From Paenibacillus sp. JDR-2 (GTDB lineage Bacteria; Bacillota; Bacilli; Paenibacillales; Paenibacillaceae): 64,000 nt of DNA. Position numbers and translations under genes: made by a program. This document shows, one piece after another, positions 1 to 64,000 of the stretch (its first letter is position 1; each line of letters opens with the position of its first letter). Below the pieces are notes generated by a model that saw only the letters and a program-made list of their open reading frames with translations, was not told the origin of the DNA and did no database searches. The DNA lies in assembly GCF_000023585.1 (NCBI RefSeq), contig NC_012914.1, positions 5,835,501 through 5,899,500 on the forward strand. Reading direction: 5' to 3'.

Positions 1-2
1 GG

Positions 3-21
3 TGTAACTATATCAGTTACA
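3..21. promoter_or_regulatory. Perfect palindrome, probable repressor operator
   Basis: TGTAACT-ATATC-AGTTACA is a perfect 7-bp inverted repeat with a 5-bp centre, about 100 bp upstream of the Rrf2-type gene. It has the size and symmetry of a site for a small dimeric winged-helix repressor. It may serve the Rrf2 gene itself or a gene beyond the left edge. The binding protein is inferred, not shown. Confidence 0.5.
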
Positions 22-122
22 TTATGATGTGTCAACAACTATTCCTGACACCACTGCCGTAGTCATAGATTGGTTATTATGTTTTAATGAAGGTAGCTTC
101 TTTCCGAAAGGACTGTATCTCC

Positions 123-548
123 ATGATCAGCAGCCGTTTTACCGTAGCGGTTCATATCCTAGCGCTTGTTCATATCAATAACGGAAATGTTACTTCCGAA
201 TATATAGCTTCAAGCGTCAACACGAATCCCGCTGTTATCCGTAGAATTATGAGTATGTTAAGCAAAGCAGGTCTTATTTCTTCCCAGCCCGGAGTCATTG
301 GCATTAAGCTCCAGCATCCGATTGCCGACATCTCTTTGCTTGATGTTTATAAGGCCGTCGAATTGCCCGAAAAAAAGGAGCTGTTTACGCTCCATCAAAA
401 TACAAACGAGCATTGCGTAGTTGGCAAAGGGATTCAACAAGCATTAAGCGATCCGCTGCGCGATGCCCAGCAGCAAATGGAGCAGTCCCTTTCCCGGACC
501 ACGATTGAGCAGATTGTCAAGAAAATTTTGCGTCAGGAACATTTGTAA
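123..548 (+). CDS. Rrf2-family transcriptional regulator (YwnA-like)
   Basis: 141-residue winged-helix regulator. The N-terminal segment (SSRFTVAVHILALVHI, then NPAVIRRIMSMLSKAGLISS) is the Rrf2 helix-turn-helix and wing. Only one Cys is seen (EHCVVGKG), so the three-Cys iron-sulfur cluster of IscR/NsrR-type members is absent, as in the YwnA subgroup. The ATG at 123 is preferred to the in-frame ATG at 87 because homologues begin with MISSRF-like residues and a GAAAGGA site lies just upstream. In Bacillus, ywnA neighbours the NAD(P)-binding gene ywnB; a similar oxidoreductase lies at 1990-2748, which makes it a candidate target. The stop codon is inside the first half of a WalR-like box. Confidence 0.85.
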   Translation: MISSRFTVAVHILALVHINNGNVTSEYIASSVNTNPAVIRRIMSMLSKAGLISSQPGVIGIKLQHPIADISLLDVYKAVELPEKKELFTLHQNTNEHCVVGKGIQQALSDPLRDAQQQMEQSLSRTTIEQIVKKILRQEHL

Positions 549-598
549 TCTTCCTGTAATATTTCGCTCAGGTTCCTTTCATCATCGGCTCCTATAAT
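544..598 (+). promoter_or_regulatory. WalR-like box and promoter of the small transcript, copy 1
   Basis: TGTAAT-CTTCC-TGTAAT (544-560) fits the WalR/YycF consensus TGTWAH-N5-TGTWAH. TATAAT (593-598) follows 32 bp later. No good -35 hexamer is present at 17 bp, which suits an activator-dependent promoter. The first half of the box contains the Rrf2 stop codon (546-548). WalR control is inferred from the consensus only. Confidence 0.55.
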
Positions 599-604
599 AA
601 AGGA

Positions 605-667
605 CATGACCCCCCTTTATATATTCTCTATTGTTGCCTGCGGCTGATTGCCGCAGGCTTTTTGTTT
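605..667 (+). ncRNA. Candidate C-rich small RNA, copy 1
   Basis: A transcript starting about 7 nt after TATAAT would be about 63 nt long: an unpaired C6 tract followed by a U/A-rich stretch and a terminator. The stem is GCCTGCGGC (636-644), loop TGATT, GCCGCAGGC (650-658), then TTTTTGTTT. No ribosome site plus reading frame fits inside. C-rich unpaired tracts in Firmicute small RNAs are known to pair with Shine-Dalgarno sequences, and this one could do the same. The transcript is predicted, not observed. Confidence 0.55.
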
Positions 668-687
668 CTTCTCGTGTCTTATTTCCC

Positions 688-1821
688 TTAGTCTGCGACC
701 TTAGCGCTTACCTTGATATCGTCAAAGTAAAGGGCAGTCAACCCTTCAAATCCCGAATCCGAGCCAATAAGAATAAAGATCTGGCCTTTGGCGTTTGCCG
801 TTACCTTGGCGTTGTAGTCAAAATCAACACGCTGATACCCTTCCTTGTCCACATCCGGTTTAGCCGCATTGCCAATGACCTTGACATCCTTGCCGCCGGT
901 TCCTTGGCTGCCGATGTCCACGTTCATTCTGTAATATTCTTCACCCGAAGACGAGGTTGGCACAGACAACGGTTCGCTCGGCAGGATGCCTGCCTTCAAG
1001 AAATTAGATTCGGCAGGCGAACCGCCAATACCAATCGATCCTCCTCCCGCTTCGGTGTACATCGCAAATTTCAAATTAACGTTGTAAGAAGTATTTGGCT
1101 TGAAGCCTTCAATACCTTTGGAAAGAAACATAAACAAATCATCGCTGCGATTATGCCCGGACAGCTTCAAGCCGTAGTTAGAAGTATTGTTTTGTACCGG
1201 AATCAGGTTACGTGCATAGTCAAGCTCGTAGATCTCTTTATTATAGTCGGTCGGCATATCGGCGAAGCCGCCCTTCCATCCTTCCGTATCCTTCGTAAAC
1301 TGATAATTGAAGTCTAGACTAGCCGGCGTATTCGCCTGATTGGTGAGAGTAACCGTATGGGCTGCAGGCTCCCATTGCAGACTGGCTCCCATAAGAGCTG
1401 CCAACGACCGCGCCGGAACAAATACCGTTCCCTTTGCCTGGCGAACCTGCTCGGGCAGCTTGGTTTTCTCTCCTTTCGCATTTACCGCATAAGAAGAGTT
1501 CAAGGTGAATGTAATCGTTCCGAAGGCTTTCCCCGACAAGGTAATCAATCGATCTTTGTTATTCCAGCTTATCGATGAACCGAGAGATTCGGCAGCGGCT
1601 CTAACGGGAACCATCGTGTTCCCGTTGCTAACATAAGGGGCGGAGAGCAGGCTATGCTTACCCGTATTATCGCTATAATGAACATCGTTAATTATAAAAG
1701 TAACGGAAGAAGCCGCGGACGCGGTTGGTTGGCTTTCTGCTCCGTGTGCTAGTGGGGCGCTGCCTGCCGAAAGCACGGTTGCGGCAAGAAGACTGGACAG
1801 CATGAGATTTTTTTTACGCAT
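688..1821 (-). CDS. Secreted copper-amine-oxidase-like stalk-domain protein with C-terminal beta-sandwich
   Basis: 377 residues. A Sec signal peptide ends near HGAES (about residue 29). Residues about 40-160 form a stalk domain of the copper amine oxidase N-terminal type, seen as two repeats with the hallmarks MVPVRAAAESLGSSISW and VFVPARSLAALMGASLQW. Such domains are common in Paenibacillus exported proteins and are not enzymes. Residues about 168-377 look like a carbohydrate-binding jelly-roll (FNYQFTKDTEGWKGGF opening, LYFDDIKV ending). It is probably an extracellular or wall-associated binding protein of unknown ligand. Monocistronic; no clear terminator is seen on its strand. Confidence 0.75.
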   Translation of the reverse strand: MRKKNLMLSSLLAATVLSAGSAPLAHGAESQPTASAASSVTFIINDVHYSDNTGKHSLLSAPYVSNGNTMVPVRAAAESLGSSISWNNKDRLITLSGKAFGTITFTLNSSYAVNAKGEKTKLPEQVRQAKGTVFVPARSLAALMGASLQWEPAAHTVTLTNQANTPASLDFNYQFTKDTEGWKGGFADMPTDYNKEIYELDYARNLIPVQNNTSNYGLKLSGHNRSDDLFMFLSKGIEGFKPNTSYNVNLKFAMYTEAGGGSIGIGGSPAESNFLKAGILPSEPLSVPTSSSGEEYYRMNVDIGSQGTGGKDVKVIGNAAKPDVDKEGYQRVDFDYNAKVTANAKGQIFILIGSDSGFEGLTALYFDDIKVSAKVAD

Positions 1822-1930
1822 ATTTATATTCTTCCTTTCTGCTCAGATGTACTTTCTAGACGCAACGATGAATTTAAAGGTTACACCCTTTACGAATCGG
1901 CAATTATTGGGGATGGAAAATAAAAAGATC

Positions 1931-1973
1931 AAAAAAAGTGCCCCACCTTGCCATTCAGCAAAGTTAGGCACTT
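1931..1973 (-). terminator. Intrinsic terminator of the NmrA-type oxidoreductase gene
   Basis: On the minus strand AAGTGCC (1973-1967) pairs with GGCACTT (1942-1936) and is followed by T residues. It lies just after the oxidoreductase stop codon. Confidence 0.7.
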
Positions 1974-1989
1974 CGGTTTTCTTGTAATC

Positions 1990-2748
1990 CTAATTTTTCA
2001 AACTGCTGAGATAATCTTGGAAATGCGCCTTCGTAATGGTTACGGGTCTATCGCCATTCGGAACGAGAGATTGATCATTCACCTCGACCGAACCGTAATA
2101 AAGCGCCTTAGCGTCCGTGATCACCTGGCGTTTATCCTGTGTTACGCTAAAGTATCGTCGAATGAATTCGTCCATCGGAATCTGGTCCGGACCAGCAACG
2201 TCAACAATGCCGTTAGCCGGTGGCTTAAGAGTAAAATCAGCTACCGCGTTCGCAACGTCTTTAGAGAAAATAGGCTGCATAAGGGCGGAAGGCAAACGAA
2301 CGCTCTCCCCTTCAGTAGCCACATCGGCAATGCCGCCGACAAACTCGAAGAACTGCGTTGCGCGGACTATCGTATAAGGAATGTTGGCATTCTCGATCAG
2401 CTCTTCTTGATTCTTTTTAGCACGGAAATATCCGCTCTGAAGAAGGCGTTCGGTTCCAACGACCGACAAAGCAACATGATGGCTTACGCCGGCATTTGCT
2501 TCGGCGGCAAGGAGATTCCGAGTCGACTTATCAAAGAAATCCATAACCGCCTGATCCTCCCACGACGGCGCATTTGATACGTCAACAACAACTTGCGCAC
2601 CGCTAAGCGCTTCCTCGAGTCCTTCGCCCGTGATCGTATTGACACCTAAGGATGGTGACGCCGCAACGACCTCATGACCTTGATCACGAAGGTTGCTTAC
2701 AACTTTTTTCCCGATCAATCCACTGCCGCCAATCACTACAATCTTCAT
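1990..2748 (-). CDS. NAD(P)-binding atypical short-chain dehydrogenase (NmrA-like)
   Basis: 252 residues. The Rossmann glycine motif GGSGLIGKKV lies at residues 8-17, followed by VVDVSNAP and a DFFDKSTRNLLAAEANAGVSHHVALSVVG segment typical of NmrA/YwnB-like proteins. These often act as NAD(P)H-dependent redox sensors or quinone/azo reductases in the cytoplasm. The start is set at the ATG at 2748, which has an AGGAGG site just upstream; the frame upstream of it is open but unlike the family. It may be controlled by the Rrf2 regulator at 123-548, as the ywnA-ywnB pairing in Bacillus suggests, although the two genes are not adjacent here. Confidence 0.8.
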   Translation of the reverse strand: MKIVVIGGSGLIGKKVVSNLRDQGHEVVAASPSLGVNTITGEGLEEALSGAQVVVDVSNAPSWEDQAVMDFFDKSTRNLLAAEANAGVSHHVALSVVGTERLLQSGYFRAKKNQEELIENANIPYTIVRATQFFEFVGGIADVATEGESVRLPSALMQPIFSKDVANAVADFTLKPPANGIVDVAGPDQIPMDEFIRRYFSVTQDKRQVITDAKALYYGSVEVNDQSLVPNGDRPVTITKAHFQDYLSSLKN

Positions 2749-2893
2749 ATTAATCCTCCTGTTGTGTATAGCTTGTATCTGAATTGCTCTTACGATAATT
2801 AGACAATTAGCGTTCGTTATCTGTGACATGAAATTTTAGGCATGATTCGAATTTTCCCTATGATTATCGTTTGTTATGCATGGGAAATACAGG

Positions 2894-2923
2894 GTATAAA
2901 CTCAGCCGTCATCAATCATACTA
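2894..2923 (+). promoter_or_regulatory. Sigma-G-type promoter of the germination operon
   Basis: GTATA (2894-2898), an 18-bp spacer and CATACTA (2917-2923) match the sigma-G consensus gHATR-N17/18-CATnHTA. Transcription would begin near 2930. This places the AGGAG at 2924-2928 outside the message and supports the ATG at 2960 as the start. Forespore expression fits the genes downstream. Confidence 0.65.
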
Positions 2924-2959
2924 GGAGCATATTTCTTGTTCAGACAGGCGGTGAAATGT

Positions 2960-4435
2960 ATGCTTCCCAATTTACTTCATGATTTGAAAGAAAGCACGAA
3001 GTCGTCAGATCTGCTGCAATCGAGCATCATCATTAATAATAACCGCATCCATTTTACTTATTTCAGCACGCTTATCAATCAAGAAAAATTTCACCATGAT
3101 GTACTTTCCTTCATTCAATTTTCTTCAAAAAGCGATTTGGGCCGTCTGCAAGATCTTCAAGCGATGATTCCTCTTGAAGGGATGAAAATTACGGGAGATT
3201 TGAACGAGGTTTTGAAAAACGTGGTACGCGGTTCAATCTTTCTTCAATTGGATCCCCATTTACACGAAGGTCTAATCATTGATATTTCGGATCAAAAATC
3301 GGGGCATCGCGATCACAATGATACTGAGAATGAGTTTAGCGTCATTGGTCCAAAGGTCGGATTTGTCGAAAGCTTGGAAATCAACTTGACATTACTTCGA
3401 AGGGGACTCGTTACCGAGAAGCTAACCTTTGAGGAACTATCCATCGGAACGATGTCACAAACGACAATCGTCATTGCTTATTTAGACGGCATTACGAATC
3501 CGGAGTATATAAACACTGCCAGGCAAAGGATCTCGGATCTGGAATTCGACGTCGTGTTCGAAAGTTCTCTTTTGGAACAACTCATCACTGACAACTCCAA
3601 TTCTCCGTTTCCGTTATTTTTGTCCAGTGAGCGCCTGGATAGAATCATGTACTCTCTGTTGAACGGGGAAGTAGCCATTCTTTGCGATGGCTCCCCATTT
3701 GTACTCACGGGACCCACAAGCCTTTTTAGCTTTTTCGTTTCTCCCGAAGACTACTATTTACCTTGGATTCTGGGATCGTGCTTTCGTCTTATTCGTTATT
3801 TTGGAGTTGCGTTTTCGATTCTTGCTTCCTCCTTTTACGTAGCTATTCTTACGTTTCACTACATCGTCATTCCCCGGGAGCTTTTAGGACCAATTATCGA
3901 ATCGAGATCAAACGTGCCTTTCCCGCCCGTGTTGGAAGTGCTTTTCTTAGAAATGACCATTGAGTTGCTTCGTGAAGCCGGGTCAAGACTTCCTTCAAAG
4001 GTCAGCCAAACCTTGGGTATAGTTGGAGGCATTATACTTGGACAAGCTGCGGTGGCGGCCGGTTTAACCAGTAATATTTTGCTTATCATCGTATCGCTTT
4101 CGGCATTGGCTTCCTTTACCACGCCCATCTTCAAAATCTCGAACACGATTCGGTTTTTGCGTTTTCCGCTCATCCTTTTAGCATCATTATGGGGCGGATT
4201 CGGCATCATGATCGGGTTGATGTTTATATTAGGCCATTTATTACGTTTAAAATCGCTAGGCGCACCTTATATCGTGCCGATTTTCCCTTTTCGAAACAAT
4301 AGCTTCAGCGATAGCTTTATCCGCTCTTCTTTTACCCATTTGAATAATCGATTTTTTACGACTCGTCCGCTATCAACGAGAAGATATAACGTGAAAAAAA
4401 ATAAGGATATTGGCGACGACTACAATAACGAATGA
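2960..4435 (+). CDS. Spore germinant receptor A subunit (GerA/GerKA family)
   Basis: 491 residues, the usual length for the family. A soluble N-terminal region (about 1-270, with the FVESLEINLTLLRRGL and GTMSQTTIVIAYLDG blocks) precedes several membrane helices (about 270-460) with the conserved PPVLEVLFLEMTIELLREAG and LGIVGGIILGQAAVAAG motifs. It sits in the inner spore membrane as part of the A/B/C receptor that senses nutrients and starts germination. The start at 2960 is chosen because AGGCGGTG lies 8 bp upstream and the sigma-G start point falls after the alternative TTG (2936) ribosome site. First gene of an A-C-B operon, the order of gerK. The germinant cannot be read from sequence. 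Confidence 0.92.
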   Translation: MLPNLLHDLKESTKSSDLLQSSIIINNNRIHFTYFSTLINQEKFHHDVLSFIQFSSKSDLGRLQDLQAMIPLEGMKITGDLNEVLKNVVRGSIFLQLDPHLHEGLIIDISDQKSGHRDHNDTENEFSVIGPKVGFVESLEINLTLLRRGLVTEKLTFEELSIGTMSQTTIVIAYLDGITNPEYINTARQRISDLEFDVVFESSLLEQLITDNSNSPFPLFLSSERLDRIMYSLLNGEVAILCDGSPFVLTGPTSLFSFFVSPEDYYLPWILGSCFRLIRYFGVAFSILASSFYVAILTFHYIVIPRELLGPIIESRSNVPFPPVLEVLFLEMTIELLREAGSRLPSKVSQTLGIVGGIILGQAAVAAGLTSNILLIIVSLSALASFTTPIFKISNTIRFLRFPLILLASLWGGFGIMIGLMFILGHLLRLKSLGAPYIVPIFPFRNNSFSDSFIRSSFTHLNNRFFTTRPLSTRRYNVKKNKDIGDDYNNE

Positions 4436-4462
4436 TCAGAACGGATGGGAGAAATTGAAATC

Positions 4463-5518
4463 ATGAGAAGGCATGCGGTAGTCCTAATCTGCTGTTGCAT
4501 CTTGTTGTCGGGCTGCGCCCAAGAACGGGTCGTAGACCAAATCAATATTCTCCAGTACATGGGCGTAGACGTGGAAGAAGAGAAGTTTAAACTAAACGTT
4601 TCGTATCCGGAATATATCAAAGCTTCAGGGGGGCAATCCCTTGTAACTACGGAGTCTAATGTGGTCTATGGGGTTTTCACGGCCCTGACAGGCAAATCTT
4701 CTCAACCCGTTGAAATGGGACAAATGCGTACATTAGTCCTTAACGAAAAGTTTGCTAAGAAATACATATCCGAACTTGCCGATATTATCAATCGACAATT
4801 CACGAAAAGCACCAAAGCTTCTATTGTGTTAACGGACCAAAGCACAAAAACGATTATTACCGAAGCCTCCCAAAAACCTCCCTTCTTCTTGTCCGAGCTG
4901 ATCGATCAAAACATGGATCACGGAAATACGCCAAATACGAATTATCATACTTTCATTAATCAATATTATGGAGAGGGCCAAGACATTTACTTCCCGGTTA
5001 TCAATATGTATAAAGGCGTGTTTCAAATGGATGGCGTAGCCGTCTTTAAAGGAGACGATTTAAAACTTAGGTTAAATGTCAACGAAGGTTTGTATCTAAA
5101 ACTGCTTAAAGATAAAAAACGGACAGGCGAATACGATTTTATTGCCGGCACAAGTTCCATGTACTCCTTTGTTATTTTGAACGGCAAGTCCAAAATTGAC
5201 GTTAACGAAGACGGCAAAACAACGGTATCCCTTAAATTATCTATCCAACTTAGAGAAATCCCGGAACAAATGAACATACAGAACCAGGACGATTTAGATG
5301 AAATCAAGAAGCAAATTGAAGAGAAGTTATCCTCGGAAATTAAGTCGATGTTGATCCGTCTACAGCAAAACAAGGTCGATCCGATCGGCTTTGGAGAGAA
5401 ATACAGGAGGCAGCATCCAATATTCAAAGAGGATGAGTATTACGCAAAAATCTACCCTCATCTATCTTTTGAAGTCAAGACGAGCGTTAATATATTACAC
5501 GCGGGGGTTGGGCAATAA
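4463..5518 (+). CDS. Spore germination lipoprotein (Ger(x)C family)
   Basis: 351 residues. The signal peptide ends in the lipobox LLSGC, giving a lipid-anchored protein on the outer face of the inner spore membrane. The start motif DQINILQYMGVD and the C-terminal block PIGFGEKYRRQHP followed by VKTSVNI are typical of GerC proteins. The ATG at 4463 is chosen because it begins the signal peptide directly and GGGAG lies upstream; an in-frame ATG at 4445 adds six residues. It follows gerA by 27 bp and its stop overlaps the next start (TAATG), showing translational coupling within the receptor operon. Confidence 0.92.
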   Translation: MRRHAVVLICCCILLSGCAQERVVDQINILQYMGVDVEEEKFKLNVSYPEYIKASGGQSLVTTESNVVYGVFTALTGKSSQPVEMGQMRTLVLNEKFAKKYISELADIINRQFTKSTKASIVLTDQSTKTIITEASQKPPFFLSELIDQNMDHGNTPNTNYHTFINQYYGEGQDIYFPVINMYKGVFQMDGVAVFKGDDLKLRLNVNEGLYLKLLKDKKRTGEYDFIAGTSSMYSFVILNGKSKIDVNEDGKTTVSLKLSIQLREIPEQMNIQNQDDLDEIKKQIEEKLSSEIKSMLIRLQQNKVDPIGFGEKYRRQHPIFKEDEYYAKIYPHLSFEVKTSVNILHAGVGQ

Positions 5519-6612
5519 TGCAACAACGGATAAAGGAAAATTACGCGATTTCCGGATACTTTGTATTTTTCTTAATTGCTGTTACCCAAGCTGCCGCGAC
5601 TATATTTAATTTTCAGAACCTTGTGCTCGTGAATGCCGGCCAGGATGCTTGGATATCGATTATTTTGATAGGCGTGAGCCTTCATCTGATCATCTGGATG
5701 ATCTATAAATTGCTCGGCAATCCGGCCAAAGATGTTATTGACGTCCATCAATCGATTTTCGGTAAATACATGGGAAATGCTCTTTCTTTCATCGTTGTTG
5801 GTTACTATTTCTTAATGGCTCTATTCTTTCTCCGTTCTTACATGGAAGTTATTCAAGTATGGGTATTTCCTTCGCTTCGCACATGGGTTATTGCAGGTTT
5901 ATTTATCTGCATAATCTACTATGTTGTTTCCGGCGGGTTTAGGGTTGTTGCCGGGTTCAGCTTTTTTTATTTAGCGCTGATTCCCATGCTTTTCTGGTTG
6001 TTTTTTCCGGCCCGTCAAGGGGATCTCGGACTATTGCTGCCTGTTCTCAATCATTCTTTTCTAGATGTAATAAAAAGCTCAAAGTCATCCTGCATTATTT
6101 TCTTTGGGCTTGAACCTCTGCTTATCTATTTGCCTTTCTTGAAATCTGCCCAAAAGAATGCAAAGTGGGCCCATTTCGCTCTAATGTTTTCAACATTCAA
6201 ATATGCCGCAATCATGATTGTAACCCTGATGTTTTTCAGTCAAGGTCTTCTAAGACATACCTTATGGCCAACTATGGCTATGACGCAAATCATTGAGTTT
6301 TCCTTCATCGCAAGATTCGAATACGTCTTTATATTTATGTGGCAGTTGATTATTATTCCAACGGTTTGTATTCCCATTTGGTGCTGTACAAGAATTATGA
6401 AAAGAGTTTGTTCAGTAAAGCCCGGGCTATCTTTACCTTTTGTGTTGGCAGCGCTTTTGATCGCTGCGTTAACCTTGAAGGAACGGACACAAATTGACGC
6501 ATTTGGTACATTCATTAATAAATGCGCGATTTATTTCCATTTTGCTTATATTCCGTTGCTGTTTATTATCACTTGGATTGTAGCTCGCTTAAAGGTAAAG
6601 CATCTTGAATGA
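5518..6612 (+). CDS. Spore germination permease (GerB/GerAB family)
   Basis: 364 residues with about ten hydrophobic helices, a member of the APC-related endospore germination permeases. The N-terminus carries the recognisable IKENYAISGYFVFFLIAVTQ and the middle has GGFRVVAGFSFFYLALIPM. It forms the B subunit that binds the germinant in the inner spore membrane with the A and C subunits encoded just upstream. The ATG overlaps the preceding stop by one base. The operon ends here; the next feature is the second small-RNA cassette, 31 bp later. Confidence 0.92.
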   Translation: MQQRIKENYAISGYFVFFLIAVTQAAATIFNFQNLVLVNAGQDAWISIILIGVSLHLIIWMIYKLLGNPAKDVIDVHQSIFGKYMGNALSFIVVGYYFLMALFFLRSYMEVIQVWVFPSLRTWVIAGLFICIIYYVVSGGFRVVAGFSFFYLALIPMLFWLFFPARQGDLGLLLPVLNHSFLDVIKSSKSSCIIFFGLEPLLIYLPFLKSAQKNAKWAHFALMFSTFKYAAIMIVTLMFFSQGLLRHTLWPTMAMTQIIEFSFIARFEYVFIFMWQLIIIPTVCIPIWCCTRIMKRVCSVKPGLSLPFVLAALLIAALTLKERTQIDAFGTFINKCAIYFHFAYIPLLFIITWIVARLKVKHLE

Positions 6613-6643
6613 TGAATGAGCCAACCCGCTTCAACCATTCACT

Positions 6644-6698
6644 TGTAACCTTCCTGTAATATTCCGCTCAGGTTCCTTTCATTATCGGCTACTATAAT
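6644..6698 (+). promoter_or_regulatory. WalR-like box and promoter of the small transcript, copy 2
   Basis: TGTAAC-CTTCC-TGTAAT (6644-6660) and TATAAT (6693-6698) repeat the arrangement of copy 1 with the same 32-bp distance. Here the box is wholly intergenic, so its conservation is not a by-product of coding sequence. Confidence 0.55.
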
Positions 6699-6704
6699 AA
6701 GAGA

Positions 6705-6771
6705 CAAGACCCCCCTTTATTTATATATTCTCTATTGTTGCCTGCGGCTGATTGCCGCAGGCTTTTTGTTT
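6705..6771 (+). ncRNA. Candidate C-rich small RNA, copy 2
   Basis: Predicted transcript of about 67 nt from the base 7 nt after TATAAT to the T tract. It keeps the GACCCCCCTTTAT core and the terminator stem GCCTGCGGC (6740-6748) / GCCGCAGGC (6754-6762). It is four bases longer than copy 1 in the linker before the stem. Confidence 0.55.
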
Positions 6772-6775
6772 GCAC

Positions 6776-6811
6776 AGCAAAAGCCCCCGCAGGAATATTC
6801 CCGCGGGGGCT
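6776..6811 (-). terminator. Intrinsic terminator of the GH42 gene
   Basis: AGCCCCCGC (6782-6790) pairs with GCGGGGGCT (6803-6811), and on the minus strand a short T run follows. It lies directly after the beta-galactosidase stop codon. Confidence 0.75.
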
Positions 6812-6818
6812 CAATACA

Positions 6819-8864
6819 TTAAAGCTCCAAAACCATAACGCCGTATGCCGGCATCACTACCTCGTTTTCCAGTGCTGCTCCGGTCAGGAGGTCTGTTGCG
6901 CGCTGCTTCACTTGAACCGTTACCGGCTTATCCGAATAGTTCAACAGGAAAGCGTAAGAAGCATCCTTAGAAGCGCGAATACCGATCTCGACTTCGGCCG
7001 GGGCGGTGATCCGGTCCGCGAGAGGCGAGCTTAAACCAATCTCATCCAAAATCCCGTCAACTACCGGTTCGCTGTAGGCAGCTCCTAAGTACCAGACTTG
7101 GCCTTCTCCAACGTTCCTGCGGATTAAAGCCGGCTCCCCTTGATAATATTCGGAGGAGTACCGGGCGACAACTTCCGCTTCCGGATTCTGAACGCTAAGC
7201 ACCTCGTTGAAGCCTGCCGCCTTTGTACCTTCGGACAATCGGCCTTCCCATTGCAGCTCCGCCGCATTCACTTTTCCTTTGATTAGAGTAAAGTCCTCAA
7301 CCGTAATGCCGCATAGTCCGGCTACCGGACCCGGGAATGGACGCATGTAGCATTGTCCGTTCATATCCTTGTACCCCGTGCGGGCACCCAGGAACAACTT
7401 GCCGCCCTGCTCCACATAGCGGGTCAGAAGCTCGGCCGTCTCATCGGTCATAATCGCCGAATGCGGGTAGACAACTACTTTGTACTTGGCTAACTCCTCG
7501 AGAGTCGTATTCGAACGCAAGAAAATGGAGTCTGCCGGAACATGACGGTATTGCAGCTGCTTGAACCAGGAGCGCATGCTCTGCCACTGAAGAGGGCCAT
7601 GCCATACATCCATCTCCGCATCCCAGTTATTGCTGTAATCCTGCATATAAGCAACTTCCGCTTGATAAGCCGTCCCTGCGATCAGAGAACCGATCTTGGC
7701 GAACTCACCTCCTACCTGCGCTACTTCCCGAACTCTCCGGTTCGGCTGATTGTGGTAGTCGTTAATGCCGTGCCAATAAATTTCGGTGCCGAAGGTTGCC
7801 GTGCGCCAGCGGAAATAGACTAGCAAATCGGTTCCATGCAGCACCGATTGATACGACCATAAACGGATTTGACCCGGTCTTGGCGTTCCCATCTCAATCC
7901 GGTCGACCCAGCCGCCGGGGCCGGACTGCTGCTCCATGACGCAGAAGTTCGGCGAAATGGACCTTACATTGGTCAAATTAATGCTCCATTGGCGGTCAAG
8001 CAGAGGATCGGTTTCATTGTCGTTATAGAAAACGCTGCTGAACTGCGGATACGAATCATACGAGAAGAAATCGAGCAGCTCATCCGTCATCTTATGATTG
8101 TCCAGATGGCCGAACAAGCCGTTCGTCGTTACCCAATGCTGCGGCGCCAGCTCGCGGATAATATCCGCCTGCAGCTTGGCGAACGAAATGACGTTATCCG
8201 AAATAAACCGTTTCTCGTCCAATGCCAGATGCGGGTTCGGCGAATCCGTCTGCGACAGGTGCAGCTGCTCCCAATCCGTATAAGTCTGGCTCCAGAATAC
8301 CGTACCCCAAGCTTTATTGAGTTTCTCCAACGTCTCGTACTTTTCTTTGAGCCATACCCGGAATGCGGCATGGTCGGCTTCGGCATAAAACACGTTTTTC
8401 TCGCAGTTAAATTCGTTATCGATCTGCCACCCTATAACCGAAGGATGGTCCTTGTAAGCGTTCACCATATTGCGCACGATTCGCTGGGAAAGCTCCCTGT
8501 ATTTCGCGCTGGAATAATTGTAATGGCGGCGCATGCCATGCTTAATCAGCAGGCCTTCCTTCGTTGCATTCAGCACCTCTGGATATTTATGCGTCAGCCA
8601 AGCCGGCGGCGTTGCGGTAGGCGTACCCAGAATAACTCTCAGACCGTAACGATGCGCCAGGTCCATCACCCGCGTGAAAAAGGTAAAATCAAATACGCCT
8701 TCCTGCGGCTCGAGCATCGCCCAAGAAAATTCCGCCATCCGAATCACCGAGATATTCATCTCCCGCATGCGGCGGAAATCGTCTTCCCACAGCCCCTCCG
8801 GCCAATGCTCCGGATAATAACATACTCCTAATGTTAACTCGTCCATTTGAATCGACTTTGCCAT
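6819..8864 (-). CDS. GH42 beta-galactosidase
   Basis: 681 residues, a usual GH42 length, without a signal peptide, so cytoplasmic. It hydrolyses terminal beta-galactosides such as pectic galactan or arabinogalacto-oligosaccharides. The opening LGVCYYPEHWPEGLWEDD is diagnostic. The acid/base Glu is about E151 in QIDNEF and the nucleophile about E311 in CVMEQQSGPGGW. The trimerisation and small C-terminal beta domains follow. The start at 8864 is chosen for AAGGAGG just upstream; the frame upstream is open but unrelated to the family. Divergent from the AraC gene at 9048, its likely activator. Confidence 0.92.
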   Translation of the reverse strand: MAKSIQMDELTLGVCYYPEHWPEGLWEDDFRRMREMNISVIRMAEFSWAMLEPQEGVFDFTFFTRVMDLAHRYGLRVILGTPTATPPAWLTHKYPEVLNATKEGLLIKHGMRRHYNYSSAKYRELSQRIVRNMVNAYKDHPSVIGWQIDNEFNCEKNVFYAEADHAAFRVWLKEKYETLEKLNKAWGTVFWSQTYTDWEQLHLSQTDSPNPHLALDEKRFISDNVISFAKLQADIIRELAPQHWVTTNGLFGHLDNHKMTDELLDFFSYDSYPQFSSVFYNDNETDPLLDRQWSINLTNVRSISPNFCVMEQQSGPGGWVDRIEMGTPRPGQIRLWSYQSVLHGTDLLVYFRWRTATFGTEIYWHGINDYHNQPNRRVREVAQVGGEFAKIGSLIAGTAYQAEVAYMQDYSNNWDAEMDVWHGPLQWQSMRSWFKQLQYRHVPADSIFLRSNTTLEELAKYKVVVYPHSAIMTDETAELLTRYVEQGGKLFLGARTGYKDMNGQCYMRPFPGPVAGLCGITVEDFTLIKGKVNAAELQWEGRLSEGTKAAGFNEVLSVQNPEAEVVARYSSEYYQGEPALIRRNVGEGQVWYLGAAYSEPVVDGILDEIGLSSPLADRITAPAEVEIGIRASKDASYAFLLNYSDKPVTVQVKQRATDLLTGAALENEVVMPAYGVMVLEL

Positions 8865-9047
8865 TGCGACATCCTCCTTAGCGCATCTTGCTTCTACCTC
8901 CATTCTAGTGGACACCCGGGCAGAAGGATATGACAAAAAGATGCGAACTGTATTAAAATATTGTCATCAATCAACCCATTAGTTGCTGTATTATCTTCTA
9001 CATGAAGATATCGTATAAAAATATTGCGTTGTTAAGAGGAGTTTCCA

Positions 9048-9893
9048 ATGAAAGAACATATCTTCCTTCCCAAGCCGATTTTCCCTCGTCATATCTGCTT
9101 CCCCGACTTCATCGGCGGCTACAGCGAATTTCCGGAGCATGCCGTCAACCGGGAATTTGCCACTACCGAAAACAATCTGGACCGTTATTACAATTTGCAT
9201 ATTGTGCTAGGCGGCAAAGGTTATCTGCACACGGACAACATGACCTACGAGCTGACGCAAGGGCAAGGTTTTCTGTACGGACCCGGGCTTAGACAAACGT
9301 ATCATTCGGATGCCCGGGATCCTTGGAGTATCCGGTGGGTGCATTTTTATGGCGCAAGGCCGGAGGAATTTTTGGACGGAAAGGGTCTCGATGAACCTTG
9401 GCTCTTTCATTTGCCCGATCTTGCTCCTGTTGAGGCCTTGATGGAACGCCTCCTTGAGCTTGGCAGAAGCTATGAAGTAGATGACGAGTACGCGGCTGCT
9501 TCCACGCTGTACGAGCTGCTCACCAGAATTCAGACTACCGCGAGTCAGCTTAACGTGTCCGTTCATCAAACCGCGGACAAAATCCGGGCGGCTGCCAATT
9601 ACGTACGCGCCAACTGCAATCAGCCCTTTACCCTTGAGCAGGCGGCAGCGATTGCCGGGTACAGCTCCCATTATTTCAGCCGAAAATTTAATCAAACCTT
9701 TGGCAAATCCTTCTCCGACTTCCTGACCGAAGCGCGCATTTTGCGGGCGAAGCAGCTCCTTGCCTCAACGCGCTTATCGGTCAAGCTTATTGCGCTCGAA
9801 ACCGGCTTTTCGCAGACCAGCTATTTCAGCAAATGCTTTCGGGACCAGGAAGGCATGACGCCGCTTCAATTCAGGGAAAGGCATCAAGCGTAA
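9048..9893 (+). CDS. AraC-family regulator with N-terminal cupin
   Basis: 281 residues. The N-terminal half is a cupin effector domain (NLDRYYNLHIVLGGKGYL, YGPGLRQTYHSDARDPWSIRWVHFYG) and the last 100 residues hold two helix-turn-helix motifs (FTLEQAAAIAGYSSHYFSRKFNQTFG, VKLIALETGFSQTSYFSKCFRDQEGMTP). AGAGGAG lies before the ATG. Divergent from the GH42 gene with 183 bp between starts, so it probably senses a galactoside and activates that gene. It is followed by an independent promoter rather than an operon partner. Confidence 0.9.
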   Translation: MKEHIFLPKPIFPRHICFPDFIGGYSEFPEHAVNREFATTENNLDRYYNLHIVLGGKGYLHTDNMTYELTQGQGFLYGPGLRQTYHSDARDPWSIRWVHFYGARPEEFLDGKGLDEPWLFHLPDLAPVEALMERLLELGRSYEVDDEYAAASTLYELLTRIQTTASQLNVSVHQTADKIRAAANYVRANCNQPFTLEQAAAIAGYSSHYFSRKFNQTFGKSFSDFLTEARILRAKQLLASTRLSVKLIALETGFSQTSYFSKCFRDQEGMTPLQFRERHQA

Positions 9894-9912
9894 AAATATT
9901 TTTAAATACCAC

Positions 9913-9941
9913 TTGACTTGTCGGAATTATGGGGTTAATAT
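9913..9941 (+). promoter_or_regulatory. Sigma-A promoter of the MarR-sulfotransferase operon
   Basis: TTGACT (9913-9918), a 17-bp spacer and TAATAT (9936-9941) form a strong vegetative promoter. The start point would be near 9948, giving a leader of about 180 nt before the MarR gene. Confidence 0.7.
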
Positions 9942-9954
9942 CAATCCATAATCC

Positions 9955-9981
9955 TTCAACGTTCATTCTTTTAACGTTGAA
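9955..9981 (+). promoter_or_regulatory. Inverted repeat at the start of the leader, probable MarR operator
   Basis: TTCAACGTT (9955-9963) and AACGTTGAA (9973-9981) form a perfect 9-bp inverted repeat with a 9-bp spacer, just downstream of the promoter. It is suited to autorepression by the MarR protein encoded next. In RNA it would be a stable hairpin, so it could also be part of an attenuator. Confidence 0.5.
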
Positions 9982-10010
9982 CTAATTGGATAAAGCCGAT
10001 TGGATAACCA

Positions 10011-10062
10011 AAGGCCCAACTCACGTACCTGATCACGGGACGTCTGTTGCGGCCTTTTTTTT
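10011..10062 (+). terminator. Intrinsic terminator inside the operon leader
   Basis: AAGGCC (10011-10016) pairs with GGCCTT (10051-10056); inside, CAAC/GTTG, ACGT/ACGT and CC/GG continue the stem. Eight T follow at 10055-10062. It lies between the promoter and the MarR start, so it either attenuates the operon or ends a short RNA of about 115 nt. No known riboswitch class was recognised. Confidence 0.6.
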
Positions 10063-10129
10063 CTTCTTCGGATGCTTTCGAAGTAAGATTCATCACGAGT
10101 CGCTCTATAGGAGGTAACGAGAGAACAAC

Positions 10130-10684
10130 ATGGCAGATTTCATATCCCAAATGGAAGAAAACGATTGGCTGTTCAGGAGGATGGTCCGCAGATTCGTTAA
10201 GGAACGCGACAAAATATCCATCGAGGACATCGCCCTGCCCGGCTTCCTTATTCTCCGGAGCATTCAGCTGGGCGGCGCGCAAAAGCTTGGAGAGCTGGCG
10301 GAGCAGCTTGATCTGACCTCCGGCGCAATCACGGCGCTATGCGACAAGCTGGAAGCAAAAGGCTTCGCCGAGCGGCAGCGTCTGCAAGGCGACCGCAGGA
10401 ACGTATGGCTGGACATTACGGAGGAAGGCCGGCAGCTGTTAGAACGGTATCCGGAGCTTGGCAAGCGTGGAGTCAGTCTCCTGTTCGGCAGCTTTAGCGA
10501 GGAAGAGCTCGCCTGCCAGAAGGAAATTTTCGAACGTATTTATGCCAATCTGGAAGGCTTCTCGGAGCGCTATATGGCAATGGTCAAGGAATACGAAGAG
10601 CAAAAGGCGGAAGAGAAAACGGATGAAAAACCAAAAAAGCCGCCTGTCGCCAAACCGAATCAAAATTATTTTCTGAATTATTAA
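10130..10684 (+). CDS. MarR-family transcriptional regulator
   Basis: 184 residues. The winged helix spans about residues 40-110: LGELAEQLDLTSGAITALCDKLEAKGFAERQRLQGDRRNVWLDITEEG is the standard MarR recognition helix and wing. An unusual charged tail of about 25 residues (EEQKAEEKTDEKPKKPP then a tyrosine/asparagine end) follows. AGGAGG lies upstream at a rather long distance (about 14 bp). It leads the operon with the sulfotransferase and ABC transporter genes. MarR proteins often sense phenolic compounds, which would fit an aryl sulfate or phenol ligand; that is inference. Confidence 0.88.
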   Translation: MADFISQMEENDWLFRRMVRRFVKERDKISIEDIALPGFLILRSIQLGGAQKLGELAEQLDLTSGAITALCDKLEAKGFAERQRLQGDRRNVWLDITEEGRQLLERYPELGKRGVSLLFGSFSEEELACQKEIFERIYANLEGFSERYMAMVKEYEEQKAEEKTDEKPKKPPVAKPNQNYFLNY

Positions 10685-10759
10685 TCTATTTCGCAAATTC
10701 ATTAAGCTAATGCTTACGAAGCATGAATGGCTTCACAATTCATTTTAGGAGTGTTGAGA

Positions 10760-12220
10760 ATGGGACATCCCACTATTTATCCAACCGGAGCAACGGTTTA
10801 TTTGCCTGAGAAGGCATGGAGCGGTTATACGATTTTCCAAGCGGCCAACGTTGGCGCCCTGTTGATTGATATGAGTGGCAAAGAAGTTCATTTGTGGAAA
10901 GGTCTGCGCGGCTTCCCGAACAAAATTTTGCCTGGCGGTTACGTGGTAGGCAGCACCAAGGAACGCGATCCGAAATACGGCTTCCAAGACGAAGCCGATC
11001 TGGTACAGGTGGACTGGAACGGCAATATCGTATGGAAATTCAACCGCCTCGAATACATAGAGGATCCGGGTTACGAGCCGGAGTGGATGGCGCGCGCGCA
11101 TCATGATTACCAGCGCGAAGGCAATCCGGTTGGCTACTATGCTCCGGGACAGGAACCGCAGACAAACGGCGGACGCACCCTCATTCTTGCTCACCGCAAC
11201 GTGACCAAGCCGGAGATCTCCGATAAATTGCTGCTCGACGACGTTATTCTCGAAGTGGACTGGGAAGGCAATATTCTGTGGCAATGGGCGGTAAGCGATC
11301 ATTTCGAAGAGCTGGGCTTTGACGAAGCTGCGAAAAACGTGCTGTTCCGCGATCCTAACGGCCGTCACTTCGGCGGCAATACGGGCGGCGACTGGATGCA
11401 TATCAACTCCGCGTCATGGGTAGGACCGAACAAATTTTACGATGCCGGCGACAAGCGCTTCCACCCGGACAACATTATCTGGGATGCGAGAGAATCCAAT
11501 ATTATCGCCATTACGGACCGCCAAACCGGCAAAATCGTCTGGCAGCTTGGCCCTGACTATTCGAAGCCGGAAGTCAAGCATCTGGGCTGGATTATCGGCC
11601 AGCATCATGCCCATATCATTCCGCAAGGCTTGCCTGGCGAAGGCAATCTGCTTGTATTCGATAACGGCGGCTGGGGCGGTTACGGTCTTCCGAACCCTGC
11701 ATCTCCTTACGGCATCAAAAATGCAGTCCGCGATCATTCCCGTATTCTCGAGATCAATCCGGTCACACTCGAGATTGAATGGCAGTATACGCCAACGGAA
11801 GCCGGCTTTATGGCTCCGCTCGATTCCTATCGTTTCTACAGCCCGTACATCAGCTCCGCGCAGCGCCTGCCAAACGGCAATACGCTTATTACGGAAGGCG
11901 CCGACGGCCGGATTTTCGAGGTGACGAGCGAACATGAATTGGTGTGGGAGTACATCTCCCCTTACAAGAACAAAATCAACGCCAACATGGTCTACCGAGC
12001 TTACCGCGTCCCTTACGAGTGGATACCTCAGCTCGAGAAGCCCGTTGAAGAAGCGATTGTTCCGCTCGACGTTGCCGACTACCGGGTGCCGGGCGCCGCG
12101 GCAAGAGGAACCGGTTCGGTTGTGGAAGTCGTAGGTACCGGAGAGTACGGCGAAGGCGCATTCTGCGTCGCGACCGTCGAAGAAAACCCAAGCACGGCCG
12201 AATCCGGAGAAGAAAGCTGA
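10760..12220 (+). CDS. Arylsulfate sulfotransferase-like protein (ASST family), cytoplasmic
   Basis: 486 residues, a beta-propeller protein of the arylsulfotransferase family, which moves the sulfuryl group from one phenolic sulfate ester to another phenol without PAPS. Family blocks seen are DWMHINSASW, then TDRQTGKIVWQLGP, then WIIGQHHAHIIPQG, which supply the conserved histidines, and LPNGNTLITEGADGRIFEV. No signal peptide is present, unlike the periplasmic enzymes of Gram-negative bacteria, so it should act inside the cell. The start at 10760 is chosen for AGGAGTG upstream. It is followed 11 bp later by a substrate-binding protein gene. The exact substrate is unknown. Confidence 0.82.
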   Translation: MGHPTIYPTGATVYLPEKAWSGYTIFQAANVGALLIDMSGKEVHLWKGLRGFPNKILPGGYVVGSTKERDPKYGFQDEADLVQVDWNGNIVWKFNRLEYIEDPGYEPEWMARAHHDYQREGNPVGYYAPGQEPQTNGGRTLILAHRNVTKPEISDKLLLDDVILEVDWEGNILWQWAVSDHFEELGFDEAAKNVLFRDPNGRHFGGNTGGDWMHINSASWVGPNKFYDAGDKRFHPDNIIWDARESNIIAITDRQTGKIVWQLGPDYSKPEVKHLGWIIGQHHAHIIPQGLPGEGNLLVFDNGGWGGYGLPNPASPYGIKNAVRDHSRILEINPVTLEIEWQYTPTEAGFMAPLDSYRFYSPYISSAQRLPNGNTLITEGADGRIFEVTSEHELVWEYISPYKNKINANMVYRAYRVPYEWIPQLEKPVEEAIVPLDVADYRVPGAAARGTGSVVEVVGTGEYGEGAFCVATVEENPSTAESGEES

Positions 12221-12231
12221 GGGGATGTTCG

Positions 12232-13269
12232 ATGAAAAAGTTCGGTATTCTCGCAACGGTCCTGGCCGTTGCCTTCACCCTTGCCGCATGCGGCGGCAAG
12301 GATAATAAGCCGGCAGCGGCTGAAGCGAATTCGGCAAACAGCCAGCAGGCGGAAGCTGCTAATGATCCGATTAAGATTAAAATCGCCGACACGTCGACCA
12401 ACCCGGTATTCCGCGTAGCGAAGAGCAAAGGCTTCCTCGAGAAATACGGCATTGATGCCGACATCATTACCTTCGCTACTCCTGCGGAGGGTATTAACTC
12501 CTTGTTCATCAAGCAGGCGGATATCGGCTGGGGCGCGGACTTCCCGTCGCTGAACGCGGTAAGCAAAGGCGAATTTTCGATTATTGCCGCGACAGGCACG
12601 GATACCGAGGCAGCCGCTGCCCAATGGAAGCTTTTTGTCCGGGATGAAATCCAGTCCCCTGCCGATTTAAAGGGTAAGAAGCTAAGCACCCTTCGCGGCA
12701 CATTCCTCCCTTATTTGTGGGATGTTTACTTGAAGGATAACGGCGTAGCGGCTGGCGATACGAAAGAGATTGGGCAAGGCGGCTTCGACGAGGCTTACGT
12801 TGCGCTCAAAAAAGGCGAAATCGATGCCAGCTGGGTCGTAGGCGCTACGTTGATCGATAAGTTCAAAGCGATTGAAGGCGTGCACGAGCTCACCGATATG
12901 TCCAAAACATCGATTCGGATCGGCGGCACGATTATCGCCCCTAATTCCTTGATAAAGGATCATCCGCAGGCGATTGCCAACTTCCTAAAGGCATTGGATG
13001 AGACCTCCAAGTACATTGCGGCTAATCCGGACGAAACGGCCGACATCCTTTTTGCGGAAACCAAGCAGCCGAAGGAAGCAACGATCCGGGATTTGGCGAC
13101 GAACAACTGGACGGTTGGCTTCACCCAGCAATCCTTCGACAGCCTGACGAATCAGAAAAACTATATGGTAGGAGCCGGTATTATTCAAAACGACTTCAAC
13201 CTGGCCGATAAGCTGAGCCTGGACGGCGTACAGCTGGCCGTACCCGATCAATTCACCTATAAGAAATAA
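12232..13269 (+). CDS. ABC transporter substrate-binding lipoprotein, sulfonate/nitrate/taurine type
   Basis: 345 residues. The signal peptide ends in the lipobox TLAAC, so the protein is lipid-anchored outside the membrane. The mature part is an NMT1/SsuA-like fold: DIGWGADFPSLNAV, then ADLKGKKLSTLRGTFLPYLWDVYL, then KKGEIDASWVVG. Such proteins bind sulfonates, sulfate esters, nitrate or thiamine precursors. Its position directly after an arylsulfotransferase gene suggests an aryl sulfate ligand, as for AtsR of Pseudomonas. The ATPase and permease genes follow at close spacing. Confidence 0.85.
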   Translation: MKKFGILATVLAVAFTLAACGGKDNKPAAAEANSANSQQAEAANDPIKIKIADTSTNPVFRVAKSKGFLEKYGIDADIITFATPAEGINSLFIKQADIGWGADFPSLNAVSKGEFSIIAATGTDTEAAAAQWKLFVRDEIQSPADLKGKKLSTLRGTFLPYLWDVYLKDNGVAAGDTKEIGQGGFDEAYVALKKGEIDASWVVGATLIDKFKAIEGVHELTDMSKTSIRIGGTIIAPNSLIKDHPQAIANFLKALDETSKYIAANPDETADILFAETKQPKEATIRDLATNNWTVGFTQQSFDSLTNQKNYMVGAGIIQNDFNLADKLSLDGVQLAVPDQFTYKK

Positions 13270-13282
13270 GGAGAGATGACAA

Positions 13283-14095
13283 ATGTTGAATACGAGTCCA
13301 TCTCCAAATACGATTACCATCGAGCGGCTTAATAAAAGCTATTCCGACGTGAGACCCGGCACTGCCGGCTCCGTTCACTACATTATTAAAGATATCGATC
13401 TTGTCGTGAAAGGCGGAGAGTTCTTTGTTCTTCTAGGCCCAAGCGGCTGCGGCAAATCAACGCTGCTCAATATGATCGCGGGCTTTGTCTCCAAGACCGG
13501 AGGCAGCCTGCGCGTCGGGAACGATGAAGTCGACAAGCCCGGCAAGGAAAGAGCGGTTGTCTTCCAGCAGGCGGACTCCTCCCTCTTCCCTTGGCTGACG
13601 GTCCGGCAAAACGTTGAGTTTGGCCTGAAAATGAAAAAGATGCCAAAGGATGAGCGCAAGGAAATATCGGACCGTTATATCCGGCTTGTCGGATTGTACG
13701 GCCATGAGAACAAATTCCCGCGCGAATTGTCCGGCGGCATGAAACAGCGCGTCCAGCTTGCCCGCGTATTGGCCAATGATCCGGCGATTCTGCTGATGGA
13801 TGAACCGTTTGGCGCGCTGGACGCGATGACAAGACGGATTATGCAAAAGGAATTAAGCCAGATTTGGCGGGAAACCGGCAAGACGGTTATTTTCGTCACC
13901 CATGATATTCAGGAAGCGCTGCTGCTCGGACAACGAATCGCCGTTATGTCTACCGGACCTAATGCCAAGATCTCCAGCATCTATCAGGTTCCGCTCGGCT
14001 ATCCGCGCGATCCGGCCTCCCCGGAGCTGAACGAGCTTCAGCGCCATATCCAGTCCCACTTTGATGCCGAGCAGGAAGGAGGCATGTACCCATGA
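13283..14095 (+). CDS. ABC transporter ATPase, sulfonate/nitrate type (SsuB-like)
   Basis: 270 residues. Walker A GPSGCGKST, Q-loop VVFQQADSSLFPW, signature LSGGMKQR, Walker B ILLMDEPFGALD and switch histidine VTHD are all intact. It powers the importer whose binding protein and permease flank it. The start follows the binding-protein stop by 13 bp with a GGAGAG site. The stop overlaps the permease start (ATGA), indicating translational coupling. Confidence 0.9.
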   Translation: MLNTSPSPNTITIERLNKSYSDVRPGTAGSVHYIIKDIDLVVKGGEFFVLLGPSGCGKSTLLNMIAGFVSKTGGSLRVGNDEVDKPGKERAVVFQQADSSLFPWLTVRQNVEFGLKMKKMPKDERKEISDRYIRLVGLYGHENKFPRELSGGMKQRVQLARVLANDPAILLMDEPFGALDAMTRRIMQKELSQIWRETGKTVIFVTHDIQEALLLGQRIAVMSTGPNAKISSIYQVPLGYPRDPASPELNELQRHIQSHFDAEQEGGMYP

Positions 14096-14871
14096 AGCTA
14101 TTAAACAGGAAATGGGTAACGATTCCGCTGCTATGGGTTATCACCTTCATCGTGTGGCAGATTGGCGCATGGATCTATGGTCCGGAAATTATTCCGGGTC
14201 CTGCCGCTACCTGGCAAGGAGCGCAGGAGCTGCTGAGTGACGGTTCGTTAATGAAATATATCGGCATCAGCTTCTACCGGGTATTTGCCGGCTGGGCGCT
14301 TGGCAGCCTTCTTGCCATTCCGATTGGACTTACCATCGGCAAAGTAACCGCGATTCGCGTCTTTGCGGAGCCGTTCCTGAACTTCGTCCGGTTTATCCCT
14401 CCTATCGCGTTTATTACGCTGTTCCTCGTATGGTTCGGCATTGGCGAGCAGTCGAAGATTGCCCTCATTATGTACGCGACTCTATTTATCGTCATTATTA
14501 ATACGTTAACCGGCGTGCTCGCCATTGAAGAGGACCGGATCCGCTCGGCCCGCAGCATGGGGGCTTCCGAATGGCAGATTTTGCTCCATGTGGTCATTCC
14601 GGCTACCACGCCTTATATATTCACCGGCATCCGGCTCGCTATGGGCACCTCGTACATGGCGATCATAGGCGCGGAGATGATCGCGGCTAACGAAGGCGTA
14701 GGCTTCCTCATCTGGAACTCCAGGCTTTACTTCCGTACGGACTGGATCTTTGTTGGGTTAATCAGCCTTGGTCTGATGGGCTTCCTGACCGACCGCATTG
14801 TTGGCTGGCTCGGCAGCAAGCTGCTGTTCCGGTACGGCGTCATTAACACAACGGCCCTTCGCCGCCGCTAA
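14092..14871 (+). CDS. ABC transporter permease, sulfonate/nitrate type (SsuC-like)
   Basis: 259 residues with about six membrane helices and the ATPase-docking EAA loop (RSARSMGASEWQILLHVVIPATTPYIFTG). The N-terminus WVTIPLLWVITFIVWQ and the block FLNFVRFIPPIAFITLFLVWFGIG are typical of SsuC/TauC permeases. Last gene of the MarR-sulfotransferase-ABC operon; a strong terminator begins 4 bp after the stop. Confidence 0.9.
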   Translation: MKLLNRKWVTIPLLWVITFIVWQIGAWIYGPEIIPGPAATWQGAQELLSDGSLMKYIGISFYRVFAGWALGSLLAIPIGLTIGKVTAIRVFAEPFLNFVRFIPPIAFITLFLVWFGIGEQSKIALIMYATLFIVIINTLTGVLAIEEDRIRSARSMGASEWQILLHVVIPATTPYIFTGIRLAMGTSYMAIIGAEMIAANEGVGFLIWNSRLYFRTDWIFVGLISLGLMGFLTDRIVGWLGSKLLFRYGVINTTALRRR

Positions 14872-14874
14872 TAA

Positions 14875-14924
14875 AAGAGCTGTCTCCGGGCCGGCCGTAA
14901 CCGGAACCTTGAGACAGCTCTTAT
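14875..14924. terminator. Bidirectional terminator
   Basis: AAGAGCTGTCTC (14875-14886) and GAGACAGCTCTT (14911-14922) form a perfect 12-bp stem. It separates the convergent permease and GH78 genes and can serve both. Confidence 0.8.
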
Positions 14925-14951
14925 TCATGATCTGGCCGCACCGCAGCCCAA

Positions 14952-16493
14952 CTAAATCAGATACTTCCGAATAAAATAGGTTGGCGTGCAGCTCCATGCG
15001 TGGCAGTAGCTGTTGATCAGATTGCTGCCGTACGGAGATAGCTTTTTATCCTCCGGATTGTACAGCTCCCAGAACGTGTCCGCGCCGTCCTTGATCATCT
15101 CGCCCCAATAAGCCTGCATCTGCCGGGTGGCTTTCTCCCTGCTGCCGACCGAGAACAATGCCTCGATCAGATGATGGTACATATATGGCGTTGTCATTCC
15201 GATCGCCGGCTGCTCCTCGAACAGGCGCTCGAGCAAGGCTGCGTTATCCTCCACTGGCAACACGTCCGCAAGGACAAGCCAGATCTGCGATGCCCAAGAA
15301 ATCTGGCGGGCAGGGCCGCTGACGAAGAAGCCCGCTTCCTCATCCCATAATCCAGTAACAGCTGCCTCAGCCGTCCTTGCAATTTGTTTTTCTATATATA
15401 GCTGCTTGTCTGCCAAACCAAGAATGCGGGCCAGCTCCAGTCCGCGCTTCAGGCAATAGATCAATACGCCTTGCGACGGCGCCTGCTTGTTCAGCTCCGG
15501 ATGCCAGTCGATAAAGCTCCACCAGGTCTCGTCATCGCGCACGATTCCCCGCTCATCCAGTCTCTCCACGCCAATCTCCAGCTGTTCCATGGCAATCGGC
15601 CATAGCTCTTCAAGCGTCTCCCTATCCCCGGATGCCTCATAATAGTCGTACAAGCAAGCCACAAAAAACAGCGCGTAATCGTAGAGCCTTGTATCATCCG
15701 CATGGGCAAACGGCTTCTCAAAGACGCAAGCTCCAACCGCACCGTCCGGAAGCCGCATGCCGGCAAACAAATACAAGCAGCGCTTCACCAAATCATGGTT
15801 GTTAAACGTCAAATAGTTCGCCTGCGCCTGCAGCCTCAAGTCTCCGATCCACAGCCTGCGATCCCGCTTCGGCCCGTCCTCAAATACGGTCTGCATGCAG
15901 TCCTGCAGCGTTTTAACCGCTATCCGGTCCATCTCCGACCATTCGCCGGACAAGCTTTCCGGCAGCGGCGCAACGCGGGCAACATCGCCGGATGTAACCG
16001 CCGTGCACTCCACCTGCTCGAATGATACGTTATATTTTTTCGAAGTATCCAGAACATCCACCTTGATATAGCGGAACGTATACCGTCTCGGGAGCTTGAT
16101 CTCCGCAGGCAAGACATCAACAAAGATCGTCTCCTCCTGCAGCCAGGAGCTGCTCAGCCAGCCGTCGTACGACTCAAAAGGCTCCGCAATCTCGCAAGGC
16201 ATTTCCCCTATCGTCAGCTTCAGTTTTAACGGCGCGTCAGGAGGGCTGCCAACGGGCTTCACCTTCAAGCTTACGTAACCAACAAGGTGATCGCCAAAGT
16301 CTAGAATAAAGCTGTCTCCTTTTCCGAGCACCCGCTCCTTCCACGCCTGATCCTCTGCCTGCTCAACCCGCCAGCCTTGAAATGACTCAGCATCGGCCAC
16401 TATTTCCACAACGGACCTCGGCTCAACCACGCTTTCCATTAATTTAGGTATCAATGCTTCTGCTTTATCGACTATCGTTTGATTGATTAACAT
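14952..16493 (-). CDS. GH78-type alpha-L-rhamnosidase, short form
   Basis: 513 residues. An N-terminal beta-sandwich (about 1-190) precedes an (alpha/alpha)6 barrel. The signature DGPKRDRRLWIGDL is the GH78 catalytic-site block, followed by GAVGACVFEKPFAHADDTRLYDYALFF, with WELYNPEDKKLSPYGSNLINSYCHAWSCTPTYFI near the end. It lacks the extra beta-sandwich domains of 900-residue members and has no signal peptide, so it is probably cytoplasmic and acts on imported rhamnosides. GGGAGGG precedes the ATG. Divergent from the sugar ABC transporter at 16850, which may import its substrate. Confidence 0.82.
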   Translation of the reverse strand: MLINQTIVDKAEALIPKLMESVVEPRSVVEIVADAESFQGWRVEQAEDQAWKERVLGKGDSFILDFGDHLVGYVSLKVKPVGSPPDAPLKLKLTIGEMPCEIAEPFESYDGWLSSSWLQEETIFVDVLPAEIKLPRRYTFRYIKVDVLDTSKKYNVSFEQVECTAVTSGDVARVAPLPESLSGEWSEMDRIAVKTLQDCMQTVFEDGPKRDRRLWIGDLRLQAQANYLTFNNHDLVKRCLYLFAGMRLPDGAVGACVFEKPFAHADDTRLYDYALFFVACLYDYYEASGDRETLEELWPIAMEQLEIGVERLDERGIVRDDETWWSFIDWHPELNKQAPSQGVLIYCLKRGLELARILGLADKQLYIEKQIARTAEAAVTGLWDEEAGFFVSGPARQISWASQIWLVLADVLPVEDNAALLERLFEEQPAIGMTTPYMYHHLIEALFSVGSREKATRQMQAYWGEMIKDGADTFWELYNPEDKKLSPYGSNLINSYCHAWSCTPTYFIRKYLI

Positions 16494-16849
16494 CTAAAAT
16501 CCCTCCCGTATCCTGCTGCCTTATCTTCATATACCTACAATCGTATGCGCTTGCATCATTTCCAACAAGGCCGGCCTTTTTGGATACGCATCCGGTTTTT
16601 TTAGATTCTCCTCCCATAGATGTCAGCGATTTTTGGATGCAGCGTACGATTAATTTGGATCGCCCCGCGAAACCCCGCGCCGCTCTTGCATCGCCAAAAA
16701 AAATCCGACAAGAGCCAAAAAAAACAGCGCTTATCAAGTTGTTATGAAAGCCTTTACACTTAGGTCCACAGGGCTCCGGAAACCCGAACCACTACCGAAA
16801 AACGAAACAGATTGATTACGCTCGAACATAACAAGGAGGGTATATCTGA
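16494..16849. other. Intergenic region with divergent control elements
   Basis: 356 bp between the GH78 gene and the sugar ABC operon. It holds a plausible promoter and an overlapping cre-like site (listed separately) near 16731-16760. The part next to the GH78 gene is rich in T and A runs with no further recognisable element. Confidence 0.5.
16731..16760 (+). promoter_or_regulatory. Promoter with overlapping cre-like site
   Basis: TTATCA (16731-16736), an 18-bp spacer and TACACT (16755-16760) make a plausible sigma-A promoter. Between them TGAAAGCCTTTACA (16745-16758) fits the CcpA consensus TGWAANCGNTNWCA with one mismatch. Carbon catabolite repression of the sugar ABC operon is inferred. 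Confidence 0.5.
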
Positions 16850-18241
16850 ATGGCACACTCTAAAAAGAAAACAATTCTGGCCCTGACAGGAGCCGTACTT
16901 CTTACATCCGCTTTAACGGCATGCGGCAGCAACAATAATAACGGCAACGCGGCAAACGCTAATGCAAGCAAGTCCCCGGAAGCAAGCCAGACCGCCGCAG
17001 CCGAATCGCCGGCGGCAACAAGCGACGCCTCATCCGAACGCTACGAAAAGCCGGTCACGCTGAAGCTGATGATCGACAACCAGACTTCTACGGAAGGCAT
17101 TAAAGCTGTAGCCGACGAGATCGAGAAGCGCTACAACATCAAAACCGAATTCGACCTCCGTCCTGGCGGCGACGAAGGCGACAACCTCGTAAAAACAAGA
17201 CTGGCAACCGGTGAAATGGATGACCTGAGCTTCTACAACTCCGGCTCCCTATTCAAAGCGCTGCAGCCTGAAAAATATTTCATTGACCTGACAAGCGAAC
17301 CGTTTATGCAAAATGTGCTGGATTCCTTCCTGCCAACCGTCAGCGTTGACGGCAAAACGTATGCGGCGCCAAGCGGCGCATCGCAAGCAGGAGCTTGGCT
17401 TTACAATAAAAAGGTTTATGCGGAGCTTGGCTTGTCCGTTCCGAAAACTTGGGATGAGCTGAAAGCCAACAACGAGAAAATTAAAGCAGCAGGCAAAACG
17501 GCGGTTATCGGCTCCTACAAGGACAGCTGGACCTCCCAGCTGATCGTGCTGGCCGACTACGCCAACGTTCAGGGTGATGCTCCAACGTTTGCCGATGATT
17601 TCACCAATAACAAAGCGAAGTTCGCCGATACGCCCGCAGCTCTGCGCAGCTTCCAAAAGCTTGCCGATATGAAGGATTACATGAACAAGGATTACCTCGC
17701 CACCACGTATGACCAAGCGCTCAAAATGCTCGTTGACGGCACAGGCGTTCAGTACCCGATGCTGACCTTCGCTCTCTCGAACATCTTTGCAACGTATCCG
17801 GACAAAATCGACGATATCGGCGTATTCGCCCAGCCTGCCGACAGCGCGGACAAAACCGCTCTGACCGTATGGATGCCAGCCGGAATCGCGATCTATAAGG
17901 ACGGTAAAAACGTAGAAGCCGCGAAAAAATGGATCAACTTCTTCGCTTCGCCTGAGGGAATGGCTCTCCTGGCGACAAAAGCAAAACCTGAAGGTCCTTA
18001 CGTGATCAAGGGCGCAACGCTGCCGGATGATGCTTACGCCGGCGTAAAAGAAATGATGCCTTACTTCGACAACGGCAATAACGCACCGGCTCTTGAGTTC
18101 CTGTCCCCACTCAAAGGACCAAGCCTGCCGCAGCTGACGGTTGAAGTCGGCGCAGGCATGAAGTCGCCGGAAGACAATGCCAAGGCGTACGACAAAGACG
18201 TCGAGAAGCAAGCGAAGCAGCTTGGCATCGCAGGCTGGTGA
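16850..18241 (+). CDS. Sugar ABC transporter substrate-binding lipoprotein (family 1)
   Basis: 463 residues. The signal peptide ends at the lipobox ALTAC, followed by a low-complexity Asn/Ala/Ser linker and a periplasmic-binding fold (YNKKVYAELGLSVPKTWDELKANNEKIKAAGKTAV is the family 1 hallmark). It captures an oligosaccharide at the cell surface. AAGGAGGG lies upstream. A terminator-like hairpin lies between this gene and the permeases, so the binding protein is probably made in excess. No ATPase is encoded here; a shared MsmX-type ATPase is expected elsewhere. Confidence 0.9.
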   Translation: MAHSKKKTILALTGAVLLTSALTACGSNNNNGNAANANASKSPEASQTAAAESPAATSDASSERYEKPVTLKLMIDNQTSTEGIKAVADEIEKRYNIKTEFDLRPGGDEGDNLVKTRLATGEMDDLSFYNSGSLFKALQPEKYFIDLTSEPFMQNVLDSFLPTVSVDGKTYAAPSGASQAGAWLYNKKVYAELGLSVPKTWDELKANNEKIKAAGKTAVIGSYKDSWTSQLIVLADYANVQGDAPTFADDFTNNKAKFADTPAALRSFQKLADMKDYMNKDYLATTYDQALKMLVDGTGVQYPMLTFALSNIFATYPDKIDDIGVFAQPADSADKTALTVWMPAGIAIYKDGKNVEAAKKWINFFASPEGMALLATKAKPEGPYVIKGATLPDDAYAGVKEMMPYFDNGNNAPALEFLSPLKGPSLPQLTVEVGAGMKSPEDNAKAYDKDVEKQAKQLGIAGW

Positions 18242-18260
18242 TGTTTCATAAGTAAAAGCA

Positions 18261-18300
18261 AAAGCCCTGCCCTGCTTCTCAGGCAGGACAGGGCTTTTTG
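18261..18300 (+). terminator. Intercistronic terminator-like hairpin
   Basis: AAAGCCCTG and CCTGC pair with GCAGG and CAGGGCTTT, followed by T residues. It sits between the binding protein and permease genes and probably reduces read-through. Confidence 0.75.
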
Positions 18301-18329
18301 TAAAGATAGTAAGATGGGAGAGATTCACC

Positions 18330-19211
18330 ATGCAGAAGGCTTCCCTAACAAAGGCTTCCAAAAGGTTTTATACGTACAAGTTTTTGCTGCCCGCGGGCAT
18401 TATTTATTTCGTGCTGTTCCTCTTGCCCACCATCATGTCCTTCTTCTTCAGTATGACGAGATGGGATCTGGTGGACTGGGATTTCATCGGCCTGGACAAC
18501 TATAAGACGTTTTTCTCGGAATCGTCGCTTAATATCGGCTTCCGCAACACCTTAATCTATGCGGTTGTGACCTGCGGTCTCAAGGTCGTATTTGGACTCT
18601 TGCTGGGGGTCGCGCTGACATCCGGTCTCCGAATCAAAGGCTATCTGCGTTCCGTCGTTTTCTTCCCGACGCTGCTCTCTACCATTGCGGTAGGTATCGC
18701 GTTCAGCAGCATGATGCATCCGACGCAAGGTCTGATTAATAAAAGCCTGGCGCTTGCGGGCATTGTTGGTCCCGACTGGCTTGGCGACACGAGTATCGCC
18801 CTCTTGTCCGTCGCTTTCGTTGATGTATGGAAGGGCGTTGGCATGGCTACTGTTATTTTTATCGCGGGCATTATGTCCATTCCCGAAGAATATTACGAAG
18901 CGCTTCAGATCGACGGCGGCAACGCCTGGGACCGGTTCAAGCATATTACGAACCCGCTTGTGGCACCCGCGATGAACTCGGTTATTATCCTGGCCTTTAT
19001 CGGGGGCCTCCGTTCCTTCGACCTCGTATGGGCAATGACCAAAGGCGGGCCGGGCTTCAGCACGGACTTGATCGCTTCTATCATTTATAAACAATATCAA
19101 GGCGGCTTCTATGGCCTCTCGACGGCGGGCAACGTGATTCTCTTTATCGGCGTATCCCTGCTGGCCTTCCCTCTGCTTAAGCTTCTGTCCAAAAGGGAGG
19201 TTGATCTGTAA
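18330..19211 (+). CDS. Sugar ABC transporter permease (MalF/UgpA type)
   Basis: 293 residues, six predicted helices. The first helix block FYTYKFLLPAGIIYFVLFLLPTIM and the EAA loop EALQIDGGNAWDRFKHITNPLVAPA are typical. It pairs with the downstream permease to form the membrane channel of the importer. The stop overlaps the next ATG by one base (TAATG). Confidence 0.92.
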   Translation: MQKASLTKASKRFYTYKFLLPAGIIYFVLFLLPTIMSFFFSMTRWDLVDWDFIGLDNYKTFFSESSLNIGFRNTLIYAVVTCGLKVVFGLLLGVALTSGLRIKGYLRSVVFFPTLLSTIAVGIAFSSMMHPTQGLINKSLALAGIVGPDWLGDTSIALLSVAFVDVWKGVGMATVIFIAGIMSIPEEYYEALQIDGGNAWDRFKHITNPLVAPAMNSVIILAFIGGLRSFDLVWAMTKGGPGFSTDLIASIIYKQYQGGFYGLSTAGNVILFIGVSLLAFPLLKLLSKREVDL

Positions 19212-20041
19212 TGAAGCTGAAAGGCACGAAAAGAATTATTTTCGAGGTTATTGCGATTGTCTTGTCCATCGTTATTTTCTGGGTCCCGTTCTGTTTTGTC
19301 ATTATCAACTCGCTGAAAAATAAGACGGACGCCGCACAGCTTGATCTAAGCTGGCCAACCTCCCTTCAATGGTCGAACTACAAGGAAGTTCTTATCGCGC
19401 AAGACCATATGGTTATCCGGTCCTTCGTGAACAGTACGCTTATCACGCTGCTATCGATCGCTATTCTCGTGGTGGTCAGCGCGATGACCGGTTATGTGCT
19501 GCAGCGCCGCAATGACCGCTGGTCCGGCATCATTCAGTTTCTTGTGTTGGCCGGCCTTATGATTCCTCCCGCCGTTGTACCAACGATCTGGGTACTGGAC
19601 TCGATCCATCTGTTCAAGACGATGTCCGGAATTGTCCTGGTCGAGGTTGCGCTTGGCATTTCGTTCGCCGTTATGCTGTACCGCAGCTTTATGGCGACGA
19701 TCCCAAGGGAAATTGACGAAGCGGCTGTCGTGGACGGCTGCGGCAGCATGCGGATGTTTTTCCAGATGATCCTGCCGCTCCTTATGCCGGTAACCTCAAC
19801 GGTTATCGTGCTGTCGTCGGTCGGCATTTACAACGACTTCGTGAATCCGCTCTACTTCTTCCCGGGTGCCAAAAACGCTACGATCCAGCTGACCCTGTAC
19901 AACTTCACCAGCATGTACAATACGTCTTGGAATCTGCTGTTCGCCGATATTATTCTGATCTCTCTTCCGCCGCTTATTCTGTTTATCTTCTTCAACAAAA
20001 GAATCGTTGCCGGCATGACGGCCGGTGCGGTTAAAGGCTGA
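19211..20041 (+). CDS. Sugar ABC transporter permease (MalG/UgpE type)
   Basis: 276 residues, six predicted helices, with the EAA loop DEAAVVDGCGSMRMFFQMILPLLMP and a C-terminus FFNKRIVAGMTAGAVKG usual for MalG-like proteins. It is translationally coupled to the upstream permease. Last gene of the operon; convergent with the second binding-protein gene. Confidence 0.92.
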   Translation: MKLKGTKRIIFEVIAIVLSIVIFWVPFCFVIINSLKNKTDAAQLDLSWPTSLQWSNYKEVLIAQDHMVIRSFVNSTLITLLSIAILVVVSAMTGYVLQRRNDRWSGIIQFLVLAGLMIPPAVVPTIWVLDSIHLFKTMSGIVLVEVALGISFAVMLYRSFMATIPREIDEAAVVDGCGSMRMFFQMILPLLMPVTSTVIVLSSVGIYNDFVNPLYFFPGAKNATIQLTLYNFTSMYNTSWNLLFADIILISLPPLILFIFFNKRIVAGMTAGAVKG

Positions 20042-20052
20042 CAAACGCAACG

Positions 20053-20091
20053 AATCCCGCAAACCGGATCAGGTCTGCGGGATTTTGTTAT
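20053..20091 (+). terminator. Terminator of the sugar ABC operon
   Basis: AATCCCGCA (20053-20061) pairs with TGCGGGATT (20076-20084), followed by TTG and T residues. It lies in the short convergent gap. Confidence 0.65.
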
Positions 20092-20097
20092 TCCAGC

Positions 20098-21411
20098 TTA
20101 TTGCTGCTTGTCTAATGCCGCCTGCAAGTCTTGCATGTACATCTTCCCGGTATAATCCTTGCTTGCAATCAGCAGCTGGGCATTATTCCAGGCAACCGTC
20201 TGGGTATCGGCATCAAATAAAGCCTCAAACCATAAAGCACCGTTCTTGACGCTGTCGATCGTCTCCTGCGCCATCTGCGTCAGCTTAGGCACATCCTCCG
20301 GCATGTTCTTTACATTAAAGCCGGAGATTACGCCGTATTCCTGCATGGCCTTGTCCCCGTAGCCGGTAAACACCGCCTTCAGCCAGTCCTTCATCGTATC
20401 GTCATACGTTGCCGCCGATAATGAAGTGGTTAACCCCGCGTTCATCAGCCAGTCATCCTTCGTTCCCGCTCCGTTTTTCACCAAAGGAATATTAAACAAT
20501 CCGATGGCATCCGTTCCGATCTTGTTTCTGATCGTGCTGTTAAAATCCCTGAGGCTCCAGCTTCCCGTGTAATACATGGCGGTTTTCCCTTCGAGGAACA
20601 TCGTTGTCGCCTCGTCGGTCTCGGTTGTGTTCACATGCCTGCCGAAATAACCAAGCTGGGCCATCCGCTGAATCGTATCGGCCGCTCTAACAAACCCCGG
20701 ATCCGTTACCTTAAGCTCCTTGCGGGCTACCCGCTGCATCGCGTCATAGCCGTATACCCGGATGACGTAGCTGTTAATGAGCCGGGTAATCGGCCATTTA
20801 TTGCCGCCCGCCAGCGAGAAGGGCTGAACGCCATGCGACTGCAATACCTCCGCCGCGTGCAGAAGGTCATCCCAGGTCTCCGGAACAGCCAGACCATATT
20901 TGGCAAACAGATTTTTGTTGTACCAGAAGCCCTCGATGTTAATCTCTAGCGGCAAAGCGTACAGCCCTTTGTCCCGTACCATTGATTTAAGCAGCTTCAC
21001 GGCTGCCGGGTTTAATTCGTTTTGCAGGCCAAGCTCGCGAAACACCTTCTCGATATCCAAAATAAATCCGTTGTCCGCCAGCTGTTCAAGCGGTCTGCCC
21101 GATTCGTAGGAGAAGACCTCCGGCAGGTCGTTGCTTGCCGCAAGCAGTTGGATTTTCTGAACGAGGTCCGAGGTGTTGACACTCTCGAATTCATATTTAA
21201 TGTTGGGATGCTGCTTCTCATACTCGCGGGCCTGCTCGCTTATAATCCGGGGCTGCTGCTCTTCGAGATCCGACGATACGTAATGAATAACCCGGGTCGG
21301 ATCCGTAATTTGCTCGTCTTCATTGGTTCCGTACGAGCCGCCGCTTGAGCAGGATACGAGAAATACGCATAACGCGGTTATTAGGCCCATTGCCGCAGCC
21401 GGCCTACTCAT
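20098..21411 (-). CDS. Family 1 substrate-binding lipoprotein linked to a two-component system
   Basis: 437 residues. The lipobox FLVSC follows a short hydrophobic signal, and the mature part is a sugar-binding-protein fold (IEGFWYNKNLFAKYGLAVPETWDDLLHAAEVLQSHGVQPF). The ATG at 21411 overlaps the end of the response-regulator gene (ATGAGTAG) and has a perfect GGAGGTGGAGG site inside that gene, so the two are translationally coupled. No permease accompanies it. It may present ligand to the co-transcribed histidine kinase, or work with the permeases at 18330-20041. A longer reading frame upstream is less likely. Confidence 0.85.
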   Translation of the reverse strand: MSRPAAAMGLITALCVFLVSCSSGGSYGTNEDEQITDPTRVIHYVSSDLEEQQPRIISEQAREYEKQHPNIKYEFESVNTSDLVQKIQLLAASNDLPEVFSYESGRPLEQLADNGFILDIEKVFRELGLQNELNPAAVKLLKSMVRDKGLYALPLEINIEGFWYNKNLFAKYGLAVPETWDDLLHAAEVLQSHGVQPFSLAGGNKWPITRLINSYVIRVYGYDAMQRVARKELKVTDPGFVRAADTIQRMAQLGYFGRHVNTTETDEATTMFLEGKTAMYYTGSWSLRDFNSTIRNKIGTDAIGLFNIPLVKNGAGTKDDWLMNAGLTTSLSAATYDDTMKDWLKAVFTGYGDKAMQEYGVISGFNVKNMPEDVPKLTQMAQETIDSVKNGALWFEALFDADTQTVAWNNAQLLIASKDYTGKMYMQDLQAALDKQQ

Positions 21412-22927
21412 GCTCCTCCACCTCCTGCGCTTGCTCATGCGTTTTGCCGCCGACATGTCCTTCACGGAATTGCCCCGGCGTTACGCCCGCGTATTTCTTG
21501 AACAGCTCCGTAAAATGCCTGTAGTTGTAATAGCCTACCTTCTTGCTCACATCATTGACAAGCATGCCTTTGTGCAGCAGCATCTTCGCCTGCTCCATCC
21601 GCAGCTTGGTGACGTATTTGATATACGAGGTTCCGACTTTTTCTTTGAACAGCAGGCTGAGATAGGTGGCATTCATGCCGACATGATCGGCCACCTCCTG
21701 CAGGGTGAACGACTCCAGATAATGCTTCTCGATAAAAGCCAGCGCCTTCTCCACCGCATTATGCTTCGCTGCATGCTTGTCTTCCCTCATAAAGTTGTGA
21801 AGTAGTTCCATCTGCTCCCGCAGCCATTCGAACATCCGGTCTCTTGACGACATCTCGCCAAGCTCCCGGTAGGGTACAATTGCCTGCTGCTTCATATCCC
21901 CGCCGGATTCCTTCGCTACCTGATACCCGATATAAGCCAGTTTGAGAACCTCCTGCTCGACTGACTCGGGACTGAGCCGCTCGGCCTCCATGCAATGCTT
22001 GTATTCATCCAATAGGCGCAGCAAGCCCTCCTTATTGCCTGTTCGCATGTTGAAGACGATTTCTTCCTCGCACTCGGTTAAGCCGTGCGGAAAGCTGTCC
22101 TCCGCATGCTCGAACCGGGTCCAGCCTTTCTCCTCCAGAAAAACGGCGTACCTGAGAGCGCGTACCGCTTCATTGTAGCTTTTGGCTGCATCTGCCGCAT
22201 CGGGGTAGGTCTGCCCGGAGCCAACCGACTCCTCCATTTGCGGTGAACGGAGCGTCAGCTGTTCCCACAGCTGATCTGCCGGCAAATCGTAATGAAAAGC
22301 GACTGTCACCCACTCTTTGCCGTATGAGAAAGAAACTAAGCGGTACGACGGATGCTCCTCGAGCCGCTCCGTATTGCCCGTGGCTGCAAGCACGGTGACG
22401 CCTTTCACCCCTTCGGCTCCAGCTTCCCCGAAGGCCTTCTTCCAATCAGCAACGGCGTGCTCCCCAAGCAGCAGTAAATCAAGCGTTGCCTTCTCCAGCA
22501 AAGCTTCTTTATTGGCGGCCACCTGGGTTTTTAGCTGCGTATGCTCCTGCTGATGGCCGATACGGGCGATGGTCCGCCCGATCGCTTCGTCGATTTTTTC
22601 AAGCGTAATGGGCTTATCCAAATAATCAATCACGCCAAGCTTTAGCGCCTTGCGGATATATTCGAACTCGTTAAAGCCGCTGAACACGATACACGCGGTA
22701 TCCGGCATTTCCTTCGCTATCTCTTCAATCAGCTGCAATCCGGTTAAACCGGGCATGCGGATATCCGTCATCACGATATCGGGCTGAAGCTCCCGGACCA
22801 TCTGCAGAGCGGAGAGACCGTCGGCGGCCGTACCGGCCAGTTCAATGCCGTAACGGGACCAGTCCACCATCATTTGAAGCCCCTCAGTAACGATATATTC
22901 ATCGTCGAAAATAACGGCTTTTAACAT
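21404..22927 (-). CDS. Response regulator with AraC-type output (YesN-like)
   Basis: 507 residues. The receiver domain (1-120) has the acidic pair in FDDEY, phospho-acceptor D55 in DIVMTDIRMPG and Lys in DYLDKPITLEK. A variable middle follows, then two helix-turn-helix motifs at the end (FTLQEVADHVGMNATYLSLLFKEKVG, VNDVSKKVGYYNYRHFTELFKKYAGVTP). The ATG at 22927 is preferred to the TTG at 22936; GAGAGGG lies upstream and it overlaps the kinase stop region. It should activate sugar transport or hydrolase genes, possibly the adjacent ABC operon. Confidence 0.92.
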   Translation of the reverse strand: MLKAVIFDDEYIVTEGLQMMVDWSRYGIELAGTAADGLSALQMVRELQPDIVMTDIRMPGLTGLQLIEEIAKEMPDTACIVFSGFNEFEYIRKALKLGVIDYLDKPITLEKIDEAIGRTIARIGHQQEHTQLKTQVAANKEALLEKATLDLLLLGEHAVADWKKAFGEAGAEGVKGVTVLAATGNTERLEEHPSYRLVSFSYGKEWVTVAFHYDLPADQLWEQLTLRSPQMEESVGSGQTYPDAADAAKSYNEAVRALRYAVFLEEKGWTRFEHAEDSFPHGLTECEEEIVFNMRTGNKEGLLRLLDEYKHCMEAERLSPESVEQEVLKLAYIGYQVAKESGGDMKQQAIVPYRELGEMSSRDRMFEWLREQMELLHNFMREDKHAAKHNAVEKALAFIEKHYLESFTLQEVADHVGMNATYLSLLFKEKVGTSYIKYVTKLRMEQAKMLLHKGMLVNDVSKKVGYYNYRHFTELFKKYAGVTPGQFREGHVGGKTHEQAQEVEEHE

Positions 22928-22932
22928 GACTC

Positions 22933-24699
22933 TCAACCCTCTCTGATTTCATTTGGCCGGAACCGGATCTCGACGATTGTTCCTTTCCCCGGTTCGCTCC
23001 GAACCGTTAACGAGCTTCTGTGACCATAGTAGAGCATGATTCGTTCCCTCACGTTTACAAGCCCGTACCCGGTCTCCGTTGCTTGGATATCCTCCATCCC
23101 GACGCCATCGTCTTCCACGGTAAAGACAGCCGTACCGTCCTCCATTCTGCCCGTCAGCCGGATTGATCCTTCTCCAACCTTTGGCTCCAGGCCATGGTAG
23201 ATGGCGTTCTCGACAAGCGGCTGTAAAATCAACTTCAGAATCTCGATGCTCATCAGCCCCTGCTCCACATTAACGATATAATGGAACCGCGACTTATAGC
23301 GGAGATTCTGTATTGTCATATAATGCTCGATATGCTGGAGCTCCTTGAACACCGGAATCGTTTCCTTCCCTTTGTTCAGGCTGATTTTGAAGCTCTCCGA
23401 CAAAGCAACCGTCATCTTCGCGATATCCGCGTTGTTTTGCAGAATAGCCATCCAATAGATCGAATCCAGCGTGTTATAGAGAAAATGCGGCTTAATCTGC
23501 GCCTGCAGCGTCCGAAGCTCCGCTTCCCTCTCCTTTAGCTGCGAATGGATAAGCCTTTCGTTCAGCTGTTTGTTCTCGGAGGAGATTTTGCGGAACGTCT
23601 CGCCAATCGCCCCGACCTCGTCTTCCTCGAAGGAAATAACCTGCACCGAGGCTCCTGAGCCCTTGGACCAGTCCACCATCATTTTTTTCAGTTGCAAGAG
23701 CGGCCGGGTAATACTGCCCGATACAAACATGGACAGAATAATCGCAATAAGCGCGATAAAGCCCGCAATAAGCATCGTTACCGTACCGATGCGGTTGGAA
23801 TCCTGCAGCAGCACGTTTGTTTTGACGATATGAAGGAAGGTCCAATTGGTCGTTGCGTTACGGTAGCCAACCGTCAAATAACCATGCTGATGCAGCTCGC
23901 GCAGGACGCTGTCCTCGCCAACCTCGCGGTCGATCAGATGTTCAATGGAAGCATTCTGGGCATAGACGCTGCGGGAAAACTTGCCGGTCGTATCCAGCAC
24001 GATAAAATCCCCGTCATCCCCCATCGCCTGCTCGAATATCGTCTTCTTCAAATTAATAATAAGCAGTCCGATGACGCGGAAGTTCGCCGGATCGCGAAGC
24101 AGCTTCACGCTGGAGAACGAGGTCCCGGCATTCCCCGAATTAATGGACTGAAGCACGTTGTAGCTGAAAAATACCTCTCTGCCGTTCGCCGCTTCCGCTC
24201 GCTTGTACCAATCCGTCTGGCCAATCACCGACCGGCTTGTCTCATCGTCATAGATTCCCGCGTTTGCTTCAACGCTGCCGTAACAGACGGAGTGGAAGCC
24301 CCGGTCGAACAAGCAAATAGAGTCGATGTGACGGGTATCGATCAAGTTGCGTACAACGAGATTTTGCAGGCGGTTGGCGGTCCGGATATCCAGCACGTGG
24401 CTTTCGTCCGCCGCGCTTGCCTTCAGCTCGTCGCGAAGCTGATCGTTGGCTAGAATAAGCCGGTGCATGTTAATGACGTTCCGGAACAGAAGATCCGCCA
24501 CTTCGCTTGCCGCCTGCAGATTATGCTTGTTGTTGTCCAGATGGTTATGCACGATCGTATTTTTCGAAATATTAAAGGAAATATATCCAAGAATGATTAG
24601 CGGCGGCACCGACAATAACACTACGGCCAGCAGAATTCGGGTACGAAGTCTGCGGGGACGGTACTGCCTTAGAAGCGAGGATAAGGAAAAGGATCGCAT
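22933..24699 (-). CDS. Sensor histidine kinase (YesM-like)
   Basis: 588 residues. Transmembrane helix 1 (ILLAVVLLSVPPLIILGYI), an extracellular sensing region of about 270 residues, helix 2 (MLIAGFIALIAIILSMFVSG) and a HAMP segment precede the His-kinase block AQIKPHFLYNTLDSIYWMAI (phospho-accepting His) and the ATPase domain (QPLVENAIYHGLE, DDGVGM, GYGLVNVRERI). ATG at 24699 is chosen because AAGGAG lies 10 bp upstream; the ATG at 24750 has no ribosome site. First gene of a kinase-regulator-binding protein operon. A large structured non-coding region lies upstream. Confidence 0.92.
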   Translation of the reverse strand: MRSFSLSSLLRQYRPRRLRTRILLAVVLLSVPPLIILGYISFNISKNTIVHNHLDNNKHNLQAASEVADLLFRNVINMHRLILANDQLRDELKASAADESHVLDIRTANRLQNLVVRNLIDTRHIDSICLFDRGFHSVCYGSVEANAGIYDDETSRSVIGQTDWYKRAEAANGREVFFSYNVLQSINSGNAGTSFSSVKLLRDPANFRVIGLLIINLKKTIFEQAMGDDGDFIVLDTTGKFSRSVYAQNASIEHLIDREVGEDSVLRELHQHGYLTVGYRNATTNWTFLHIVKTNVLLQDSNRIGTVTMLIAGFIALIAIILSMFVSGSITRPLLQLKKMMVDWSKGSGASVQVISFEEDEVGAIGETFRKISSENKQLNERLIHSQLKEREAELRTLQAQIKPHFLYNTLDSIYWMAILQNNADIAKMTVALSESFKISLNKGKETIPVFKELQHIEHYMTIQNLRYKSRFHYIVNVEQGLMSIEILKLILQPLVENAIYHGLEPKVGEGSIRLTGRMEDGTAVFTVEDDGVGMEDIQATETGYGLVNVRERIMLYYGHRSSLTVRSEPGKGTIVEIRFRPNEIREG

Positions 24700-24850
24700 C
24701 CGCTTTGGCTCCTTGGCCGCCGATCCGGCCCGATAAGATGTTTCCTTCATTGTAAACGAAATTTGGGACGTTTATCACGGCGCATTTTTTTAGGTGGAGT
24801 GTCAGGATTTTTTGGATTGTATTTATTGTGGGGGTTAAGATGCACACTGC

Positions 24851-25006
24851 GCATTTGTATGTTCTTCCGATCGCCGTTGCTCAGGGATTCCTCTGAATTA
24901 AATTATTAGCGGTAGGAATCCCTTCACAAAAGCGAACGCTTAAAAGCTTTCTGAAAGAAAGCTGCTTCGTAAGCATAAACTTCGCTTCTCCAGAACATAC
25001 AAATGC
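24851..25006. repeat. 15-bp inverted repeat enclosing three hairpins
   Basis: GCATTTGTATGTTCT (24851-24865) and its exact complement AGAACATACAAATGC (24992-25006) enclose three smaller inverted repeats: AGGGATTCC/GGAATCCCT (24883-24923), AAGCG/CGCTT near 24930-24942, and AGCTTTC/GAAAGCT (24945-24963). As RNA this is a multi-branch fold; as DNA it could be a small inverted-repeat element. No target-site duplication was seen. Confidence 0.6.
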
Positions 25007-25073
25007 TCCGTTTGCCATTAACCTGTCAGATAAAGAACAATAACCAAGAAAATCCTTGCGGGCGGGGCCGCAT

Positions 25074-25118
25074 AGCAAAAGAGGCTGTGCACAGGCAATC
25101 TGCACAACCTCTTTTGCT
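25074..25118. terminator. Long hairpin, possible terminator
   Basis: AGCAAAAGAGG (25074-25084) pairs with CCTCTTTTGCT (25108-25118), and inside TGTGCA/TGCACA continues the stem. The T-rich arm could act as the tail, but no separate T run follows on either strand. It lies between the palindrome array and the 24851-25006 element. Confidence 0.45.
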
Positions 25119-25147
25119 AGTATTGGTTGTTTGCCTATTCAAGGGAC

Positions 25148-25474
25148 CTTAACGATGTGCGACATCGTTAAGGTGCTTGGACTGGCCCATTTTACTGGCC
25201 TTAACGATGCGCCGCATCGTTAAGATCCCGAAAAACAGCCGTCGCGGCTGGTTCTTCGCTGTTTTTGATGCGCTTAACGATGTGCGGCATCGTTAAGGTG
25301 CCCGGGCTGGTCAGTTGCGCTGGCCTTAACGATGCGCCGCATCGTTAAGATCCCGAAAAACAGCCGTCGCAGCTGGTTTTTCGCTGTTTTTAATGCGCTT
25401 AACGATGTGCGGCATCGTTAAGGTGTCCGGGTTGAGCAGCTGCGCTAGGCTTAACGATGCGGCGCATCGTTAAG
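25148..25474. repeat. Array of six perfect palindromes, 125-bp period
   Basis: CTTAACGATG-N5-CATCGTTAAG occurs at 25148, 25200, 25273, 25325, 25398 and 25450, each 25 bp. Spacing alternates 52 and 73 bp, giving a 125-bp unit repeated two and a half times. All twelve arms are identical while loops (TGCGR or CGSCG) and linkers vary. The 73-bp linkers each hold another inverted repeat, AAAAACAGC/GCTGTTTTT (25231-25266 and 25356-25391). It could be a multi-site protein-binding array or a REP-like element. Confidence 0.95.
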
Positions 25475-25606
25475 ACCGTTGATGAGACGGACTCTAGTTA
25501 GTTAGGGGTCAGATTTAGAGAAAAACTGCGTCGATGTAGAGGGAATTTCGTGCTGGGAGCGGCTTCAAGCAAGACGATAGGTACGATCAGAGCGGAGCCG
25601 CCTTCA

Positions 25607-27677
<2,071 letters not shown>

Positions 27678-27723
27678 GCAAGCATCTCTCCTCTGCTGTT
27701 CCCGTCTAGAGGTGCATGTGATT

Positions 27724-28365
27724 TCAGGCCAGCTTGACCGCTTCCAGCAGCCAGACATAACGGTTGAGACGGGTGAAGCTGACCGTAAAACCGTGATTCG
27801 TAAACAGCTTATTCAAAACATCGAGAGACGTATAATACTCCGTGCGCAAATCTTGATATAAATTTAGAAAGCCCGCTTCAAGGGCAGATTGTTCAATCTC
27901 GTAACGCTCCTCCGCATTGGCAAAGGAGGTGTCCGCAAATACCACTCGCCCGCCCGGTGCAAGCAATTGGCTATACAGGGCAATCGCTTGGTCCTTCTCC
28001 GTATCCGTCAAATGGTGAAAAGCATAGGTGCTGACAATCGCGTCCATCCGCTCCGGCAGCTCGGGAAAGTCCAGGAAATCGCCATCCAGAAGCCGGATCG
28101 GCAGTTCGCGCTTCGACACCTCCCGGCGCATGCCTTCCGAGGGCTCAATGCCGTACACCTTATCGCTCCGTTTGAGCAATTTCTCCGTCAAATTGCCCGT
28201 GCCTACCCCAAACTCTACAATCGTGCCGCTAACCCTCTCGGCTACCGCTTCAAGGATGCGGTCATATCCCGCGAATACTTCCCGATACTCCACATCTTCC
28301 CCGGCAACCGTCCGATCATAAGATTCCGACCATTCGTCAAACAGCGCTGTAAACTCTCTGCCCAT
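27724..28365 (-). CDS. yrrT: SAM-dependent methyltransferase (YrrT-like)
   Basis: 213 residues, the length of B. subtilis YrrT. The SAM site is VEFGVGTGNLTEKLL, with GIEPSEGMRREV, DGDFLDF and IVSTYAFHHLTDTEK following. It heads the methionine-to-cysteine operon. In B. subtilis the operon also has mtnN (S-adenosylhomocysteine nucleosidase) between yrrT and mccA; that gene is missing here, so it must be supplied elsewhere. The methyl acceptor is unknown. GAGAGGGG lies 11 bp upstream of the ATG. Confidence 0.85.
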   Translation of the reverse strand: MGREFTALFDEWSESYDRTVAGEDVEYREVFAGYDRILEAVAERVSGTIVEFGVGTGNLTEKLLKRSDKVYGIEPSEGMRREVSKRELPIRLLDGDFLDFPELPERMDAIVSTYAFHHLTDTEKDQAIALYSQLLAPGGRVVFADTSFANAEERYEIEQSALEAGFLNLYQDLRTEYYTSLDVLNKLFTNHGFTVSFTRLNRYVWLLEAVKLA

Positions 28366-28473
28366 CTGTACGCATGCCCCTCTCGTGCTGCCACAATGTG
28401 TTGCTTGCTATCAGCATATGTAGCCGGGCTCAACTTGTTCTCCTTTTTCCAACCTTATTAATCGGATTTATGC

Positions 28474-28516
28474 AAAAAAAGAAACAGCCTTGCTCAACGA
28501 AAGAGCAAAGCTGCTT
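28474..28516 (-). terminator. Terminator of the GDPD gene
   Basis: On the minus strand AGCAGCTTTGCTC pairs with GAGCAAGGCTGT and is followed by a T-rich run (complement of 28474-28480). Confidence 0.75.
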
Positions 28517-28527
28517 ATCATCCCCCG

Positions 28528-29511
28528 TTACCGTTTATATCGGGGAGCAATCCGGTCAATCCGGTTCGTCCAGATGACACCCGTATATCCCTCGGGCAGG
28601 CGTTTCAAATCTTCCACCGTGTCAAAGCCGCTCGAAAATTCGCTGCCGTCGCCGCCAACTATCACGACGCGATTATCCGCTTTTGCCATGCGATCCAAAA
28701 ACTTGTCCGGCCATCCCCACAAGAAGGGGGCTATCTTCTCGGGTATATGCACTTCCGTATGGCTGCATGCCGAAGGCACATACCCGGTCCATCCAACGGC
28801 GAGATAAGGAATCAAGCATTTCTTCATGGTGGCCTTCGACATAACCCTCATATCCGGAAGCTCTTTCTTTAATGCTGCAATCGGTTCATCCCCGCCGTAA
28901 ACAGCCAGATTGCTTCTGTGGTCCTCGGGGAGCTTTGCCAAATATTGCGCCAGCAGCCTGCCTTCTTCGGGATCATTGCTTTTAACGTCAATTAGAAGGG
29001 ATTGAGTCGGAAAATGCTCCAGCACTTCCGTTAACGAAGGCATTTGGCCAACCCCTTTCCCTCGGAAAGGATACGTTTTTCCGCCGTCGGCCGTATAACC
29101 GTAGCCGATATCGAGCTGCTTTAACTGTTCCATCGTATAGTCCCGGGTAACGCCCGTGGCGTTAGTACGGCAATCCAGAGTCCAATCATGAAACACGGCA
29201 AATTGGTCATCCTTCGTGATATGCACGTCGAACTCGACGATATCCGCTCCGGCTTCGAAAGCGGCTTCCATCGAGGCAATCGTATTTTCCAGGTACGGGT
29301 ATACCGGTTCGTAGATCCGCTCCGCGGTGCAAGTATCATTCTGAATGTCTTCCATCGTAAAGGTCTGCGCCATTCCGCGATGAGCAAGCAGCAATGGTTC
29401 GCCGCCAAACGGTGTGGCGAAATACGTTGTATTGTTTAGAAAAACGAGCACGATAACAAGCGCAATGACCATAAATGCTTTATTCTTCAATATCCTGACC
29501 ATTCTCTTCAT
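28528..29511 (-). CDS. Membrane-anchored glycerophosphodiester phosphodiesterase
   Basis: 327 residues. One N-terminal helix (AFMVIALVIVLVFLNNTTYF) anchors a TIM-barrel GDPD domain facing outward. Catalytic motifs: LLAHRGMAQ, ENTIASMEAAFEAGADIVEFDVHITKDDQFAVFHD, with the metal and acid/base residues E, D and H intact. It hydrolyses glycerophosphodiesters to glycerol 3-phosphate and an alcohol, perhaps from lipids or teichoic acid. ATG 29511 is chosen because AGAAGG lies upstream and it directly precedes the helix. An inserted stretch (EDIQNDTCTAERIYEP) after the first motif is unusual. Confidence 0.85.
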   Translation of the reverse strand: MKRMVRILKNKAFMVIALVIVLVFLNNTTYFATPFGGEPLLLAHRGMAQTFTMEDIQNDTCTAERIYEPVYPYLENTIASMEAAFEAGADIVEFDVHITKDDQFAVFHDWTLDCRTNATGVTRDYTMEQLKQLDIGYGYTADGGKTYPFRGKGVGQMPSLTEVLEHFPTQSLLIDVKSNDPEEGRLLAQYLAKLPEDHRSNLAVYGGDEPIAALKKELPDMRVMSKATMKKCLIPYLAVGWTGYVPSACSHTEVHIPEKIAPFLWGWPDKFLDRMAKADNRVVIVGGDGSEFSSGFDTVEDLKRLPEGYTGVIWTNRIDRIAPRYKR

Positions 29512-29611
29512 AAAAGACGCCTTCTTCCCTACGTAACTATCGTCATTGTGCCAAGGCGCCCATACATTTTCAATGATGGCTTGGTTATATTTGAATGACT
29601 TGCCCGCAATA

Positions 29612-29650
29612 AAAAAGAATAACCGCATCGCCATAAACGGCAATGCGGCT
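29612..29650 (-). terminator. Terminator of the GH3 gene
   Basis: On the minus strand AGCCGCATTGCC and GGCGATGCGGTT pair, followed by ATTCTTTTTTATT. The arm begins a few bases before the GH3 stop codon at 29657. Confidence 0.75.
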
Positions 29651-29656
29651 CTTCCT

Positions 29657-31939
29657 TTACTTGCTTCCGAGCGCCAGGCGCTCCTCTTCAATCTGTCCGA
29701 TCAGCTCTTCGATGATTTCATTTGGCGAGCGTTCGCCAAGCCAGCTTTGGCCAAACATCTGAATCAGCTTCACGACGGGGAAGTCGTCCCAGAAGCCGAC
29801 AAACTCGTCGTTCAGCTGAATTTTGTCCACGATATTCGCGTTCATCTCGTCAAGGAAACGCTCGAGTACCGTCTTTGCCACAGGATCATTCAGCCAGTCG
29901 ATAAACAGACTGAACCGATGGAAGGTTGCTTTCTCTTCGCCAAAATCGCAATGCAGACGTCCGCGCAGACGGATATCCCGCGACGAGCTGCCAACGGATA
30001 TCAGGAAGTACCCGGTCTCGGCGACCCATTTGCCGAACTTCGTGTTGTAATAAGCAAAGTCGCGTTCCTCCAGAACAAAAGATACTTCCTTCGTCTCGCC
30101 CGGTGCCAGCTCAATCTTGGCAAAAGCCTTTAATTCCTTCTCCGGCCGCGTCCACTTGCATTCCTCGTCATGGACGTACAGCTGCACCACTTCCTTGCCG
30201 GACACCGAACCGGTATTGGCAACCGTAAACGTTACCGCTACTTGGCCGTCCGGCTGCTGAACGGTCTTCAAGCCGGAGTAAGCAAATGAAGTGTACGACA
30301 GGCCGTGACCAAACGGGAACTCGGGTGCCAATTCTTTTTTATCGTAATACCGGTATCCGACAAACAGCCCTTCCCGGTAATGCAGCTTGCCGTTCTCGCC
30401 GCGGATCCGCATATGGGACGGGTTGTCCGACAGCTTCACGGGGAACGTCTCCGACAGCTTGCCGGAAGGATTCGCAGTGCCAAACAAAATATCGGCGACC
30501 GCTTTGCCGCTGCCTTGACCGCCAAGCCAGGAATGGATAACGCCGGGAACCTGCTGCACCCATGCCCGCATCGCCAAAGCGCTGCCGCTGCTGGTTACCA
30601 CGATACAGCGGGGCTGAACCGCGGCTACCGCCTGAATCAGCTTCACCTGATGAACAGGCAGCTCAATGCCTTTCAAATCATGCATTTCCGATTCCGCGAA
30701 TTCAGGCTGGCCCACGAACAGAATGGCTGCTTCGGAAGCCGCCGCAATCGCTACGCTCTCCGCGATAAGACGGTCGTCTATAACATCTTCCTGCGGATAA
30801 CCGTCGGCATAAGAAAGCTTGACCGAAGATCCGGCAAGCGACTCAAGCTCATCAAACGGAATATCTACGCGCGTTGGCGTAACGTTCGCGCTGCCGGCGC
30901 CTTGAATTCTCGGCTGCTTCGCAAACCGGCCGATTACCGCGATGCTGCCAAGCGTTTCCCGGTCCAGCGGAAGAATGCCGTTATCGTTCTTCAGCAGCAC
31001 GATGCTCTCCGCAGCGGCCTTGCGCGCAAGCTCATGATAGTCCGCTGCCTCGGCTGCCTGCTCCGAGCCCGCCGTTGTTTTGGCAACCAGATCAAGAATG
31101 CGGCGGACGCTGTTATCCAGAACCGCTTCCTCCAGAGCGCCTTTTTTGACCGCTTCAACAATTGCTTTCGCATTATAATCGGCAGGACCCGGCATCTCGA
31201 GATCAAGACCCGCCTTCAGGCCGCGAAGCCGGTCGTTAACGGCTGTCCAGTCGGAGATAACTACCCCGTCGTAACCCCATTCCCTCCGCAAAATATCATA
31301 AAGCAAATGCTCGTTCTCGCTTGCATACGAACCGTTAAGCAGATTGTAGGAGCACATTAACGTCCAAGGCTTCGCCTTCTTGACGATCCGCTCGAACGCG
31401 CTAAGGTAAATCTCCCGCAGCGTCCGCTCGTCTACCTCGGAGCTCGTAACCATCTTCTCGAACTCCTGATTGTTGCAGGCGAAATGCTTCACCGACGCGC
31501 CGACGCCTTCGCTTTGCAGGCCGTTGATGAAGGAGGCCCCAAGCTCCCCGGATAAGCAAGGGTCCTCAGAGTAATATTCGAAGTTGCGTCCGCCAAGCGG
31601 CGTGCGCTTCATATTGATACCCGGGCCCAGCAGAAGCTCAACGCCCATCGATCGGCCTTCCTTGCCTAACGCAACGCCAACCTCATGCAGCAGCTCCGTG
31701 TTCCAGGATGAGCCGATAGCGGAACCGGTCGGATAACAGGTGGCCGGAATGTTTTGGCCGGTAACCCCCATCTCTTCGTCGCTGTTTGTTTTACGGATGC
31801 CGTTTGTGCCGTCATACATATGAATCGCGGGGATGCCGAGGCGTTCGATACCTTTCGTCATCCACATATTTGAGCCCGCTGCAAGGGAAGCCTTTTCTTC
31901 CAAGGTCATTAAAGATAATAATTCCGCTGATGTTTTCAT
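29657..31939 (-). CDS. GH3 beta-glucosidase
   Basis: 760 residues without a signal peptide. The GH3 N-terminal barrel has GRNFEYYSEDPCLSG, KHFACNNQE and the nucleophile D230 in GVVISDW. The GH3 C-terminal domain and a fibronectin-III-like domain (NTGSVSGKEVVQLYVHD) follow, then about 80 residues of unknown helical tail (WLNDPVAKTVLERFLDEMN onward). It cleaves unphosphorylated beta-glucosides or related beta-linked sugars in the cytoplasm. AGGAGG precedes the ATG. It is 36 bp downstream of a PTS EIIC gene and likely co-transcribed. Confidence 0.9.
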   Translation of the reverse strand: MKTSAELLSLMTLEEKASLAAGSNMWMTKGIERLGIPAIHMYDGTNGIRKTNSDEEMGVTGQNIPATCYPTGSAIGSSWNTELLHEVGVALGKEGRSMGVELLLGPGINMKRTPLGGRNFEYYSEDPCLSGELGASFINGLQSEGVGASVKHFACNNQEFEKMVTSSEVDERTLREIYLSAFERIVKKAKPWTLMCSYNLLNGSYASENEHLLYDILRREWGYDGVVISDWTAVNDRLRGLKAGLDLEMPGPADYNAKAIVEAVKKGALEEAVLDNSVRRILDLVAKTTAGSEQAAEAADYHELARKAAAESIVLLKNDNGILPLDRETLGSIAVIGRFAKQPRIQGAGSANVTPTRVDIPFDELESLAGSSVKLSYADGYPQEDVIDDRLIAESVAIAAASEAAILFVGQPEFAESEMHDLKGIELPVHQVKLIQAVAAVQPRCIVVTSSGSALAMRAWVQQVPGVIHSWLGGQGSGKAVADILFGTANPSGKLSETFPVKLSDNPSHMRIRGENGKLHYREGLFVGYRYYDKKELAPEFPFGHGLSYTSFAYSGLKTVQQPDGQVAVTFTVANTGSVSGKEVVQLYVHDEECKWTRPEKELKAFAKIELAPGETKEVSFVLEERDFAYYNTKFGKWVAETGYFLISVGSSSRDIRLRGRLHCDFGEEKATFHRFSLFIDWLNDPVAKTVLERFLDEMNANIVDKIQLNDEFVGFWDDFPVVKLIQMFGQSWLGERSPNEIIEELIGQIEEERLALGSK

Positions 31940-31975
31940 AAGTAGAAAACCTCCTTTTCTTGCTGTGCAATTTGT

Positions 31976-33223
31976 TTAAACGATTGGAGTCTCTTCCGCA
32001 TGCTGCTCTTTTTTCAGCTCCTGCAGATCGTAGACCTTATAGAACGGGAACCAGATAACAAACATAATAATCAATACAAAGGCGAGCAGAATTAACCCGT
32101 GAAATCCGGAGATCAGGTAAGTGGACAAACCAAGCGGCGTATACCAAAGCTGGAAGACTTGCGCCGGAATATCGGCCAGTCCCCAATCAAGCGCCAAGTA
32201 GACAATGACCGGAATAACGATGCCGTTGATCCACATCGGGACCATCAGAATCGGGTTGAAGGCAACAGGCGCACCGTATACAACCGGCTCGTTAATGTTG
32301 AAGAGTGAAGGCACGATGGTTGCTTTGCCGATGGATTTCAGCTTTTGCGATTTGGCGAACAGGAACAGCACGACAAGCGGCAGCGTTGCGCCAAGACCAC
32401 CCACGCCTACCCAGCCGGAGAAAAAGGTTTCGAACGTATTGATGTTGATCGGATCAAGTCCTTTGGCAACCAGAGCGGCGTTCTCCTCGATGGCCGGGAA
32501 CCAGATGGCATACCAAAGCGGTGACATGACCCACGGGCTGACGCCAAACGAAAAGAGGACAACCCCGATAAAGTTGAACAGTACGAAGCCAAGCAGGCTT
32601 TGGCTGATCGCGTTAAGCGGATCAAAGACCGAGACGATCATTTCGAAAATATCGAAGTGCAGCTGATAGATCAGTACCCATCCAATCGCGAGCAATAAAG
32701 CAATCGGAACCAGGAAATCAAACCACTCGACGATAAAATCAGGCAGCTTCGTATCCTTCTTGAATAACGAGAAGCGGTGGAACAAATTCATAACCGCCGC
32801 TACGCCAACTCCGACGAGCAGCGCGGTAATCATGCCGGACGGGCCAAACCGTTCCAGAATGAACTTAATCGTCCCGTCATCGCCGATGGTTGGCTTAAGC
32901 AGCATCAGGAACAGCGATACGCCCGTTGCGCCGGCAATCAGCTTAATATTGTGGCGTTCTTTCTTCTGCATGACGAAGTAGGGCGTAAGAAAGGCAATAA
33001 ATATACCGATCAGTCCAAAGCTGAAAGTCGTAAACGGCGTCAAATCCGGCATGCCCGGGATGTAATTATTCAGAATCGAAATGAGCGTCACGAGCGAGCC
33101 GATAAAGATCATTGGCAGGATTACCATAATCGCGGACTGGATCGAGTCTACCCATATATTTTTGGTGAAGGCCTCTACCTTTGGAGCGAACCTCTTGGTC
33201 ATCCAATTCATGAACCGGTCCAT
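31976..33223 (-). CDS. PTS cellobiose/lactose-type EIIC permease, orphan
   Basis: 415 residues, about ten helices. CelB-like features: FAPKVEAFTKNIWVDSIQSAIMVILPMIFIGS at the start and PSLFNINEPVVYGAPVAFNPIL, the substrate-binding block. It would carry beta-glucosides across the membrane. No EIIA or EIIB gene lies nearby, and its partner enzyme is a GH3 rather than a phospho-glycosidase. It either borrows EIIA/EIIB from elsewhere or acts without phosphorylation. Confidence 0.88.
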   Translation of the reverse strand: MDRFMNWMTKRFAPKVEAFTKNIWVDSIQSAIMVILPMIFIGSLVTLISILNNYIPGMPDLTPFTTFSFGLIGIFIAFLTPYFVMQKKERHNIKLIAGATGVSLFLMLLKPTIGDDGTIKFILERFGPSGMITALLVGVGVAAVMNLFHRFSLFKKDTKLPDFIVEWFDFLVPIALLLAIGWVLIYQLHFDIFEMIVSVFDPLNAISQSLLGFVLFNFIGVVLFSFGVSPWVMSPLWYAIWFPAIEENAALVAKGLDPININTFETFFSGWVGVGGLGATLPLVVLFLFAKSQKLKSIGKATIVPSLFNINEPVVYGAPVAFNPILMVPMWINGIVIPVIVYLALDWGLADIPAQVFQLWYTPLGLSTYLISGFHGLILLAFVLIIMFVIWFPFYKVYDLQELKKEQHAEETPIV

Positions 33224-33385
33224 CTCTGTCTCCCCCTTGCGTTGTAGTCGGTCTATGAAACCGCTTTATTAGTATAAAATCAATCCCAATCGCTTTCGCG
33301 TTCTTATTTGCCGGGATCAGGTCCGTTTCTTGCCGTATCCCCATCGTTACTCCCAGCTTGTTCTCCTGAAGCCTTCCGTATACGG

Positions 33386-33418
33386 CAAAAAACACCCCCG
33401 GGTTATCCCCGGGGGCGT
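33386..33418 (-). terminator. Terminator of the AraC-GH39 gene
   Basis: CCCCCGGG pairs with CCCGGGGG around a short loop; on the minus strand TTTTTT follows. Confidence 0.8.
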
Positions 33419-33444
33419 AGTTAGCTCCTTATCAATACTTCTTA

Positions 33445-35946
33445 TCAATACTGCTTCTCCAGCATAATCAGCTGAACCCCATGCGGAGGTACAACGACCT
33501 CTTCCGCATAACCTTCACTGAGCTCCAGCCTGTCCGTCCGCATATCCGGCCCGCTTCTGCCGTGCAGGTAATTCAGCTCTTCCTCCGTCGGAAAAGCCGG
33601 CGAACCTAGACGGAGCCATTCGTCGAATACCGAGCCATGCTCCCGATCCAGCACATGCCGGGTACGTTTGTAGCTGCCCGACAAGCCTTCCAGGGCAATC
33701 CGGAACCGCTTATGCCCTTTTTCCTCAAAGACAGAATACCGATTCAGCTCGGTTAAGCCGGTCCTGTCCCCGCTCGCGTACAACGAATCGACATGGACAT
33801 AATGGTACAGCAAGATTTGCACGTCTTCGTTCCCGTTCCTCGTAACGATATAGCCGTCTCCTTGCGCGATAATCCGACTGCCTAGTCTAGATAACAGAAG
33901 GAACCCGTAATAGCCGGGCTTGCGCAGCCCTTCCCGGTTGATGAGCCCAAACCCGCCATAAAACATCGAAGGCGGCACCTGGCTTTCCTCGAATACGTCC
34001 GTAAATGACCAATAAGCAAGGGAATCCACCGCTCCCAATGTCGCCAGCGCATGATGAATAATAAACGGCGCCATAAACATCGTATCATGCAGCAAGTTGC
34101 GGTCATACAGCGAAAAGTTCCATTCCGTAATATGAAGCTCAGGCGTATGCGGATTGCCGTAACCGATCTTCTCCTTCAGCAGGTTGATGCTGTCCAAATA
34201 ATAAGAAGGCGGCATAATGGTCGTCAGCTTGCCGATCTCTTTCTTCCGGAACGGGTATTCCGAATACACATGGAACGAGAAAAAGTCGAGCGGCACTTCC
34301 CGGTCGCGGCAATACGCAATAAACTGCTCCGCCCAGTTGTCGTTCCATAACGAGCCGTAGCCTAACGCCGGCCCTCCGACCGTAAGCTCCCGCGAGACCG
34401 ACTTGACCGCATTTGCCGTCGCTTCATAGAACGCGAAATATTCTTCCTTCGTCCCCGACCAGCAGACATCGGTTAAATCCGGTTCATTCCACACCTCGAA
34501 ATACCACTTCTTCACTTCCGCAAGGCCATACCGGTTCACGCAATGCCTGACGAATTCGCGGACAAGTCCGTTCCATTTCTCCTGTTCCGCCGGCGGAGAG
34601 ATGCCCCCCTTCCACCAGAAGATCGTCTCGTTCGAACGGCGCAGCAGGACAGGCATAAAGCTAAGCTCGACAAAAATGTGAATGCCCGACTGCAGCAGGA
34701 AATCGTACAGCTTGTCTACATAAGCCCAGTTATAGACCGGCTTTCCGGCCTCATCCTCCGAATACACCATCATCTCGTCGTTAAAGATGCCGTGAAACCG
34801 GATGTGGGTGAACGGAAAATCCCCTTGCATGCCGGCAAACTGTCGGCGCCAGTCCTCCCGCAGCCCTTCCACCGCGCGGCCGGCGGTTGTAACCCGATTC
34901 CAATGCTTGATGAAAACTTCCTCCCGGACGCAAGCATCTGCCTGAACATCGACCATATCCCGCATATCGGAAGGCAAATCATGCTCTACGGGCGGACTGC
35001 CTTCCCTGTCGTTCAAATACCGGTACAAGGACTCCATCGCCGAGATCGTATCCGTCTCGTAGTAGTCGCCGCTTGACGACTCTTCCGTCGTCAGCGGCTT
35101 TCTATCCGGGTCCACCGTCTTGGCGTTTGCGAGAGCATCCCGGTAAGAACCAGGCGTGCTTCCGTATTTCCCTTTGAAATACTGGTTGAACAGCTTCACG
35201 TTCGCAAAGCCGCAGTCCAGCGCAATTTGCGTCATGCTTTTATCCGTATCGGAGAGCTGCGCCGCCGCCTTCTCGAGACGAATAAGCGTCAAATACTTTT
35301 GAAACGGAATGCCGATTTTATCGCTGAAAAAATGCGAAAAATAATGAAGGCTGAGATGCTCCTGATCGGCAATCGTCTGAAGCGTGATTTTCTCGTTATA
35401 ATGCTTGTCTACATATTGGATAATGCGGTTAAGCCGCATATAGTCATAGTCTTTTCCTTTTTCCCGCGGTCCGCCGTTAGTTCCTGCCGTGAAATAACGG
35501 GTCAGGTGGCCAATGAGCGTCTGCAAGCTACCCATGGAATAATTGCGGTGTCCGGGGCCTTTCTTGTTCGACTCCCAGACCATCCGGGCAAGACAACGGC
35601 GGAGCCGGTCATAGCGGTACCGGTTGTATTCCGTCTGGCTCATGGAATTGCAGTCAAACAAGGTCCCCTCGTCATCCAGCAGCTCCGGGCCGAATTGCAG
35701 CGTCAGCAGGACATTGTCCAGGTTCGTGCATTCAAGCTTATGTACGGACATGCTGTTGATCGCGATAATATCATCCTCGGCCAAGCGGTATTGCCGCTGG
35801 TCGACATAGACGGTAACGGCGCCCTGCAGGACATAGATCAGCTCGATCTCTTTATGCCAATGAAAACGGATGTCCTTTACGCTGTTCACAAACAGCCGGA
35901 CCGGCAAATCATCCTGGGTCTCGACAAACTCGTAGTGGTAACGCAT
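33445..35946 (-). CDS. AraC regulator fused to a GH39 glycoside hydrolase
   Basis: 833 residues. Residues 1-155 are an AraC-type cupin (FHWHKEIELIYVLQGAVTVYV). Residues 165-272 carry two helix-turn-helix motifs (ITLQTIADQEHLSLHYFSHFFSDKIG, MTQIALDCGFANVKLFNQYFKGKYGSTP). From about 300 to 833 is a GH39 barrel with acid/base E488 in FEVWNEPD and nucleophile E608 in HITEWN, then a beta domain. The catalytic residues are intact, so this is a xylosidase-like enzyme or sugar sensor joined to a DNA-binding regulator in one uninterrupted frame. The ATG is supported by AAAGGGGA, which lies inside a hairpin. Confidence 0.88.
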   Translation of the reverse strand: MRYHYEFVETQDDLPVRLFVNSVKDIRFHWHKEIELIYVLQGAVTVYVDQRQYRLAEDDIIAINSMSVHKLECTNLDNVLLTLQFGPELLDDEGTLFDCNSMSQTEYNRYRYDRLRRCLARMVWESNKKGPGHRNYSMGSLQTLIGHLTRYFTAGTNGGPREKGKDYDYMRLNRIIQYVDKHYNEKITLQTIADQEHLSLHYFSHFFSDKIGIPFQKYLTLIRLEKAAAQLSDTDKSMTQIALDCGFANVKLFNQYFKGKYGSTPGSYRDALANAKTVDPDRKPLTTEESSSGDYYETDTISAMESLYRYLNDREGSPPVEHDLPSDMRDMVDVQADACVREEVFIKHWNRVTTAGRAVEGLREDWRRQFAGMQGDFPFTHIRFHGIFNDEMMVYSEDEAGKPVYNWAYVDKLYDFLLQSGIHIFVELSFMPVLLRRSNETIFWWKGGISPPAEQEKWNGLVREFVRHCVNRYGLAEVKKWYFEVWNEPDLTDVCWSGTKEEYFAFYEATANAVKSVSRELTVGGPALGYGSLWNDNWAEQFIAYCRDREVPLDFFSFHVYSEYPFRKKEIGKLTTIMPPSYYLDSINLLKEKIGYGNPHTPELHITEWNFSLYDRNLLHDTMFMAPFIIHHALATLGAVDSLAYWSFTDVFEESQVPPSMFYGGFGLINREGLRKPGYYGFLLLSRLGSRIIAQGDGYIVTRNGNEDVQILLYHYVHVDSLYASGDRTGLTELNRYSVFEEKGHKRFRIALEGLSGSYKRTRHVLDREHGSVFDEWLRLGSPAFPTEEELNYLHGRSGPDMRTDRLELSEGYAEEVVVPPHGVQLIMLEKQY

Positions 35947-35947
35947 C

Positions 35948-35993
35948 TTCCGTTCCCCTTTCCGCTATTATTATGGGACAAAGGGGAACGGAA
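35948..35993 (-). promoter_or_regulatory. 14-bp stem hairpin covering the ribosome site of the AraC-GH39 gene
   Basis: TTCCGTTCCCCTTT (35948-35961) and AAAGGGGAACGGAA (35980-35993) are exact complements with an 18-nt loop. On the minus strand the second arm contains AAAGGGGA, the only Shine-Dalgarno candidate, and ends one base before the start codon. There is no T run, so it is not a normal terminator. It could block translation or be a protein operator. Confidence 0.6.
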
Positions 35994-36006
35994 AATCAAT
36001 GCGCCG

Positions 36007-37053
36007 TTATTTCTGCTCATCCACCATTCTTAAAATTAACGTCACCGCTTCGGCCCGGTTAGCGGAATCCGAAGGAACAAATTTGTTGCTGCCCCGGCCG
36101 TTTACGAGGCCTGCTTTTACGGCCGCGGCTACGGCATCCTTCGCCCATGAAGGAATGCTTGCCGCATCCGCGAATGCAAGCTGTCCGTCCTGCGCCGTAT
36201 CCAGCTTAAGAGCGCGCACGACGATAACCGTCATTTCCGCCCGCGTAATCGGAAGATCCGGACGGAAGGTGCCGTCCTCGAAGCCCTTGATCCAGCCCGC
36301 GGCAACTCCGCTTGCGATAGAAGGCTTCGCCCAATTGCCTATTCTTTCGTTATCTTTAAAATCGGTGCCTTGCTGCTCCGCTACCGGCAGTTCCAGAGCC
36401 CGCGCCAGCATCGTTACGAACTCCGCCCGGGTAACCTGCTTGAGCGGTTTGAACGTTCCGTCCGGATAACCGTTCACAAAGCCCATTTGGGCAGCCCGCG
36501 TAATAGCATCCTTCGCCCAGAAGCCTGCTGCAACATCCGTAAACTCTCTGCTCGCATTCAAAACGTAAACCTGAACCGATTTATCGGGCGTTTGCTTCTC
36601 CGAGGTCAGATCCGTGTGGACAAGCTTAACCGATTCAATCTTGACGGATGCTTTGCCCGCCGCAAGGCCGCCAAAGGTAAAAGCGGCCAGCGCTTTTGAC
36701 CCTTCCGAGCCTGTAGCGGAGCCAACTTTCGTATAAGCAAACGTCACTTTGCTGCCGGATTTAATCGGAGAAATGGCAAAGCCGTTTTGTTCTGCTGCAT
36801 TGTTTTTGGGCAGCAGGTTATTGGCGGATTGTAAGGAAAGCTTGGTTGTATCGTAAGAAAGAACAATCTCGTAACCGTATACGTTTTTCAGCTCGCTCGC
36901 TTTTACCGTTACGGTTAACGCCTTATTCACGCCAACGCTTGTCTGGTCGGCGCTAATTTCATAAGAAGCAGCAGCGGCAAACACTAAAGATACCGGCAAA
37001 CCGGCAAGCAACAACCCTACTGCCAACGTCGAGAGGAACCATTTCCGCAGCAT
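36007..37053 (-). CDS. Cohesin-SLH cell-surface anchoring protein
   Basis: 348 residues. A signal peptide (1-27) precedes a cohesin domain (about 30-163: YEISADQTSVGVNKALTVTV, YGYEIVLSYDTTKLSLQSAN, then SVKIESVKLV) and three SLH repeats (starting near 170, 230 and 293, each with a YPDGTFKP- or FRPDLPITRAE-like motif). SLH repeats bind pyruvylated secondary wall polymer, so the cohesin is displayed on the cell wall. This is the plan of single-cohesin anchoring scaffoldins. The adjacent upstream gene encodes a dockerin-bearing GH3 enzyme, its likely partner. Confidence 0.88.
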   Translation of the reverse strand: MLRKWFLSTLAVGLLLAGLPVSLVFAAAASYEISADQTSVGVNKALTVTVKASELKNVYGYEIVLSYDTTKLSLQSANNLLPKNNAAEQNGFAISPIKSGSKVTFAYTKVGSATGSEGSKALAAFTFGGLAAGKASVKIESVKLVHTDLTSEKQTPDKSVQVYVLNASREFTDVAAGFWAKDAITRAAQMGFVNGYPDGTFKPLKQVTRAEFVTMLARALELPVAEQQGTDFKDNERIGNWAKPSIASGVAAGWIKGFEDGTFRPDLPITRAEMTVIVVRALKLDTAQDGQLAFADAASIPSWAKDAVAAAVKAGLVNGRGSNKFVPSDSANRAEAVTLILRMVDEQK

Positions 37054-37072
37054 CCTTCTACTCCCCCATAAA

Positions 37073-37103
37073 AGCAGGAGAAGGGACTATCCCTCCTCCT
37101 GCT
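37073..37103 (-). terminator. Hairpin between the dockerin enzyme and the cohesin anchor genes
   Basis: On the minus strand AGCAGGAGGAGGGA pairs with TCCCTTCTCCTGCT around a 3-base loop and is followed by TTTA. The T run is short, so partial termination or message processing is likelier than a full stop. Confidence 0.55.
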
Positions 37104-37119
37104 TGCCTATGATTTTTAA

Positions 37120-40100
37120 TTAAGCTTGCAGAATTTTTTGCGCGATGATAACAAGATCGGAAATATCGATAACGCCGTCATTATTGAGGTCCATCCGCTT
37201 AATGGAGCTCCAGTCCGCGGATTGCGAAGTTTTGCCGTAATTGACGGATACTTGAGCAAGGTCAAGCACGCTGATTCTGTTGTCGCCGTTGACGTCGCCG
37301 ACAACCTGCGTTACAGCAAGCTGCTTGAACGCTTGAAGCGCCGTATGAAGCGCCGCTGCCGCGTCTTGTACCTGCTGCTCGGTTGGCGCACCGGCGGCAA
37401 CGTTTGCCGCTGCGTCAATGGCTGCTTGCAGGGTAGCTTTGGATCCGGCCGGATATTGGCCAACAGCCGTACCTTCAACCGCCGCATCATGGAAGGCTTG
37501 CGCTTCTGTGATGATATCAAGCAAGGCCTGCGTATTCACGTACAGAATTTGAACGCTTAAGGCATCGCCGGCTTCAGCCGCAATCTCGGTTGCGGCATCG
37601 GAGAATTCCGCACTGGCTATAGCAAACACCGCCGCCCTATTGCCCGATACCTGCTTGGCTTTCATATTCAGCTTAATCACGTCGCCCGCAGCCGTAACTG
37701 CGTGATCCGGCCCTTCGCTGACGACCAGTACGCGCACGATGCCTGGTTCATCCGTATTCGTGCCAACAATGCTGACTCCCTCTACCAGCGAATCCGCGCT
37801 TAGGAATTCTACGGCGCTGGAATCATAGCTGATCCGGATATCCTGTGCCAGCAGCGGAACGGATACATGGTTTAATCCAACCGTCAGACTGAACGGCGCA
37901 TTGGAATAGATCTGACTCGCACCCGTAATGGATGCCGTGAGGACACCGGCATTATGAACGGCCAGAGTGTTAGTCACTGCAATTGCCGTATTATTCGCAT
38001 CGGTTACCGTAATCGTAACGGTATAAGGACTGGCATTATTGCTGCCTTCCGCCGGCGTACCCGTAATTTTACCTGTAGCAGGGTCAAAGGAAAGTCCGTC
38101 AGGAAGCCCGGTTACGCTCCATGCATAAGGCTTGGTTCCGCCAATTGCGCCAAGATTCAGCAGCTGGTCATAAGCGGTTCCTACCTCCGCTCCAGGAAGT
38201 ACCGCATTCGCTGCCGGGGAGCTGATGGTCAACTCGTTCTCTGTAACCTGCAGAGTGTCGATCCGGATATCCGGCGAATCAAATACCACGTAAACCGTAT
38301 GAAGACCGGCCGGCGCGTTGTCAACCGTGGCTTCCACTTCCGCAAAACCAAGCTCGCGTACCGTCTGATCCGCCGCGGTTGGCATTGTATACGTGGATAC
38401 GGAGGTAACGGGAACTTCAATGGTAGCAAAAGGCTCATTAGCCGGCGAATCCGCGCGTAGCGTAATATGACCGCCGCTGCCGTTGCTCGCAACGCTGGCA
38501 GCCAGCTTTTGCGCGCCCGTAAAATCGGTCTTAGGCAGAGCTACCCAAGCTCCCTGCTTCTTCGAATTAACGGTGTAGTATTCGCCAGCGATCTTGTCTT
38601 CGCTGAGGCTGGCCACCGTCCGTGCTTTGGAAGCTTCGGAATACGCCACATTGCTGGACGCGAACGCATGATCAAAGACGTTAAATTTAGTTACGGCCGA
38701 AAGCGATGCAAGTTGGTCGCCTCCGATCGTGATATTGCCCGTAAAGCGGATATCATCCGAAGAATGGCCCGCCATCAGGGAATACGAGCCGTCCTCAACG
38801 ATGTAATCGCCTTTGTTCACATCCCAGATCGCAAGATCCTTAGGATCGACGGTTAAGGTAACGACCTTGTGTTCGCCTGCCGTAAGGGATACTTTCTCAT
38901 AACCGACAAGCTTCTTCTGAGGAGCTTCGGCTCCGTAAGCAGAGCCGTTTTTCCGGGCATACAGCTGTACGACCTCGGAAGTTGCGATGCTGCCTTCGTT
39001 TGTAATCTCTACGGATACGTTAAACGGAGAAGTGCTGCTTGCGCTTGATGGAGCCGAGAAATCCTTGTACGTAAAGTCCGCATAGCCTAACCCGTAGCCA
39101 AACGGATAGGTAACAGGCGCCGAGGTATACATATACGTCAGCTTTGTTTCAACCGGATCGGCATTGGACATATCTACAGTGTAACGAGGATCAATCTGGC
39201 TAAGCGTTGTCGCGCTGCCTTCCGGAATCGAGTATTTATCGATTGCAGGCAAAGCCGTCATATCCGCATACCAGGTAGAAGTCAATCGGCCGGTTGGCGC
39301 ATAGTCGCCATACAGAACATCGGTAAGCCCTTGCGCGTCGAATTCGCCGGAATAAGGCTGTTCCACAACCGCCGATACGTTAGGGTCGTTCTGAATTTCT
39401 TCCATGATGACCGGCGAGCTGGCGAGCAGAACAACGATCGTTTTCTTGTTCTTGGCTGCGAAAGCCGCGGCTACGTTTTTCACCAGCTTGTAATCATTGG
39501 CACCTAGGTAAAGGTCCGCGCGGTCATTGCCTTCCGCAGCGCTGTTGCTTGGATGCGCGCCAATAAATACGAGAGCATAATCCTGCGTGTCTGCCAAAGC
39601 TGCCGCATCCGCACCGGCTTCCTTGACCGTTGTTTTCTCAAACTTCGCATCCGTGCCGCGCGAATTATAGTTCGCGAGATTACCGATTGCCGCAGCGCCC
39701 GTAGCAATCTTGCCGTCCGCTGCCGCCGTGACATACCGGCCGCTGTATACGCCGGTCTGGAATGCCAATCCGCCGGAAATGATCGAGACGGAATTGTCCG
39801 AATTGCCTTCGATGCGCAGCTTAGCCGGAACCGTGCTGTTATTGCTGACCGACGTCAGGTTGGACCAGTCCGAACCCGTCAGCAGCAGGCTTGCCGTTGC
39901 CGTATTGCCAACCGCCGCATTGTTTGCTGTAGGCGCCGTTACCCAGCGGCTGTTTTCCTTGGAGAGCAGGCTTGCCGCCTGCTGGCCCCAATCGTAGACC
40001 TCGAACAGCTGAGCGTTGCCGAACGTATTGTCCGATGTTGAATAATCCGCTGTTAATTGCGCTCCCGCCGCCGTTCCGGCAGTCAGGTATTTACCGTTTG

Positions 40101-41631
40101 CCTTCGACTTCAGCGCGATAACCTCGCCGCCGGTATTGAATTGCACCTTGGAAGCGCCAATCGTGTTCAGAATCGTGAACAATGGCGTTTTGCCTGCAGC
40201 CGGAAGACTCGGAGTGCTCGCCGAATATTGGGCTTTCATGCGCATATCCGCGTAAGCCCCAACAACCGCTGCTTTTTTCGTTTTATCAAGCGGCAGCGCG
40301 CCGTCCGTATTTTTCAGCAGAACAACCGTTTCCCTAGCAGCCTGCTGAGCTACTTCCTGATGGGCTTGGGTGCTGAAGCTCGTAAGGCTCGACGATACAT
40401 CCTTCGCCTGGCTGGCAAACGGATAATATTTCGGAATGCCGTTCGCGTCCGTTTCGTTAAAAATCCCCGCACGGACCAGCTGATTCACAAGCGGTCTGCC
40501 CGCATCCCGCACATCCTGCAGCGTGATGCCGTACAGTCCGTCTTTAACCGCGTTGGCAAGCGTCACGACATCCGTCTTATCCGTACCGGAGGCGCGGACG
40601 GATTCCGAATGACCAAGCACCATAAGCGCCAGCGCGTGCTTGCGGTCGAGCGTATACTGCGTGTCGTAGCCATTGCCGAAGCTTGTGTTGTACAGATGCT
40701 GCTCCCCGTTAAAGTCCGGCGACGAGTACATGCCGTACCGCGCAACATTATCGCCCAGAATCATATAAGGAGAAATGATATTCGGAATGCCGTTTGTGCG
40801 GCCGAAGGAAGTCATAATACCCGAAACGGAGCCGGATTCCAGCCCTTTGAACGCGGAAGGGGTCTGGTATTCGTAGATCGCCCTTGCTCCCGCCGCGGTG
40901 CTGGAGGATTGCCGGAACCATTCCGCATTGTACATGGAGAAGTGCTTCGTCCCTACGATAGCCCGGATCCAGAAGCCGTTATCGCTCTCGTTCTGATCCG
41001 TGCCGGACAGTCCTGCCGCCATATTGTCAATCATCGTTGCCGACAGATACGGGTCTTCCCCGTACCCTTCCGGGAAACGTCCGTTCAGCGGGTTGATGCG
41101 CAAATCCGACAATGCGGTAAAAGCGATCGGCTTGGAAGCATTCGAACCGTTATGAATATTGGCCGTGCCTTGCTTGACGTTGTTCTGGCTGATTTTCTCG
41201 CTGCCCATAACCTGCCCGACCTGCGTCAGCAGCTCCTTGTTCCAGGATTGGCCAAGGCCAACGAGAGCGGGAAAGTCGGTCGATACGCCGTATACGTTAT
41301 CCGCGGCCGCGATACCGCCCGGTACCGTCTTGCCTTTGACCGGGTTATCGTCCATAACAAACGTGTAGTTATCGCGGATGCCCGTTGCATATAAAGAAGC
41401 ACCTTCAAGGCCAACGTAATTAAAATAAGTATCCACGAAAGCATCCAGGTGAGAAGGCACCCCGTCGAACAAAGGCATTCCGTCGAATACGCCTCCTACC
41501 TGCGTATGAAAGGTTAACGCATCCGCCGACGCCTTGCTTGGCATGATCTGCACCGCACCGCTGAACATCAATGTACCGGCTAACAACAATGAAGCTGTCT
41601 TTCTTCTTTTTATCCCCTTCGAACTGTCCAT
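37120..41631 (-). CDS. Secreted multidomain GH3 enzyme with CBM-like, cohesin-like and dockerin modules
   Basis: 1503 residues. Order: signal peptide (1-37); GH3 N-domain (about 60-410) with FPEGYGEDPYL, KHFSMYNAEW and probable nucleophile D306 in SSPDFNG; GH3 C-domain (425-850) split by a beta-trefoil-like insert (about 500-670, LKSKANGKYLTA repeats); FnIII (868-968); CBM6-like beta-sandwich (985-1130); putative Ig domain (1133-1222, GLPDGLSFDPATGKITGTP); cohesin-like domain (1230-1360); FIVAR-like helical region (1365-1437); type I dockerin (1443-1501) with two calcium loops, DVNGDNRISVLDL and DLNNDGVIDISDL. It should act outside the cell on beta-glycans and dock to the neighbouring cohesin-SLH protein. 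Confidence 0.88.
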   Translation of the reverse strand: MDSSKGIKRRKTASLLLAGTLMFSGAVQIMPSKASADALTFHTQVGGVFDGMPLFDGVPSHLDAFVDTYFNYVGLEGASLYATGIRDNYTFVMDDNPVKGKTVPGGIAAADNVYGVSTDFPALVGLGQSWNKELLTQVGQVMGSEKISQNNVKQGTANIHNGSNASKPIAFTALSDLRINPLNGRFPEGYGEDPYLSATMIDNMAAGLSGTDQNESDNGFWIRAIVGTKHFSMYNAEWFRQSSSTAAGARAIYEYQTPSAFKGLESGSVSGIMTSFGRTNGIPNIISPYMILGDNVARYGMYSSPDFNGEQHLYNTSFGNGYDTQYTLDRKHALALMVLGHSESVRASGTDKTDVVTLANAVKDGLYGITLQDVRDAGRPLVNQLVRAGIFNETDANGIPKYYPFASQAKDVSSSLTSFSTQAHQEVAQQAARETVVLLKNTDGALPLDKTKKAAVVGAYADMRMKAQYSASTPSLPAAGKTPLFTILNTIGASKVQFNTGGEVIALKSKANGKYLTAGTAAGAQLTADYSTSDNTFGNAQLFEVYDWGQQAASLLSKENSRWVTAPTANNAAVGNTATASLLLTGSDWSNLTSVSNNSTVPAKLRIEGNSDNSVSIISGGLAFQTGVYSGRYVTAAADGKIATGAAAIGNLANYNSRGTDAKFEKTTVKEAGADAAALADTQDYALVFIGAHPSNSAAEGNDRADLYLGANDYKLVKNVAAAFAAKNKKTIVVLLASSPVIMEEIQNDPNVSAVVEQPYSGEFDAQGLTDVLYGDYAPTGRLTSTWYADMTALPAIDKYSIPEGSATTLSQIDPRYTVDMSNADPVETKLTYMYTSAPVTYPFGYGLGYADFTYKDFSAPSSASSTSPFNVSVEITNEGSIATSEVVQLYARKNGSAYGAEAPQKKLVGYEKVSLTAGEHKVVTLTVDPKDLAIWDVNKGDYIVEDGSYSLMAGHSSDDIRFTGNITIGGDQLASLSAVTKFNVFDHAFASSNVAYSEASKARTVASLSEDKIAGEYYTVNSKKQGAWVALPKTDFTGAQKLAASVASNGSGGHITLRADSPANEPFATIEVPVTSVSTYTMPTAADQTVRELGFAEVEATVDNAPAGLHTVYVVFDSPDIRIDTLQVTENELTISSPAANAVLPGAEVGTAYDQLLNLGAIGGTKPYAWSVTGLPDGLSFDPATGKITGTPAEGSNNASPYTVTITVTDANNTAIAVTNTLAVHNAGVLTASITGASQIYSNAPFSLTVGLNHVSVPLLAQDIRISYDSSAVEFLSADSLVEGVSIVGTNTDEPGIVRVLVVSEGPDHAVTAAGDVIKLNMKAKQVSGNRAAVFAIASAEFSDAATEIAAEAGDALSVQILYVNTQALLDIITEAQAFHDAAVEGTAVGQYPAGSKATLQAAIDAAANVAAGAPTEQQVQDAAAALHTALQAFKQLAVTQVVGDVNGDNRISVLDLAQVSVNYGKTSQSADWSSIKRMDLNNDGVIDISDLVIIAQKILQA

Positions 41632-41822
41632 GCTGACACCATCCTATTCATCCCAATTAATTGATTGTGACTGACGATGGATGCTTGCGAAGCTTGAAAC
41701 GGTAAGCCCTCCCCCTCTCGGCTGAACTTGTCGACACCTAAAGTGTAAACGCTTACTTAAATACGGGTAAGCGCCTTTTTTTTTGGGATAAGTTCCTATT
41801 TTTTTTGATAACGGGGTTAAAT
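41632..41822. other. Upstream region of the dockerin-GH3 gene
   Basis: It contains a cre-like site (41744-41757) and T/A runs, but no clear -35/-10 pair was found on the minus strand. Confidence 0.5.
41744..41757 (-). promoter_or_regulatory. cre-like site upstream of the dockerin-GH3 gene
   Basis: TGTAAACGCTTACT matches the CcpA consensus TGWAANCGNTNWCA at all but the last base, 113 bp upstream of the start codon. Catabolite repression of the surface enzyme and perhaps of the downstream anchor gene is inferred. Confidence 0.65.
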
Positions 41823-41862
41823 TAAAAAAGCTGACATCGGTTTAAAAAAACCGACATCAGCT
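41823..41862 (-). terminator. Terminator of the MFS gene
   Basis: AGCTGACATCGGTTT and AAACCGACATCAGCT pair apart from a 2-base internal mismatch; T residues follow on the minus strand. Confidence 0.75.
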
Positions 41863-41879
41863 GATTGAGCTCTTCCCGA

Positions 41880-43082
41880 CTACGTCCGGGCCTCTTGCAG
41901 AGCGCGTTTTCTATCGCTTAGCGTCAATGCGAAGCACAGAAGCAGAACGACGCAAGCAAGCGTGTAAGGGTAATTAATATCCATATCGAACAAGAATCCG
42001 GCGATGATTGGTCCGGCTATATTGCCAAGGCTCGTAAAGGCCGAGTTCAAGCCCGCCACATAGCCCTGCTGGTCCTTCGCCACCATCGACATTTGCGTAC
42101 TGATCGCCGGGCGTAAAATATCTATCGCCAGGAAGATAATAAACGTTACCGCAAACACCATCCAGAACTTATGAACAAAGAGCGTCAGCACGATAAACAA
42201 TCCGGCAAACAAAAGACATATGGAGATGACCCGCCGCTCGCCAAACGTCCTTAGAATCCAGCTGAATATCGTGACCTGAACGACCGCGCCGGCAATGGAG
42301 CCAAACGTAATAATAAAGGCGATATCCTTCGGCTCATAGCCGAATTTGTGGTCGACGAACAATCCGAATACCGTCTCGAAGTTCGCTAGTCCAAAGGACA
42401 TGACAAAAACGATAATCAAGGCCAGGAAATACGGCTCTCGATACGAATAACGCAGCTGCGTGATAAAGCCGCGCTGTTCCTTCCCGGCTGCGGAGGTTTC
42501 CGTTGCCTCTTCCTGTACGGGCTTCGACTCCGGAAGAATAATCAGGTTGATCACGGCTGCAAGGACACCCGCTGCGCCGGCAGCGTAAAACGGTGCCCGA
42601 ATGCCAAACTCGGCAATGTAACCGCCAATGCCGGGACCAATAATAAAGCCGGTCGTAATGGCCGCGTTTATAAAGCCCATGCCCGACGCACGCTCTTCCT
42701 TCGTCGTAATATCCGCCGCGTAAGCCATCACGGCCGGCATAATCATAGCGGCGCTAACCCCGCCAAGCAGCCTGGATACGAATAATAGGACCGAGGATTC
42801 CGCGAACCCGAACATAGCCTCGGAGACGGCAAACACAAGCATGCCGATAACGATCATCCTTTTTCTGCCGAATTTGTCGGACAACCGTCCGGCAAGCGGC
42901 GAGAACAAGAGCTGCGTCAGCGAGAACGCCGCCACAAGCAGGCCCACAATTCCTCCCGTAATGCCAAGCGTCTCCATAAACTTCGGCATTATCGGGATAA
43001 CAAGCCCGATCCCCGTGAACACTAGCAATAAATTAAACATCAGGATAAGCAGAGCTCCCCGATTTTTAAGCAATAAGGTCAT
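41880..43082 (-). CDS. MFS drug-efflux transporter (12 helices)
   Basis: 400 residues. Opening FNLLLVFTGIGLVIPIMPKFMETLGITG and the motif A loop LSPLAGRLSDKFGRKRMIVIG are typical of drug:H+ antiporters such as NorA/Bmr/TetA-like proteins. GPGIGGYIAEFGIRAPFYAAG is motif C, diagnostic of exporters. A GGGGGAA site precedes the ATG. It lies 72 bp downstream of a TetR gene whose operator half-sites recur in front of it, so drug-induced derepression is likely. The substrate is unknown. Confidence 0.9.
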   Translation of the reverse strand: MTLLLKNRGALLILMFNLLLVFTGIGLVIPIMPKFMETLGITGGIVGLLVAAFSLTQLLFSPLAGRLSDKFGRKRMIVIGMLVFAVSEAMFGFAESSVLLFVSRLLGGVSAAMIMPAVMAYAADITTKEERASGMGFINAAITTGFIIGPGIGGYIAEFGIRAPFYAAGAAGVLAAVINLIILPESKPVQEEATETSAAGKEQRGFITQLRYSYREPYFLALIIVFVMSFGLANFETVFGLFVDHKFGYEPKDIAFIITFGSIAGAVVQVTIFSWILRTFGERRVISICLLFAGLFIVLTLFVHKFWMVFAVTFIIFLAIDILRPAISTQMSMVAKDQQGYVAGLNSAFTSLGNIAGPIIAGFLFDMDINYPYTLACVVLLLCFALTLSDRKRALQEART

Positions 43083-43114
43083 TTTATAATTCCCCCGATT
43101 TCCAAGCTGTTCGA

Positions 43115-43136
43115 ATACTGAATATTCATTCTAGAT
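43115..43136. promoter_or_regulatory. Second TetR operator-like site, imperfect
   Basis: ATACTGAA-N6-TTCTAGAT lies upstream of the MFS gene. The left half and the spacing equal those of the perfect site at 43788-43809; the right half differs at four positions. Confidence 0.5.
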
Positions 43137-43154
43137 TATTGCAGAAAAAAAGGC

Positions 43155-43754
43155 CTAGCGGGCCGGTGTGGCAATGCCGTGCAAAAACACGTCCATAGCC
43201 AACCGGTAAGCCGCCAGAGCTTCCTCCCGTTCCATTGATCGCGTGTGCTGATTCAGGCCGTACATCAAGCTGTCCAAAATAATCGCAAGTCCGGTCACAT
43301 TCGAGGATTGAAATTCACCGCTGTCGATTCCCCGTTGCAGCAAATCCCGGTTAAAGTCAATATAACCTTTTACCATCTCATTAATGCGTTCTTCGACTTC
43401 CGGATTTTTCTCCGCATTGTTGAAGAACTCGTCAACGGCTTTGGTAAGCGGATGATTCAGCTGATCATGCGCCAGATGCTCGGCCATGCCATACAGCTTA
43501 TCGATGGTGGTCTTGTACTGCGGCTCCTTCGCGAGCCAAGTCTCTTCCCATTCCGTGTTCCAATCCTCAATCAGATGCAGGAACAGCCCTTCCTTGCTTT
43601 TGAAATGATAATAGATATTGCCTGCGCTGCAGCCTGTCGCTTTGACGATATCTTCGATAGAGGTCGCTTTGTAGCCCTTTTGCACAAACAATGTCCGCGC
43701 CGCATCTGCTATCTTTCTCTTTGTCTGCTCGGTTTGCTGCTGCTTCTTATTCAC
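43155..43754 (-). CDS. TetR-family repressor
   Basis: 199 residues. The N-terminal helix-turn-helix is standard (IADAARTLFVQKGYKATSIEDIVKATGCSAGNIYYHFKSKEGLFLHLIE). The C-terminal ligand domain resembles AcrR/TetR_C-type pump regulators. The start is GTG at 43754 with GAGGTGAG upstream. It precedes the MFS pump gene in the same direction and has a perfect palindrome ATACTGAA-N6-TTCAGTAT 33 bp upstream, pointing to autorepression and control of the pump. Confidence 0.92.
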   Translation of the reverse strand: MNKKQQQTEQTKRKIADAARTLFVQKGYKATSIEDIVKATGCSAGNIYYHFKSKEGLFLHLIEDWNTEWEETWLAKEPQYKTTIDKLYGMAEHLAHDQLNHPLTKAVDEFFNNAEKNPEVEERINEMVKGYIDFNRDLLQRGIDSGEFQSSNVTGLAIILDSLMYGLNQHTRSMEREEALAAYRLAMDVFLHGIATPAR

Positions 43755-43787
43755 ACCTGACTCACCTCGCTTGAACTTCCGATTTCG

Positions 43788-43809
43788 ATACTGAACGTTT
43801 ATTCAGTAT
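43788..43809. promoter_or_regulatory. Probable TetR operator
   Basis: ATACTGAA (43788-43795), CGTTTA, TTCAGTAT (43802-43809) is a perfect 8-bp inverted repeat directly upstream of the TetR gene. Confidence 0.65.
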
Positions 43810-43843
43810 TGTAATGGATAAAGAATATAAAGGCAACTCCAAC

Positions 43844-43883
43844 AAAAAAAGCTTAGCAAGGACCAGGACCCCATGCTAAGCTT
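43844..43883 (-). terminator. Terminator of the GH43 gene
   Basis: AAGCTTAGCA (43849-43858) pairs with TGCTAAGCTT (43874-43883); TTTTTTT follows on the minus strand. Confidence 0.8.
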
Positions 43884-43895
43884 TTGTCTTCTGTA

Positions 43896-44840
43896 TTATT
43901 GGCCAGGAGTGCCCCAAACTTCTACTAACGCCTCATATTGAGCTCCGGTCAGATTCAGGAACGAACCATGCCTCTTCTTCGCAGCCCCCAGGTTATACTC
44001 TTCCGGATTCAGAATACGGAACTGCCCGCTCGACAAGTCTTCCGTAATAAGCGGCAGATACCCCTTGCCGGTGGCATACTGATCGACCATCAGGCACCAT
44101 TCGTTTCGGTCGTTGAACTTGAATACTTCCGGCCCCTCCACTCCGAACAGCCCGTCCAATACCGGCGAATGCAGCTCCCGGAACGAGGAAGCAGCTAAGG
44201 AATTGCTGCTCTCGACCGTTATGCATTTGGTTGTCTCGTCCTTCGAATATCGGTAATACGTGCTTCCTTCCCGAATAATCGTCGTATCGATCACGTGATT
44301 GCCGCGTTCGATATATTTCTCCGGCTTCGTAAAGGAAATAAAGTCTTTCGTCCGGGAGCTGTAAATAATCTGCTTAGGCTCCAAATCGTCTTCTTTGGTC
44401 ATCGAGGCCCAAAAAATCAGATGCTCTCCCGCTTCCTCGTCAAAGATCGTCTCCGGTGCCCAGACGCAGCCCGCATCCGGCAGATCCATCTCAACGCTTC
44501 TCTCCTTTGACCAATTCACCAGATCCGCCGACTCCCAAATGATAATCGACCGGCTGCCGCGATGCTGTGCCGTATCCCAGCCTTTGTCATTCGCAATGCG
44601 GAGATCCGTCGCAATGATATAAAACTTGTTATCAAGCGGAGAGCGGATAATAAACGGATCCCGCACACCTTTCTCGCCGATGCCGGATTGCAATACCGGC
44701 TTGCTGTCATTCAGATCATTCCAATGCAGCCCGTCCCGGCTCACCGAAAAATAAACCTGCTCGCCATTCTCATGCTCGCCGGTAAAATGCACAAACAGAT
44801 AAGCCTCAAAGGGCTGATTCTTTCCTTGTTCTACTGACAT
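43896..44840 (-). CDS. GH43-type five-bladed beta-propeller glycosidase
   Basis: 314 residues, single domain, no signal peptide. GH43/arabinanase-like features: FSVSRDGLHWNDLND, GVRDPFIIRSPLDNKFYIIATD, DAGCVWAPETIFDEEAGEHLIFWAS, and VEGPEVFKFNDRNEWCLMVDQY, which supply the expected acidic residues. It probably removes arabinose or xylose from short oligosaccharides in the cytoplasm. GAGGAGG precedes the ATG. Monocistronic. Exact specificity cannot be read. Confidence 0.8.
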   Translation of the reverse strand: MSVEQGKNQPFEAYLFVHFTGEHENGEQVYFSVSRDGLHWNDLNDSKPVLQSGIGEKGVRDPFIIRSPLDNKFYIIATDLRIANDKGWDTAQHRGSRSIIIWESADLVNWSKERSVEMDLPDAGCVWAPETIFDEEAGEHLIFWASMTKEDDLEPKQIIYSSRTKDFISFTKPEKYIERGNHVIDTTIIREGSTYYRYSKDETTKCITVESSNSLAASSFRELHSPVLDGLFGVEGPEVFKFNDRNEWCLMVDQYATGKGYLPLITEDLSSGQFRILNPEEYNLGAAKKRHGSFLNLTGAQYEALVEVWGTPGQ

Positions 44841-45158
44841 GAGCTAGTCCTCCTCAATGAATTGCTTCGCATAAAGCTCTTGCTCCAATTATCCGGTACA
44901 AGAGGCGGCTTGATAAGCCCTTATTATGCTATGAACTGACCTATTGTGCTTTATTTCGGACCTCCATAAAGATCAAGAAGTTTTCTCCGCTGCAAACAGT
45001 TTATTAACTTTTTAAACAATAAATCACAAAGCACTTAAATTATCAAACTTAAAATAGATAAAACTTTATATTGTTAATCCCATATTCTTCTGCTATACTC
45101 AGTCTCACTAACATGTTAGAAAAACTCACACAAATAAAACAAAAAGGGAGATGTGTTG
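44841..45158. other. AT-rich divergent region with a strong promoter
   Basis: 318 bp between the GH43 and amidase genes. Apart from the promoter at 45071-45099 it is A/T-rich with many short direct and inverted runs and no other recognised element. Confidence 0.5.
45071..45099 (+). promoter_or_regulatory. Extended -10 promoter of the amidase gene
   Basis: TTGTTA (45071-45076), a 17-bp spacer and TATACT (45094-45099), with TGC before the -10, form a good sigma-A promoter 60 bp upstream of the start codon. Confidence 0.7.
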
Positions 45159-46700
45159 ATGAGAAACCGTTTGTCATGGAAGGTTTATACAGCTTTATCT
45201 GCTTTGATGGTGTTTAGCTCGCCAGTATATGTCGCAAATGCTGACGCGAAATCATTGCCAAAGACGCATTATCTTGCCGCAAATTCAGAAAATGTACGTT
45301 GGGGCAATATCGGGAAAGGGGATCCGGTCCTTACCGTGAACTCCGGGGATATCGTAACGGTCGAGGCTATTACCCATCATTCCGGCGATGATTACGAGAG
45401 AATGATTGAAGGCGATGCGGGCGTAGAGGATATTTTCCACTGGGATCAAGTCGAGAAGAATGAAGCATTGCGCGGACCCGGCGTACATATTATGACCGGA
45501 CCAATCGCGGTTGAAGGAGCCGAACCGGGCGACGTGTTGGAAGTGAAAATATTGGATATGAAGCTCCGTCCGAACGGGAATGAGAAGTACGCAGGCAAAA
45601 CCTTCGGCGTCAACGCTGCCGCCAACTGGGGTTACTTGTATGGAGATATGGTGGAAGAACCAAAGAAACGGGAAGTGGTCACGATCTATGAGATGAGTTC
45701 GGACGGCGTTACCGACTATGCTACGGCATTATACAGCTTCAAGTGGACGCCTCAGACCGATCCTGACGGCAAAGTGCATCCAACCATCGATTATCCTGGC
45801 GTTATCGTTGACCACGATACCGTCGAAGAGAATTTCAACGTACTGGAAGGCGTTAAGGTTCCGGTCAGACTCCATTTCGGCACGATGGGCGTTGCACCGA
45901 AAGAAGCAGACGTTGTTGACTCCGTTCCTCCATCCTACTTCGGCGGCAATGTTGACGACTGGCGCGTAACGGAAGGCGCTACGATGTATTACCCTGTATC
46001 CGTCCCCGGCGCACTGCTGCAGGTCGGAGATCCGCATGCAGGCCAAGGAGATGCGGAAATTAACGGGACGGCCATCGAGACATCCGTGACCGGCGACATT
46101 CAAGTGATTTTGCACAAGAAAGCGGATTTGAACAAAAAGCTGAACAATCTCAGCTACCCGCTCCTTGAGAACGAGAATGAATGGGTTGTACACGGCTTCA
46201 GCTACGCGAACTACCTGGCAGAGCTCGGAGAAAATGCCCAGAAGGACATCTACAACAATTCCTCGATCGACAAGGCCATGAAAGACGCCGCGTTTAAAAC
46301 AAAGGATTTTCTGATGAAAGGAATGGATCTGACGGAGGATGAAGCCTACTCCCTGATGTCCGTGTCCACCGACTTTGGGATTACGCAGGTCGTTGACGGC
46401 AACTGGGGCGTTCACGCCGTCATTACAAAAGGCCAGTTCGGCGAAGCGGAACAGAAGACTTTAGGGCTGCGAAGCGCCTTTGAAAGCTTTGGAGCCAAGG
46501 TCGGCTGGAATACGCCAACGCAAACCGTAACGATCAGCTATAACGGCAATACTCTGGCCATGACGATCGGCCAAACAACCGCAACCTATAACGGTGAAAA
46601 GATTAAGCTGACCGCCCCCGTACAGGTGTCAGGCGGAAAAGCGGTCATCAGCGATTATTCCGCAAGCTTCTATCAATCCAAGCTGTCCAAAACCAATTAA
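45159..46700 (+). CDS. Secreted acetamidase/formamidase with C-terminal stalk domain
   Basis: 513 residues. The signal peptide (WKVYTALSALMVFSSPVYVANADA) precedes a full FmdA/AmdA domain: VTVEAITHHSGDDYERMIEGD, GPGVHIMTGPIAVEGAEPGDVLEVKILD, PGALLQVGDPHAGQGDAEINGTAIE, and EDEAYSLMSVSTDFGITQVVDG. The last 75 residues (LGLRSAFESFGAKVGWNTPTQTVTI onward) form a copper-amine-oxidase-like stalk. The family hydrolyses short amides to ammonia and acid and is normally cytoplasmic; export and a stalk are unusual. ATG 45159 is chosen over GTG 45153 for spacing to AAGGGAG. Confidence 0.87.
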   Translation: MRNRLSWKVYTALSALMVFSSPVYVANADAKSLPKTHYLAANSENVRWGNIGKGDPVLTVNSGDIVTVEAITHHSGDDYERMIEGDAGVEDIFHWDQVEKNEALRGPGVHIMTGPIAVEGAEPGDVLEVKILDMKLRPNGNEKYAGKTFGVNAAANWGYLYGDMVEEPKKREVVTIYEMSSDGVTDYATALYSFKWTPQTDPDGKVHPTIDYPGVIVDHDTVEENFNVLEGVKVPVRLHFGTMGVAPKEADVVDSVPPSYFGGNVDDWRVTEGATMYYPVSVPGALLQVGDPHAGQGDAEINGTAIETSVTGDIQVILHKKADLNKKLNNLSYPLLENENEWVVHGFSYANYLAELGENAQKDIYNNSSIDKAMKDAAFKTKDFLMKGMDLTEDEAYSLMSVSTDFGITQVVDGNWGVHAVITKGQFGEAEQKTLGLRSAFESFGAKVGWNTPTQTVTISYNGNTLAMTIGQTTATYNGEKIKLTAPVQVSGGKAVISDYSASFYQSKLSKTN

Positions 46701-46727
46701 GCCATCATCCCATTCTACTCAGCAAAA

Positions 46728-46759
46728 AAGAAACGCCGGGCTGCCACCCGGCGTTTCTT
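46728..46759. terminator. Bidirectional terminator
   Basis: AAGAAACGCCGGG and CCCGGCGTTTCTT form a perfect stem between the convergent amidase and Lrp genes. Confidence 0.8.
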
Positions 46760-46773
46760 CCTGTCACGGCAGC

Positions 46774-47220
46774 TTAAATATTAAGGCCGTCCTGATTCTT
46801 ATGGCGTTTGAGCAGAATCTGATTCTGGGCGCGCAGTATCCCTTTTAGCGAATAGATCGACTCGTGCATGAACCGGTCCACCTCGTCCATATCCTCCACC
46901 AGATAATGAACGTGAAGCAGGCAAGGACCTGTCATCTCGTAGAGAACAACAACGCGCTCGTTGGCCTTCAGCGATTCCAGAATCTCGTCCAGATGCTCAG
47001 GCTGAGCCTCCAGCTCCAGGTAGGCGGATATCTTTTTGCCCAATCTTTCCGCGTTGATGACAATGGAGAACTGCTCGATAATGCCTTGATTCACAAGCCT
47101 GTCGATCCGCTCCTTCACCGCAACTCCCGACAAGCCTACCTCTTTGGCCAGATCGGTATATGAAATCCGGCTGTTCTGCGACAGCCTCTGCAAAATATGA
47201 TTATCGATGGAATCCAGCAT
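46774..47220 (-). CDS. Lrp/AsnC-family regulator
   Basis: 148 residues. The helix-turn-helix (ILQRLSQNSRISYTDLAKEVGLSGVAVKERIDRLVNQGII) and the RAM ligand domain (FSIVINAERLGKKISAYLELEA, VVVLYEMTGPCLLHVHYLVEDMDEVDRF) are intact. Such proteins control amino-acid metabolism or transport. GAGGTGAAGG precedes the ATG. It is not clearly linked to neighbouring genes; a terminator separates it from the cation transporter upstream. Confidence 0.9.
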   Translation of the reverse strand: MLDSIDNHILQRLSQNSRISYTDLAKEVGLSGVAVKERIDRLVNQGIIEQFSIVINAERLGKKISAYLELEAQPEHLDEILESLKANERVVVLYEMTGPCLLHVHYLVEDMDEVDRFMHESIYSLKGILRAQNQILLKRHKNQDGLNI

Positions 47221-47283
47221 GCCTTCACCTCTTTGACGCTATTGTAACAGATCGAACTTACCGATCTCCAGAGAGGAGCATAG

Positions 47284-47313
47284 AAAAAGGCGCTGTCCCC
47301 GGGACAGCACCTT
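47284..47313 (-). terminator. Terminator of the cation-efflux gene
   Basis: AAGGCGCTGTCCC and GGGACAGCACCTT pair with one mismatch; on the minus strand TTTTTC follows. Confidence 0.8.
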
Positions 47314-47320
47314 CCATTGC

Positions 47321-48340
47321 TTATACGCCTGCCTCTTGCGGCTGCCAGTTGCGGACTCCGTTATCTTCGATAATGCCTATCGTAACGTCTGCGATCGCCG
47401 GATCAAGCAAAAGCGTATCCCTCACCTTGAACTTGATATCATCGGCTTCCGCAAGCGTCATCCCCGGCTTCAATTCAATCAGACCTTCAACGTGGTAGTA
47501 ACGGCCTTCCTGTAAAATTCGCATCGAATAAATATCGGTTACTTCCCCATGGGAGAAAATCAACTGCGCAACCTTCTCCTCGACTTCCCGCGGCGCGGCC
47601 ACGCCAATCAGGCCAACCATGTTGTCGTAGCCTACGCGGAACGCCACCGCCACCATAAGAAGCCCGATCATAATGGTCGACACGCCATCCAGCAAGGTAA
47701 AGCTGGTAAGCGAGGTGACAACGACGGCAATCAGCGCAAGAAACGCACCGGTCGTAGCAACCAAATCTTCATAAAATACGAGGCGCGTCGGAGGCGCAGC
47801 CCGTCCGACATTTTTGAACGCCGCCGCGACAATGGCAAGACCTTTCGCCTCTGAACGCGATTCGTGAACAATTTCTTTCATCGCTTTATGTAAAACAAAG
47901 CCGTCAACGCCGATGGAGATAAGCAGGATAATAAAATTTATCCAGAAGCCATGCGACTCGGACGGGTGGGCCAACAAGTGAAAGCCCTCTCTGATCGTTT
48001 CGTAAGCCATAACCGTAACGACAATAACCGCAATCATGCAAAACAGGTTAATCACCCGGCCGAATCCGGTCGGAAATCTTTGCGTCGGCTTTTTCTCGGC
48101 AAGCACGCTGCCCGCAAATACGAAGCCCTGATTCACCGCATCCGCAATGGAGTGCATGGTGGACGCAAACATCGCGCCGCTTCCCGTCATCACCGCAGCT
48201 ACGCCTTTTACGATAGCCACTGCCGTATTCCCGACTGCCGCCGTTGCCGAAGACGTATTCCCTTTTTTCAATAAACTCCAAAAACTGTCCTTATTCCTGT
48301 CCGATTCCACTTTACAAAGTTCCCTCCATCGTTTGCTCAT
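47321..48340 (-). CDS. Cation diffusion facilitator-family transporter
   Basis: 339 residues, about six helices. Motifs GNTAVAIVKGVAAVMTGSGAMFASTMHSIADAVNQ (the HxxxD site in helix 2) and FYEDLVATTGAFLALIAVVV (helix 5) supply the metal site, and a cytoplasmic ferredoxin-like domain follows (DIYSMRILQEGRYYHVEGLIEL). It exports a divalent metal such as zinc, iron or manganese. The ATG at 48340 has only a very close AGGA; a GTG at 48310 sits 11 bp after GGAGGG and is an equally likely start. Confidence 0.88.
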   Translation of the reverse strand: MSKRWRELCKVESDRNKDSFWSLLKKGNTSSATAAVGNTAVAIVKGVAAVMTGSGAMFASTMHSIADAVNQGFVFAGSVLAEKKPTQRFPTGFGRVINLFCMIAVIVVTVMAYETIREGFHLLAHPSESHGFWINFIILLISIGVDGFVLHKAMKEIVHESRSEAKGLAIVAAAFKNVGRAAPPTRLVFYEDLVATTGAFLALIAVVVTSLTSFTLLDGVSTIMIGLLMVAVAFRVGYDNMVGLIGVAAPREVEEKVAQLIFSHGEVTDIYSMRILQEGRYYHVEGLIELKPGMTLAEADDIKFKVRDTLLLDPAIADVTIGIIEDNGVRNWQPQEAGV

Positions 48341-48412
48341 CTTCCTAGTATAGGTAAAATTACTTTACTACAATACGATGTTGTAAAAAAGTGGTTTCAA
48401 CATATTCGCTTA

Positions 48413-48491
48413 AAAAAAATGCCCGGCACAAGGTGAACGGCTATCGCCATCCTTGGCGGAGCGAATTTGATCAACCTTATGCCAGGCAATT
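48413..48491 (-). terminator. Terminator of the Gfo/Idh gene
   Basis: On the minus strand TGCCTGGCATAAGGT pairs with ACCTTGTGCCGGGCA across a long loop and is followed by TTTTTTT. Confidence 0.65.
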
Positions 48492-48497
48492 CTTCTT

Positions 48498-49541
48498 TTA
48501 TTGGAAAGGCAAAGCCTTCTTCTCCGCGCTGCTTTGAATGGCCAGCTCAATGATTTTAATCGTGTTTCTGGCATCTTCAGCCGCAACGGGTACGGGCTTA
48601 TTCGACGTAATTGCCTGAACTATTCCCTCGTAGAAGCGTTCATAGCTGCCCTGCTGCGTCTTCACCTTGCTGGTCTCCATCTTGCCGTCAACCGGTACCG
48701 TAAGCTCACCGTACCACGCTTCCTGATCCATGCCCCACTCCGGCTGGCCCGGCAAGCCGCCTTTGCGCAGCATGTCCTCCTGCGAATCCAGGCCGTATTT
48801 GATAAAGCTGCCCTTGCTGCCATGCACCTGGAACTTCGGACCATGCCGCAACACAAGCGAACCGCTGTGCAAGATAACTCTTTTCGCGCCGTAGCTTAAG
48901 ATCAGGTGGAAATAATCGGTCACCTCGGAGCCTACTCTTTGCGCCATAAGATCGGCATATACGGTATCCGGCTTTCCGAACAAATGCAGCGCCTGGTCGA
49001 TCAAATGCGAGCCCAGGTCGTACAGCATGCCCGAACCCGGACCTGCCGTTTCTCTCCATCTATTGGATACTTCCGGACGGTAACGGTCATAATGCGCTTC
49101 GTAGGATGCAATCTCTCCCAGCTCTCCAGCCTCGATAAGGCCTTTGACGGTGAGAAAATCGTTATCCCATCTCCGGTTCTGATAAACGCTTAGCAGCTTG
49201 TTTTGCCGCCTCGCCGTCTCGATCAGATCATCTGCTTCTTCCGACGAAATAACAAACGGCTTCTCGACAACAACATGCTTGCCCGCAAGCAAAGCTTGCT
49301 TCGCAAAGGCATAATGCGTCTGGTTAGGCGATGTAATGACAACAAGGTCGATGCTTTCATCGGCCAGCAGCTCCGCAAGCGAGGCGATAACTTCCGCATG
49401 CAGCAAGTATTGTCCTACCTTTTCGAAATTGCTGGACACGACCTTCGCGATCTCCATTCCTTCAACCGACTGAATAATTGGAGCGTGGAAAACTTGCCCC
49501 GACAATCCGAAGCCAACCAATCCAACTTTAACCTTACTCAT
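48498..49541 (-). CDS. Gfo/Idh/MocA-family NAD(P)-dependent oxidoreductase
   Basis: 347 residues. The Rossmann motif VGLVGFGLSGQVFHAP, the EKP catalytic block VVVEKPFVISSEEADDLIE and the C-terminal GSGMLYDLGSHLIDQALHLFG are standard. It oxidises a sugar or cyclitol in the cytoplasm; YvaA/scyllo-inositol dehydrogenase-like proteins share the same layout. ATG 49541 is chosen for the Rossmann strand position and the GGGAGTGCGGAG upstream. Divergent from the DeoR gene at 49766, which may control it. Confidence 0.9.
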   Translation of the reverse strand: MSKVKVGLVGFGLSGQVFHAPIIQSVEGMEIAKVVSSNFEKVGQYLLHAEVIASLAELLADESIDLVVITSPNQTHYAFAKQALLAGKHVVVEKPFVISSEEADDLIETARRQNKLLSVYQNRRWDNDFLTVKGLIEAGELGEIASYEAHYDRYRPEVSNRWRETAGPGSGMLYDLGSHLIDQALHLFGKPDTVYADLMAQRVGSEVTDYFHLILSYGAKRVILHSGSLVLRHGPKFQVHGSKGSFIKYGLDSQEDMLRKGGLPGQPEWGMDQEAWYGELTVPVDGKMETSKVKTQQGSYERFYEGIVQAITSNKPVPVAAEDARNTIKIIELAIQSSAEKKALPFQ

Positions 49542-49613
49542 GCTCCGCACTCCCTCTCCGTTCTCTGTCCTATCTCTATCAGTATAAAAGATGGTATGCG
49601 GCATTTCAATGCA

Positions 49614-49648
49614 AATTTAATTATTTAACTTATAATTATAATTAAATT
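49614..49648. promoter_or_regulatory. AT-rich inverted repeat in the DeoR/Gfo divergent region
   Basis: AATTTAATTA (49614-49623) and TAATTAAATT (49639-49648) are exact complements with a 15-bp spacer. In so AT-rich a region it could be chance; a DeoR operator is possible. Confidence 0.3.
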
Positions 49649-49702
49649 AAATATAAAACTAGCAATTCATCAAGTTAAAAATGCATATCCTCCCTATTTA
49701 GC

Positions 49703-49732
49703 TTGTCATTCAAAAGTACCGTTGCTTATAAT
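49703..49732 (+). promoter_or_regulatory. Promoter of the DeoR gene
   Basis: TTGTCA (49703-49708), 18-bp spacer, TATAAT (49727-49732), 34 bp before the start codon. Confidence 0.6.
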
Positions 49733-49765
49733 GGAAGAAAAATGGACGATTAAGGTGGGCAAAAG

Positions 49766-50533
49766 ATGACGCAAGAGGAACGGATTAAATCAATCGTTGA
49801 TTATATGAAGCTGAACCGGAATATTAGCATGGAAGATATCTGTACCCTGTACGAAGTATCCTACGACACGGCAAGGCGCGATCTGGTCAAGATGGAATCG
49901 GATGGCCTGATTGTCCGCGTGCGCGGCGGAGCGATTCTCTCGTCCATGACCAGATCGGTGAGCAGCTACAAAGACAGATTAACCGAGGCAGGAAGCAAGC
50001 GTTCCATCGCAATGACGGCCGCCTCTCTTATCCGGGACGGAGAGTATGTCATGCTGGATACCGGAACCACAACGCAATATGTCGCCGAATTTATGTCCAC
50101 AACGGAAAATGTGGTTGTCACGAACTCGATCGACGTTGCCGGCGTGCTTTGCGACAAGCCGCAGATTGCTACCCATTTGCTTGGAGGCATGCTGAACTCC
50201 TGGCACCGGTACGCCTTTGGACCGCGCACGGTCGAGATGCTGAACGACATCCGGGTAGACAAGCTTTTTCTCGGCACATGCGGCATTACAACCGAGGGTT
50301 TGTTCACCCCTACGGAGGAAGAAGCGTATCTTAAGAGGGAAATGATCAAACGGGCGAATCAGGTCATCATGCTGGCCGATTCGGCCAAATTCGATAAAAG
50401 CCTGTTTCACCGCGTATGCCCGTTTGACGCTATCGATCTGCTTATTACGGACGTTAATCCGCCTGCTCCTTTCGATAAGCTGCTGCAAGACCACAATATA
50501 GAAGTGATTGTTGCTTCCCCATTGCCAAAATGA
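49766..50533 (+). CDS. DeoR-family sugar-phosphate-sensing regulator
   Basis: 255 residues. The DeoR helix-turn-helix (ISMEDICTLYEVSYDTARRDLVKMESDGLIVRVRGGAIL) and the sugar-phosphate sensor domain (IRDGEYVMLDTGTTTQYVAEFM, KLFLGTCGITTEGLFTPTEEEAYLKREMI, VIMLADSAKFDKSLF) are complete. These proteins repress sugar or polyol catabolic genes and respond to phosphorylated intermediates. Divergent from the Gfo/Idh oxidoreductase, its likely target; convergent with an AraC gene. Confidence 0.92.
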   Translation: MTQEERIKSIVDYMKLNRNISMEDICTLYEVSYDTARRDLVKMESDGLIVRVRGGAILSSMTRSVSSYKDRLTEAGSKRSIAMTAASLIRDGEYVMLDTGTTTQYVAEFMSTTENVVVTNSIDVAGVLCDKPQIATHLLGGMLNSWHRYAFGPRTVEMLNDIRVDKLFLGTCGITTEGLFTPTEEEAYLKREMIKRANQVIMLADSAKFDKSLFHRVCPFDAIDLLITDVNPPAPFDKLLQDHNIEVIVASPLPK

Positions 50534-50536
50534 ACG

Positions 50537-50575
50537 AAAAAACGGCCGTGCAATCCCGCGCGGCCGTTTTTTCGT
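50537..50575. terminator. Bidirectional terminator
   Basis: AAAACGGCCG pairs with CGGCCGTTTT and T runs flank both sides. It lies between convergent DeoR and AraC genes. Confidence 0.8.
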
Positions 50576-50576
50576 T

Positions 50577-51431
50577 CTATTCTCTTATAGCGGCTGGCTG
50601 CTCGCGTCTTCTGTACGTCGAAGGGGTCTCGCCAAATGTCTCCTTAAACTTGCGGGTAAAATAAATCGTGCAGTCGAATCCGACATCAGAAGCGATTTCC
50701 GTTATCTGCCGGTTTGTACCCGTCAGAAGCTGGGCCGCTTTCTCCAGCCGGATTTTACATAGAACATTCAGAACCGTGTCCCCTACCTGCTCTTTGAACA
50801 GATGAGACAGCCGCGAAGTGGACAAGCAGCTTTTCTTCGCAAGCTCCGGCAGGCTGATCCTTTGGGCTGGGGACAATTGAAGCTCCCTCAGAATCTGGGC
50901 AATTCTTGGGTCCATCGTAACGGCACTCTCCGCCGGGCAAGTCTGCTGAATATAAATCAGCGTCTCCTCCAGCGCCATTTCCGCCAGACGGCGGTGCAGC
51001 CTCGAGCTTCCCGCGGAAGTCTCATGCCGAACCATCCGCGCTAACGCTTCGTGAATGCTGTCGCGAGAATCCCCCTTCCCCACATGCCGGAAGAACAACC
51101 GCTCATCCGAACCGGGCAGCCTTAGCCACGTACTCCATTCCGGATCCGGGATAAAATGAACCCAAATAAATTCCCATGACGTCCCTTTTGTTCCGTAGTG
51201 ATGAGGAATACCCGGCATAAGCACGGCAATATCTCCAGCCCCGCACGTAACGGTGCTCTGGTTGTTCTTTTGAACCTGCCCTTCTCCGGAGACGGTATAC
51301 ATCAACAGCCAATCTCTGCTGCCCGAGGGACGCTGGATGGCATAATCAGCAGTCTCGTTATAATAACCCGCAATTAAAATTCCGTATGGACGTTCATTAT
51401 AAATAGCATAATCGGTTTGTTTTTTAGCCAT
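50577..51431 (-). CDS. AraC-family regulator with N-terminal cupin
   Basis: 284 residues. The cupin half (DYAIQRPSGSRDWLLMYTVSGEGQV, GDIAVLMPGIPHHYG, WVHFIPDPEW) precedes two helix-turn-helix motifs (ISLPELAKKSCLSTSRLSHLFKEQVG, ITEIASDVGFDCTIYFTRKFKETFGETP). Divergent from the GH35 gene at 51554 with a 122-bp gap, so it probably activates GH35 in response to a galactoside. Confidence 0.9.
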   Translation of the reverse strand: MAKKQTDYAIYNERPYGILIAGYYNETADYAIQRPSGSRDWLLMYTVSGEGQVQKNNQSTVTCGAGDIAVLMPGIPHHYGTKGTSWEFIWVHFIPDPEWSTWLRLPGSDERLFFRHVGKGDSRDSIHEALARMVRHETSAGSSRLHRRLAEMALEETLIYIQQTCPAESAVTMDPRIAQILRELQLSPAQRISLPELAKKSCLSTSRLSHLFKEQVGDTVLNVLCKIRLEKAAQLLTGTNRQITEIASDVGFDCTIYFTRKFKETFGETPSTYRRREQPAAIRE

Positions 51432-51553
51432 ATCAGCTCTACCTCACAATCTAGCGATTGCCCTACAATATAAAGAAAATTACAGCATTTATAAAATTAT
51501 CGGAACAGTAGAATTCATCGCTACGAACATATCATAAGGAGGCTATACCTGCA

Positions 51554-53884
51554 ATGACCGAAATGACTAGATTTAATCTTACGGACAGCGCCCAAGTAGA
51601 GATTCGGCCGGGCAAAATGGGCGGCAAAGGCGGCAGCAATCCAACAGGAGAATCCTTTGGTTTCACCAATTACTATATGACGAGGAACGGCAAGCCTTTT
51701 ATTCCCGTCGTTGGCGAGTTTCACTTTTCCCGATTCTCCTCTCTCCAATGGGAGGAAGAGCTGCTCAAAATGAAAGCCGGCGGCGTGCATATCGTGGCCA
51801 CCTACGTCTTCTGGAATTTCCATGAGGAGGAAGAGGGCGTATTCGATTGGAGCGGCAGCCGTAACTTGCGACACTTTATCGATCTATGCGCAAAGCTCGA
51901 GTATCCGCTTATTCTGCGGATTGGCCCGTTCTGCCATGGCGAGGTCCGCAACGGCGGTATCCCGGACTGGGTGCTTGCCAAACCGATCGAGATCCGCTCA
52001 AACGACCCCGGATACTTAAACCTTGCCAGAAAGCTGTACCGGGAAATTGCGGTGCAAATGAAAGGCAGCCTCTATCAGGAAGGCGGGCCTGTCATCGCCG
52101 TGCAGCTGGAGAATGAATTTATGCATTGCGGCGCTCCAAACGAAGCATGGGGGTATAAGGCCGGCAAATTCCTGTCTTCGGGAACCGGGGGCAACAAGCA
52201 TCTGGCAGAGCTACGCCATATTGCCGAGGCTGCGGGGATTAAGCCTATGTTCTTTACCGCGACGGCTTGGGGCGGAGCTGCCGTTCCGGAGGAAGGCTTC
52301 CTCCCGATGCTGGCCGGCTACGCCTATACGTCCTGGATTCCGAATCAACCGCCAAGCCGGGAGTTTATGTTCCGGGACCTGCGCGTTGTACCCGCTGAAC
52401 CCGTTAACTTTGATACCCACGAATATCCGGTCGCTTATTGCGAGATGGCAGGCGGCATGCAGGTAAGCTATAATGCCCGCCCTTCCGTACCTGCTGCCAG
52501 CATTGAGGCGATGACGCTTGTGAAGCTTGCAAGCGGCAGCAACTTGGTTGGCTATTACATGTACCACGGCGGCTCTAACCCGGTCGGCAAGAAAGGCTAT
52601 ATGAATGAGCAGTTCCTGCCTAGGATCACATACGACTACCAGTCGCCTCTAGGAGAATTCGGCCGTGTAGGAGAATCGTATGACCGCATTCGCTCCTTAT
52701 CCCTGTTTCTGGAATCGTTTGGATCCGTTCTGGCTCCAATGACAACGGTTCTGCCGGAGGGCCAATCCGACCTGGAGGTAACCGATGCTTCCACGCTCCG
52801 GTGGTGCGTAAGACAAAAGGACGGCTCCGGCTTTGTGTTTATTAACAACTTCCAGGACCAAGTCGATCTGCCGCAGCGTCCGTTCCGCATTGAACTGGAA
52901 ACAACCCGCGGCCTTGTCTCTTTCCCGCAGGAAGGAGAAGCTCTGCTGCCGGGCAACACCGGTGTCGTGTTACCGTTCAACCTTGACCTTTACGGCATTT
53001 CCTTGCTCAGTTCAACCGCCCAACTGCTGACGGAAGTACAAGCCTCTGATGGCGAGCGGATCATATTCTTCTACGCCCATGACGGCCTGGCACCCGAGTA
53101 CGTAGTTGCTAAAGCCTCCTTGTCCGGCATTGACGTTCATGACGGTCAAGTTAGCGAAGCCGGCGACAGCTATGTGATCCGTCCGGCAGTTGGCAGAAAC
53201 AACGGGATTTCGTTCCGGACGACAGACGGCAAACCGGTCCGCTTTATGACGCTCTCCCGCCAGGATGCGCTGCAGACCTACCGTTTCGAGCTATGGGAAC
53301 AATCTACGGTCGCAATCAGCAGCTGCCTTGTTGTTGCCCATCGTAATCAGCTCGTATTTACTTCACCAGGCAGTACGGCATGCAAGGTATCCCTGTTCCC
53401 GGCGCCACAGCCCGAGCTTATCGCAAATAACGGGATGGCCGTACACCTTGAGACGGAGGGCTTATTCCATACGTATTCGATTGAGGTTCCTGCCTATACG
53501 CCGGAAATAGAGGTCACGATGCCGTCCGACCATACGGCACTACTTCAATTCGCCGGCAATGATTGGCCTTCCCATGTGGAGGATGTATGGCTCGAAATCG
53601 ATTATGACGGCGATGTCGCCCAAGCGTTCCTAAACGGCAAGCTGCTGACCGACCATATTCATTTCGGTAAAACCTGGAGCATTGGCCTAAAAGATTTCTA
53701 CAACCAGCTGGAGCAATCTGCGCTGCATCTGACTATAACCCCGCTGCGCAAAGGAACGGTCCATACGTTTATTAATCAGGCGCAGGTTGAGAGATTCGAA
53801 GGCGTCGAGATTGCGGTCTTCCACCGGATCGAAGTCGTCCCGCATTATCGGGTAGCCTTGCTTCCGCTTCCGGCAGCCAAATAA
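51554..53884 (+). CDS. GH35 beta-galactosidase
   Basis: 776 residues without a signal peptide. The GH35 barrel opens with VVGEFHFSRFSSLQWEEELLKMKAGG; the acid/base is E188 in QLENEF and the nucleophile about E297 in AYCEMAGG. Beta-sandwich domains fill the C-terminal half. It removes terminal beta-galactose from imported oligosaccharides. AAGGAGG lies 11 bp before the ATG. Divergent from its likely AraC activator. It differs from the GH42 enzyme at 6819 and may act on another linkage or size. Confidence 0.87.
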   Translation: MTEMTRFNLTDSAQVEIRPGKMGGKGGSNPTGESFGFTNYYMTRNGKPFIPVVGEFHFSRFSSLQWEEELLKMKAGGVHIVATYVFWNFHEEEEGVFDWSGSRNLRHFIDLCAKLEYPLILRIGPFCHGEVRNGGIPDWVLAKPIEIRSNDPGYLNLARKLYREIAVQMKGSLYQEGGPVIAVQLENEFMHCGAPNEAWGYKAGKFLSSGTGGNKHLAELRHIAEAAGIKPMFFTATAWGGAAVPEEGFLPMLAGYAYTSWIPNQPPSREFMFRDLRVVPAEPVNFDTHEYPVAYCEMAGGMQVSYNARPSVPAASIEAMTLVKLASGSNLVGYYMYHGGSNPVGKKGYMNEQFLPRITYDYQSPLGEFGRVGESYDRIRSLSLFLESFGSVLAPMTTVLPEGQSDLEVTDASTLRWCVRQKDGSGFVFINNFQDQVDLPQRPFRIELETTRGLVSFPQEGEALLPGNTGVVLPFNLDLYGISLLSSTAQLLTEVQASDGERIIFFYAHDGLAPEYVVAKASLSGIDVHDGQVSEAGDSYVIRPAVGRNNGISFRTTDGKPVRFMTLSRQDALQTYRFELWEQSTVAISSCLVVAHRNQLVFTSPGSTACKVSLFPAPQPELIANNGMAVHLETEGLFHTYSIEVPAYTPEIEVTMPSDHTALLQFAGNDWPSHVEDVWLEIDYDGDVAQAFLNGKLLTDHIHFGKTWSIGLKDFYNQLEQSALHLTITPLRKGTVHTFINQAQVERFEGVEIAVFHRIEVVPHYRVALLPLPAAK

Positions 53885-53888
53885 CCAA

Positions 53889-53928
53889 ACAAAAGGGATC
53901 ATCACTTCATCGTGATGATCCCTTTTGT
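53889..53928. terminator. Bidirectional terminator
   Basis: A perfect 17-bp inverted repeat, ACAAAAGGGATCATCAC with its complement, around TTCATC, between the convergent GH35 and epimerase genes. Confidence 0.85.
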
Positions 53929-53929
53929 T

Positions 53930-54787
53930 CTATTTCCCTATTTCCGACCAAAGCCTTCTCGCCGTTCTCATAAAGAACTTCGATTGCTCCCACCTGTCGC
54001 TTATCTCATGATTACGTCCGTCGTATTCATCCGTTGTTATCGCATAGGAAGGCGGACCAAGCTCCACGACAAAAGGCAGCACATCCCCCGCTCCCGCTTT
54101 CGACTGCCAATTTTTCATGCCCGAGCTCCACCAACGCTCGAAATGCCGCAGCATCGGATGCTCACCGTTGTTTCCCACGTCAATCTGCACCTGCTCGCCG
54201 TTAGATACCCTCGCATGGAAAGCCGCGCTGCGGGTCAGAACCGTCTGAATCAGCTGCTCCGCTTCGTCGGATATCGTATGAAGCTCGCCGGCCACCACAT
54301 AATGCGACAGATCAATCGTCAAACGAAGAGACTGAAGCGCCTTGATATAATCCACTGTTCGCAGCAAATCTTGGGTAATCGTACCGCGGTGCGTCTCGAT
54401 AAATAACGGAATTCCGGCATGACGCGATAGGGCATCCATGGAACTGAGCAGTTGAACGGCTGGCTCGTTGATGAGGAAAGGCGTCAAAACTTGCGCGTTA
54501 ATATGCTGAATGCCGCCGTATTCTTTTGCCCTGGTTAGAAACTGATCCATGTCCTGAGCCGTCTTCGGGTACGCATTTACGCTAAAGGATAAATCGTAAC
54601 TTTCCAGAAGACGTCTCCATTTCTCCTCGTCTTGCGGAGCCGGAATAAATCCGTTTATACCGTCAAAGCCCGCTTCCGCGATCATCTCCACCTGTTCCTC
54701 AACGCTTCGCCCCTTCGCAGCTGCAAGGCCCGACATTCCCCACCATGACATCTGCACGTCAAGCTTCGGATCCAACGATTCCTTCAC
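53930..54787 (-). CDS. Sugar phosphate isomerase/epimerase-like TIM barrel (second copy)
   Basis: 285 residues of the AP-endonuclease-2-like barrel fold (MSWWGMSG, VEMIAEAGFDGINGF, GGIQHINAQVL, IPLFIETHRGTITQDLLRTVDYI, RLTIDLSHYVVAGE), where the Glu, Asp and His residues bind the metal. It probably isomerises a sugar or cyclitol. The start is GTG at 54787, preceded by AGGAGGAG at ideal spacing; ATG options are upstream without a site or inside the barrel. Last gene of the AraC-oxidoreductase-epimerase operon. Confidence 0.82.
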   Translation of the reverse strand: MKESLDPKLDVQMSWWGMSGLAAAKGRSVEEQVEMIAEAGFDGINGFIPAPQDEEKWRRLLESYDLSFSVNAYPKTAQDMDQFLTRAKEYGGIQHINAQVLTPFLINEPAVQLLSSMDALSRHAGIPLFIETHRGTITQDLLRTVDYIKALQSLRLTIDLSHYVVAGELHTISDEAEQLIQTVLTRSAAFHARVSNGEQVQIDVGNNGEHPMLRHFERWWSSGMKNWQSKAGAGDVLPFVVELGPPSYAITTDEYDGRNHEISDRWEQSKFFMRTARRLWSEIGK

Positions 54788-54891
54788 AAACTCTCCTCCT
54801 AAATAAACATATAGTCTAGTATAGGGAATCGCCGTAAGGAGAGGCAGTAACGATCCTGCTATCAACTCGTTTAATCCTGCTACTTGATATA

Positions 54892-55632
54892 CTATTTGTA
54901 CAGGTTGCCGTAACTGATCGCCAGACTTTCAAGCGGATCTTTGCGGCACGAATCCTGCTCAACCACAAGCCACTTTGTCCCGATCTCCTCTGCCGCTTGG
55001 AAGATGGCATGAAAATCCAACACCCCTTCGCCGATCTCCGCAAAGAATGCTTCTTCACCAGCCTCCGCATCCTTGATATGCAGCAACGGACAACGGTCAC
55101 GAAGCTTAAGCAGATATTCTGCCGGATTTAAGCCCCCGCGATGAACCCAATACGTATCGAGCTCCATTTTTACATGGGAAGGATCAGTTTCTCGCAGTAA
55201 AATATCCAGTATATATTCGCCGTCAAATTTCCTGAATTCCCAATCATGATTATGGTATAACAGCTGTACGCCTCTTTGACTTAATCGGGCACCGATTTCA
55301 TTCAGCTTACCAGCCTTGCTAAGTAAATCTTCCTTTGATTCGAAGCCAAGGGATAGGGCAACATACTTCTCCGCGTCTACCTTCTTCAAATAATCAACCA
55401 CACTGTCCGGATCCGATTCAAGCTGCTCCAATGAAGTATGGCAACCGATCACTTTTAACCCAAGCTGGTCCAAAAGCCTTTTTTGTTCGGCAATAGTAAT
55501 TTCCTCAGGCGGCGGCCCAAGCTCAATAGCTTTATAGCCGATGTCCGCTATTTTTTTTAACGTTCCCCTGTAATCCTTGTTCAGTTGATCACGGACGGTG
55601 TAAGGCTGTACGGCGACCGGAAGATTAGGCAT
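54892..55632 (-). CDS. Sugar phosphate isomerase/epimerase (IolE-like)
   Basis: 246 residues. Features VAVQPYTVRDQLNKDYRGTLKKIADIGYKAIELG, VIGCHTSLEQ, LLYHNHDWEF, KMELDTYWVHRGG and HIKDAEAGEE place it in the TIM-barrel epimerase/isomerase family and give the metal ligands. ATG 55632 with AGGAGG upstream. It shares only the fold with the downstream epimerase and probably catalyses a neighbouring step. Co-transcribed with a medium-chain dehydrogenase-like gene. Confidence 0.88.
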   Translation of the reverse strand: MPNLPVAVQPYTVRDQLNKDYRGTLKKIADIGYKAIELGPPPEEITIAEQKRLLDQLGLKVIGCHTSLEQLESDPDSVVDYLKKVDAEKYVALSLGFESKEDLLSKAGKLNEIGARLSQRGVQLLYHNHDWEFRKFDGEYILDILLRETDPSHVKMELDTYWVHRGGLNPAEYLLKLRDRCPLLHIKDAEAGEEAFFAEIGEGVLDFHAIFQAAEEIGTKWLVVEQDSCRKDPLESLAISYGNLYK

Positions 55633-55655
55633 CGTTATTAAACCTCCTATCATCT

Positions 55656-56660
55656 TTAGGACCAATCGAATAATACTCCGTGATAATGATCCTTGTCGTT
55701 CCTAAGCCCTTCGTAGGCTTGAACGGCTTGTTCCGGCTTTAGTATATGACTGATTAAAGGCTCGATTGCCAGCTTCTTGCGTTTCATAAGCTCAAATATG
55801 ATTTCGGAATTCCGGGTTAAGGAATGCTTCACAAACGCGTCCTGCTCCACGGGGAATCTCCACTCATGAGCGCCTTTTAACGTCATGCAGCCTTGTCCGT
55901 CCAAATGGACATAGTTCAGCAGCTCCGTTATATTCCCTTGATATTCGCCCCGCGGGCTTCCGAGCAGCACAACCTCGCCGTATTTCGCGACCCATGGCAG
56001 TCCTTCCGTTACGACCTTCGGGATTCCGGTAGCATCTATTAACGTCGACACTCCTCTTCCGCCGGTTATTTCGTTAATACGCCCATGGACCTTAGGGTCA
56101 GATGGCAGGGTATACGCGATTCCGGCTGCTGTCGCCGCCTCCAGCCGTGGCCCCGATAAATCGATTCCGATCACGGAAGCGCCTTGCAGAGAGGCTAATT
56201 GAGCGGCCATGTTCCCGATAAGACCTAAGCCGGTTACGGCCACATAATCTCCAAGCTCAATCTCGGATACCCGAAGGGACGTTATCGCTACGGAAGCCAT
56301 CCGGGTGAACGGCACCCAGTGGAGCGGCAGGTCTGACGGCGCTTTCAAAAGTATTCCACCTGAAGGAATAACCGAGTACAAGCTATGATCTCCATAGTGA
56401 AACACATGGTCGCCAGGCTTAAAGCCCTGCACCTCTCCACCAATCTCGATGACTTCGCTTACGGAAGAATAGCCGGGAATCCCGGGCATTGCAAACCAGC
56501 CCTCATTCCCCGATAGGCAAGCCAGCTCCGTTCCCGGACTAATTAAGGTAAACCTCTTCTTTACCAATAGCTCGTGTTCTCCCAGCTTTTCGATATGGAA
56601 GGCATCCTCATGAACCTCGACCTGCCATGGAGCGGTAAAGACGATTTTCTTGTTATTCAT
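55656..56660 (-). CDS. Medium-chain dehydrogenase-like oxidoreductase without the usual zinc ligands
   Basis: 334 residues. The cofactor domain is clear (VAVTGLGLIGNMAAQLASLQGASVIGIDLSGPRLEAA). At the place where zinc alcohol dehydrogenases have a Cys-Gly-Thr-Asp motif it has ISPGTELACLSG, and the four-cysteine structural zinc loop is missing. This pattern is known in BchC-like members and suggests a different, perhaps zinc-free, chemistry. ATG 56660 is preceded by AGGAGGAG and overlaps the end of the AraC gene by 8 bp. Substrate probably a polyol or sugar, from the epimerases downstream. Confidence 0.8.
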   Translation of the reverse strand: MNNKKIVFTAPWQVEVHEDAFHIEKLGEHELLVKKRFTLISPGTELACLSGNEGWFAMPGIPGYSSVSEVIEIGGEVQGFKPGDHVFHYGDHSLYSVIPSGGILLKAPSDLPLHWVPFTRMASVAITSLRVSEIELGDYVAVTGLGLIGNMAAQLASLQGASVIGIDLSGPRLEAATAAGIAYTLPSDPKVHGRINEITGGRGVSTLIDATGIPKVVTEGLPWVAKYGEVVLLGSPRGEYQGNITELLNYVHLDGQGCMTLKGAHEWRFPVEQDAFVKHSLTRNSEIIFELMKRKKLAIEPLISHILKPEQAVQAYEGLRNDKDHYHGVLFDWS

Positions 56661-57570
56661 TTGTAATCTCCTCCTTGGACATTGCTCTGCCGCTTGTCGA
56701 ATACATCTCAATGAACTGGCTGGCTGTCAGACCGGCGATGGCTTTGAATGTCCTGCTGAATGCATGGATGGAAGCAAAGCCTGCCGTTTCCGAGATTTGA
56801 GTAATTGAGAGGTTACTCTCAAGCAGCTTTCTTTTTGCTTCCTCGATCCGAACATAAGTCACATATTTATGAATGGTTACTCCCAATTGCTCCTTAAAGA
56901 GATACGATAAGTGATTGGTCGATACCCCAGCCTGCCGGCTGATTTGTTCCAGGTCTAACCGGGGATTGGCAAACTCCTGTTGAATATAAAGAACGGCTTT
57001 TTCGATCGATGCCCAGCCTTTTGTCTTCTTGTCTTTCCCTTCGTAGGACTCATGCTGATTTCTTAAAAAGTAAATGAGCAGCTCCAGCGCCAGCGATTTC
57101 ATAAACAGCTGATGGAAAGGGCGTTTGCTCAGGAATTCCTGGTGAAGGATATGAAATCTTTTGTGCACCTCTAGTCTATGGGCCGGATGAATGAACGAAA
57201 TAGGATACAGCGACGATAACAGCTCTTCTTCCGGTTTAATCTGGACTTGCTGCCCTTTGGAAACGCCGGTCTCCTGCCATTTGCTCTGGTCCTCCCAATG
57301 GAATAAATCGAAATGAAAGATGTACTGAACCAAAGGCTCACTGGACACGGACCGGATAAAATGAAGCTTCATCGGCGGAAACAGGATAGCCTCCCCTGCC
57401 TTTAACCGATACTGGACGCCGTCCAGCAGGATTTCCGCTTCCCCTTGTTCGATATAGGTATACACGTGATCGTAATCCACCCATTCGCCCACAAGGTAGT
57501 CCGATCTCGTTATTTTTACAGAGCGGACAAAGGGCGACAGCCGCTCCATTCCGGCGATGTTACGTTCCAT
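56653..57570 (-). CDS. AraC-family regulator, first gene of the oxidoreductase operon
   Basis: 305 residues. A cupin N-terminus (YTYIEQGEAEILLDGVQYRLKAGEAILFPP) precedes helix-turn-helix motifs (LDLEQISRQAGVSTNHLSYLFKEQLG, ITQISETAGFASIHAFSRTFKAIAGLTA). GGAGG lies before the ATG. Its stop overlaps the dehydrogenase start, so the regulator is co-expressed with the genes it probably controls. Confidence 0.9.
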   Translation of the reverse strand: MERNIAGMERLSPFVRSVKITRSDYLVGEWVDYDHVYTYIEQGEAEILLDGVQYRLKAGEAILFPPMKLHFIRSVSSEPLVQYIFHFDLFHWEDQSKWQETGVSKGQQVQIKPEEELLSSLYPISFIHPAHRLEVHKRFHILHQEFLSKRPFHQLFMKSLALELLIYFLRNQHESYEGKDKKTKGWASIEKAVLYIQQEFANPRLDLEQISRQAGVSTNHLSYLFKEQLGVTIHKYVTYVRIEEAKRKLLESNLSITQISETAGFASIHAFSRTFKAIAGLTASQFIEMYSTSGRAMSKEEITNE

Positions 57571-57716
57571 AATAGCCTCCGTTTGAAAAGGGGTTTTAAC
57601 TGTTTCCGAGTACTCGTTAAACCTATCTTATTGAATTTTTAACGCGAAGTCTTTAAATAAGAAAACGTTTTTTTAACCGTAACACCGATTATTGCATAAG
57701 TGTCCGTTGCGAACGC

Positions 57717-57757
57717 AAAAAAAAAAAGCCGCGATGCGATGCAAGCGGCTTTTTGAC
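57717..57757 (-). terminator. Terminator of the DinB-kinase operon
   Basis: On the minus strand AAAGCCGCTTGC pairs with GCATCGCGGCTT imperfectly and is followed by a long T run (57717-57730). Confidence 0.75.
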
Positions 57758-57768
57758 CCTCTATTTCC

Positions 57769-58326
57769 TTATACGGAGCGAATTCGCTCCATCAAATCAA
57801 CATAATCGAACCCTGCTGCCGTATCGACCTCAACGACCGTTCCGCCAATAGACAATGGCGCAAGCTTCTCGTTTAACACCCGTTCCTTGTTGCCTGGCTG
57901 CTCAATCCATTCCTTGTCGTTATGGCCCTTATGCCGATCCGCTGATCCCATACGCGCATAATAGCGTTCCAGGAGCACCTGTCCGTCGGCTCTGCACATG
58001 ATTTGGAAGGGCTCGAAGCCATACTCCCGCTTCAATTTAAGAAACTCCGCGCTTCTTAAGTCCGGACGGCCAAAAAAGCCTTCGATAACAAGCGATTGCC
58101 CGGCTGCCAGCAGCGTACCCGCAAAGGAATAAAGTAAAGTAAAAGCGGCCGGCGCCAAGAGCGGCGGAGAGCCATGCGTATTGCAGTCCAAAGCATCAAA
58201 CAGAGTCTCGTAGATCCCGTCCCGGGACAGCAAGGGAAGTCTCAAATCCTCTGACAGCCGTTTGGCGAGCGTTGTTTTACCGGCGCCCGGGAATCCGTTT
58301 ATTAGGATAACCGTAGGTTCATTCAT
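57769..58326 (-). CDS. P-loop kinase-like ATPase
   Basis: 185 residues. Walker A GFPGAGKTTLAKRL at the N-terminus, SRDGIYETL and VIEGFFGRPDLRS in the middle are like small-molecule kinases of the AAA_33/zeta-like group. The ATG at 58326 overlaps the DinB gene stop (ATGAATGA), suggesting coupled translation; an ATG at 58341 is the alternative. The phosphate acceptor is unknown. The ligand region has no recognisable aminoglycoside- or chloramphenicol-specific motif. Confidence 0.75.
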   Translation of the reverse strand: MNEPTVILINGFPGAGKTTLAKRLSEDLRLPLLSRDGIYETLFDALDCNTHGSPPLLAPAAFTLLYSFAGTLLAAGQSLVIEGFFGRPDLRSAEFLKLKREYGFEPFQIMCRADGQVLLERYYARMGSADRHKGHNDKEWIEQPGNKERVLNEKLAPLSIGGTVVEVDTAAGFDYVDLMERIRSV

Positions 58327-58810
58327 CCGCTGAAGGGCCATAGAGGCCGGGCACCGGAATATTCAAGAGCCGCAAATATACCCCAAGCTGGGCACGGTGA
58401 TGAATCATGTGACTTAATCCAAAGGAGCGAAGCGCCATAGCACGCGGCTGCCGCAGAATAATATAATCACCGTTTCGCAGCGTCCATTCTTCGCTAAGCT
58501 TATTCTCGTCGCATTCGGCTATCAAGCCGATAACCTTGGCTGTGTTTGCATCATATTCCGCCAGTACGTCTTCGCGCTTTTGCAAAGCCTCCCGCCGTCC
58601 CGATACAGCAGACATATCAAGTTCCGGGGAAAGTAAAATAGCAGCCTGCCAGTTCAACAGGTTGATCAAATGCGTGGCAAGCCCGCCCAACGTCATCGAT
58701 TTTTCATGCGGCTTCCAAGCCATATGCTCGTCAGGCAAGCGCTCCAGAATACACCTTGTAATCGTCAGTTCATGTTCGGCATCCCCAACAATAAGTTGTT
58801 TCATCATCAC
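58319..58810 (-). CDS. DinB-like four-helix metal protein
   Basis: 163 residues of the DinB/YfiT fold. The expected metal histidines are seen in LATHLINLLNW and SHMIHHRAQLGVYLR, with AWKPHEKSMTLGGLA at the start. Family members are thiol-dependent S-transferases or stress proteins of poorly known role. It is translationally coupled to the kinase-like gene. Confidence 0.88.
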   Translation of the reverse strand: MMMKQLIVGDAEHELTITRCILERLPDEHMAWKPHEKSMTLGGLATHLINLLNWQAAILLSPELDMSAVSGRREALQKREDVLAEYDANTAKVIGLIAECDENKLSEEWTLRNGDYIILRQPRAMALRSFGLSHMIHHRAQLGVYLRLLNIPVPGLYGPSADE

Positions 58811-58894
58811 TCGGGTCTCCTCCCGCTTTGAGATAGTACCTTTTCATACTAGCATATTTTGTAAAATAGCTGCCATCTGCCTGTAAAACGCCAT

Positions 58895-58938
58895 AAAAAA
58901 ATAGGGGGATACTTCCCTGCGGAAGCATCCCCCTGCTA
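58895..58938 (-). terminator. Terminator of the ABC exporter gene
   Basis: GGGGGATACTTCC (58904-58916) pairs with GGAAGCATCCCCC (58921-58933); TTTTTTT follows on the minus strand. Confidence 0.85.
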
Positions 58939-58950
58939 AGACTATCCATA

Positions 58951-60666
58951 TCAGCCGCCGAATTGAGCCAGGTGCAAACGGCTGTACGCGCCTTGCGCCG
59001 CGATTAATTCCTCGTGCTTCCCTTGCTCGGCTATACCTTGCTCGGACACGACGACAATCCGGTCGGCATTCTTGATAGTCGCCAGACGGTGCGCAATAAC
59101 CAGCGTTGTGCGCCCCCTCGACAGCTCGACAAGCGACTGCTGGATGGCCTTCTCCGTCTCGGTATCAAGCGCGGAGGTAGCCTCGTCCAGAATTAGAATC
59201 GGTGGATTCTTCAGGAAAATACGGGCAATCGCCATCCGCTGCTTCTGGCCTCCCGACAGCTTTACTCCCCGCTCTCCGACAATCGTATCCAGCCCCTCCG
59301 GCTGCGACCTGATGAATTCGTCAAGCTTCGCGCGGCGCGCCGCTTCCCAGATCTCTCCTTCGTTTGCCTTCAAGTCGCCGTAAGCGATATTCTCGCGGAC
59401 CGTTCCCGAAAACAGGAAGACATCCTGCTGAACGATACCGATCTGTTGGCGCAGCGAAGCAAGCTTCATCCGTTTAATGTCAATGCCGTCAATCTCGATT
59501 ATTCCATCATCCGCTTCGTAAAAACGCGGCAATAAGCTGCATAGCGTCGTTTTTCCCGCTCCGGACGGACCAACAAAGGCAATCGTCTCGCCTGCACGAA
59601 TCTTCAAGTCGACACCTGCCAGCACCTTTTCCTTGTTCTCGTAGCCAAAGGTCACCTTGCTGAAGTGGATCTCCCCTTTCAGCCGGTTAACTTCAATGGC
59701 ATCTGGCGCATCGGCAATATCCGGCTCGGTCTCCAGAAGTTCCATATAACTCTTAAAGCCGGCCATTCCTTTCGGATAGCTCTCGATAACCGAGTTAATC
59801 TTGTTTATTGGCCCAAGGAAAACGTTCGACAGCAGCAGGAAGCCAACGAATTGCCCGTACGTCATCTCGCCTTGAACGACAAACCAGGTACCGCAGACAA
59901 GCACAAACAAAATAACCAGCCGCATGAGAAAATAACTGATGGACAAATTCTGAGCCTGAATCCGGTACGAATCAAATTTGGTCCGTTTATATTTTTCGTT
60001 GTTGTACGCAAATTTGTTCTCCTCGTGCTCTTCGTTCGTAAATGCCTGCACGACGCGAATGCCGCCGATACTGTCCTCAACCTGGGCGTTGATTTCTCCG
60101 ATATCCTTGAACATCCTTTGGAAAGACCGGATCATCTTGCGGTTGAAATACAGGGAGAGATAGATAAGCCCCGGAATAATGACAAACGACAGAAGCGCGA
60201 GCTTCCAGTTGATTGCGAGCATAAGAGAGAACGCCCCAACCAGCGTCATAACCGCAATAAAGACATCCTCCGGACCGTGATGGGCCATCTCCCCGATCTC
60301 CATCAAATTGTTCGTCATGCGCGTAAGCAGATGTCCCGTCTTATTATTGTCGAAGAACCGGAACGACAGCTTCTGAATATGGTTGAACAGCTTGCGCCGC
60401 ATGTCCGTTTCAATATGAATGCCGAGCTGATGCCCCCAATAGGTGACAACGTATTGCAGCAGGCTGTTAACGGCATAGACCGCCAGCAGCCCCAAGCAGG
60501 CCAGGAATATGATTTTCCACTCCCCGCTCGGAAGCAGCTCATCCACGAATTTGTTTACCACAAGCGGAAAGCCAAGTTCCAATAAGCCCGCAAACACGGC
60601 GCAGCAGAAATCGACTAGAAACAGCCCTTTGTAGGGCTTGTAATAAGCAAAAAACTTGCGAAGCAA
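58951..60666 (-). CDS. ABC exporter, fused membrane and ATPase domains
   Basis: 571 residues. The type IV exporter membrane domain has six helices (1-310), then the ATPase domain: Walker A GPSGAGKTT, Q-loop IVQQDVFLFSGTVRENIAYG, signature LSGGQKQR, Walker B ILILDEATSALD and switch IAHR. It forms homodimers or heterodimers that export lipids, peptides or drugs. Start is TTG with AAAGGAG at 8 bp. It is 57 bp downstream of the siderophore permease, so it may be co-transcribed and could export a siderophore. Confidence 0.9.
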   Translation of the reverse strand: MLRKFFAYYKPYKGLFLVDFCCAVFAGLLELGFPLVVNKFVDELLPSGEWKIIFLACLGLLAVYAVNSLLQYVVTYWGHQLGIHIETDMRRKLFNHIQKLSFRFFDNNKTGHLLTRMTNNLMEIGEMAHHGPEDVFIAVMTLVGAFSLMLAINWKLALLSFVIIPGLIYLSLYFNRKMIRSFQRMFKDIGEINAQVEDSIGGIRVVQAFTNEEHEENKFAYNNEKYKRTKFDSYRIQAQNLSISYFLMRLVILFVLVCGTWFVVQGEMTYGQFVGFLLLSNVFLGPINKINSVIESYPKGMAGFKSYMELLETEPDIADAPDAIEVNRLKGEIHFSKVTFGYENKEKVLAGVDLKIRAGETIAFVGPSGAGKTTLCSLLPRFYEADDGIIEIDGIDIKRMKLASLRQQIGIVQQDVFLFSGTVRENIAYGDLKANEGEIWEAARRAKLDEFIRSQPEGLDTIVGERGVKLSGGQKQRMAIARIFLKNPPILILDEATSALDTETEKAIQQSLVELSRGRTTLVIAHRLATIKNADRIVVVSEQGIAEQGKHEELIAAQGAYSRLHLAQFGG

Positions 60667-60723
60667 TTTACTCTCTCCTTTCCCAAAAGCGCTTTCTTGC
60701 CAGACGGACAGCCACTGCGGGGA

Positions 60724-61764
60724 TTACGCCTTGGAGCGCGCCAGCAAGTAGAGAAAATATGGAGCCCCAATGATCCCGACAATAATGCCGGCCGGAATCT
60801 CCGAGGGCTGAAGCAGCCAGCGGCCAAGCATGTCGGCCACAACGACCAGCAGCGAACCGATTAGCGCGGAGGCCGGCAGCAGCGCCTGATGCCGTGGGCC
60901 AACCAGACTACGCGCGAGATGCGGCCCGATTAATCCAACAAAGCCAATCCCGCCGCTGACCGCAACGCATGATCCGGCTAAGCCAACCGCCGCGGCGAGC
61001 AGCACAAGCTGCTCCTTGCTTACCTTCACCCCAAGCCCTCTCGCCGTGCTTTCTCCCAGGTGGAGCGCATCCATGGTCCGTGCTTTCAGAAAAGCGAGCG
61101 GCAGTAGAACCGCGATAAACGGCAGCAGCGCCAATACGTATGACCAATTCGTCCCCCATATGCTGCCCGCCATCCAAGTCGCGACAAATTGGAACTTCTC
61201 CGGGCTTATGCGCAAAGTCAGAACAATTGTCGCCGCGCTGATTCCCGCCGCCACGCCTACTCCCGAGAGCAGAAGCTGCGTTGGCGAGAACCCCTTATGC
61301 CGGTTATAGGACAACAGAAAGACTAAAGCGGCGGTCAGCCCGGCTCCAATCCAGGCGAGCACCGGCAGCAGAAATACGGGCGCGTCCGTTGTTGAAGGGA
61401 AGAAGGCGACAAAAATCAGGACAAACAAACCTGCTCCGGCGTTGATGCCAAAGATACCGGGATCAGCCAGCGCATTCCGAGATATTCCCTGCATAATGCA
61501 GCCGGACACGGCAAGCCCCGCTCCAATCAGGATCGCGATTACGATGCGCGGCAGCCGGAACTCGAAGAGAATCAGGTCCATCTGCGGCGTCCCATCCCCA
61601 AGCAGCGTGTGCAGAAGATCAAGCGGCGACAGCCGCGAATGTCCCGTGTTCATGCTGAGAATAAACGCCAACACGATCACAATGGCGAGTACCGCCAGCA
61701 TAATGGTATTTCGTCTCCGCCTGCGGATTTCCGAAGACGTAATAGCTCCGGTTATCATGCTCAT
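60724..61764 (-). CDS. Iron-siderophore ABC permease (FecCD family), second subunit
   Basis: 346 residues, about nine or ten helices. LFEFRLPRIVIAILIGAGLAVSGCIMQGISRNALADPGIFGINAGAGLFV and VAVSGGIGFVGLIGPHLARSLVG are the family marks. It pairs with the upstream permease to move ferric siderophore through the membrane. The start overlaps the upstream stop (ATGA); an ATG two codons later has better spacing to AGGAGG. Confidence 0.9.
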   Translation of the reverse strand: MSMITGAITSSEIRRRRRNTIMLAVLAIVIVLAFILSMNTGHSRLSPLDLLHTLLGDGTPQMDLILFEFRLPRIVIAILIGAGLAVSGCIMQGISRNALADPGIFGINAGAGLFVLIFVAFFPSTTDAPVFLLPVLAWIGAGLTAALVFLLSYNRHKGFSPTQLLLSGVGVAAGISAATIVLTLRISPEKFQFVATWMAGSIWGTNWSYVLALLPFIAVLLPLAFLKARTMDALHLGESTARGLGVKVSKEQLVLLAAAVGLAGSCVAVSGGIGFVGLIGPHLARSLVGPRHQALLPASALIGSLLVVVADMLGRWLLQPSEIPAGIIVGIIGAPYFLYLLARSKA

Positions 61765-62792
61765 AGCTCCCTCCTCTGCTTGCGGGCCAAATAGAAGAAG
61801 AAGGGAACTCCAATAAGGGCGAGGATCGCGCCTATTGGCGTCTCGTAAGGCGGATTCACCATTCTTGCACCCAAATCGGCAAAGACAACGAGAAGGCCCC
61901 CAAGGACCGCGGAGCAAGGGATGATCCAGCGATAATCAATGCCGACGAGGCGTCGTGTCAAATGCGGGACAATCAGTCCCACGAAGCCAACCGCTCCGGC
62001 TACGGATACAGCAGCACCGGCGAGAATAAGGACAATGACGGTTCCCGCCATCTTAACCCAGCCGCTTCGAAGCCCTAGGCTTCTAGCCACATCTTCTCCC
62101 AAGCTGAGCATCGTGATGGAGCGTGATAACGCCACCGCGCCAAGCAAAGCGGCTATAACCCACGGCAGCAAGATCTTCACTTGCAGCCACTTGATTCCGG
62201 CCACCCCTCCCGCGAACCAGAACGCGAGATCCTGTCCGATATGGAAGTAGAGGGATAACCCTTCGCTAAGAGATGATAACAAAGCAGATAAAGCCGCTCC
62301 GGCCAGCACAAGACGAACCGGAGTAAGACCGCCTCTTGCCAGCGCCCCGATTCCGTATACGAGTCCCGCGCCAACCCCCGCCCCAACAAAGGAATAAAGA
62401 ATCAGATACAAGTAAGGTGCGCCGGGCACAAAAGCGAAGCATAGCGCAAGCGCAAAGCCGGCTCCGGCGTTAAGGCCAAGCAGTCCGGAATCGGCAAGCG
62501 GATTCCGGGTCATCCCTTGCATGATGGCTCCCGCAACGGCAAAGCTGCTGCCGATCAAGGCATCCCCGATTACTCTTGGAAGCCGAAGCTCCTGGATGAT
62601 CTGATGATTTATGTTGGCCGGATTAAAGTGAAAGACAGCCGACCACACGGCAGTGAACCGAATGTCCTCCGCGCCAAACGTGACGGACAACGCCATCCCG
62701 AGCAGAAGCGCGATAACTCCCCCGGTCAGGATAAAAGTCGCCGTCCAAGGCCGGGATTTGATGCCAGATGATCCCGTTATGCTACGACTCAT
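61761..62792 (-). CDS. Iron-siderophore ABC permease (FecCD family), first subunit
   Basis: 343 residues, about nine or ten helices. Marks: ELRLPRVIGDALIGSSFAVAGAIMQGMTRNPLADSGLLGLNAGAGFAL and VAGAVGFVGLIVPHLTRRLVG. Heterodimer partner of the following gene. ATG 62792 is preferred to GTG 62801. It lies after a strong hairpin that separates it from the binding-protein gene. Confidence 0.9.
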   Translation of the reverse strand: MSRSITGSSGIKSRPWTATFILTGGVIALLLGMALSVTFGAEDIRFTAVWSAVFHFNPANINHQIIQELRLPRVIGDALIGSSFAVAGAIMQGMTRNPLADSGLLGLNAGAGFALALCFAFVPGAPYLYLILYSFVGAGVGAGLVYGIGALARGGLTPVRLVLAGAALSALLSSLSEGLSLYFHIGQDLAFWFAGGVAGIKWLQVKILLPWVIAALLGAVALSRSITMLSLGEDVARSLGLRSGWVKMAGTVIVLILAGAAVSVAGAVGFVGLIVPHLTRRLVGIDYRWIIPCSAVLGGLLVVFADLGARMVNPPYETPIGAILALIGVPFFFYLARKQRREL

Positions 62793-62825
62793 AGAAGCCA
62801 CCTGTTCCTTCCGTTAAGAGAAAGG

Positions 62826-62881
62826 AGCCGAAACGAGTACCGGCTTTCGGGAAAGCCTTCCGTTTCGACCCCTCCGCTCCT
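62826..62881 (-). terminator. Intercistronic hairpin in the siderophore operon
   Basis: On the minus strand AAGGAGC and CGAAACG pair with CGTTTCG and GCTCCTT around an inner GGCTTTC/GAAAGCC hairpin. The tail (TCTCTT) is weak, so read-through to the permeases is expected. Confidence 0.6.
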
Positions 62882-63921
62882 TACTTCTTGCCGGTAACCG
62901 CAGCTACCGTATCATCGATGATATGGCCTTCGGCAATCGGGCCGGAGGACATCCATGTTCTTGCAGATACTTTGAAGACATGGTTCTGTTGCACGGCCGG
63001 CATAGCCTTCCATACCTGCAGCTTCTCAACCTCCGATTGCGCCGCAACTTCCTTCTCGTAATCCTCCTGCGAGCTGATCGAGCCGCCATAGATGGCGAAG
63101 ACATAATCCGCCTTAATCGAAGGAAGCTTCTCCAGGGAGGTGTTAACTCCCCAATCATCCTCCGCTTCCTTCTGGAAATCCGCTACGCTTACGTCCGGCT
63201 TGAGGCCCAGCTTCTCGTACAGCAGCGGCATAAAGCTCGGGAAGAATACCTGCAGGTCTTTGTCCGACGGACGAATGTAGAGAACCGACTTGTCCTCGCC
63301 TACCGCGGATACAATCTCGCCTTTGGCAGAAGCAATCTTGTCTTCGCTCGCCTTGATCACTTCCTGGGCTTTATCTTCCAGTCCCAGAGCTTTGCCAATC
63401 TCCGTAATCGACGTTTTCCAGTCGTCCGGCTTAAAGGCGATAGTCGGAGCGATCTTGCTCAACTCCTGGTAACCTTTCTCATCCGTAAAATACTGCTGAA
63501 GAACAATCAGGTCCGGCTGCGTTTCCAGAATCGCTTCCAGGTTTGGAGTCAGATCCGAGCTGTTCGACAGCTGAATGTTCTGCTCCTTTAATTGATCGTA
63601 AAGATAATAGCCGTCGAACCCGTAAGCATAAACGAGCGGTGCGCCAAGGGAGAGCATGACATCTTCCAATCCGATAACGGCAATGCGCTTCGGATGAAGA
63701 GGAATTTCCGTCTCGCCGTAGCCATGCTTAATGACTTGCGTTTGCTTCTCTTCCGGCGATGCCTGCGAGTTGGCGGATGCGCCAGGGGATGCCTCCGTGT
63801 TGTTCGCCGAATTCCCGTTATTCCCGCATGCGCTCGCGGCTATTGCAAGAAGCAGGACAAGCAGCAGCAATACCGAACCCCGCCATCTTGTGACATGTCC
63901 CGTTCTGTTTGTTTGAATCAT
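62881..63921 (-). CDS. Iron-siderophore substrate-binding lipoprotein (FecB/FhuD type)
   Basis: 346 residues. The lipobox AASAC ends a strong signal, then an Asn/Ser-rich linker and the class III binding fold (HPKRIAVIGLEDVMLSLGAPLVYAYGFDGYYLYD, NLEAILETQPDLIVLQQYFTDEKGYQELSKIAPTIAF). It captures a ferric siderophore on the cell surface. GGAGG precedes the ATG. First gene of the operon, with a Fur box at its start. Confidence 0.92.
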   Translation of the reverse strand: MIQTNRTGHVTRWRGSVLLLLVLLLAIAASACGNNGNSANNTEASPGASANSQASPEEKQTQVIKHGYGETEIPLHPKRIAVIGLEDVMLSLGAPLVYAYGFDGYYLYDQLKEQNIQLSNSSDLTPNLEAILETQPDLIVLQQYFTDEKGYQELSKIAPTIAFKPDDWKTSITEIGKALGLEDKAQEVIKASEDKIASAKGEIVSAVGEDKSVLYIRPSDKDLQVFFPSFMPLLYEKLGLKPDVSVADFQKEAEDDWGVNTSLEKLPSIKADYVFAIYGGSISSQEDYEKEVAAQSEVEKLQVWKAMPAVQQNHVFKVSARTWMSSGPIAEGHIIDDTVAAVTGKK

Positions 63922-63945
63922 GATTTTTCCTCCAACGCTTGATTT

Positions 63946-63960
63946 TGAGAATCATTCTCA
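63946..63960 (-). promoter_or_regulatory. Fur box
   Basis: TGAGAATCATTCTCA is a perfect 7-1-7 inverted repeat matching the Fur core TGATAAT-N-ATTATCA with two changes per the symmetric pair. On the minus strand a -10 TATAAT (63974-63969) lies just upstream, so the box covers the transcription start. Iron repression of the operon is a firm inference. Confidence 0.85.
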
Positions 63961-64000
63961 TAAAAGCTATTATAATAACGATTCTTCCAAGATTGAATAG

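Follow-up and report, generated by a model that had tools for sequence, protein, structure and literature searches.

A multicopy family of putative C-tract small-RNA genes behind response-regulator-type promoters in the Paenibacillaceae

A short block, composed of a promoter, a tract of six C and a terminator, occurs twice in the window, by which we mean the whole stretch of 64,000 nucleotides of a Paenibacillus genome that was analysed. Judged from its sequence and the way it varies between copies, the block is not a product of chance but a genuine small-RNA gene under strong conservation. We consider it likely that the blocks form a multicopy, response-regulator-driven family of anti-Shine-Dalgarno small RNAs, in which each block is an independent gene of about 60 nt. 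By analogy with regulators of this kind, the small RNA probably blocks ribosome binding sites, and it may do so in trans. The RNA gene is present in nearly all the Paenibacillaceae genomes searched; RsaE/RoxS, a well-known small RNA, was found in none of the 80 genomes of this family that were searched for it.

All the parts of copy 1 lie on the plus strand. Its four regulator boxes are found at 544-549 (TGTAAT), 555-560 (TGTAAT, 11 bp past the first), 566-571 (GCTCAG, in the same 11-bp register) and 577-582 (TTTCAT), and the -10 hexamer TATAAT is read in the sequence at 593-598. The predicted small RNA, of about 60-63 nt, would begin at about 605, some 7 nt past the -10 hexamer, and would end at about 663-667. 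It carries the C6 tract, the predicted anti-Shine-Dalgarno seed GACCCCCCUUUA, at 610-615; a conserved A/U-rich linker, UUUAUAUAUUCUCUAUUGUU, at 616-635; and an intrinsic terminator at 636-667, which consists of a 9-bp G+C stem (636-644 with 650-658), a 5-nt loop and the T tract TTTTTGTTT at 659-667. In the predicted fold of this RNA (-21.0 kcal/mol, z=-5.7), the C tract is unpaired and the terminator is the only paired part. A previous reading of the sequence alone (the sequence-only reading) had pointed out the close grouping of a TATAAT, a run of six C and a strong terminator, and all three are indeed contained within 593-667. The same reading took the cassette to be free-standing. No open reading frame is conserved on either strand, but the promoter of copy 1 is not fully free-standing, because the Rrf2-type gene upstream has its stop codon (546-548) inside box 1.

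The repetition of the block at 6641-6771, also indicated by that reading, was confirmed by a nucleotide search of the genome, in which copies 1 and 2 are 91% identical across approximately 125 bp (E=8e-47). Copy 2, on the plus strand as well, has its boxes at 6644 (TGTAAC), 6655 (TGTAAT), 6666 (GCTCAG) and 6677 (TTTCAT), that is, with an 11-bp period over 6644-6682, followed by a TATAAT read in the sequence at 6693-6698. Its predicted small RNA spans 6705-6771, with the C6 tract at 6710-6715, the terminator stem at 6740-6762 and the T tract at 6763-6771. A second hairpin, AGCCCCCGCAGGAATATTCCCGCGGGGGCT, lies directly 3' of copy 2 at 6783-6811; it probably belongs to the GH42 beta-galactosidase gene that converges on it (6819-8936, minus strand). 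A three-gene spore-germination operon (GerK A/C/B-like, 2936-6612) takes up a large part of the interval from copy 1 to copy 2.

The blocks could be mere terminators of their upstream genes, with a fortuitous TATAAT: copy 1 begins at the stop codon that ends the Rrf2-type gene, and 31 bp separate copy 2 from the last stop codon of the GerK-like operon, so that read-through from these genes would end at the blocks. We regard this explanation as extremely unlikely, since the conserved region continues for 60-90 bp on the upstream side of the stem, with its maximum in the boxes and the C tract, and the upstream genes vary between copies and genomes.

The response-regulator promoter is the most informative feature of the element. 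The four boxes upstream of the -10 hexamer, together with a third close copy 7 kb outside the window, are additions to what the sequence-only reading had described. The boxes are direct repeats with an exact 11-bp spacing, TGTAAT-N5-TGTAAT-N5-NCTCAG-N5-TTTCAT, the last of which ends 10 bp before TATAAT. A sigma-70 promoter with a -35 hexamer was considered and discarded: no such hexamer stands upstream of TATAAT at 16-18 bp, and no promoter pair was called. To judge by its sequence, the box layout looks like that of promoters activated by response regulators of the OmpR family, which suggests two-component control. The consensus reported for WalR/YycF, TGT(A/T)A(A/T/C)-N5-TGT(A/T)A(A/T/C) (PMC5405149), is satisfied exactly by boxes 1 and 2, and TGTAA-N6-TGTAA is found in all 45 copies that we aligned; the difference from a WalR binding site is that here four boxes stand in series directly upstream of the -10 hexamer. 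WalR would be the best fit to the boxes and the leading candidate, with PhoP or ResD as alternatives from which the box letters alone cannot tell it apart. The pstS promoter of the same genome (L129) was compared with respect to PhoP: its PhoP-type boxes, TTTACA-N5-TTAACA plus further 11-bp repeats before TACAAT, lie at nearly the same distance to the -10 hexamer as those of the small-RNA genes, but with other letters on the coding strand. The literature searched contained no small RNA driven by WalR; if WalR is the regulator, a small RNA would have to be added to a central cell-wall control system of these bacteria. With a promoter of this architecture, the question of the regulator is open to direct tests.

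The genome (7.18 Mb, single contig) contains eight TGTAAY-N5-TGTAAY sites, and four of them sit at small-RNA genes. No clear common function is apparent for the other four (L112, L113, L114 and L119); one of these precedes an IclR-type regulator gene and one adjoins a polyphosphate-kinase-2-like gene.

A nucleotide search of this genome with copy 1 returned three close copies (E=7e-68, 8e-47 and 4e-18), the third being located at genome positions 5906716-5906842 with 76% identity. A covariance model, R1, which comprises promoter and RNA and was built from the alignment of 45 copies, matched three more distant paralogues at 6183642, 5040681 and 5525582 (L089:1501-1629, L090:1501-1627 and L091:1501-1623, respectively). 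These retain the boxes, TATAAT or a variant of it, a C5 or C6 tract, the U-run and the terminator, and each has a box set of its own. The seventh and weakest match in the genome (2391334-2391460, 46 bits) was rejected as a member, as it has neither the C tract nor the TGTAA boxes. Near the paralogue at 5040681 (c5), a T-box-like leader is found upstream of hisS (L090:1178-1416, minus strand), with 84.6 bits against a gathering score of 93.

Within the genus, BLAST with copy 1 detects copies in 34 of 51 genomes, and R1 matches all 51. Across the Paenibacillaceae, R1 matches 394 of 396 genomes and all 19 genera, with one to eight matches per genome and usually several. The copy-1 form is also carried by P. 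glycanilyticus and Paenibacillus sp. BK033, which are among the named species whose core matches exactly. The proposal of the sequence-only reading that the cassette represents a family of C-rich small-RNA genes is borne out by the further copies in the genome and by these family-wide matches; the search of this genome and of other Paenibacillus genomes yielded more copies, and their stem covaries.

Copies 1 and 2 are the product of a later, recent duplication in a subclade. This duplication, the differing contexts of the copies and the broken copies in one relative (G017; L048 and L050), in which the terminator end is left while the -10 hexamer and the C tract are gone, would suit a dispersed repeat (MITE or REP-like, or a relic) that carries a terminator and was spread by mobility without being a functional gene. 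This origin is nevertheless very unlikely. The copy number is low, and the searches returned no plasmid or phage matches to the element. In many genomes, other genera included, the c3-type locus has constant neighbours, namely an aldolase gene and, in a subset, mutY, and conservation is concentrated in the boxes, the C tract and the linker even at family-wide distances.

The pattern of conservation among the 45 copies tells which parts of the gene are under constraint. By column count, GACCCCCC is identical in every copy; one copy has seven C, and one lacks a neighbouring U. The TGTAA of boxes 1 and 2, the C, T and A of box 3 and the TTCAT of box 4 are likewise invariant, and the second C of box 3 is kept in 44 copies. 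Mean identity amounts to 90% in the linker UUUAUUAUAUAUUCUCUCUUG, 95% in the stem and 63% in the loop. Four pairs of the stem are changed on both sides, a number reached by none of 500 shuffles. Conservation confined to the terminator stem, the outcome that would have spoken against the sequence-only reading, was not what we observed, because the C tract is invariant, conservation of the linker is about 90% and compensatory changes have occurred in the stem. The anti-AUG (CAU) beside the seed is not kept in all copies.

No open reading frame is conserved on either strand of the 45 copies. On the forward strand, the ATG is missing in 7 copies, and the length of the frame varies between 4 codons and 24 or more. 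One could also read the reverse strand as coding for a short peptide, with AAAGGGGGGTC-ATG as ribosome site and start and the C tract as nothing but its antisense. This frame begins after GGGGGGTC, and it stays open for 22 or more codons (MSFIIGADDERNLSEILQEDYK...) in the two copies of the window and in those most closely related to them. Across the alignment, however, its start is lost in 6 of the 45 copies and a stop follows after 2, 4, 7 or 12 codons in 26, and the variation is without strong codon periodicity. The terminator T run, moreover, exists on the plus strand only, and the promoter boxes and TATAAT face that strand. A reverse-strand peptide is thus exceedingly improbable, and coding on either strand was rejected because neither the frames nor the starts are conserved.

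For the small-RNA gene, we envisage the following mode of action. A phosphorylated response regulator of the OmpR family would bind the boxes and activate transcription; the GACCCCCCUUUA at the 5' end of the RNA would then pair with G-rich Shine-Dalgarno sequences in a group of mRNAs, whose translation could then not be initiated. The presence of several copies may add dose and allow separate tuning. The unpaired 5' ACAUGACCCCCCUUUA is the complement of the G-rich Shine-Dalgarno sequence, and we take it to resemble the anti-Shine-Dalgarno 3' tail of the 16S rRNA. By analogy with RoxS, the csRNAs and LhrC, blocking of the ribosome site is probably its most likely action.

We scanned approximately 995 gene starts from about 1.2 Mb for possible targets with a 16-nt seed. 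A run of four or more G between -25 and -4 is present in 18% of these starts. The median energy of the seed duplex is -8.6 at the starts, compared with -5.3 at 150 nt inside genes and -4.5 at 55-90 nt upstream. The duplex energies at the approximately 995 starts are no better than those obtained with shuffled C-rich sequences, so that no specific set of mRNAs is predicted; because shuffled C-rich seeds behave likewise, the preference of the seed for starts follows from composition alone. Before a start-like codon, the full complement AAAGGGGGGT is found only opposite the three small-RNA genes and nowhere else in the genome, which means that any target must pair by a shorter or imperfect match.

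The lack of a specific target set in the duplex prediction would fit a decoy or sponge, which has no specific mRNA targets and uses its C tract and its UAUAUUCUCU linker to titrate an RNA-binding protein or another small RNA. The A/U-rich linker, whose conservation of about 90% exceeds what a seed alone would need, and the several copies, with tandem arrays of two or three in other Paenibacillaceae genera (L104:1588-1868, L105:1527-1849 and L106:1567-2084), would suit such a dose-driven action. On the other hand, the invariant part is the C tract at the 5' end, a motif of the kind carried by known small RNAs that bind Shine-Dalgarno sequences (RoxS, csRNA, LhrC), and we judge a sponge to be rather unlikely and keep the blocking of ribosome sites as the preferred reading.

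The signature extends beyond the Paenibacillaceae. The pattern TGTAAY-N5-TGTAAY-N22..52-CCCCCTTW is found in 108 of 399 Bacilli genomes, and a reversed control pattern gave one match. Outside the Paenibacillaceae, boxes with CCCCCTT occur in 79 of 361 other Bacilli genomes (counted from the table of matches), while the box-plus-C-tract pattern is absent from all 288 non-Bacilli Bacillota genomes. At the loci from other families that we read, there are two to four boxes of the TGTAAY type, which mostly end 10 bp upstream of a TANNNT, and often ...CGATGAAAACCCCCTTA; after the C tract come an A/T linker and then a hairpin with a T run. None of 17 loci from other Bacilli has an Rfam match. The RNAs of other Bacilli have the box spacing, the position of the C tract and the terminator in common with the Paenibacillaceae RNA and little else, and on their sequences they may be either homologous or convergent. 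We put forward only tentatively, as a possibility that we hold to be less probable than its opposite, that the Bacilli as a whole possess a class of C-tract small RNAs under two-component control (TGTAAY boxes, C5-6 and terminator) which has not been described before. These RNAs, often several per genome, would couple an envelope-sensing regulator such as WalR to the translation of numerous mRNAs whose ribosome sites contain a G run, and would fill the place of RsaE/RoxS in the Paenibacillaceae. Independently of this, the box-plus-C-tract signature provides a simple search rule that recovers candidate small RNAs in many other families of Bacilli.

With regard to known small RNAs, no Rfam 15 family exceeds its gathering threshold in the window, and known families were set aside since they gave only weak E-value matches, located outside the cassette or due to chance. 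No description of the element was found in the literature searched. A dRNA-seq study of P. riograndensis SBR5 gives 27 small RNAs, most of them without known function (PMC5670726).

RsaE/RoxS has C-rich unpaired tracts that are thought to pair with Shine-Dalgarno sequences and is controlled by the response regulator ResD/SrrA (PMC4409812). The present RNA shares with it (RF01820) an unpaired C-rich region able to pair with Shine-Dalgarno sequences, here GACCCCCC, but has one C tract instead of several C-rich regions (CRR1-4). Membership in this family was rejected: the RF01820 model has no match in the window or in the cassettes and matches none of 80 Paenibacillaceae genomes, including the present one, whereas the B. 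subtilis control was positive.

LhrC1-5 of Listeria are multicopy, LisR-dependent RNAs whose CU-rich motifs bind the target mRNA and impede translation (PMC4132741). Multiple copies, a dependence on a response regulator (putative here) and a C-rich or CU-rich motif would be common to both. The CU-rich motif of LhrC, however, is present three times with redundant function, once each in a stem-loop, in a single-stranded stretch and in the terminator, compared with one C6 tract and one hairpin here; its three UCCC/CU-rich motifs were not found, and the linker UAUAUUCUCU is without UCCC.

The csRNAs of streptococci, which depend on CiaR, are intergenic RNAs of 51-202 nt, with 2-6 related copies per genome and an anti-Shine-Dalgarno sequence in an unpaired region, and in their CiaR promoters an OmpR-family direct repeat ends 10 bp before the -10 hexamer (PMC3091779). 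The present element resembles them in its several copies, in direct repeats that stop 10 bp short of the -10 hexamer, in the intrinsic terminator and in the unpaired anti-Shine-Dalgarno sequence; the layout of copy 1 is the same, with box 4 ending at 582, the -10 hexamer starting at 593 and the terminator at 636-667. It differs in having four TGTAAY-type boxes instead of TTTAAG-N5-TTTAAG, the CiaR box NTTAAG-N5-TTTAAG being absent from the 45 copies, whose boxes are TGTAAY/CTCAG/TTTCAT. Further differences are a single stem, the terminator, as opposed to two in the csRNAs, the invariant C6 at the 5' end, an anti-AUG that is not in every copy, and another host group. By these analogies, the kind of regulator is probably a known one and the family a new one, which would be like the csRNAs, LhrC and RsaE/RoxS in its action but is a member of none of them, and which stands out by its unusually tight promoter signature and its near-universal distribution in the Paenibacillaceae.
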